Assembly (NCBI GenBank): GCA_027023345.1
Contig: JALVVO010000162.1
Coordinates: 1 to 37,559, forward strand
Origin: Thermaceae bacterium
GTDB taxonomy: Bacteria; Deinococcota; Deinococci; Deinococcales; Marinithermaceae
DNA length: 37,559 bases
Reading direction: 5' to 3'
Below the pieces are notes generated by a model. The model had not been told where the DNA came from. It made no database searches and saw only the letters and a list, made by a program, of their open reading frames with translations. The translations under genes were made by a program, and so were the position numbers. Positions 1-37,559 of this stretch are shown here, piece after piece. Each line of letters begins with the position of its first letter. The first letter of the stretch is position 1.

Positions 1-790
1 GCTTTTCCTGGATCGCGGCCTCGAACCCCGCCGGCGCCTTGGTCTTGAACCAGAAGAGGTCGTGCAGGTAGGTGAGCGGGATCCAGAAGGCGAGCCGCGA
101 CCAGACCTCCTCGGGCTCGGGGTACTGGCGCACGATCCGGGCGAGCACCGCGAGCGCCCGCTCCGGCCCCAAAAGGTCGAGGCTTCCGGTCTTCAGGATG
201 GCCAGGTCCCGGGCGGCGTCGAGGGGCCCGGCGCGGGCCCAGTCCACCACGAAGACCCGGCCGTCCTCGGCGACGAGGACGTTCCCGGCCCAGAGGTCGC
301 CGTGGCCGAAGGAATGGCGGGTCCCGGCCAGCCGGTCGAGCCGCGCGCGCACCGCCTGGAAGACCGGGCGGGCGGCCTTGAGCCCGCCGAGCTCCCGCTC
401 GAAGCGCGCGATGCGGTCCTCGAGCTCAGCGAGCTCCACCGTCCCCGCCTCGGGCAGGCGGTGGAGCCGGAGGAGGAGGCCCGAGAGGCTCGCCAGGGCG
501 CGGTCGTCGAGGCAGTCCGGGCAGAAGGGGCGGCCGGGGAAGTACTCGAGCACCAGCACGCCGTGGCCGCTTTGGAGGACGACGACCTCCCGCACCCGCT
601 CGCCGAAGCCCGCCCGGGCGAGGTTCTTCGCCTCCAGGAAGGCGAGTTCCCGCTCCCTCGGCCGGTAGACCTTGTAGACGAGGGGGCCGCTCTTGAAAAC
701 CCGGGCCTCGTGCCCGGTGCCCAGGGGTTCCATTGGCCCGAAGCGGGCCTCGAGCTCGGCCAGGGCGGTCCGCACCGCCGCCTGCCCCAT
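1..790 (-). CDS. Aminoglycoside phosphotransferase (APH)/fructosamine-kinase-like family protein, C-terminus truncated by window edge
   Basis: Reverse-strand reading from ATG at 790 gives MGQAAVRTALAELEARFGPMEPLGTGHEARVFKSGPLVYKVYRPRE... with FGHGDLWAGNVLVAEDGRVFVVDWARAGPLDAARDLA (APH catalytic loop HGDxxxxN and xxxDWxxA motif). No stop before base 1, so absent from the ORF track. Confidence 0.8.
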   Translation of the reverse strand, partial: MGQAAVRTALAELEARFGPMEPLGTGHEARVFKSGPLVYKVYRPRERELAFLEAKNLARAGFGERVREVVVLQSGHGVLVLEYFPGRPFCPDCLDDRALASLSGLLLRLHRLPEAGTVELAELEDRIARFERELGGLKAARPVFQAVRARLDRLAGTRHSFGHGDLWAGNVLVAEDGRVFVVDWARAGPLDAARDLAILKTGSLDLLGPERALAVLARIVRQYPEPEEVWSRLAFWIPLTYLHDLFWFKTKAPAGFEAAIQEK

Positions 791-804
791 GCGCCCAGGG
801 TAGC

Positions 805-1944
805 ATGACCCCCGTGGCGCGGGCCCCGGATACCCTCGTCCTCCACCCCGCCTCGACGCTCGCGGTGCACGAGGGGCGGGTGGCCAGCTTCGACCTCGAG
901 GGCCGGCTGCTCACCTACTTCGAGGACGGGGTGCTCTATAAGCGCGCCCTCGACTCCAGCGTTCACGCGCGGACGCGGGAGAGGGGCAGGAGGCGGCGCT
1001 TTCGGGTCCCGAGGGCCAAGGCCCGGGAGGTCTTCGGGCGCGCCCGGGAGGTGGCCGCGGCCCGGCTCGAGGGGGCGCGAGGCGAGGCCCGATCCCGTCT
1101 TTTGCGTATTCTCGAGTGGACCCCGGAGCGGCTCCTCGCCGAGAAGGAGCGCTTTGACCGCGTCTACAAGCCGATCGCCATCCTCCCCCCGGACCGCTAC
1201 TTCACCGTCGTCCTCCAGGCCACCGAGGGCTGCACCTGGAACCGCTGCACCTTTTGCAGCTTCTACTCAGGGCGGCCGTTTTCGGCCAAGACCCCGGAGG
1301 CCTTCGCCGAGCACGCCCGGGCGGTGCGGGACTTCCTGGGCAAGAACGCCCTTTTGCGGAGGGATGTCTTCCTCGCCGACGGCAACGCGCTCGCGCTCTC
1401 GGCCTCCCGGCTCCTCCCCGTCCTGGAGGCGGCCCGGGCGACCTTTCCCGGCCGCCCGGTCTACGGCTTCATCGACCTCTACTCCGGGGAGCGCCGCGAG
1501 GAGGTCTTTTGGCGCGCGCTCAAGGAGGCGGGGCTCAAAGGGGTCTACGTGGGCATGGAGACGGGCCACGACCCCCTGCTCGCTTGGTTGCATAAGCCCG
1601 GGAGCCAAAAAGAGCTCGTCGGCTTCGTGCGGACCCTCAAGGCGGCGGGGCTCTTCGTGGGGCTGATCGTGATGGTGGGGGCCGGAGGCGAGCGCTACCG
1701 CGAGCCCCACTTCGAGGACACCCTGGCCGCGCTCCGGGCGATGCCGCTTGCCCCTCGCGACCTCGTCTTCCTCTCGCCCTTCGTCGAGGACCCCCGCTCG
1801 GTCTACCGCGAGCGGCGCGAGGCCGAGGGCATCCGGCCCCTTTCCGAGGCCGAGATCGAGGCCGAGCTCAATCGCTTCGCCGGGGCGATCCGGGCCCTCG
1901 GGCTCCGGGCGGCCCGCTACGACATTCGGGAGTTCCTCTACTAG
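805..1944 (+). CDS. Radical SAM domain protein
   Basis: ORF 733..1944 with likely start at ATG 805 (MTPVARAPDTLVLHPAS). Contains TEGCTWNRCTFCSFY (CxxxxxxCxxC variant of the radical SAM cluster motif) and GVYVGMETGHDPLL. Confidence 0.82.
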   Translation: MTPVARAPDTLVLHPASTLAVHEGRVASFDLEGRLLTYFEDGVLYKRALDSSVHARTRERGRRRRFRVPRAKAREVFGRAREVAAARLEGARGEARSRLLRILEWTPERLLAEKERFDRVYKPIAILPPDRYFTVVLQATEGCTWNRCTFCSFYSGRPFSAKTPEAFAEHARAVRDFLGKNALLRRDVFLADGNALALSASRLLPVLEAARATFPGRPVYGFIDLYSGERREEVFWRALKEAGLKGVYVGMETGHDPLLAWLHKPGSQKELVGFVRTLKAAGLFVGLIVMVGAGGERYREPHFEDTLAALRAMPLAPRDLVFLSPFVEDPRSVYRERREAEGIRPLSEAEIEAELNRFAGAIRALGLRAARYDIREFLY

Positions 1945-2531
1945 ATCAGGCCCAGCCGGCGGGCGTGCTCGAGCGCCTCCACCCGGCCGTGGGCGTCGAG
2001 CTTCAGGTAGAGCTTCTTGGTGTAGTCGCGCACGGTCTCGGGGCTCAGGTCGAGGCGCATCGCGATCTGCTTGGAGGAGAGCCCCTCGGCGAGGAGGCGC
2101 AGGACCTCGAGCTCCCGAGCGGTGAGGTCGGGGAGCGGCGGGGGCTCGAAGCGCCGCATCCGCCCCGCCTTCAGCGCCTCCAGGACCTCGGCGACCTCGA
2201 GGGGGCTCGCCTCCTTGGAGAGGAAGGCGTTGGCGCCGGCCCGGGCCGCCTCCACCTGAAGCGCCGGCTCGGTGAAGGTGGTGAGCATGACGATGGAACC
2301 CTCGAACCCACGACGGCGGAGTTCGCGGGCGGCCTCGATCCCGTCCATGTCGGGCATCTTGATGTCGAGCAGTACGGCGTCAATGGTCAGGGTGAGCGCT
2401 TTCTTCACGGCCTCGCGGCCGTTTGAGGCCTCGCCGACCACCTTGAAGCCCTGGCGCTCGAGCATGGCCTTGAGCCCCACGCGAAAGAGGGGATGGTCGT
2501 CGACAATCAGCAGCCGCATTTTCGCCTCCAA
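1941..2531 (-). CDS. NarL/LuxR-type response regulator
   Basis: N-terminal receiver MRLLIVDDHPLFRVGLKAML...VLLDIKMPDMDGIEAA...; C-terminal LuxR HTH LTARELEVLRLLAEGLSSKQIAMRLDLSPETVRDYTKKLYLKLDAHGR. Confidence 0.93.
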   Translation of the reverse strand: MEAKMRLLIVDDHPLFRVGLKAMLERQGFKVVGEASNGREAVKKALTLTIDAVLLDIKMPDMDGIEAARELRRRGFEGSIVMLTTFTEPALQVEAARAGANAFLSKEASPLEVAEVLEALKAGRMRRFEPPPLPDLTARELEVLRLLAEGLSSKQIAMRLDLSPETVRDYTKKLYLKLDAHGRVEALEHARRLGLI

Positions 2532-2547
2532 TACCCTTGTTTGTAGC

Positions 2548-3654
2548 TTACCAAATCGTCTCCATCGTCTCGTATACGGTGTGGGGGTCGTAGTGCGCCT
2601 CGAGCCGCAGGCAGGCCCCGCCGAGCGGGCTCTGGCAGGCGAGGAGCCGCCCGTGGTGGATCTCGGCCACGCGCCGGGCGATGTAGAGGCCGAGTCCGGC
2701 CGAGCCCGAGCGGACCCCCTGGTAGCGGCTCGAGCGGTAGGGCTTGGTCAGGCTGTCCACGCTGCCGGGCAGCCCGGGGCCGTCGTCGGCGACCTCGACC
2801 CAGCCGTCGCCGACGCGGATAAGCACCCGGGAGCGGGCGAAGCGGATGGCGTTGTCGATCAGGTTGTCCAGGGCGCGCTCGAGCATGTCGCGGTCCACCT
2901 TGGCCCGGCCCTTGCCCTCGACCCGGATCACCACCCGGCGCTGGCTGGCCCGGGGCAGGTGGCGGAGCCGGAGCGCCTCCGCCAGCTCCCGGAGGTCGGT
3001 GGGCTCGGCCTTGGGCTTTAGGGACTCGATCCGGCTGGCGGCGAGGAGGTTTTCGAGGAGGCGGTAGACCCGCTGCATTTCGATCTCGATCTGGCGGAGC
3101 ATCTGCACCCGGTTCTCCCGGCCGATGTCGTCGGCCTCGGCCAGGTAGTCGAGGGCCCGCAGGGCGCCCAGGATCGGGGTCTTGAGGTCGTGGGCCATGG
3201 CGGCGATGAAGAGCTCGCGCTCCTCGGCGGCCTGCCGGAGGTGCTCGAGCAGCTCCTCGAAGCGCTCGCGCAGGATGGCGACCTCCCGGGGCAGGGGCTG
3301 CTCGACCGGGGGCAGGTAGAGGTCGCCGATCGAGCGCTGGCTGACCTTGAGGTAGCGCATGTCGCGTTCGAGCGCGTCGAGGGGGGCGAGGATGCGCCGC
3401 GAGAGACCGTAGCCGACCCCTACCGCGATCAGCAAAGTGAGGCTGAGCGCCGCCGCCACCGGCCAGGTGAGCTGGGGCCGGGCCTCGGGGGCGATCAGCC
3501 AAAGGGCGGCGGTCACCGACGCGATGGGGGTAAAGGCGAGCGCGGCGACGGTGACCGCGAGCTGCGCCCGCAGGCTGCCGCGAGCGTTAGGCGGGGACTT
3601 CGCTCGCTTCTTGCGCGTGCGCGATGGCCTTTTCGGTTTCGACGTCGAAGGCAT
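2548..3654 (-). CDS. Membrane sensor histidine kinase
   Basis: Two hydrophobic segments, H-box MAHDLKTPILGALRALDYL, N-box DNLIDNAIRFA, G boxes VADDGPGLPG and GSAGLGLYIARRVAEIHHGRL; lies directly upstream of the response regulator. Confidence 0.9.
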   Translation of the reverse strand: MPSTSKPKRPSRTRKKRAKSPPNARGSLRAQLAVTVAALAFTPIASVTAALWLIAPEARPQLTWPVAAALSLTLLIAVGVGYGLSRRILAPLDALERDMRYLKVSQRSIGDLYLPPVEQPLPREVAILRERFEELLEHLRQAAEERELFIAAMAHDLKTPILGALRALDYLAEADDIGRENRVQMLRQIEIEMQRVYRLLENLLAASRIESLKPKAEPTDLRELAEALRLRHLPRASQRRVVIRVEGKGRAKVDRDMLERALDNLIDNAIRFARSRVLIRVGDGWVEVADDGPGLPGSVDSLTKPYRSSRYQGVRSGSAGLGLYIARRVAEIHHGRLLACQSPLGGACLRLEAHYDPHTVYETMETIW

Positions 3655-4729
3655 GCAACCGGTCCCGGTTTACCACCAGCTCGACCTTCTCCCCGACCTT
3701 GACGGGGATGTGGCCCTCGAGGCGGGCGGTGACGAGCGCCCCGTCCACGTTGACGTGGATCTCGGTATCGGCACCGAGCGGCTCGACGATCTCCACCTCG
3801 CCCACCAGGGTGTTCTCCTCGTGCTCCACGGTGTGGTAGCCCTTGAGCTCGAGGTGCTCGGGGCGGACGCCGAGCCAGACCCGCTTGCCCACGTAGCCCT
3901 GTTCCTTGAGCTCCTTGGCCATCTTGGCGTTGGCGCGGATCCGGACCCCCTCGCGCACCAGGTAGATCGCGCCCCCTTCCTCGACCACGTGGACCTCGAT
4001 GAAGTTCATCGAGGGGCTGCCGATGAAGCCGGCGACGAACTTGTTCACCGGGAAGTCGTAGAGGTTCAGGGGGGTGTCGATCTGCTGGATCTCGCCGTCC
4101 TTCATCACCACGATGCGCTCGCCCATGGTCATGGCCTCGATCTGGTCGTGGGTGACGTAGATCGTGGTGACGCCGAGGCGGCGGTGGAGCTTAGAGATCT
4201 CGGCCCGCATCTCCACCCGGAGCTTCGCGTCCAGGTTGCTTAGGGGCTCGTCCATGAGGAAGACCTGGGGTTCGCGGACGATCGCCCGTCCAAGCGCGAC
4301 CCGCTGGCGCTGGCCGCCGGAGAGCTCGCGGGGCTTGCGCTTCAAGAGGTGCTCGATCTTCAGGATCTTCGCCGCCTCCTTGACCCGGCGGTCGATCTCG
4401 TCGCGGGGCACCCGCCGGAGGCGGAGGCCGAAGGCCATGTTGTCGTAGACGTTCATGTGGGGGTAGAGGGCGTAGTTCTGGAAGACCATGGCGATGTCGC
4501 GGTCTTTCGGGGGGACGTCGTTCACCAGCCGGTCGCCGATGTAGATGTTGCCCTCGCTGACCTCCTCGAGCCCCGCGATCATCCGGAGGGTGGTGGTCTT
4601 GCCGCACCCCGAGGGGCCGACGAAGACCACGAACTCCCCGTCCTTGGTCTCGAGGTTGAAGTCCTTGACGGCGACGACCTTGCCGAAGCGCTTCCAAACG
4701 TGCTCGAGCTTGACCTTAGCCATGACCAC
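3587..4729 (-). CDS. MalK/UgpC-type sugar ABC transporter ATP-binding protein
   Basis: Walker A GPSGCGKTTTLRMIAGLEEVSEG, signature LSGGQRQRVALGRAIVREPQVFLMDEPLSNLDAKLR, and a C-terminal TOBE-like regulatory region. Confidence 0.93.
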   Translation of the reverse strand: MVMAKVKLEHVWKRFGKVVAVKDFNLETKDGEFVVFVGPSGCGKTTTLRMIAGLEEVSEGNIYIGDRLVNDVPPKDRDIAMVFQNYALYPHMNVYDNMAFGLRLRRVPRDEIDRRVKEAAKILKIEHLLKRKPRELSGGQRQRVALGRAIVREPQVFLMDEPLSNLDAKLRVEMRAEISKLHRRLGVTTIYVTHDQIEAMTMGERIVVMKDGEIQQIDTPLNLYDFPVNKFVAGFIGSPSMNFIEVHVVEEGGAIYLVREGVRIRANAKMAKELKEQGYVGKRVWLGVRPEHLELKGYHTVEHEENTLVGEVEIVEPLGADTEIHVNVDGALVTARLEGHIPVKVGEKVELVVNRDRLHAFDVETEKAIAHAQEASEVPA

Positions 4730-4819
4730 CTCCTTCTCCCACGCTCTGAGCCGGAAGGCCCATCGGGGAGTTCCCTGAAGGAGACCCTTGGGGTCCCGCC
4801 GCCATTTTACCCGTAGCTA

Positions 4820-4875
4820 GTGGCCTGTGGCCTGTGGAAGTCCTTTCCACAAGCCACGGGCTACAGGCCACAAGC
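4820..4875. repeat. Imperfect inverted repeat built of GTGGCCTGTG / CTTGTGGC units, between the ABC ATPase and glpX
   Basis: agtggcctgtggcctgtggaagtcctttccacaagccacgggctacaggccacaagcc; core hairpin TGTGGAA...TTCCACA with imperfectly complementary outer arms. Confidence 0.6.
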
Positions 4876-4879
4876 CCCC

Positions 4880-5848
4880 TTACAACCGCACCGTCACCCG
4901 TGCACCCTCGTCGAAGAGGTGGATCGAGTCGATGAACCGCACCACCTTGGTGGCAAAGCCCATCGCCAGCGAGTGGGTCCGGGCGCCGCCGCCGAAGTAG
5001 CGGATGCCGCGGAGGATGTCGCCGTCGGTGATGCCGGTGGCGGCGAAGACGATCTCCTTGCCCGGGGCGAGGTCCTCGGTCTTGTAGATCTTTTCGGCCG
5101 ATGCGCCCATGGACTCAAGCCGGGCCCGCTCCTCCTCGTCCTCGGGGTAAAAGCGCGCCTGGATCTCGCCGCCGAGCGCTTTGAGCGCGGCCGCCGCCAG
5201 CACCCCTTCGGGCGCGCCGCCGATCCCCATCACCGCGTGCACCCCGGTGCCCCGGAGGGCCGCCGCCAGGGCCGCGATCACGTCGCCGTCGCCGATCAGC
5301 TTGACCCGGGCTCCGGCGGCCCGGATCTCGCTAATCAGCTTCTCGTGCCGGGGCCGGTCGAGCACCACCACGACGAGGTCCTCGACGTCGCGGTTTAGGG
5401 CCAGGGCGATGGCCTTGAGGTTCGCCTCCACCGGCCAGTCGAGCCCCACCTTGCCCGCCGCCGGCGGGGGGACGATGAGCTTTTCCATGTACATGTCGGG
5501 GGCGTGGAAGAGCCCGCCTTTCTCGCTGATGGCGATCACCGTCACCGCGTTCGGGAGCCCCTTGGCGGCGATGTTGGTGCCCTCGACCGGGTCCACGGCG
5601 ATGTCCACCTCGGGGCCCCCAAGGCCGAGCTTTTCCCCGATGTAGAGCATGGGGGCCTCGTCCATCTCCCCCTCGCCGATCACCACCGTGCCGCTGATGG
5701 GGAGCTCGTTCAGCACCTGGCGCATCGCCTCGGTAGCGACCTCGTCCACCATGTGCTTGTCCCCCTTGCCGGTCCAGCGGCCGGCGGCGAGGGCGGCCTG
5801 CTCGGTGACCCGAACGATCTCCAGGGCCAGCTCGCGCTCGATCAGCAT
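4880..5848 (-). CDS. glpX: Class II fructose-1,6-bisphosphatase
   Basis: [43 protein letters not shown]...[20 protein letters not shown]...[12 protein letters not shown]...[16 protein letters not shown]: characteristic GlpX motifs. Confidence 0.95.
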
Positions 5849-5884
5849 GCCTTTAGCCTAACGCCCGGAGCGTGGCTCCGTGGG

Positions 5885-7075
5885 TTACTCGTAGCGGAGG
5901 GCCTCGATGGGGTCGAGGCGGGCGGCTTGGTCGGCGGGCCAAACCCCGAAGAAGATCCCCACCAGGGCGCTCACGCCGAGGGCCAAGAGCACCGTCTTCG
6001 GGCTCAAAATGAAGACTTCGAAGAAGGGAACCGCCGCCACCACGAGGTAGAGGACGCCGGCCGCGAGGGCGATGCCTAGGATTCCTCCGGTGAGGGTGAG
6101 GAGGGTGGCCTCGAGCAGGAACTGGGTGCGAATCGCCGCGGCGGTGGCCCCGAGCGCCTTTCTAAGCCCGATCTCGCGGGTCCGCTCGGCGACCGAGACC
6201 AGCATGATGTTCATGATCCCGATCCCGCCCACGAGGAGCGAGAGCGCCCCGATCCCCCCGAGCAGCGCCTGGAGCATCAGGGTGATCTGGGAGAGGGTTT
6301 GGGTGAAGGTCTCGATGCTCTGCACCTGGATCCGCCCCTCGCCGTAGCGCTTTTCGAGGAGGGCCTTGACCCGGTCGGCGACGAGCTTCATCTCGACGCC
6401 CGGGCGGACTTTCAGCTCGAAGGCGTCGTAGCGCCCCCGGCGGGCCGAGGGAACGTTCTGCCAGATCCAACGGTAGGGGACGTAGGCCTGCGGGCGGTTG
6501 AAGGTGGCGAAGAGTCCGCCCAAGGGCTTGGTCGTTCCCACGACGGCAAGCCGTGCCCGGCGCGGGCCGAAGGCGAGCTCGACCCGCTTGCCTACCGAGG
6601 CTTTGAGCTTCTCCTTTGCCGCCTGGGTAAGGACCGCGAGGGGCAAGCCCCGCTTGGCTTCGGAAGCGGTATAAAAGCGTCCCTCGGCGAGCTCGACGCC
6701 GGGATCGAGCTCGGGGAGGTCCCCGGGTACCCCGAGTACCCGGACCTCCACGGGTTTCCCCCTTTCGTCCCGCCCCACCGCGAAGGCGAAGACGTAGGGA
6801 ATGACCCGAACGGGAAGGGCGCTGAGGAGCCTCCGGTCGGCCTCGCGGAACCGCACGGGGGGCTGGCCCGGGGCCCACTCCCCTTGAACGAAGATGCTGC
6901 GTCCGGCCACCTGCTCAAGGCCCCGCCGGATCCCGTAGGTGGCGATCTCGCCCAAGCTGATGAGGGCGGTGACGGCGAAGACGCCGATGATCACCCCGAG
7001 GAGGGAGAGGAAGGTGCGGAGCTTGTGGGCAAAGAGGGCCTCGATCGCGGTGAGAAAGAGGTCAGCGAACCTCAT
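5885..7075 (-). CDS. MacB-type ABC transporter permease
   Basis: MRFADLFLTAIEALFAHKLRTFLSLLGVIIGVFAVTALISLG...; C-terminal IGIMNIMLVSVAERTREIGLRKALGATAAAIRTQFLLEA (FtsX/MacB). Confidence 0.94.
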   Translation of the reverse strand: MRFADLFLTAIEALFAHKLRTFLSLLGVIIGVFAVTALISLGEIATYGIRRGLEQVAGRSIFVQGEWAPGQPPVRFREADRRLLSALPVRVIPYVFAFAVGRDERGKPVEVRVLGVPGDLPELDPGVELAEGRFYTASEAKRGLPLAVLTQAAKEKLKASVGKRVELAFGPRRARLAVVGTTKPLGGLFATFNRPQAYVPYRWIWQNVPSARRGRYDAFELKVRPGVEMKLVADRVKALLEKRYGEGRIQVQSIETFTQTLSQITLMLQALLGGIGALSLLVGGIGIMNIMLVSVAERTREIGLRKALGATAAAIRTQFLLEATLLTLTGGILGIALAAGVLYLVVAAVPFFEVFILSPKTVLLALGVSALVGIFFGVWPADQAARLDPIEALRYE

Positions 7076-7754
7076 CGGCGACCACCTCCCCGTCCCGCAT
7101 GCGGATCACCCGGTGGGCGTAGGCGGCGACCTCGGGCTCGTGGGTGACGATCACCACCGTACGGCCGCGCGCGTGCAGCTCGGAGAAAAGCCGCATGACC
7201 TCGCGGCCGCTCTCGCTGTCGAGGTTGCCGGTGGGCTCGTCGGCGAGGAGGATGGCCGGCTCCTGGGCGAGCGCCCGGGCGATCGCGACCCGCTGCTTCT
7301 GGCCGCCGGAGAGCTCGGAAGGAAGATGGTCGAGCCGGTCTTCGAGCCCCACCGCGGCGAGCGCCTCTTCGGCCGCTGCCCGCCGCGCCCTGAGCGGCAC
7401 TCCCCGGTAGGCGAGGGGGAGCTCGACGTTTTTCAAGGCGCTGGCCCGGGGCAAGAGGAAGAACGCCTGGAAGACGAAGCCGATCGTGCGGTTTCGTACC
7501 CTCGCGGCCTCGGTCTCGTCGAGGGCGGTGACGTCCTGGCCGGCGAGCCGGTAGGTGCCCGCGCTCGGTCGATCGAGAAGGCCGAGGATGTGGAGGAGGG
7601 TGCTCTTCCCCGAGCCCGAGGGGCCCATGATGGCGATGAACTCGCCTTCCTCGACGGTGAGGTCGATCCCTTTCAGGGCCATGACCTCCACCGTCCGCCG
7701 CCCGCTCCCCGAGCGGTAGACCTTGGCGACCCCTTGGAGCTCAACCAGCGCCAT
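7062..7754 (-). CDS. MacB/LolD-type ABC transporter ATP-binding protein
   Basis: GPSGSGKSTLLHILGLLDRPSAGTYRLAGQDV...LSGGQKQRVAIARALAQEPAILLADEPTGNLDSESG. Confidence 0.95.
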   Translation of the reverse strand: MALVELQGVAKVYRSGSGRRTVEVMALKGIDLTVEEGEFIAIMGPSGSGKSTLLHILGLLDRPSAGTYRLAGQDVTALDETEAARVRNRTIGFVFQAFFLLPRASALKNVELPLAYRGVPLRARRAAAEEALAAVGLEDRLDHLPSELSGGQKQRVAIARALAQEPAILLADEPTGNLDSESGREVMRLFSELHARGRTVVIVTHEPEVAAYAHRVIRMRDGEVVADEVR

Positions 7755-8925
7755 TTTCGCCCTCCTCGTCCTCGAAGGTGGGGAGGACGGGGGCGCCCTC
7801 TTCGAGCCCTTCCGGCGGGAGCCGGATCACCGGGGTGCCCGGGGAAAGGCCCGAGACCGCGGCCTGGGTCAGGTTCTGGGCCCGCTTTTCCACCACTGCG
7901 CGGTGGGCCTTGCCCTTCTCGATCGTCCAGACGTAGGTCTTGCCGCCCTTCTCGACGAGGGCTTCGAGCGGCACCACCACCGCGTCCTCGATCCGCTCGA
8001 CCTCGACGTAGGCGGTGAGCGAAAGGCCCGGCATCCCGTGGCCCGGGGGCATGGGGGCGAGCTCCACCGGGACCCAGGCGCTCTCGCCCTCGCGCTCTGG
8101 GGGAAGGATTCGTTCCACCCGGCTCGGTACAAAATGGTCTTCCTCGCCGGCGAGCTCGACCCGGGCGGGGAGCCCCTCCTTGAGCTCGGCGGCTTCGGCC
8201 TCGGGAAAGCGGGCGTAGGGGCGGACGCTCCCCTCGACCACCAGCACCGCCTCGCCCTGGGCGAGCTCCCCGGGGTGGAAGGGGAGGGCTTCGAGGACCC
8301 CCGCCGTCGGCGCGACGAGGCGGGTTTTTGCGAGGGTCTCCTTAGCTTCCTTGAGGGCCGCTTCCAGCTCGGCCCGACGGGATTTGGCCTGGGCCTCTGC
8401 GCGCTCGGCCTCGAGCTTTAGGGCTTCAAGGGCACGGTCGTTCTCGGCGAGGGCGTCCTCGGCGGCCTTTAGCTCAGTCCGGCTCGCCGCGCCGGCCTCG
8501 TAGAGCGCCCGGGTGAGGGCCAGCTTTTCGGCGAGCGCCCTTCGTTTTTCGAGCAGGGCTTGCTTTCGCGCCTTGCGGTCTGCTGCGGCGGCCCGTTGCT
8601 CGGCTTCAAAAGCCGCGAGGCGGGCCTTCGCGAGGTCGAGTCGGCGCCGGGCCTCGGCGTCCTCCAGCCTCGCGATGACCTCTCCCTTTTCCACCCGGTC
8701 GCCAGGGTTCTTTCTCACCTCGGCGACGCGGCCGCCCGCTGGAAAGGCGAGCCGGATCCGCTCGGCCCTCAAGTAGCCGTCGGCGCTCACCTCGCGGACG
8801 AAGGTGGTCTCCTTGGCCCGGGCCGCGTAGACCGGCTGGGCGCGCTCGCCGGGCTTTTTTAGGAGGCCGTAGGCGGTGGCGAGAAGGAGGACGGCGATGA
8901 AGAGCCAAAAGACGACCTTTTTCAC
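7741..8925 (-). CDS. HlyD/MacA-type periplasmic adaptor subunit
   Basis: N-terminal TM, SADGYLRAERIRLAFPAGGRVAEVRKNPGDRVEKGEVIARLED lipoyl-like motif, long coiled coil, APTAGVLEALPFHPGELAQGE. Confidence 0.88.
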   Translation of the reverse strand: MKKVVFWLFIAVLLLATAYGLLKKPGERAQPVYAARAKETTFVREVSADGYLRAERIRLAFPAGGRVAEVRKNPGDRVEKGEVIARLEDAEARRRLDLAKARLAAFEAEQRAAAADRKARKQALLEKRRALAEKLALTRALYEAGAASRTELKAAEDALAENDRALEALKLEAERAEAQAKSRRAELEAALKEAKETLAKTRLVAPTAGVLEALPFHPGELAQGEAVLVVEGSVRPYARFPEAEAAELKEGLPARVELAGEEDHFVPSRVERILPPEREGESAWVPVELAPMPPGHGMPGLSLTAYVEVERIEDAVVVPLEALVEKGGKTYVWTIEKGKAHRAVVEKRAQNLTQAAVSGLSPGTPVIRLPPEGLEEGAPVLPTFEDEEGENGAG

Positions 8926-9905
8926 CTTGCCCCCTCCTCCGCGAAGGGCCAGAGCGACAGCGCCACCCGGGCGAGGGCAAGTCGCGCCTGGGCGAGCTCG
9001 AGCTCGGCGCTCTTTTCCTCGAGTTCGGCCTGTAGGACCTCGATCCTGGAAGCGGTGCCCTTTTCGAGTCGGAGTTTCGCCACCTTGAGGGCCTCGGTCT
9101 TGAGGTCGAGGGCCCCGGTCTTGAGGGCGAGGTCGCCTAGGGCCGCGCGGTAATCGGCCTCTCTTTGCGAAAGCAGGTGCTCGAGCTCAGCGGCCTTGGT
9201 CCTGAGCGCCGCCTTTTCGGCTTGGTAGGCGGCCCGCCTTTTTTCGACCTCGACGCGCGGCGTGTCCGGGGTCTCGGCCGCTTGCAGGGCGCGCTCGGCG
9301 GCCTGAAGCGCGAGCTTGGCGAGCAGGTAGTCGGGATGGGCGGTGGCCGAGACGTGCTCGGGCGGCGGGATGGCTGGGACCGCCTCGGCCGTGAACGCGC
9401 CGTAGCGCTTGAGGGCGGCGTCGGCCGCCTCCAGCCGGGCGCGGGCCCTTTCCACCGCGGCTCGGGCCTCGGCCAGGGCGCTTAGGGCCCGGTCGCGCTC
9501 CGCGTTGCCGATCGCGCCCCGCTCGAAGCGGATCCGGGCGGCCTCGGCGGCGAGCTCGGCGTAGGCCAAGCGGGCCTCGGCGAGCTTAAGCGCGGCGCGG
9601 GCTAGGGGCACGGCGGCGAAGGTCTCGAGCGCCTGCTGTCGGAGGCCGAGGCGGGTTTTTCGCAGGAGGGCTTGGGCGCGCAGGGCTACGTCCTCGGCCT
9701 CGGCCCGCTCGAAGGGGGCGGCGTAGGGATCGTCCTTCAGGGCCAGCGCGCGGGCCTCGGCGGCCTTGAGCTCGGCCTCGGTCTTCAAAAGGTCGGGGCT
9801 TGCCTTTAGGTAGGCGGCCTCGAACGCCGGGTAGCCGGCGGCGAGGGCCGGCGCTAGGGCTAGGAAAACCGAGAGGATCCAGCTTCGCATCATCGTTCCC
9901 TCCAC
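8922..9905 (-). CDS. TolC-like coiled-coil exported protein (divergent outer-membrane-factor homologue)
   Basis: Signal peptide MMRSWILSVFLALAPALAAG followed by long Ala/Glu/Leu/Arg-rich helices with TolC-like repeat organisation; overlaps the adaptor gene. Confidence 0.7.
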   Translation of the reverse strand: MEGTMMRSWILSVFLALAPALAAGYPAFEAAYLKASPDLLKTEAELKAAEARALALKDDPYAAPFERAEAEDVALRAQALLRKTRLGLRQQALETFAAVPLARAALKLAEARLAYAELAAEAARIRFERGAIGNAERDRALSALAEARAAVERARARLEAADAALKRYGAFTAEAVPAIPPPEHVSATAHPDYLLAKLALQAAERALQAAETPDTPRVEVEKRRAAYQAEKAALRTKAAELEHLLSQREADYRAALGDLALKTGALDLKTEALKVAKLRLEKGTASRIEVLQAELEEKSAELELAQARLALARVALSLWPFAEEGAR

Positions 9906-11065
9906 ATGCCGTCCGCGAGGTCGAGGTAGGCCTTGACCGCTTCGATATAGGCGCCCCAGGCTTCGGCGAACCGGGCCTCGGCCAAAAACCGCGCGGCCCG
10001 TTGGTCTTCGAGCTCCAGGGCGCTGAGCAGTCCCCGTTCCTCGCGAAGACGGGCGGCTTCGAGCTTCTTCTTCGCGAGATCTAAGGCCTGCTTCGCCAGG
10101 TCCAGCCGTCGCTCCATGAGGTGCGCGCGGGCTTTGAGGGCGGAGAGCCTCCGTCTCCTTTCCCCGCCTTTTCTCTTTGCCGCGATCTCGGCCTCCCGCG
10201 CCGCCAGGCGGGCGCTTTCGGCCTCGCTCCAGGCGACGGGGTCGAGGGAGAGCCGGGCCGAGAGCTCGGCTTTCCAGGTCCCCGGGGGCTCGAGGGGGTT
10301 CTTCGGCCCGAGGGTCAGGGCGAGGCTCGGGGTTTGGGTTTCCGCCTCGAGGCGGTAGCCGAGCTCGCCCTGGTAGGAAAGCGCAAGCCCGAGGGCGAAA
10401 AGCCCCCGCTCGGCGGCCCTCGCCCGGGCCCTTTGGGCCTCGACCTCGAGCTGGAGCAGGGGGTTTGGGCGGGGAGCCGGGAGAAAAAATCGGAGGGTTT
10501 CGGGCTCGGCGGGGCCCGAAAGCCCCAGGGCTTCGGCCTCCTGGGCAGCCGACTCCCGTTCGAGCTCGGCGAGGCGGAGGTCGAGTTCGGCCTCTTCCAG
10601 GGCGCCTTTTGCCTCCTCAAAGGCGAGGGGGCCGCCCCGCAACCTCGCCGCCTCGAGCCGGAGCCGGGCGGCACTGCGCCGGGCGCGGGCCGCCTTTAGG
10701 CGCGCCTCGGCCTGCCAAAGCCCGGCGTGGGCCTTGAGGGCGCGAAGGACCCCATCCCTTTGCGCCTGGCGGAGGCGGGCCTCGGCCCTCAGGCGGCCGT
10801 TTTCGGCCTCGAGCCGGGCGGCCTCGCTGAGGTCGAGGCGGAGCCCGAGCGTCGCGGCGAGGTCTTCGCGGAGCTCGAGCCCGGCGGTTCCGGAAAGGCC
10901 GATCGCGGCGTAGCCGGCGCGTTCCTTTGCGAGCTCGGCCTGGGAAGCGAGCACCCCGAGCTCGGGCGGGCGGTAGGTGAGCGCCTCCCGGGGCCCGAAG
11001 GCGAGGGCGGGGAGGGCGAGCAGGATCGCCCAAGAAGGGGATTGAAGAAGCTTGAAGCGGCGCAT
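9890..11065 (-). CDS. TolC-like outer membrane efflux protein
   Basis: Start chosen at ATG 11065 inside the longer ORF 9890..11491: MRRFKLLQSPSWAILLALPALAFGPREALTYRPPELGVLASQAEL...; coiled-coil segments alternate with short beta-strand-like stretches (GLALSYQGELGYRLEAE, AELSARLSLDP). Confidence 0.75.
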   Translation of the reverse strand: MRRFKLLQSPSWAILLALPALAFGPREALTYRPPELGVLASQAELAKERAGYAAIGLSGTAGLELREDLAATLGLRLDLSEAARLEAENGRLRAEARLRQAQRDGVLRALKAHAGLWQAEARLKAARARRSAARLRLEAARLRGGPLAFEEAKGALEEAELDLRLAELERESAAQEAEALGLSGPAEPETLRFFLPAPRPNPLLQLEVEAQRARARAAERGLFALGLALSYQGELGYRLEAETQTPSLALTLGPKNPLEPPGTWKAELSARLSLDPVAWSEAESARLAAREAEIAAKRKGGERRRRLSALKARAHLMERRLDLAKQALDLAKKKLEAARLREERGLLSALELEDQRAARFLAEARFAEAWGAYIEAVKAYLDLADGMWRER

Positions 11066-11067
11066 GG

Positions 11068-11664
11068 CTACCGGAAAAGCGCGAGCATGAGGAACGCCGC
11101 TTGGATCGCCAGGTAGAGGCCGGCGGCCAACGCGGCCCGCTTCTCGGCGAAGACCCGGGTGCCGGCGTATAGGATCCAGGCACCCCAGAGGGTTCCGAGG
11201 ATCCCGCCCACGCGGCTGGCTTGCCCGTAGGTTGAGGCTCGAATGGCTGCCTCGTAACTCTTGAGCCAGTCCCGAAGCTGGTCGAACTCGGTGGGGGGAG
11301 GCGGGAGCTTGGCCTCGACGGGAACGAGCGCGGCCACGGCGAGAACCACGAGGCCGAGTACGATGCCTGGGGCGAAGGTCCAGCCGGCTAGCTCGAAGGC
11401 CCGGGGCCCAAGGCCGGTGAGGAGATGGAGGAGGAAGCCGAGTAAGCCCCAGACGGCCAGGCTTCCAACGATCACGCCGACGATTTCCCAAACCCAGTTG
11501 GGGCCGAACGCAGAGGGGCTCGGTAGCTCGCGGGTGGCGATCCTGCTCGCCAGGGTCGATACGAGACTGGCGAGAAACACGACGGAGTAGCCGAGCCAGG
11601 GCCGGGGCGGCCGTTCCTTGGTCTTTTCAAAGAACTTGGTGGGTTCTAGGAGCACTTCCGTCAT
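11068..11664 (-). CDS. Yip1-like multi-pass membrane protein
   Basis: MTEVLLEPTKFFEKTKERPPRPWLGYSVVFLASLVSTLASRIATRE... with several TM segments; the 3' part of the over-extended ORF 11068..13086. Confidence 0.7.
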   Translation of the reverse strand: MTEVLLEPTKFFEKTKERPPRPWLGYSVVFLASLVSTLASRIATRELPSPSAFGPNWVWEIVGVIVGSLAVWGLLGFLLHLLTGLGPRAFELAGWTFAPGIVLGLVVLAVAALVPVEAKLPPPPTEFDQLRDWLKSYEAAIRASTYGQASRVGGILGTLWGAWILYAGTRVFAEKRAALAAGLYLAIQAAFLMLALFR

Positions 11665-12494
11665 GGGCTTTCCTCCAAGTACTGAAGCTTCCCATTCAGA
11701 ATATGGACGGAGAGCAAGGGTGCTTGTTCGGGGCCGTAGGTGACCTCGACCCCTCCCGCGCCGCCGAGGCTCTTGCCGGGGAGGTGGACGCTCCCGTTGG
11801 TGACGCGGGCCTTGATCCGGAGCGGCCGCTCGGCCCGAACCTCGACGTCGCCGTTGGTGAGGTCGATCCGGGTCGGGCCCTCGGGGGCGAAGCCGGAGAG
11901 CACCACCTTGCCGTTGGTGGCGTTGATCACGGTGGCGCCGGTGGGGCGGTAGTCCTTGAGGTCCACCTCGCCGTTCGTGGCCGAAAAGACGAGGCTTTTG
12001 AGGCGGTCCTCGGCCTTGAGCTCGCCGTTCGTCACCGAGACGCGGGCTACCACCGGCTCGGGCAGGGCGAGCTCGATCCGGTAGAGGGTGCCCTTGGGCT
12101 GGCGGTGGTCCCAAAACCGTAGCTTCCCCTCCTCGACGGCGAGGTCCGGGCGCATGCGGGCGAGGGCCCGCTCGGTCCTCGCCTGGTAGCTCACGCGGAG
12201 CCGGCCGGGGCCGGGGCGGACGACGACCAGGGCGTTGGTGGCGGCGATCTCTATCGCTTCCAGCTGGGGGAGCGCTTCCTCTTTCTCCAGGGTGTAGGCG
12301 AAGCCGGCGTCGGGGGCGAGGCCGACTCGGACTTCGAAGTCGGGCCCCCAGAAGGCGAAGGCGAGCCCCGCCAGCCCGGCCACCGCCACCCCTTTGGCGG
12401 TGAGGCTCTTCGTCCGGGTGAGGGCGAGGTAGAGGCCGTAGAGCCAAAGGCCGAGGGCGAGCAGGGAGAGGATCCAGCCATCCATGATCCACAC
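11661..12494 (-). CDS. DUF4097-like (beta-strand repeat/adhesin-like) protein with N-terminal TM segments
   Basis: Short repeats ending in TNG: VSVTNGELKAEDRLKSLVFSATNGEVDLKDYRPTGATVINATNGKVVLSGFAPEGPTRIDLTNGDVEVRAERPLRIKARVTNGSVHL. Confidence 0.75.
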   Translation of the reverse strand: MWIMDGWILSLLALGLWLYGLYLALTRTKSLTAKGVAVAGLAGLAFAFWGPDFEVRVGLAPDAGFAYTLEKEEALPQLEAIEIAATNALVVVRPGPGRLRVSYQARTERALARMRPDLAVEEGKLRFWDHRQPKGTLYRIELALPEPVVARVSVTNGELKAEDRLKSLVFSATNGEVDLKDYRPTGATVINATNGKVVLSGFAPEGPTRIDLTNGDVEVRAERPLRIKARVTNGSVHLPGKSLGGAGGVEVTYGPEQAPLLSVHILNGKLQYLEESP

Positions 12495-12497
12495 CTC

Positions 12498-13235
12498 CTA
12501 GAGCTCCGCCTCGTGGTAGACGCGGAGGGCGAGGAAGAGGAAGAGGGCGTAGAGGAGCAGCCCGGCGGCGATCGGCCAGACGGGCCAGGAAGCCGTGAGC
12601 ACGAAGGTGGGGAAGCCCGGGATCTCCGCGAAGAGCCAGCGGAAGTCCCCGATGAGGACCCGGGGACCGAGGTTCCAAAGGGCGTTCCCGTCCAGGTCCT
12701 CGAGGAGCTTCCCGATCCCGAAGGGAATCCCCAGAAAGACCACGGTGGCGAGGAGGCCCCCGACCCGCCCCAGCCGGTAGGCGACGTCGGTGGCCGCGGC
12801 GAGCTGCACCAGGCCGAGGAAGGGAAGGACGGCGGAGAGGCCAAGGTAGAGCCCGAATCGGAAGAGCTCGCCCGGGGCCTCGGGGTAGAACCGCCCGACG
12901 GCCAGGGCGCCGACGAGAAGGAGGCCGCCCTCGAGGTAGATCGCCCAAAAGAGGTACTCGGCGGCCTGGGCCAGGGCGTAGCGCGTGGGGCCCTTGGGGA
13001 GGAGGAAGAGCATCCCAAGCTCGCCCCGCTCGGCCCGGCGCACGTCGCGGCGGTAGAGGGAGAAGAAGAGCCCGAGCGTGCCCCAAAGCGCGCCTTGCGT
13101 AAGCCCGGCCAGGTAGAGGAGCACGGCGATCCGGTCCAGGCTAAAGGCCGTGTAAGCGACTAGGGCGAGGGCCAGGAGGACGAACAGGGCGACGCCCCGG
13201 TTCTGGGCGAGCCGCCAGCGGAGGATCGCGCTCAT
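12498..13235 (-). CDS. ABC transporter permease-like membrane protein
   Basis: MSAILRWRLAQNRGVALFVLLALALVAYTAFSLDRIAVLLYLAGL... multi-TM, overlapping the upstream ABC ATPase; start at ATG 13235 inside ORF 12498..13406. Confidence 0.78.
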   Translation of the reverse strand: MSAILRWRLAQNRGVALFVLLALALVAYTAFSLDRIAVLLYLAGLTQGALWGTLGLFFSLYRRDVRRAERGELGMLFLLPKGPTRYALAQAAEYLFWAIYLEGGLLLVGALAVGRFYPEAPGELFRFGLYLGLSAVLPFLGLVQLAAATDVAYRLGRVGGLLATVVFLGIPFGIGKLLEDLDGNALWNLGPRVLIGDFRWLFAEIPGFPTFVLTASWPVWPIAAGLLLYALFLFLALRVYHEAEL

Positions 13236-13912
13236 GCCAGCACCTCCTTGAAGGTTTCGACCACGCTCTTGCCTTTTGCCCTTAGCTCCTCGACCTCGGC
13301 GTCGAGGACGACCTCGCCCTCCCTTAGAAAGACCGCCCGGTCGAAGATCCCCTCGGCCTCGCCGACCTCGTGGGTGGAGAGGAGGACCGCCGCGTCCTCC
13401 CGCCACTCGTGGACGAGCGCCTTCAGGATGCGGTCCCGGCTGATCAGGTCGATGCCAGCGAGGGGTTCGTCGAGGAGGTAGAGCGGCGCTCGCCGGGCCA
13501 GGGCTAGAGCGAGGTTCGCCCGGGCGCGCTGCCCCTTGCTCATCTGCCCGAAGGGGCGGTCGGGAACCTCGAGGAACCCCATCAGCCGGCGGAAACGCTC
13601 GGGGTCGAAGCTGGCGTCGGTGCCGGCGAGCAAAGCGGCGACCTCGCCGGGGCGGCGGCGTTCGGGCCAGGGATTCTGCTCGGGCAGAAAGACCGCCTCG
13701 CCGCGGGCCGCCCGGGGCGGCCGGCCGAGGAGCTGGACCTCGCCCCGGTCGGGGAGGAGCAGCCCGGCCGCGACCTTTAAGAGCGTGGTCTTGCCCGCCC
13801 CGTTTAGACCCAGGAGCCCGACCACCTGGCCCGGCTCGAGGGCGAGGCTCACCCCCTTCAGGGCCGGGGTTCGTAAGTAGCGCTTCTCGACCTCTTTAAG
13901 CTCGAGCACCAT
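13232..13912 (-). CDS. ABC transporter ATP-binding protein (YtrB/BcrA-like)
   Basis: LLGLNGAGKTTLLKVAAGLLLPDRG... MSKGQRARANLALALARRAPLYLLDEPLAGIDLISRDRI. Confidence 0.93.
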   Translation of the reverse strand: MVLELKEVEKRYLRTPALKGVSLALEPGQVVGLLGLNGAGKTTLLKVAAGLLLPDRGEVQLLGRPPRAARGEAVFLPEQNPWPERRRPGEVAALLAGTDASFDPERFRRLMGFLEVPDRPFGQMSKGQRARANLALALARRAPLYLLDEPLAGIDLISRDRILKALVHEWREDAAVLLSTHEVGEAEGIFDRAVFLREGEVVLDAEVEELRAKGKSVVETFKEVLA

Positions 13913-14273
13913 CCTCCTCCTTCACCTCCTCCAAGGCGGCCTTGGCCTCTTCGAGGCCGAGCCCCAGCGCCCGGACCTCGGCCAGGTAGCGGCGGGCCGC
14001 CCGCCGGATCCGGTCTCGCTTCAGCGCGTCCACGTCCACCTCCTCGCGCACGAAGGTGCCGAGCCCTCGGCGGGTCTCGGTGATCCCCAGCTGCTCGAGC
14101 ACCTCGAAGGCCCGGATCACGGTGTTGGGGTTGACCCGGAGCTCCTCGGCGAGGGCCCGCGCCGAGGGGAGCTTGTCGCCGGGCTCGAGCTCGCCCCGGG
14201 CCAGCGCCGCCATCACGGCGTTCGCGATCTGCTCGAAGATCGGTCCCGCCTCGGGGTCCACGTTCCAGCGCAA
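13896..14273 (-). CDS. GntR-family transcriptional regulator (YtrA-like)
   Basis: MRWNVDPEAGPIFEQIANAVMAALARGELEPGDKLPSARALAEELRVNPNTVIRAFEVLEQLGITETRRGLGTFV; TTG start preceded by AGGAGG. Confidence 0.94.
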   Translation of the reverse strand: MRWNVDPEAGPIFEQIANAVMAALARGELEPGDKLPSARALAEELRVNPNTVIRAFEVLEQLGITETRRGLGTFVREEVDVDALKRDRIRRAARRYLAEVRALGLGLEEAKAALEEVKEEDGARA

Positions 14274-14285
14274 CGTTACCTCCTG

Positions 14286-14324
14286 AGTGCACTATAGCAC
14301 TAGTGCACTAGGTTTGCAAGGGAA
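14286..14324 (-). promoter_or_regulatory. Promoter of the GntR-ABC efflux operon with overlapping palindromic operator
   Basis: On the minus strand: cccTTGCAA-(17 nt)-TATAGTgcactcaggaggtaacgTTG. The interrupted palindrome AGTGCACTATAGCACTAGTGCACT covers the -10 region. Confidence 0.78.
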
Positions 14325-14349
14325 CGGCGCCACGGGGTGAGTAAGCGCG

Positions 14350-15150
14350 TCAGCCGAAGACCAGCGTGAGGAGGCCGACCAGCGCGACGTAGGGGGCGAA
14401 GAGGCGGAACTTCCCGGCCCGGAGCACCCCGAAGAGGAGGAGCATCGCCAGGTACCCGCTCAAAAAGGCGGCCGCCGCCATCGCCGCCACCGGCCCGGCG
14501 CCGACCCCCTGGGGAAGGCCGTCCTTGAGGCCGAGGAGCAAGACGCCGAGGCTCGCCGCCGCGTACATCAGAAAGGAAAGCCGGGCGGCGAGGTCGGGGG
14601 CGAGGCCGAGCCGCAAAAACGCGCTGATCGTCGTCCCCGAGCGGGAGACCCCCGGCCAGATCGCGACCGCCTGGGCGAGCCCCCCGAGGAAGGCCTCGAG
14701 GTAGCCGACCCGCTGGGGGCGGTCCTTTGCGCCGCCTTTGGGCGTGGTCCAGAGGACGAGGGCGGTGAAGAGGAGGCCGAGGGCGACGAAGAATGGGCGG
14801 TTATAGGCTTCGAAGACGTCCTTGACCAAAAGTCCCACCACCGCCGCCGGCACGCTCGCCACCGCCACCAGCCAAAAAAGCCGCCAGCCCTCCCCTTCGC
14901 GGGCCTCCTTCGAGAAGAGGCCGGCGAGGAACCCAGAAAGCGCCCGGGCGATCTCCCGCCGCATCAGGAAGAGGGCGGCGAGGAAGGTGCCGGTGTTGGT
15001 GGCGATGTCCACCCAGAGGGGTAGATTCTCGCCGCCGAAGAGGAAGCGGTCGGCGAGGACCAAGTGCCCCGAGCTCGAGACCGGCAGGAACTCGGTCAGC
15101 CCCTGGACGACGCCGAGGACGATCGCGCGAAAAAGATCCACGCCCGCCAT
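14350..15150 (-). CDS. uppP: Undecaprenyl-diphosphatase (UppP/BacA)
   Basis: VVQGLTEFLPVSSSGHLVLAD ... WPGVSRSGTTISAFLRLGL are the two hallmark UppP motifs. Confidence 0.96.
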   Translation of the reverse strand: MAGVDLFRAIVLGVVQGLTEFLPVSSSGHLVLADRFLFGGENLPLWVDIATNTGTFLAALFLMRREIARALSGFLAGLFSKEAREGEGWRLFWLVAVASVPAAVVGLLVKDVFEAYNRPFFVALGLLFTALVLWTTPKGGAKDRPQRVGYLEAFLGGLAQAVAIWPGVSRSGTTISAFLRLGLAPDLAARLSFLMYAAASLGVLLLGLKDGLPQGVGAGPVAAMAAAAFLSGYLAMLLLFGVLRAGKFRLFAPYVALVGLLTLVFG

Positions 15151-15160
15151 GGTAAGCGAA

Positions 15161-15183
15161 AGGCCCCGCCCGAAGGCGGGGCC
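15161..15183 (-). terminator. GC-rich hairpin with UUCG loop between rpsI and uppP
   Basis: Minus strand GGCCCCGCC-TTCG-GGCGGGGCC-TTTCGCTT: perfect 9-bp stem, short T-rich tail, about 10 nt before the uppP ATG. Confidence 0.65.
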
Positions 15184-15199
15184 GGTGACCTCGCGGGCT

Positions 15200-15589
15200 T
15201 TAGCGCTTCGAGTACTGCGGCGCCCGGCGGGCCTTGTGCTTGCCGTACTTCTTGCGCTCGACCACGCGGGCGTCGCGGGTGAGGAGCCCCGCGGGCTTGA
15301 GTTTCTTGCGGAACTCGGGGTTGTACTTCTCCAGCGCCCGGGCGATCCCGAGCTTGATGGCGTCGATCTGCCCGGTGGTGCCGCCGCCCTTCACGGTGAT
15401 GTAGGCGTCGAACTTGCCCATCATGTCCACGACCTTGAAGGGCTCGAGCGCGCTCACCGCCCGGATGATGCCCCGGAAGTAGTCCTCGAAGTTCTTGCCG
15501 TTGACCGTGATCTTGCCCTCGCCGGGGCGGAGGAAGACCCGGGCCACGGCGGTCTTGCGGCGTCCGGTGCCGTAGTACTGCTCCATCAC
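15200..15589 (-). CDS. rpsI: 30S ribosomal protein S9
   Basis: [30 protein letters not shown] ... [27 protein letters not shown]. Confidence 0.98.
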
Positions 15590-16017
15590 CTAACCTCCAG
15601 CTCGAGCTTTTCGGGCTTTTGGGCGGCGTGCGGGTGGTCGGGACCGGCGTAGACCTTCAGCCTCTTGTAGAGCTTGCGGCCGAGCCGGTTCTTGGGGAGC
15701 ATCCCCTTGACCGCCCGCTCGATGACCCGCTCGGGGTGGCGCTTCAGCATCTCGCCGGCGGGGATCCGCTTGAGCCCGCCCTGGTAGCCCGAGTAGCGGG
15801 TATAGATCTTGTCCTCGAGCTTCTTCCCCGTGAGCTTCACCTTCGCCGCGTTCACCACGATGACGTAATCCCCCACGGGCAGGTTGGGGGTGTACTCGGG
15901 TTTGTGCTTCCCGCGGAGGATGCTCGCGATCTTGGCGGCCAGGCGCCCGAGCGTCTTCCCCTCCGCGTCAATCACGTACCATTTGCTCTCGACTTCCTTG
16001 GGCACGTAGGTCTTCAC
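15586..16017 (-). CDS. rplM: 50S ribosomal protein L13
   Basis: GTG start at 16017: (V)[56 protein letters not shown]... [30 protein letters not shown]. The upstream part of ORF 15586..16305 is not L13. Confidence 0.97.
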
Positions 16018-16042
16018 GAGGCGCCCCTCCTTTTGCCGCGTT

Positions 16043-16086
16043 CCTCGGCGCGGGGTGAACGGGTAAGGGAAAGCCCCCCGCCGAGG
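16043..16086 (-). promoter_or_regulatory. Stem-loop in the rplM-rpsI leader (candidate r-protein autoregulatory site)
   Basis: CCTCGGCG (16043-16050) is perfectly complementary to CGCCGAGG (16079-16086), with an inner GGGG/CCCC extension; lies between the predicted promoter and the rplM SD. Confidence 0.5.
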
Positions 16087-16097
16087 TGCCAGCGAGG

Positions 16098-16127
16098 AGT
16101 ATAGCACACCCGGAAGGGCGGCACCAA
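16098..16127 (-). promoter_or_regulatory. Predicted sigma-A promoter for rplM-rpsI
   Basis: Minus strand TTGGTG-(18 nt)-TATACT with upstream TGc (extended -10 context). Confidence 0.6.
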
Positions 16128-16313
16128 GCGCTATGCTCGGGCCATGGAGGGGACCCGGCTTCAGGGCGGTCTGGCCCGGCGCCTTGCCTGGCGGTTTGCC
16201 CTCGCGGGCCCCGGCGGGCTCGCGCCCCCAAGAAAGCTTCGGCTGGCCTACGCGACCCCCTCGGCGGACGGGCGGACTGAAAAGGGCGCCCGCGCCGGGT
16301 TCCATTGCCGCGC

Positions 16314-17333
16314 GTGATCGAGCTGGACGGCGCTTTTGGCGAGGGCGGCGGGCAGATCCTCCGCTCGGCGCTGGCGCTTTCCTTGCTCACCGGCAAGCCC
16401 TTCCGCATCCGGAACATCCGCGCCCGGAGGAAGAACCCCGGGCTCCGCCCCCAGCACCTCGCGGCGGTGCGGGCGGCGGCCGAGGTGGGGCGGGCCGAGG
16501 TTCGGGGCGACGCGCTCGGCTCCAGGGAGCTTTACTTCTATCCCCGGGGCGTCTTCGCCGGTCGCTACCGCTTCGCCACCGGCACCGCCGGCGCCGCCAC
16601 CCTGGTCTTCCAGACCGTGCTCTTGCCCCTCGCCCTCAGGGGCGGAGGGGCGAGCGAGCTCGTCCTCGAGGGCGGCACCCACGTGCCCAAAAGCCCGAGC
16701 TTCGACGACCTCGACTTCGCCTTCCGCCCCTGGATGGCCCGGCTCGGGGTGCGGTTTGGGCTCGAGCTCGAGCGCCCCGGCTTCTACCCCCGGGGCGGGG
16801 GGCGCTTTTTGGCCCGGGTGTTCCCCGCCGAGGGCGTGCGGCCGGTGCGGGCCGCGGAGGCCTTCGAGCTCCGGGAAGCGGCGGTGCGGGGCGTCGCCGC
16901 CCGGCTCCCCGCCCACGTCGCCGAGCGGATCGCGAAGAGTGCCGCGAGGAGGCTCGCGGAGGCGGGGATCGAGCCCAGGACCGAGGTCCGCTATCCCGAG
17001 GCGCCGGCTCCCGGCGCCTACGGCTTCGTCGGCCTTTTGGGCGCGCCCGGCCCCGCCGCCTTCACCGCGCTCGGGGCCCCAGGCAAGCCCTCGGAGCGGG
17101 TGGGGGAGGAGGCGGCCCGCCGCGCGCTCCGCTTCCTCCGGCGGGGCGCCCCCGTGGAGGCCCACCTCGCCGACCAGCTGCTCTTGCCCCTCGCCCTCGC
17201 GCCCGCGCCGAGCCTTCTTCGGGTCGAGGAGGTGAGCCTGCACCTGGAAACCCAGGCCTGGCTCATCCCCCAGTTCCTCCCGGTGCGGATCCGGATCGCC
17301 GGCGACCGGGTCGAGGTCCGGCCGGAAACTTGA
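16314..17333 (+). CDS. rtcA: RNA 3'-terminal phosphate cyclase
   Basis: [52 protein letters not shown] ... ELYFYPRG ... [16 protein letters not shown] ... FYPRGGGRF. Start may be TTG 16305 or GTG 16314. Confidence 0.95.
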
Positions 17334-17362
17334 CAAACCCGATAGGGATATATAGGATACCC
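17333..17362 (+). promoter_or_regulatory. Predicted sigma-A promoter upstream of the conserved hypothetical at 17377
   Basis: TTGACA-(17 nt aacccgatagggatata)-TAGGAT, just after rtcA, then a GGGAGGG SD and ATG. Confidence 0.65.
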
Positions 17363-17376
17363 GGGGAGGGATTGAT

Positions 17377-17973
17377 ATGGCGAAACTCACGTTGGCCGAG
17401 CAGTTCACGCTAAGGGCGCTTACCGGTCGCGTCGTAGGCCAGGGGCTGGCCCAGGACCTGCCCGACGCGAGCCTCGGGATCCTGACCAACAAGACCTATA
17501 TCTGCGCGAGCCTCACCGGGGCCCTCGAGGCCGCCTACCTCGCCGAGAAGGGCGGGCTCGCCCAGGTCAAGACCGCGCTCGCGGAAAAGCCCGAGGACGT
17601 GCCCGCCGCGGTCGAGGCCTTGAAGGACGTGGACGTCCTCTTCCTCGCCTTCGGCGGCGAGGCCGGGCCCGAGGTGAACCGGCCCCTCACCGAGGCCGCC
17701 CTCAAGGCGATCAAGGAGCAGGGCTTCGAGGGGGAGGTCTTCTTCCACGTCCGCATCTGGGTGCCCGGCTTCGTGAAGGAGGCGCTCGCCGCCGACGAGG
17801 AGCTCCGGGCCTACTTCGAGGAGCTCCCCATGAGCACCTTCACCTTTGACCTCGAGCGCGGCCTCTTCCTTTTCAACGACGTCTACTTCGACGAGGAGGG
17901 CCTGAAGGCCGAGCCCATCCGGGTGCTCCCCATTACCCACGAGCACCTCGAGCTCTTGAAGCGGAGCCTCTAG
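17377..17973 (+). CDS. Conserved hypothetical protein
   Basis: 198-aa ORF ([36 protein letters not shown]...) with promoter, SD and 3' terminator; no family recognised. Confidence 0.85.
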
Positions 17974-17987
17974 CCCCGAGGCGAGCG

Positions 17988-18024
17988 GAAGGGGCCGACC
18001 GCGCGGTCGGCCCCTTCCTTTTTT
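17988..18024 (+). terminator. Intrinsic terminator after the conserved hypothetical gene
   Basis: GGAAGGGGCCGACCGCGCGGTCGGCCCCTTCCTTTTTT: long perfect stem plus T6 tract. Confidence 0.93.
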
Positions 18025-18055
18025 GCCCCTTGCGGAAGCCTGTATATTTGTGCAG

Positions 18056-19249
18056 ATGAAGATCGTGCTCGCCTACTCCGGGGGGCTCGACACCAGCGTG
18101 ATCCTGCGCTGGCTGATCGAGCGCTACGACGCCGAGGTCATCGCCTTCACCGCTGACATCGGCCAGGGGGAAGAGGTCGAGGAGGCGCGCGAGAAGGCCT
18201 TGAGGACCGGGGCCACGAAGGCCTACGCCCTCGACCTCAAAGAGGAGTTCGTCCGCGACTTCGTCTTCCCCATGATGCGGGCGGCGCCGCTCTACGAGGG
18301 CTACTACCTGCTCGGCACCGCCATCGCCCGGCCGCTCATCGCCAAGTACATGGTGAAGATCGCCGAGGAGGAGGGGGCCGAGGCGGTCTCCCACGGGGCC
18401 ACCGGAAAGGGGAACGACCAGGTCCGCTTCGAGCTCACCACCTACGCCCTGAACCCCGACCTCAAGGTGATCGTGCCCTGGCGGGAGTGGGAGATGAAGG
18501 GCCGGCCCGACCTGGTCGCCTACGCCGAGCAGCGGGGCATTCCCGTGCCGGTCACCCAGGAAAAGCCCTACTCGATGGACGCCAACCTCCTGCACATCTC
18601 CTACGAGGGCGGCATCCTCGAGGACCCCTGGGCCGAGCCCCCCGCCGACATGTTCCGCCTCACCCAAAACCCCGAGGACGCCCCCGACGAGCCCGAGTAC
18701 GTCGAGATCGCCTTCGAGCGCGGCGACCCGGTGGCGGTGAACGGCGAGCGCCTTGGCCCCGCCGCGCTCCTCGCCCGCTTGAACGCGATCGCCGGCCGCC
18801 ACGGCGTGGGCCGGGTGGACCTCGTCGAGAACCGCTACGTGGGGATGAAGTCCCGGGGCGTCTACGAGACCCCGGGGGGCACGCTCCTCTACCACGCCCG
18901 CCGGGCGGTGGAGTCGCTTACTCTGGACCGCGAGGCGCTCCACCTCCGCGATCAGCTTTCGCCCAGGTACGCCGAGCTCGTCTACTACGGCTACTGGTTT
19001 GCCCCCGAGCGGGAGAAGCTCCAGGCGCTCTTCGACGCCATCGCCGAGGACGTCACCGGCACTGCCCGGCTCAAGCTCTACAAGGGGAACGTCATCGTCG
19101 CCGGCCGCAAGAGCCCGGTCTCGCTCTACGATCAGTCGCTGGTCTCCTTCGACGAGGAGGGGGACTACGACCAGAAGGACGCCGAGGGCTTCATCAAGAT
19201 CAACGCCCTCAGGCTGAAGGTGCGCTCGCGGGTCCTGGGGAGGGAATGA
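18056..19249 (+). CDS. argG: Argininosuccinate synthase
   Basis: [40 protein letters not shown] ... [17 protein letters not shown] ... [21 protein letters not shown]. Confidence 0.98.
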
Positions 19250-20646
19250 AGGAGGAGAAGAAGCTCTGGGGCGGGCGTTTTTCCGAGGAGACCGACGCCC
19301 TGGCCCAGGCCTTTAACAACTCGCTCGCCTTCGACCGGAGGCTCTGGCGCGAGGACCTCGCGAACTCCCGGGCCCACGTGCGGATGCTCGGCCAGGCGGG
19401 GATTTTAAAGCCGGAGGAGGTGGCGAGGATCCTCGAGGGCCTCGACCAAATCGAGCGCGAGATCGAGGAGGGCCGCTTCCCCTGGCGCGAGGTTCACGAG
19501 GACGTGCACATGAACCTCGAGGCCCGGCTCGCCGAGCTCGTGGGGGAGGTGGGCAAAAAGCTCCACACCGCCCGGAGCCGGAACGACCAGGTGGCCACCG
19601 ACCTGAGGCTCTGGGTGAAGGGAGCGCTTTCCGAACTCATCCAGGAGGTGCGCGCGCTCCGGAGGGTCCTCGTCGCCGAGGCCGAGCGTCATCTGGAGGC
19701 CGGCACCGTGCTCCCCGGCTACACCCACCTGCAGCGGGCCCAACCGATTCTCCTCGCCCACTGGTTCCTGGCCTACTACTGGATGCTAACCCGGGACCAG
19801 GGGCGGCTCGAGGACGCCCGACGGCGCCTGGACGAGTCCCCCCTGGGGGCGGCGGCGCTGGCCGGGACCTCGTTCCCCATCGACCGCTTCCAGACCGCAC
19901 GCGAGCTCGGGTTCGCCCGGCCGATGCCGAACTCCCTGGACGCGGTGGCGAGCCGGGACTTCGTGCTCGAAGCCCTTTCGGCCCTCGCCATCCTCCAGAC
20001 CACGCTCTCGCGCCTTGCCGAGGAGCTCATCCTCTATTCCTCCTTCGAGTTTGGGTTCCTCGAGCTCCCCGACGCCTTCGCCACCGGGAGCTCGATCATG
20101 CCCCAGAAGAAAAACCCCGACATCCCCGAGCTCGTCCGGGCCAAGGCGGGCCGGGTCGTGGGCGACCTGGTGGCCCTCTTCGCGGTGGTGAAGGGCCTTC
20201 CCCTCGCCTACAACAAGGACCTCCAGGAGGACAAGGAGCCCCTTTTCGACGCCTTCGACCAGGTCCTGCCCTCGGTCCGGCTCCTCGCCCGGATGCTCCC
20301 CGAGCTCCGCTGGCGCCCCGAGGTCATGGCCCGGGCGGCGAAGAGCGGCTACGCCCTCGCCACCGACCTCGCCGACTACCTGGTCAAAAAGGGCCTCCCC
20401 TTCCGGGAGGCCCACGGGGTGGTGGGGCGGCTGGTGAAAAAGCTCGCCGAGGAAGGGCGCGAGCTCGAAAGCCTGAGCCTCGAGGAGCTCAGGACCTTCT
20501 CGCCGCTTTTCGAGGAGGACGCCCTAAGGCTCCTTCGGCTCGAGCACGCGATCCACGCCCGGACCTCCTACGGCGGCACCGCCCCCGAGGCCGTGCGCCG
20601 CCAGCTCCAGGAGGCGCGGGCGCGCCTCGCCGAGGAGGAGGCATGA
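19246..20646 (+). CDS. argH: Argininosuccinate lyase
   Basis: [25 protein letters not shown] ... [13 protein letters not shown] ... [16 protein letters not shown] ... [16 protein letters not shown] ... [26 protein letters not shown] at 19246 overlaps the argG stop (ATGA). Confidence 0.97.
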
Positions 20647-21183
20647 GCGAGCGGGTAAAGCCCTTGATGAAGCTCGAGCTCAAGCCCGTCGAGCTGCCCA
20701 AGGTCCGGAAGGGCGCTTCCTGGCGGGTACGCAAGGCCCGGGTCGGCGACGTCGACCAGATCCACGACCTGATCAAGTACTGGGCCCGGGAATCCTTCAT
20801 GCTGGTGCGCCCCAAGGGCCAGCTCTACGAAAACCTCCGCGACTTCCACGTGATCGAGGACGAGGACGGGGTGCTCCTCGGCTCGGTGGCCCTCCACATC
20901 CTCTGGGCCGACCTCGCCGAGATCCGCTCGCTCGCGGTGCACCCCGACCGCCAGGGCGAGGGGCTCGGGCGCGTCTTGGTCGAGGCCGCCGAGGCCGAGG
21001 CGCAGGCGCTCGGGATCCCCAAGGTCTTCGCCTTCACCATCCAGGAGGAGTTCTTCACCCGGCTCGGCTACCGGATCACCGAGCCCGAGGCGTTTCCCCG
21101 CAAGGTCTGGTTCGAGTGCCGGGACTGCCCTTTCCAGGACAACTGCCCCGAGGTCCCGGTCCTGAAGGTGCTGGAGGAGAGGG

Positions 21184-21191
<8 letters not shown>
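20643..21191 (+). CDS. GNAT-family N-acetyltransferase, probable short-form N-acetylglutamate synthase (ArgA-like)
   Basis: [30 protein letters not shown]...[26 protein letters not shown] (acetyl-CoA site) and Cys-rich tail [15 protein letters not shown]; overlaps argH and carA. Confidence 0.85.
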
Positions 21192-22359
<1,168 letters not shown>

Positions 22360-22394
22360 ACCTTTCTGTATACCATACTCGCGCGGGGAGCTTG

Positions 22395-22559
22395 GGTCAT
22401 CGCACACCCCCAAATGGGGGGTTGCGCGACCGGTTGTCTCTTCGATACTTTCTCAAGTTAGCGGGAGGCGACGACCCCTACCTACGGAATATGGGCGCCA
22501 TCCGGGTAGGGCGAGCCAGTGGCGCAACCGGCCCGAGACCAACTCGGGTCGGGTTTTTT
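22395..22559 (+). ncRNA. Structured 5' leader RNA with intrinsic terminator: candidate riboswitch/attenuator upstream of the surface-protein operon
   Basis: Stable hairpin 22395-22431, potential H-type pseudoknot (22476-22482 x 22505-22511; 22495-22500 x 22520-22525), 10-bp terminator stem 22528-22552 and T6 tract 22554-22559, with competing upstream segments complementary to the terminator 5' arm. Confidence 0.65.
22528..22559 (+). terminator. Intrinsic terminator immediately upstream of the surface operon SD
   Basis: CCGGCCCGAG-ACCAA-CTCGGGTCGG-G-TTTTTT (10-bp stem with one G-U pair), followed directly by GGAGG. Confidence 0.85.
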
Positions 22560-22569
22560 GGAGGTGCAC

Positions 22570-23076
22570 GTGGTAGGACGCGGTCGGTTCCTGGTGGCGG
22601 GGCTGTTCCTCGCTGCGCTGGCGCTTGCGGCCTCGGGGCTTGAGCTCGAGCTCGCCTCGTACAAGGTCCTGAAGTTCACCAACGATGAAGGCGAGGTCGT
22701 CGAGAAGACGGTTCCTGCTGCCGAGGTCGCCCCGGGAGACGTACTCCTTTGGGTCCTCACCGCGAAAAACACGAGCGGCAAAACCCTGAAGCAGGTGGCC
22801 CTCACCATCCCCATCCCGCCTCGCACCGTCTATATCGCCGGCAGCGCCCATCCGCTGAAGCTGGGTGAAGTCGTGATCGAGCCCCTTTTCAGCTACGACG
22901 GGGTGCACTTTTCCCGCCCTCCACTTAAAAAGCGGATAAGGGTTAAGGAGGGAGACCGGTTCGTTGAGAAGGAGGTGGTTGTTCCCCCGGAGGCCTATAC
23001 ACACGTAAGGTGGTTGGTTCCCAGGCTTGAACCAGGGGTAAAGGTTCAGGTGAGCCTGCGCACGCGGGTGCGCTAA
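22570..23076 (+). CDS. Small secreted DUF11-like protein
   Basis: GTG start after GGAGG: VVGRGRFLVAGLFLAALALAASGLELELASYKVLKF...EVAPGDVLLWVLTAKNTSGKTLKQVALTIPIPPRTVYIAGSA. Signal peptide plus a single DUF11-like fold. Confidence 0.8.
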   Translation: MVGRGRFLVAGLFLAALALAASGLELELASYKVLKFTNDEGEVVEKTVPAAEVAPGDVLLWVLTAKNTSGKTLKQVALTIPIPPRTVYIAGSAHPLKLGEVVIEPLFSYDGVHFSRPPLKKRIRVKEGDRFVEKEVVVPPEAYTHVRWLVPRLEPGVKVQVSLRTRVR

Positions 23077-23106
23077 TAAATAATGGGAGGAGTAGGAGGA
23101 AAAGGT

Positions 23107-25803
23107 ATGAAAAGGGTACTTTTTGTAGGATTGCTGGCCGTGCTGGCGTTGGTTTGGGCCGTGGGCACCCCCGCGGGCACCGAGATCCGAAACCAGGCCT
23201 CGGCCAGCTACATCGACTCAGCCGGGCTACCCCAGACCACCACCTCCAACGAGGTGGTTACCGTAGTGCAGGAAGTCTATGGGGTTTCCATTACGCCCGA
23301 CGGTAGCGATGAGGCCAACCCAGGTCAGACCAAGTCGGGTTTGGCAGGTGGTCCGGTGTATTTCAACTACGTCGTCACCAACACCGGCAACACCACCGAT
23401 ACGATTAATTTGAGCATAGAGCAAGGAGCTGCCGACGATTTTGATTTCAGCAGTCACACTGTCTACCTCGACGCCAACTGCAATGCTCAGCTCGATACCG
23501 GTGAGAGCGCTGTGACCTCGGTCAACCTCGCCGCCGACGCGAGCGCCTGCCTGATCGTCGAGGCCACCATCCCGAGCTCGGCGACCGACGGGCAGATGGG
23601 CAACTTGAACATTACGGGTACAAGCCAAGGTGATAGCGGCGAGACCGACACCAACAACTGGGCCCGGGCCACGGTAAGCGGCACCGGGGTCATCAGCGCC
23701 ACCAAGAGCGCCGATCCCAGTGGCCCCGTGGCTCCGGGCGGCACGATCACCTACACCATCCACGGTTCCAACACCGGCAGCGACGATGCGGGTGGCGTGG
23801 CGAGCGTAGCAAACGTGGACGGCAACGACGAGAACGGTATCCTTGTGAGCGACCCGATCCCCACGGGAACGACTTACGTTCGAAATTCGGCTAGCGGCAC
23901 TACGATTGCTGGCACGGCCTCGGTCATTTACCAGACGAGCAGCGGCTGGACTGCCTCCGAGCCTACTAACCCCGCGGATGTCATCGCCGTTGGCTTGCTC
24001 ATTAAGGGCAGCGGGGCCTTCTTCACGCAAGGGGCTTGGTTCGACCTGAGCTTCCAGGTGCAGGTGGACGCGGGCGCCGCCCCCGGTAGCGCGATCGAGA
24101 ACACCGCGCATGTCCAGTACGATCCGGACGGCAACTCTAGTACGGATAACAATGCGACGGTTAACACCAACACCACCACCACCACGGTGGCCACGGTGGC
24201 CGGCGTCCAGAACGGCCCGCAGAACGATCCCGACGCCGACGGGACCGGCTTCGATTCCAACGCCGGGTACACCGATCCGACCGGCACCACCTGGTACTAC
24301 ACCGAGACGACGGGCGACCCGAACGACGCGGAGACCATCGACGACGACCGGAGCCCTGTCTACGGCGGCGACACCGTCTACTTCGAGAACACGCTGAAGA
24401 ACACCGGCAACGCGCCCGATCGCTTCACCCTCTCGCTCGAGGGCGTGCCCGATGGCTGGGTCTGCCAGCTGGTTGCCGCCGACGGTACCACGCCGATCAG
24501 CGGCCCCGTGGGCCCCATCGACCCCACGAATACGTTCAACTACGTCGTCAAGTGCTTGATTCCCGCCGACGAGGTCACCGCAAGCAATACCGAGATCACC
24601 GTGACGGCTACCTCGGAGAACGACCCCGCGGTCAGCAACCCGGTCAAGGACGTGGTTCCGCCGGTGCAGCCGGGCTACGGGGTGGATATCGCCCAGCACG
24701 GCAATGCTGGGGATGGCAATGACTCTAACGACAACCCGACTATTCCGAGTGTTGATCCAGGTACTACAGTTCTGATCCCCTTCGACGTCTATAACACCGG
24801 CCACAACTCCGACACCTACGACCTCTCCGCGGAGCTGAGCCCCAACGGCTTCCCCTCCACCATCTACCCTGACGCCAACTGCGATGGTGAAATGGACGAT
24901 CCGACTCCGGCTCCGGTCACCAATACCGGGCTGTTAAGCACCGATCCGCCTAATGACCACAAGTGCTTCATCCTTTCGGTCGAGGTTCCCGCCGGCCAGG
25001 CACCGGGCAGTGAGAACGTCACCATTACCGCCACCTCCAACGCAAACCCCAGCGTGACTGACTACATCACTACTACAATCACGGTCAACCCAGTGGTGAG
25101 CCTCGATTTCACCCCGGACCGCAGCGGCACCGTCACCAGCCCGGGCACCATCGTCTACACCCACACCCTCACCAACAACGGCAACACCAGCGCCACCGTC
25201 TCCTTCTCCGTGTCCGGCAGCACCCACCCGACTTGGACCTACCAGATCTCCACCGACGGGGGCAGCACGTGGTACGACCCCGCGGATGCCTCGGTTGGCC
25301 TGGGCGCGGGGGCGAACCAGGAGATCCAGGTCCGCGTCATCGTGCCCGACGGCGAGCCCATCGGGGCCGTGGACGCGGTGACCGTGACCGCGACCGCCGG
25401 GTCCGCAACCGCCTCGGTGACCGACACCACCACCGTGGTCGGCGGCGACCTGCGGCTCGAGAAGCAGGTGGACAAGACCGAAGCCGTGCCGGGTGAGACC
25501 CTGACCTACACGATCACCGCCATCAACATCGGCACCGCCGACCTCAAGCAGGTGATCGTCTCCGACCCGCTGCCCAGCTACACCGACTTCGTGAGCGTCT
25601 CGGCCAGCACCGACATCTCCGGCGGCACCGTGCTCTACTCCACCGACGGCGTCAACTGGAGCTCCAGCGCCCCCACCTCGCTCAACGCGGGCGACGCGAT
25701 CTACGTGGGCGTAGATACGGATGGCGACAACGACATCTCCGATACCGACTTAATGCCTCCGGGCAAGAGCATCACCATTACCTTCGTGGTGCGGGTGCAG
25801 TAG
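23107..25803 (+). CDS. Secreted multi-DUF11 repeat surface protein
   Basis: MKRVLFVGLLAVLALVWAVGTPAGTEIRNQASASYID...; repeated VTNTGNTTDTINLS, LKNTGNAPDRFTLSL, VYNTGHNSDTYDLS, LTNNGNTSATVSFSV; C-terminal DUF11 LRLEKQVDKTEAVPGETLTYTITAINIGTADLKQVIVSDPLPSYTDFVS. SD AGGAGGAAAAGGT. Confidence 0.92.
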   Translation: MKRVLFVGLLAVLALVWAVGTPAGTEIRNQASASYIDSAGLPQTTTSNEVVTVVQEVYGVSITPDGSDEANPGQTKSGLAGGPVYFNYVVTNTGNTTDTINLSIEQGAADDFDFSSHTVYLDANCNAQLDTGESAVTSVNLAADASACLIVEATIPSSATDGQMGNLNITGTSQGDSGETDTNNWARATVSGTGVISATKSADPSGPVAPGGTITYTIHGSNTGSDDAGGVASVANVDGNDENGILVSDPIPTGTTYVRNSASGTTIAGTASVIYQTSSGWTASEPTNPADVIAVGLLIKGSGAFFTQGAWFDLSFQVQVDAGAAPGSAIENTAHVQYDPDGNSSTDNNATVNTNTTTTTVATVAGVQNGPQNDPDADGTGFDSNAGYTDPTGTTWYYTETTGDPNDAETIDDDRSPVYGGDTVYFENTLKNTGNAPDRFTLSLEGVPDGWVCQLVAADGTTPISGPVGPIDPTNTFNYVVKCLIPADEVTASNTEITVTATSENDPAVSNPVKDVVPPVQPGYGVDIAQHGNAGDGNDSNDNPTIPSVDPGTTVLIPFDVYNTGHNSDTYDLSAELSPNGFPSTIYPDANCDGEMDDPTPAPVTNTGLLSTDPPNDHKCFILSVEVPAGQAPGSENVTITATSNANPSVTDYITTTITVNPVVSLDFTPDRSGTVTSPGTIVYTHTLTNNGNTSATVSFSVSGSTHPTWTYQISTDGGSTWYDPADASVGLGAGANQEIQVRVIVPDGEPIGAVDAVTVTATAGSATASVTDTTTVVGGDLRLEKQVDKTEAVPGETLTYTITAINIGTADLKQVIVSDPLPSYTDFVSVSASTDISGGTVLYSTDGVNWSSSAPTSLNAGDAIYVGVDTDGDNDISDTDLMPPGKSITITFVVRVQ

Positions 25804-25848
25804 GAAGCGTATGGCCCCTGGCCCGGCCGGGCCAGGGGCCCCTTCCTA
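25801..25848 (+). promoter_or_regulatory. Large intercistronic hairpin (mRNA stabiliser or attenuator)
   Basis: Perfect 28-nt palindrome GGCCCCTGGCCCGGCCGGGCCAGGGGCC (25813-25840) nested inside complementary TAGGAAG (25801-25807) / CTTCCTA (25842-25848); no T tract. Confidence 0.8.
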
Positions 25849-25858
25849 AGGAGTCGGG

Positions 25859-28579
25859 ATGGGTCCCCACCAAATTCCGACCAAGACCAAGTTCGCGGGC
25901 GTATTCTTCCTCGTGCTCGCCTTGCTCGTCCCGGGCCTGGCCTGGGCCGTGGTGCCGGCCGGGACCGTGATCGAGAACCAAGCCAGCGCTACCGTAGCCT
26001 CGGGCGAGCGGTACGTGTCGAACCTGGTGCAGACCGTGGTCAAGCCGGTCTGCGTGCCCGAGCTCGCCCCCGGCGGTACTCCCACTCACCCCGGCCAGCG
26101 CACGTCGGTTGGGGCCGGCGGGTACGCGGTCTTACCCTACGTCCTTTCCAACCAAGGAAACGCGGAGTTCGATTTCCAACTCGCTTGGGCCGAGGCGGCT
26201 GGTTCCGACTGGCACCCCGCTGAGGCCAAGCTTTTCCTGGATGAAAACGCCAACGGCGAAGCTGATCCCGGGGAGCCCGAGGTCGATCAAGTTCGCCTTG
26301 CTTTTGGCGAGTCGGCCCGGCTGGTGCTCCGCGTGAAGGCCCCCGTCGGGGCCAGCGGGAGCCTCTGGATTACGCCGGTTGCCCGGTGTCCCTCGGGCGA
26401 GACCGACGACCAGAACTACGCCGAGGTCCGCCTGGTCTCGGGGCCGGCGCTCGCGGTGGAAAAGCGCTTTTCCCCGGCCGCCGTGCTCCCTGGCGAGGCA
26501 ACCGGCGTGGAGCTCAAGGTCCGCAACCTGGGCGACGCCCCGGCCGGCGGCGAGGTGGTGCTCAGCGACGATCTAGAGTCCCTCTCCGGACTCGCTTACG
26601 TCCCCGGCAGCGCTGAGGCTCCCAAGGGCACGATCGAGTACCGGGGGTCGAGTGGGTGGCAGACGAGCGAGCCCTCGGAGGTGTTGGGGATCCGCCTGCG
26701 CCTTTCCGACCTCGACGTCGGCGAGGAGGCGGTACTCCGCTTCCGCCTTGAGGTGGCGGCCGGCCACGCCCCCGGCGCCGTGGAGAACGCCGCGCGCGCC
26801 GAGGGGCCGGGGGGACCCGCGGAGGCTCGGGCGGCCCTTGAGGTCCTCCCGCTTCGGGCCCACTACCTTGGACCCGGCGGAAACCCCCGCGCCCTCCCCG
26901 GCGGCGAGGGCAGCGCGGACGACCGCCAGTCGGCCTCGATCATCGAAGGGCAGCGCTACTGCTTCGATCAGACCCTAGAGAACGCAGGGAACGCCGAGGA
27001 CGCCTACGACCTCGACGTAAAGGGTGTTCCCGCCGGCTTCCAGGTGACCCTGGTCCAGCCCGGCGATGCGCCGCTTCCGAGCCCTGTGGTCTTGCCCGCG
27101 GGATCCTCGCTCGACTTCCAGGTCTGCCTTCGGGCGCCGGCCGGGAGCGCGGGCTCCCCGGGGTTTGAGCTCGAGCTCACGGCTATCTCGCGGGCGACCG
27201 GCGAGACCAACCGGACCTGGGATCGGGTGGAGCGTGTGTATCCGGCCGGCGGCGTGGTCCTGACCAAAACGGTCGAGCCCGAGGGTCCGGTGGCGGCGGG
27301 CACCACGCTGACCTACACCCTGACCGCGGAGAACACCTATCCCTTTGACCTCCACGACGTGGTCGTCCGGGATCCCCTGGACGAGCACCTCGAGTACGTC
27401 GAGAGCGACCCCGCCGGCGCCTACGACGCCGCGCGGCACCGGGTCGAGTGGCGTTTCGATCGGCTCGCGGCCGGGGCCCGCTGGCAGGCCACGCTGGTCG
27501 TGCGAGTCAAGGAAGGCGTGCCCGACGACACCCGGATCGCGAACCGGTTCAGCCTAGAAAGCCGGGAGATCTCCGACCCGGCGGTCTCCGCTCCCGTCGA
27601 GACCCAGGTCTGGTCCACCCAGATCCTGCTCAAGAAAGAGGTTGCGGCCCGGCGCGTCCGCGTAGGCGACCGGGTGCGCTACACACTGACCTTGAAGAAC
27701 CCCGGAAAGGTGGCGGTCACGCTGGACCTCGCCGACCTCCCCGACGCCCACCTCCGCTACCTGCCGGGGAGCGCGACCCCGAGCGAGCCGGAGGTCGAGG
27801 ACGGGCGGTTGATCTGGCGAGCGATCCACCTGGCCCCGGGAGAGGAGAAGTCCTTTAGCTACGAGATGCGGGTGCTTCCGGGCGCCCCCCGGGAGATTAC
27901 GAACCGCGCCATCGCCCAGGGCGAGAGCGCCGGGGGCACGGCGCTGGCCACCGGCTGGGTGCGGGCGCGGCTCTTGAGCGAGGATCCGACGATGCTCGAG
28001 CGCCGCGGCACCCTGGTCGGCCGGGTGTTCCTCGACGCGAATCGCGACGGCCGCTTTGATCCCGGGAAGGACACCCCGCTGCCCGGGGCGCGGGTGGTGC
28101 TCGCGGACGGCCGGCAGGCCCTGACCGACCTTGAGGGGCGCTACGCCTTCCGAGACCTCGACCCCGGCGTTTGGCTGGTCGGCCTTGAACCCGCCAGCGC
28201 CCCGTTCCCGCCGTTGCCGCATCCCGCGGCCGTGGGCGAGGGGTACGCGCACCGCGTGCAGGTCTACGGCCTCGCGGTCAGCGACTTCCCGCTCGCCGAG
28301 CCCAAGGGCTGGATCCGCTCGATCCGGGAGACCGAGCTCAGGATGGGGCCGCTCACCTTGAAAAAGCGCCTCTTGCCCCTGGATGAGGGGCGGTACCGGG
28401 TGGTGCTCTGGCTTTCGTCGGAGCAGCCGATCCCCGAGCTCACCGTTCGCGACCCCCTGCCCGGCGGTGGCGAGAAGCGCTTTGCCTTCGACCGTTTCGT
28501 GGGCACCAAGACGATCACCTACGACCTGAGCGCCCCCGCGTGGCTCACCGACCCTGAGGTTCGCTGGAGGTACCCATGA
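25859..28579 (+). CDS. Secreted multi-DUF11 protein with an SdrD B-like domain near the C-terminus
   Basis: Signal peptide FAGVFFLVLALLVPGLAWA, PAGTVIENQASATVASGERYVSNLVQTVVKPV; DUF11 repeats (VLTKTVEPEGPVAAGTTLTYTLTAENTYPFDLHDVVVRDPLDEHLEYVES; ILLKKEVAARRVRVGDRVRYTLTLKNPGKVAVTLDL); GRVFLDANRDGRFDPGKDTPLPGARVVLADGRQALTDLEGRYAFRDLDPG. Confidence 0.9.
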   Translation: MGPHQIPTKTKFAGVFFLVLALLVPGLAWAVVPAGTVIENQASATVASGERYVSNLVQTVVKPVCVPELAPGGTPTHPGQRTSVGAGGYAVLPYVLSNQGNAEFDFQLAWAEAAGSDWHPAEAKLFLDENANGEADPGEPEVDQVRLAFGESARLVLRVKAPVGASGSLWITPVARCPSGETDDQNYAEVRLVSGPALAVEKRFSPAAVLPGEATGVELKVRNLGDAPAGGEVVLSDDLESLSGLAYVPGSAEAPKGTIEYRGSSGWQTSEPSEVLGIRLRLSDLDVGEEAVLRFRLEVAAGHAPGAVENAARAEGPGGPAEARAALEVLPLRAHYLGPGGNPRALPGGEGSADDRQSASIIEGQRYCFDQTLENAGNAEDAYDLDVKGVPAGFQVTLVQPGDAPLPSPVVLPAGSSLDFQVCLRAPAGSAGSPGFELELTAISRATGETNRTWDRVERVYPAGGVVLTKTVEPEGPVAAGTTLTYTLTAENTYPFDLHDVVVRDPLDEHLEYVESDPAGAYDAARHRVEWRFDRLAAGARWQATLVVRVKEGVPDDTRIANRFSLESREISDPAVSAPVETQVWSTQILLKKEVAARRVRVGDRVRYTLTLKNPGKVAVTLDLADLPDAHLRYLPGSATPSEPEVEDGRLIWRAIHLAPGEEKSFSYEMRVLPGAPREITNRAIAQGESAGGTALATGWVRARLLSEDPTMLERRGTLVGRVFLDANRDGRFDPGKDTPLPGARVVLADGRQALTDLEGRYAFRDLDPGVWLVGLEPASAPFPPLPHPAAVGEGYAHRVQVYGLAVSDFPLAEPKGWIRSIRETELRMGPLTLKKRLLPLDEGRYRVVLWLSSEQPIPELTVRDPLPGGGEKRFAFDRFVGTKTITYDLSAPAWLTDPEVRWRYP

Positions 28580-31500
28580 GGTTCTTCGCGAGGGTCGCCC
28601 TTTGGACCGTTTTTCTAGCCGCGATCTTTGCCCGGGGCGAAGGCGATTGGAAAACGGGCATTCCCCTGATCGTTCCCGGGGACGCCCTTGGTTGGGAGAC
28701 GAGCGAGCTTCAGGTCGTGCTGGAAGTTAAGAAGCCCTCGGAGCTCGAAGTCCTGCTCTACTCCCCAGGCTTCGACCCCACGGACTACCGTTCGCCCCGC
28801 GAGCTCGGCGACGAGCGGTACGACCAGGGTAAGGGGGATCTGCTCGCGGTCTACGAGCTTCGCCAGGGCCGGCGGGTGATCGTCCGCAAGCGCTACGGCG
28901 TCGAGCCTCACGCCTGGCACCGGCTGTTTTCCGGGCGGCTGCTTCCCGGCGAGTACGTGATCGCCTCGCGCTTCTTCGGCAACGCCAAGAACGCGGTGGT
29001 CTTCGCGCTCAAGGTCCGGTCGGGCGAGGCCCGGTTGTTGCTGGCCCCGAACGCCATGCAGACCTACAACGTGGTTCGGGGAGGTTGGCAAACGCCCTTT
29101 AGGCTCCACGTCCCCGAATACTCGCGAGACCTCAAGGTCGGCATCTACGACGGCGACGGGCCCAAGGAGCTCGAGCTCAGGGTCCAGACTCCGAAGGGCG
29201 AGCTCCGCCCTCCGGTTCCCGGCAACCGCGCCTGGACCTACGTCGCCACCGAGGAGCCCGGCGAATACGCCTTCCGCTTCCGCATCCCCGAGACCGCGAC
29301 CCAGCACACCAACACGGTGGGTTTCAAGGTCTCCCTGGGCCGGATTCGCGTGGAGATCGTGGACACCGAGGGGCGCCCGGTGCCCGGCGCGAGCTACCGG
29401 GTGCGCGGGCAGTACCGGCGGGTGGTGGAACTGAAGAAGCCCGCGGGCTGGGAGCTGGTGGAGACGCGCGTGGACGGCGGGCGGGAGCTCGGGCCCGGAC
29501 AGGTGGCGTTCGGCATGGGCTCGGGCTCGGTGCGCTTCGTGCTCAAGCGCGAGCGGTCTCCGGGTCGGCTCGTCGTGCGCGCGCGGGTGGTCTGCGGCGA
29601 CTTCCAGGAGCCCTATCCCCTCGAGCTCAGGGTGGGCGACCGCGCCCTCCGCCTGCCCCCGAGCGGGGAGGCCGAGCTCGAGCTCGACCCCGGCGCCTAC
29701 GACCTCGCGCCCGCCCCGGTCCCCGGGGCCCGTGTGGAGGGCGACGCCCGCGTCGAGGTAGTCCCGGGGCGCACCGTTCGGGCCGAGCTCTGGATCCACC
29801 CCGAGGTCCGGCTGAGCCTGCGTCCGGCGGCCGAGGCCAAGGTCGGGGTGCCGGTGCCCGTGCAGCTCCGGGCCGAGACCGCATTCTCGGGGACGCTGCC
29901 TTTGAAGCTCTTCTTGGAGCTCCCCGAGGGGCTCGAGTCCCGGGGGCCCGCGTCGGTCCAGGCACCGCTCTCCGCCGATCGGCCGGTGGAGATCGAGGTG
30001 CCGGTGGTGGCGAGGAAAGCGGGAGACTTTACCCTCGCCGCCCGGGCGGAGCCCTGTGGCGGCCGCGCCCGGGCGACCCTGCGGGCGGTGAGCCCGGCCG
30101 CCTTCGTCCTGAAAAAGACCGCGCTCACCCCCGAGGTGGCGGTGGGGCAGGAGGCCGCGTTCCGCGTCGAGGTCGTGAACACCGGCGGGACGGCCGGCGA
30201 GGTGCGCCTTCTGGACCCCGCGCCCCGGGGCTTCGTGGGGCCCTCGCTCAACGAGACCTTGCGGCTCGAGCCCGGCGAGCGCTACCAGAAGGTGATCCGC
30301 GGGCGGGTCACCGAGGACGCCGGCGAACGGCTCTTGAACCGGGCCTGGCTCTACCAGGCGGGGCGCGAGCTGGCCAAGGCTGAGGCCGAGGTGCGGGTGC
30401 TCCAGCCCCAGCCCGGGCTCTCGCGCCGCGTCGAGCCTCGGGTGGTGCTGCCCGGCGAGACCGTGACCACCTGTCTGCAGGTGGAAAACCGCGGCCAGGC
30501 CCCGATGACCTACCGCCTGGAGGACCGGCCCCCCGACTGGTTGGAGCCCGAGGGGACGACGGTCTTTTCTGGCGCGCTGGATCCGGGCGCCCAGGCCGAG
30601 CACTGCTACCGCGCGGGCGTCCGCTACGGCGCTCCGGTGGAGGGGACCTTCGAAGCGGTGCTCGAAAGCAGCGCCGGCCGCCTCAGCAACCGCGCCACGA
30701 TCCGCCGCGAGCTGCTTCGGCTGGAGAAGGAGGCGGAGCCCGCGAGGGTCCTTCCCGAGCACCTGGTGCGTTTCCAGGTCACCGTCGCGAACCCCCTCAA
30801 CCGGCCGGTTCGGGTCCGCGTCCTCGATACCCCCGCCGCCGGGCTCGGCATGCGGGGCTTCGAGGAGGAGGTCGAGCTACCCGCCCGGGGTCGGAAGACC
30901 TTCGAGCTCGAGGCCCGTCCCTCCCAGGTGGGCCGCTTGAAGAACCGGGTCGCCGCCTACCTCGGCGACACCCCCGCTGCCCGGCCCGCCTCGGCCGAGG
31001 TCGAGGTCGTGCCTCCGCTCACCGCCGAGCGGGTCTCGCGCGTGGTGGTCCGCTTCACGGTCGAGGGCGAGGGGGACGCCCTGCTCATCCGCCAGGCCCT
31101 GCCCTCTGGCGCCCGCTACCGGAGGGGCACCGCCCGGATGGACGGGCGCCCGCTTCCCGACCCGCGGGTGGACGACGAGGGCCGGCTTTACTGGAAGATC
31201 CCCTTCGCCAAAGAGGGAAGGCTTAGCTTCGAGCTCGCCCACGCGTCCGCCCTGGAACGCTTGCCCGAGCCCGAGCTCACGTTGCTCGTCGGGGACCGCG
31301 AGCTGCCCCTTCAGGGTGACCTGAGGCTCGCGGACTACCGGCGCGCCCGCCCGCTCGGGAAAAAGACCCGCGAGGGGCTCATCAAGGAACCGCTCCCCGG
31401 CACCGTGTTCCGCGATCGCGGCAGCGCCCGGGTACGGGTGGTGGCTCCCTACGGACGCCCCGTCGAGCTCTTCGTGAACGGCGAGCCGGTGGACCGCTCC

Positions 31501-34002
31501 CGCCTCGGCGAGGCCCGCTACGACAAGGCACGGGGCGTCGCCGAGCTGCAGTACTACGGGGTACCCCTCAAGGTGGGGTCCAACCGGATCGAGGTGCGGG
31601 CCGGCGACGCGGTGGACCGGATCGAGGTCTTCCGGACCGGGCCGGCCGAGCGGCTGGTGGTGATTCCCGAGCGGATGGTCGCCGACGGGCGCACGCCGAT
31701 CCGCCTCCGGATCGAGGCCCAAGACGCCCTTGGGCTGGCCACCGGCGAGGGCTTCGTCACCGTGGAGGCGAGCCCCGAGCCGGCGAAACCCGACGCCGCG
31801 CCCCGGGAGTCCGGGTATCAGGTTGCCATGCGGAACGGCGTCGCCGAGCTCGTGCTGAAGCCGGTCGCCCACGCCACCGAGGTCCGCGTCAAGGCGGCCA
31901 AGGACGGGCTCGTCACCGAGTACCGGGGCTTCGCCGGGGGCGCCGACCGCCGCTTCTACCTAGCCCAGGGAAGCGTCACCGTGCGCTTCCAGGACGGCTT
32001 CGAGCTGGGCGGCCTAGCCCGCGGGTACCTGGAGACCCCCCTCGCGGGCGGGCACCTGCAGGGGGCGCTGAACGTGGCCGCCGGCGAGGGGCAGCTCTAC
32101 CCCGGGCTCGACCGCCCCGAGGACCCGAACGGGAGGTTCCCACTCACCGGCGCCGGCGTGGAGGCCCGGCTGGCCCTCGCCTCCGAGGACGGGGTGGCCT
32201 TCCGCTACGACCGCGGCCCCTTCTCGGTCGGCTACGGCCGGCTCGGGATGGCGCTTTCCAACCTGGTCGGCATGCCAAAGAGCAGCGTCCTCGCCGCCGA
32301 GTACCGGGGGCCGGTGCGGGTGGCGGCCTTCGTCGGGCTCCTGCCGCGGGAGCTCCTCCGCGAGGTGCTCGTTCCCGACGGGACCCGGATCTACCGCCTC
32401 TCCCGGCCGGCGAAGCCCGGGAGCGAGCGGGTCTACCTGGAGCGGGGCGGGGTCCGCGAGCGCTTGGTCCCGCTCCGGGACTACGTCCTCGACGCGCCGA
32501 GCGGCACCCTCTACCTGGCCCGGTCGCTTTGGCCATGGGACGCCTCCTTCGTCGAGCAGCGGCTCGTCGTCTACTACGCCCCCGAGGCCGCGCCCCGCGA
32601 GCGCGTCGGGGTGGGGGCCGCCGTGGGCTACCGTCGGGGCGGCTTTAGCCTGGAGCTCGCCGCGGCCAGCCTGGACCTCGGCCGCAGCCTGAACCTGGGG
32701 GCGGCCCTGGGCTACCGCACCAAGGGCTTCGGGTTGTCCCTCACCTACCGCCTCGAGGACGGGCAGAGCGCCCTTGGTCTGACCGCCGAGGGCGAGCGGG
32801 GGCCGATCTCGGCCCGGGCAAACCTCCACTACGCCGGTACCCTTTCCGGGCGGGCCCGGGTGGCGGCGAAGATCGGGAGCGCCGGTCGGGCGGTGCTCGA
32901 GCACCAGGGCCGCTCCGGTTCGAACCAGACCCGCCTGCTCTACGAGCACGACCTCGGCCGAAACCTCTTCGCCGGCGTCGGTGGCGGGTACTTCTGGGAG
33001 GAGAAGGCGTTCGCCTTGCTCGGCCGGCTCGGCTACCAGGACGCCCGCGCCCGCCTCACCCTGACCCACGCCCAGCCCTTCTCGGTTGCGCCCGAGACCG
33101 GCCTCGACGCCCGCTACGCCTTCGACGCCAACCTCAGCCTGGAGGCGGGTCTGCGCTACCGCTGGGGGCTGGGGCTTTCGGGCGTGCTCGGCCTCGATCA
33201 AAAGCTCGGCCCCGCCAATCTCGCCATCCGCTACCAGCTCCCGGGCGCGGGAGGCGAGGGGAACCGGGCTCGCTTCGGCGTTCGGGCGCCACTGCCGCTT
33301 GGCGACCGCTGGTCGCTCGACTTCTCCGCCGGGTACGAACGGAGCTTCGCCTCCGGCGAGGCCCAGGCCGGCGCCGGGGTGGCCGTCCGCTACCGGTCGG
33401 AGGGCTTTACCGCGAGCTTCGGCGTCGAGGGCGCCACCGGCACCTCCGGCGACAAGGTCACCCTCAGGGCCGGTGCCGGCGGCCAGATCGACCGCCGGCA
33501 GGTGGTCTCCTTCGACGTCAACTACCAGGTGGTTCCCGAGCCCGCTGGGAAGTTCACCCTGGCCTACGCGTTCCGCGGCCGGGTGCTCCAGGTGCTTACC
33601 TACCACCGGTACACTAGCCGGGAGGCGGTGCTCGAGGGCGAGCTCGCCCCCACCTGGCACCCGAACCTTTCCTTCCAGCTCAGGCCCAGCGCGGCCTACC
33701 GGATTTACTTCGCCGATCCGGGCGGCAACACCTACCAGCTCGGCCTTGGCTTCAACTATTACTTCACCCGTCGCCTGGGCTTCGGCGCGGGAGGGTACTA
33801 CGTGATACAACCGGGTACGGATACTCGTGAGCTGGCTTTCAGCGTGGAGGGCAGCTTCCGCGTGCTCGACCCGCTCTGGCTGAACCTCGGCTACACCTTT
33901 GGCGGCTTCCGCGGCCTCACCCCCGAGGCGCGGCCGGGGGTCTACCTGCGGCTGGACCTCTTCGATGGCGGCTGCGGGTGCCCGGAGGGGGTGGACCAAT
34001 GA
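28576..34002 (+). CDS. Large outer-membrane protein: N-terminal DUF11/Ig-like repeats plus predicted C-terminal beta-barrel
   Basis: 1808 aa. DUF11-like units (FVLKKTALTPEVAVGQEAAFRVEVVNTGGTAGEVRLLDPAP), invasin-like Ig segment (PAERLVVIPERMVADGRTPIRLRIEAQDALG), then many alternating amphipathic strands from about residue 1140 (RFYLAQGSVTVRFQDGFELGG ... GLGFNYYFTRRLGFGAGGYYVIQPG ... LNLGYTFGGF ... GVYLRLDLFDGG). Start overlaps the preceding stop (ATGA). Confidence 0.88.
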   Translation: MRFFARVALWTVFLAAIFARGEGDWKTGIPLIVPGDALGWETSELQVVLEVKKPSELEVLLYSPGFDPTDYRSPRELGDERYDQGKGDLLAVYELRQGRRVIVRKRYGVEPHAWHRLFSGRLLPGEYVIASRFFGNAKNAVVFALKVRSGEARLLLAPNAMQTYNVVRGGWQTPFRLHVPEYSRDLKVGIYDGDGPKELELRVQTPKGELRPPVPGNRAWTYVATEEPGEYAFRFRIPETATQHTNTVGFKVSLGRIRVEIVDTEGRPVPGASYRVRGQYRRVVELKKPAGWELVETRVDGGRELGPGQVAFGMGSGSVRFVLKRERSPGRLVVRARVVCGDFQEPYPLELRVGDRALRLPPSGEAELELDPGAYDLAPAPVPGARVEGDARVEVVPGRTVRAELWIHPEVRLSLRPAAEAKVGVPVPVQLRAETAFSGTLPLKLFLELPEGLESRGPASVQAPLSADRPVEIEVPVVARKAGDFTLAARAEPCGGRARATLRAVSPAAFVLKKTALTPEVAVGQEAAFRVEVVNTGGTAGEVRLLDPAPRGFVGPSLNETLRLEPGERYQKVIRGRVTEDAGERLLNRAWLYQAGRELAKAEAEVRVLQPQPGLSRRVEPRVVLPGETVTTCLQVENRGQAPMTYRLEDRPPDWLEPEGTTVFSGALDPGAQAEHCYRAGVRYGAPVEGTFEAVLESSAGRLSNRATIRRELLRLEKEAEPARVLPEHLVRFQVTVANPLNRPVRVRVLDTPAAGLGMRGFEEEVELPARGRKTFELEARPSQVGRLKNRVAAYLGDTPAARPASAEVEVVPPLTAERVSRVVVRFTVEGEGDALLIRQALPSGARYRRGTARMDGRPLPDPRVDDEGRLYWKIPFAKEGRLSFELAHASALERLPEPELTLLVGDRELPLQGDLRLADYRRARPLGKKTREGLIKEPLPGTVFRDRGSARVRVVAPYGRPVELFVNGEPVDRSRLGEARYDKARGVAELQYYGVPLKVGSNRIEVRAGDAVDRIEVFRTGPAERLVVIPERMVADGRTPIRLRIEAQDALGLATGEGFVTVEASPEPAKPDAAPRESGYQVAMRNGVAELVLKPVAHATEVRVKAAKDGLVTEYRGFAGGADRRFYLAQGSVTVRFQDGFELGGLARGYLETPLAGGHLQGALNVAAGEGQLYPGLDRPEDPNGRFPLTGAGVEARLALASEDGVAFRYDRGPFSVGYGRLGMALSNLVGMPKSSVLAAEYRGPVRVAAFVGLLPRELLREVLVPDGTRIYRLSRPAKPGSERVYLERGGVRERLVPLRDYVLDAPSGTLYLARSLWPWDASFVEQRLVVYYAPEAAPRERVGVGAAVGYRRGGFSLELAAASLDLGRSLNLGAALGYRTKGFGLSLTYRLEDGQSALGLTAEGERGPISARANLHYAGTLSGRARVAAKIGSAGRAVLEHQGRSGSNQTRLLYEHDLGRNLFAGVGGGYFWEEKAFALLGRLGYQDARARLTLTHAQPFSVAPETGLDARYAFDANLSLEAGLRYRWGLGLSGVLGLDQKLGPANLAIRYQLPGAGGEGNRARFGVRAPLPLGDRWSLDFSAGYERSFASGEAQAGAGVAVRYRSEGFTASFGVEGATGTSGDKVTLRAGAGGQIDRRQVVSFDVNYQVVPEPAGKFTLAYAFRGRVLQVLTYHRYTSREAVLEGELAPTWHPNLSFQLRPSAAYRIYFADPGGNTYQLGLGFNYYFTRRLGFGAGGYYVIQPGTDTRELAFSVEGSFRVLDPLWLNLGYTFGGFRGLTPEARPGVYLRLDLFDGGCGCPEGVDQ

Positions 34003-37000
34003 GGACTCTTCGTTGGCTGCTGGGAGCGCTGGTGCTGGCAGCTGCGTTTACTCCCGCCTTGGCTGATCAGCAGGCCGACATCGGCGGCGGGGCTTTCGGA
34101 AGCGTTCACAAGAACGTCCTGTACAGCGTGGACACGGTTTCGGGCAAGGCAACTCGGCTGGCCACCGTACCTGATGTGATCGGTGGGATTGATACCAATG
34201 CGAGCTCGGATGGGGTGAACTCGCTAGCTCTAAATACCGAGGATGGCGTTATGTATTTTACTAGCAATACAACGTCCGATGATAACAATAAAGCTATTTT
34301 TTACTACGACATGGTCAATGACCAATTTGGGATTCTGGTTGAGGATGTGACGCTGCTGGGTGTTAGTTTTTCTGGTAAAGGTCTTGGTAGCGCTGGCGCG
34401 GCCTTTTACGATGGGCGACTCTACTTCGGGGTTGAAACTGGTAGTAGCTCGTACCAATCAAAGATCTACAGCCTTCCGGTCAGCGCTGATGGAAAAGCTG
34501 TTCCTGCAGGTGCCACTGCTACGCTGGAGTATGTTTCAGGTAAATACTCCAATTTTATGCAGTGGGGTGATTTTGCACTTGGCGCCTCGGATAGGGGGAC
34601 GCATCTTTACATAGGTTGTAGCGTCTACTCGGGTGGGACATTTAAGGATAAGTGGCAGGTCTGGGACCTGGGTCTTTTAGGCTCGCAAGGTGACGAAACT
34701 ATTCTTGTTAACAACGACAAATCTTTTGGTCAAATTGGCTTCGACTTGAATGGTAATTACTATTTTGTATTTGGGAACACGAATACGTTCGCCCCCATAA
34801 ATCTCGAAACAGGTGATACGGGTTCCTCTATAGACATAACCTTGGATGGCTCCACGTCGCCTGATGATGGATCCTTTGATGCTGCTGGTATTATTCCTTG
34901 GCACGCAGAGGTTCGGGGGGTGGTCTGGGAAGATTCGAACGGGGACGGATTCAAGAACACGCACGAGAGCGGCATCGCGAACGTCACCGTAGACTTGTAC
35001 GAGGATCTCAACAACAATGGTCAGTATGACAGCGGTGAGAGGTTGTTGGCGAGGGACACCACCGGTGCGGATGGAAGTTATCGGATCTACGATCTGATTC
35101 CAGGCAACTACGTCGTCGTTGTCTCCGATCAAAACGGCGTTCTCAGCGGGGGGAGTTTTACCACTCCAAGTTCAGCGTCCGTGGCGGTTAGGGTTAACCA
35201 GCAGAAAGATAGCGTGAACTTCGGTTACCAGCACCGCTACACCTTGGAAGGCCGCGTGTATGAGGACGTTAACGGTGACGCAAACCTCTCCGACGCAGAG
35301 CCGCGTTCGGGCGTTGCCGTATACCTCTATCAAGACGACGGCGATGGGCAGCCGGATGCCGGAGACAATTTCCTTTGGCAGACGACCACAGGTTCCGACG
35401 GGAGTTACAGCTTTACGGGGCTGGCGGATGGCACCTACTGGGTGGTCGTGGACTCTAAAAACGTTGGCCCTTCGGCCGGCTTCAATAGCGGTTATAACCA
35501 GAGCGATGTTTGGGCCGAGCAGACCTATGGGCCTAAAGGGGCCTGGTGCGCCAACCCTGATGGACAGCTAGGGACTGGGGACCCCTACGAGCGGACGTCA
35601 GCAGGGGCATGCTTTGGCGGTCGGCGGGGGGCGGTTTCCGATAACGTGCCATCCGGGGCGACTTCGTTGGATGAGGCAGGGGATGCGCGTTTCGAGCATA
35701 TCGCCAAAGTGGAGGTTTCTGGTGAGGACGTCTCGGGGATAGACTTCGGTTTCTCCTTCAACGTCGTCACCAACACCAACGACCAGGACGATGATCCTGC
35801 CGAGGACCGCACTGCCCAGGGTTCCTTGCGCCAGTTCATCCAGAACGCGAACGCGATTCAAGGCGCCAACGCCATGCGCTTCGTGCCGGCAGTGCCTACG
35901 AACGCCAGCGGCGGTGGCGGCGATTGGTGGCACATAGACCTGGCCCTCGATAGCGACAACGACGGCACCGTAGACATCCTCCCGCCCATCACCGATAACG
36001 ACACCACCGTAGACGGTACCGCCTATAGCTTTAACAATGGGACCACCGTGCTGAACACCAACCGGGGGACGGTCGGCGGCGACGTATACGTTGGCACCGG
36101 TCCCGATGGTATCGAGGGCACGGACGACGAACACTACCTCGCTCCCTTTGACAGGCCCGAACTGGAGATCGCAGGTAACGGGGCTGGGGGAGGCGCGGCA
36201 AGCGCCTCGGCTGTGCTGGAAGCTCGGGGCGGGTCGTCATCCAATAGGGTCAGCAATGTGAACATTGTCAACCTCGCCATCTACAAGCAGTTTGGGGGGC
36301 AAAATCCTGCTACCACTAGTAGTAATGAGGCTGTTGCATTCACAAACGCCACCAACAGCGTTTTGCGAAATGCTTTGCTGGGTGTACACGCCGATGGCGC
36401 CCCACCTCAGAACGAGGATGAAAGCGTGGGTATCGGTGTGCGCATATCTGGTTCTGACCACGTTAGTGTTTCGCGCGTGTATTCAGCATACGCACAGGTG
36501 TATAGTGCCTATTTAGATCAAAGAAACGGTGCGAATACAGAATATATTACAATCAGCGACTTCGAGGCGGGGCATTCTGGATATACTACACGAGTCAGCT
36601 GGGGCGATAACATCGCCATCTACAACACTATGAATACCACAGTTAAATGGGTATACTCCCACGATGCTCAGACCAGCAACAGCAATGCGATTGCTTACGC
36701 TGGAGCCGGCATAGAGGTTTGGTATGGGGTGCAGAACACAGTTATCACTGAGAATTTGCTTGAAAACAATACCTATCACGGCATCGTATTTGGCCAAGCT
36801 GGGTACGGCGGCGATAACAAGGAGGTATCGGTATTACACAACGTAATCCGCAATAACAACGGCCCTGGTATATTGCTGGCCGTCAAAGACAGTTATGAAA
36901 TATCAATTTCTAAAAATGCTCTTTACGATAATGAGGGCCCCGGCATAGATATCGATGCAAATAGTAGCATATCCGAAAACGGCGACGGGGTTACCCCTAA

Positions 37001-37559
37001 CGACGGATCTTTGTCGGACGACGAACCTAACAAGGGTCTAGACTATCCCATCTTCACCAAGGTCGCCCTGCAAACAAGTGGCAACAACAAGACGCTACAA
37101 CTGGAGGGCTACGTTGGCACTGCGGATAACCCTCTTTCCGGCTCCTTTACCATCGAGGTCTACAAGGCCGACGACGACGGCAACAACGACGGTGAGGTCG
37201 AGGCGGGCGACGGGGAGAGCGTGCCCCATGGCGAGGGCCGCTGGTACCTGGGCAGCTGCAGCGCTACCGACGGGACCTTCGACTGTACGCTTTCGGTTCC
37301 GGGCGGGGTGAGCCTGGGGGCTGGCGACGCCATCACCGGAACCGCCACCGACGAGGACGGCAACACCTCGGAGTTCGGGGCCAATAAGGCGGTGGCGGAA
37401 AAGTCGCCATACGCTGGGCAGGTGGTCATCAACGAAATTCTGTACCGGGGTACAGGCAACACGGCCGATACCAACGACGAGTTTGTGGAAATCTACAACG
37501 CCGGCGACACCACGGTAGACCTGAGCGGTTGGCGGCTTGCCGATGGTGATCCATTGAGC
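33999..37559 (+). CDS. Giant secreted surface protein: beta-propeller-like N-terminus, SdrD B-like domains, right-handed beta-helix, lamin-tail domain; truncated by window end
   Basis: ATG 33999 (ATGA overlap with preceding stop); MRTLRWLLGALVLAAAFTPALADQQADIGGGAF...; VRGVVWEDSNGDGFKNTHESGIANVTVDLYEDLNNNGQYDSGERLLARDTTGADGSYRIYDLIPGNYVVVV; LEGRVYEDVNGDANLSDAEPRSGVAVYLYQDD; EDRTAQGSLRQFIQNANAI; VITENLLENNTYHGIVFG; VVINEILYRGTGNTADTNDEFVEIYNAGDTTVDLSGWRLADGD. No in-frame stop seen before the window end, so absent from the ORF track. Confidence 0.9.
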   Translation, partial: MRTLRWLLGALVLAAAFTPALADQQADIGGGAFGSVHKNVLYSVDTVSGKATRLATVPDVIGGIDTNASSDGVNSLALNTEDGVMYFTSNTTSDDNNKAIFYYDMVNDQFGILVEDVTLLGVSFSGKGLGSAGAAFYDGRLYFGVETGSSSYQSKIYSLPVSADGKAVPAGATATLEYVSGKYSNFMQWGDFALGASDRGTHLYIGCSVYSGGTFKDKWQVWDLGLLGSQGDETILVNNDKSFGQIGFDLNGNYYFVFGNTNTFAPINLETGDTGSSIDITLDGSTSPDDGSFDAAGIIPWHAEVRGVVWEDSNGDGFKNTHESGIANVTVDLYEDLNNNGQYDSGERLLARDTTGADGSYRIYDLIPGNYVVVVSDQNGVLSGGSFTTPSSASVAVRVNQQKDSVNFGYQHRYTLEGRVYEDVNGDANLSDAEPRSGVAVYLYQDDGDGQPDAGDNFLWQTTTGSDGSYSFTGLADGTYWVVVDSKNVGPSAGFNSGYNQSDVWAEQTYGPKGAWCANPDGQLGTGDPYERTSAGACFGGRRGAVSDNVPSGATSLDEAGDARFEHIAKVEVSGEDVSGIDFGFSFNVVTNTNDQDDDPAEDRTAQGSLRQFIQNANAIQGANAMRFVPAVPTNASGGGGDWWHIDLALDSDNDGTVDILPPITDNDTTVDGTAYSFNNGTTVLNTNRGTVGGDVYVGTGPDGIEGTDDEHYLAPFDRPELEIAGNGAGGGAASASAVLEARGGSSSNRVSNVNIVNLAIYKQFGGQNPATTSSNEAVAFTNATNSVLRNALLGVHADGAPPQNEDESVGIGVRISGSDHVSVSRVYSAYAQVYSAYLDQRNGANTEYITISDFEAGHSGYTTRVSWGDNIAIYNTMNTTVKWVYSHDAQTSNSNAIAYAGAGIEVWYGVQNTVITENLLENNTYHGIVFGQAGYGGDNKEVSVLHNVIRNNNGPGILLAVKDSYEISISKNALYDNEGPGIDIDANSSISENGDGVTPNDGSLSDDEPNKGLDYPIFTKVALQTSGNNKTLQLEGYVGTADNPLSGSFTIEVYKADDDGNNDGEVEAGDGESVPHGEGRWYLGSCSATDGTFDCTLSVPGGVSLGAGDAITGTATDEDGNTSEFGANKAVAEKSPYAGQVVINEILYRGTGNTADTNDEFVEIYNAGDTTVDLSGWRLADGDPLS

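Follow-up and report, generated by a model that had tools for sequence, protein, structure and literature searches.

A conserved T-less hairpin between two genes of a surface-protein operon in the Deinococcota, and its possible role as an mRNA boundary

What is a hairpin of this strength doing between two genes of one operon, right at the end of the first and with no T tract behind it? The question arises in a 37.6-kb window (the whole stretch of DNA analysed here, from a Thermaceae bacterium), in which an operon of surface-protein genes runs along the forward strand. The complete hairpin occupies 25801–25848. At its heart is a perfect 28-nt palindrome, GGCCCCTGGCCCGGCCGGGCCAGGGGCC (25813–25840), which forms a 12-bp stem with a GGCC tetraloop and whose position is kept in relatives; around it, TAGGAAG (25801–25807) pairs with CTTCCTA (25842–25848) in an outer stem of 7 bp. 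The first three letters of that outer stem are the TAG stop codon of the upstream gene, P1 (25801–25803). The AAGGAG Shine–Dalgarno sequence of the next gene, P2, adjoins the outer stem at 25848–25853, just outside the hairpin, and the P2 start, an ATG, follows at 25859. The tail after the stem is CCTTCCTAAG, with no run of Ts. A first-pass annotation had described the hairpin, from the coordinates, the palindrome and the outer stem to the enclosed stop codon, the missing T tract and the closeness of the Shine–Dalgarno sequence, and direct reading of the sequence bears it out. We found no published description of the operon or its hairpin in the literature searched.

The operon begins with a leader. 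A c-di-GMP-II riboswitch aptamer (RF01786, 55.4 bits) spans 22455–22542, and a terminator-like hairpin with six Ts, likely the expression platform, overlaps its 3′ end at 22528–22558. At the operon head is P0, a small signal-peptide/DUF11-like protein (22570–23076), followed by P1, a DUF11 surface protein (23107–25803), and P2, a second DUF11/SdrD-B-like protein (25859–28579). Then come P3, a protein of 1808 residues with what looks by eye like a C-terminal β-barrel (28576–34002), and P4, an SdrD-B-type surface protein cut by the end of the window (33999–37559); the layout in Thermus thermophilus HB8 is homologous. The start proposed earlier for P1, at 23107 behind a GGAGG, is a plausible one within a frame that is open from 23083. 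No PDB relatives of P1 or P3 were found. The starts of P3 and P4 each overlap the preceding stop by 4 nt (ATGA), and of the three junctions from P1 to P4 in the window only P1/P2 has a sizeable gap.

Might the riboswitch and the hairpin belong together? Similarly placed c-di-GMP-II-GAG riboswitches, about 550 nt upstream of P1, occur in four g12 relatives (G055, G024, G045 and G033), and none was found at most other P1 orthologues, so we rejected the riboswitch as a conserved partner of the hairpin. The class itself is common: 77 of the 111 genomes of the order carry c-di-GMP-II riboswitches, often in tandem pairs, with a maximum of 21 matches in G101.

Folding 81 nt of RNA at the P1/P2 junction gives a minimum free energy of −45.1 kcal/mol and returns the 12-bp stem, its GGCC loop and the outer stem. 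The z-score of this fold against shuffles is only −1.97, modest because the sequence is so GC-rich. Uninterrupted pairing is a better measure of how unusual the hairpin is. The window holds two uninterrupted Watson–Crick stems of at least 11 bp, against 0.23 expected from dinucleotide shuffles. One is the P1/P2 hairpin. The other, at 17987–18018, is a canonical intrinsic terminator: a perfect 16-nt inverted repeat with a TTTTTT tail. The P1/P2 hairpin was absent from a terminator scan of the window and lacks the U run that directly follows the GC hairpin of a canonical (L-shaped) intrinsic terminator. Nor did it match any Rfam family at the gathering score, the only match elsewhere in the window being c-di-GMP-II.

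A search of the 111 genomes of the order, with E up to 1e-60, found P1 orthologues in 46 of them, and a separate search added two more distant ones (G017 and G018). We retrieved 47 operon loci, which with the window make 48 junctions, and the gene order P1–P2–P3 is kept in nearly all the retrieved loci. In T. thermophilus HB8, the operon lies on plasmid pTT27 (TTH_RS10905–RS10925); further named relatives are T. thermophilus SNM1-7 and Deinococcus gobiensis. Four of the 48 junctions could not be read. Three belong to Thermus draft assemblies (L084, L087 and L088) that break exactly at the hairpin, in N and poly-C/G, as expected of short-read assembly failing in a strong hairpin; the element is thus misread in public drafts, and in two of the three the P1 C terminus is misread as well. 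At the fourth, L063 (G080), the segment with the stop and the hairpin is missing, P1 gaining a few residues along with the loss of its stop, an apparent loss that may be an assembly artefact. At L089 (G041:C1:2839372-2843287), P1 lies in two pieces about 1.2 kb apart, suggesting an insertion or a gene split.

A hairpin stands directly 3′ of the P1 stop in 43 of the 44 readable junctions. In 38 it has an uninterrupted stem of at least 9 bp within 75 nt of the stop, and in five (L069, L070, L071, L074 and L085) it is long and imperfect. The sole junction with none is L090 (G070), where the hairpin segment is missing through true loss or assembly artefact. Both HB8 and SNM1-7 carry the hairpin; D. 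aquaticus has one further from the stop, and in the D. gobiensis homologue the gap is 14 nt long without a comparable stem. The 5′ arms come in 32 distinct versions spread over 13 genera in 5 families of the order. At a matched threshold of at least 9 bp, stems are found at 38/44 P1 ends and at 3/40 P2 ends of the same operons. Control gene ends, drawn from simple ORF calls over about 0.8 Mb of two genomes (G009 and G074), have them in 35/138 tandem gaps of 20–300 nt and 27/122 convergent ends. Fisher's test gives p of at most 5e-13 for P1 ends against controls, a value that is indicative only, given those simple gene calls and orthologous rows that are related and not independent. Conservation on this scale raises the importance of the hairpin first noticed in the window.

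It is the pairing that has been maintained. In an alignment of 13 junctions from Thermaceae, 98.1% of cells pair, a figure that falls to 69% or less once one arm is shifted by a single column. Six of the 12 pairs show double compensatory changes, a count that none of 500 shuffles reached. The alignment was made with MAFFT, which is blind to structure; the structure was taken from one row of the alignment. What evolution has kept is the place of the hairpin and not its sequence. This bears on the idea that the element acts as DNA, as the site of a dimeric regulator, a cruciform or a mobile repeat of the REP/BIME type. The perfect palindrome of the window copy invites such a reading, which we nonetheless consider barely credible: sequences change from genus to genus without loss of pairing, and the loops of the relatives are mostly not palindromic. 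A DNA operator is disfavoured by that turnover. A REP/BIME repeat, of which many copies would be expected, was rejected since the palindrome is single-copy: a search of its own genome gave one strong match, itself. A search for related loci among genome contigs found none.

Where exactly does the hairpin sit? Measured from the first base of the P1 stop, the median stem start is +12, with 32 of 38 stems between +8 and +14; control hairpins start at +19. The P2 start, by approximate calls, ranges between about +43 and about +150. The hairpin is thus anchored to the stop upstream and not to the start downstream, and the fixed distance to one and variable distance to the other point to a role in the end of P1 rather than in the initiation of P2. 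Since relatives keep the distance to the upstream stop and not that to the downstream start, the stop codon within the outer stem and the nearness of the Shine–Dalgarno sequence are local details of the window copy. Sequestration of the Shine–Dalgarno sequence was rejected as a conserved role; the P2 start lies at no constant distance, and in the window the sequence lies outside the stem.

The same geometry would also suit a translational insulator. A stem some 10 nt behind the stop would block ribosomes that have finished P1 from sliding on or re-initiating at P2, leaving the translation of P2–P4 to be set independently. Stems with a median start of +12 would abut a ribosome positioned on the stop codon, and in nearly every locus the P1/P2 junction has both a gap and a structure, whereas P2/P3 is a 4-nt NTGA stop/start overlap in all 44 loci examined. 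Yet 12 GC pairs exceed what insulation needs, a gap alone would uncouple the two genes, and the P2 start wanders out to distances at which coupling would be lost anyway. We regard the insulator as quite improbable. The contrast on which it draws, a conserved hairpin at P1/P2 against an overlap at P2/P3, nevertheless gives the operon a conserved layout in two parts: P0–P1, the hairpin, and a coupled P2–P3–P4.

At several loci (the window, L101, L102, L067, L089, L072, L076 and L097), the stem is about 10–20 nt from the P2 ATG. This is too short for a promoter, so transcription of P2 must either pass through the hairpin or start within P1. Could the hairpin still be a partial intrinsic terminator, of the U-less kind called I-shaped? 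A fraction of polymerases would then stop there, leaving more P0–P1 than P2–P4 message. This is the main rival, and its place just after a stop codon suits it. Many gene ends in the two control genomes carry strong T-poor hairpins too, including convergent ends, which must terminate, so a shortage of Ts is by itself no proof against termination. However, the P1-end hairpins differ from these other gene-end hairpins. Their longest T run after the stem averages 1.3 against 2.3 in controls (p=1.6e-4), they start nearer the stop, and a C-rich 5′ arm is found in 31/38 of them against 27/71 of the controls. The same genome also uses T-tailed terminators, both at 17987–18018 and at the riboswitch. 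The hairpin does share the lack of a U tract with I-shaped terminators, yet it lies inside an operon and has to be read through wherever no promoter fits. On balance, we think a partial terminator somewhat unlikely.

What lies between the hairpin and P2 also varies by lineage. Nine g12 relatives (L092, L094–L096, L098–L100, L081 and L085) have a second, locus-specific hairpin there, GTGCGAGAGCC...GGCTCTCGCAC in most and single copy where found. It is followed by a T run in most cases and is a possible attenuator, which suggests that the T-less first hairpin has a different job in these relatives and tells against termination there. Between the hairpin and the P2 start, the Thermus loci (L062–L083) and L187 share a T-rich leader in which CTTTT / GGTTTTCACAGGG motifs recur at intervals.

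The reading that fits best is that the hairpin acts as a 3′ protective or processing boundary for the P0–P1 mRNA, of the malE–malF type. We would put it a little short of an even chance. RNA polymerase would read through the hairpin (there being little room for a promoter beyond it) and make a full P0–P1–P2–P3–P4 transcript. RNase Y, J or III might then cut downstream, and 3′-to-5′ exonucleases such as PNPase and RNase R would halt at the GC-clamped hairpin. A longer-lived P0–P1 mRNA would be left, the translationally coupled P2–P3–P4 part would decay faster, and P1 message would end up in excess. T. thermophilus, which lacks RNase E, possesses PNPase and RNase R along with RNase Y and RNase J (PMC4229858). 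In E. coli operons, stabilised 5′ genes mostly end at U-less hairpins thought to resist 3′-to-5′ exonucleases (PMC5927463). The first-pass annotation had proposed a 3′ stabiliser or partial terminator that would raise the level of P1 protein over that of the downstream products. That class of explanation is the right one and gains from the conserved position, the compensatory changes, the missing U tract and the forced read-through; the mechanism itself is a candidate, and a shift in protein ratio would be a further prediction.

Some observations count against a protective boundary. In a cyanobacterium, half-lives were shorter for transcripts with U-less hairpins than for transcripts with U-tract terminators (PMC7406221). 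The hairpin is missing at L090, apparently lost at L063, and has no counterpart in D. gobiensis. Codon adaptation to ribosomal genes, a weak test, did not rank P1 above P2 and P3 in 3 of 4 genomes, and higher P1 expression is unsupported on that score.

A broader proposal is that we are looking at a clade-wide device of the Deinococcota, in which a stop-anchored U-less hairpin splits a surface-protein operon into an uncoupled P0–P1 part and a tightly coupled P2–P3–P4 part. Selection would act on structure and distance to the stop and not on sequence, possibly with processing by RNase III or RNase Y/J instead of RNase E; control of the operon by c-di-GMP is predicted in some lineages only. As a whole this is unlikely, and we offer it tentatively. 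Even so, the locus provides a clean natural series, with 32 different arms at one fixed place in a single operon across five families, and with the overlapping P2/P3 junction as an internal control. With such a series, the rules that U-less intercistronic hairpins follow can be tested in bacteria without RNase E, such as T. thermophilus. Since HB8, a standard laboratory strain, carries the operon, the roles of stabiliser, terminator and insulator can be distinguished in that organism.

How does the hairpin compare with systems already known? The closest likeness is to E. coli operons with U-less 3′ protective hairpins, malE–malF among them (Dar and Sorek 2018, PMC5927463), in which a stable U-less hairpin, kept in relatives, likewise stands between a stabilised 5′ gene and the downstream genes of the operon. 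The differences are instructive. Ours is in a different phylum, in which T. thermophilus lacks RNase E; it is not a repeated REP element; and it keeps a near-fixed distance of about 12 nt from the stop, most of the E. coli hairpins being found within the coding region that follows (PMC5927463). Any stabilising effect of ours is a predicted one. I-shaped terminators are alike in placing a GC-rich hairpin without a T run soon after a stop codon; the P1/P2 hairpin differs from them in lying inside a conserved operon, in that it would have to be read through in several lineages, and in being T-poorer and nearer the stop than other hairpins at gene ends in the clade. In the puf (photosynthesis) and pap (fimbrial) operons, an intercistronic hairpin downstream of an abundant structural subunit sets the stoichiometry of the segments. 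Our hairpin resembles these in its placement, although there is no homology, and P1 may not be the most abundant product. As a device it most likely belongs to a known kind; its setting is newly documented and unusually conserved.
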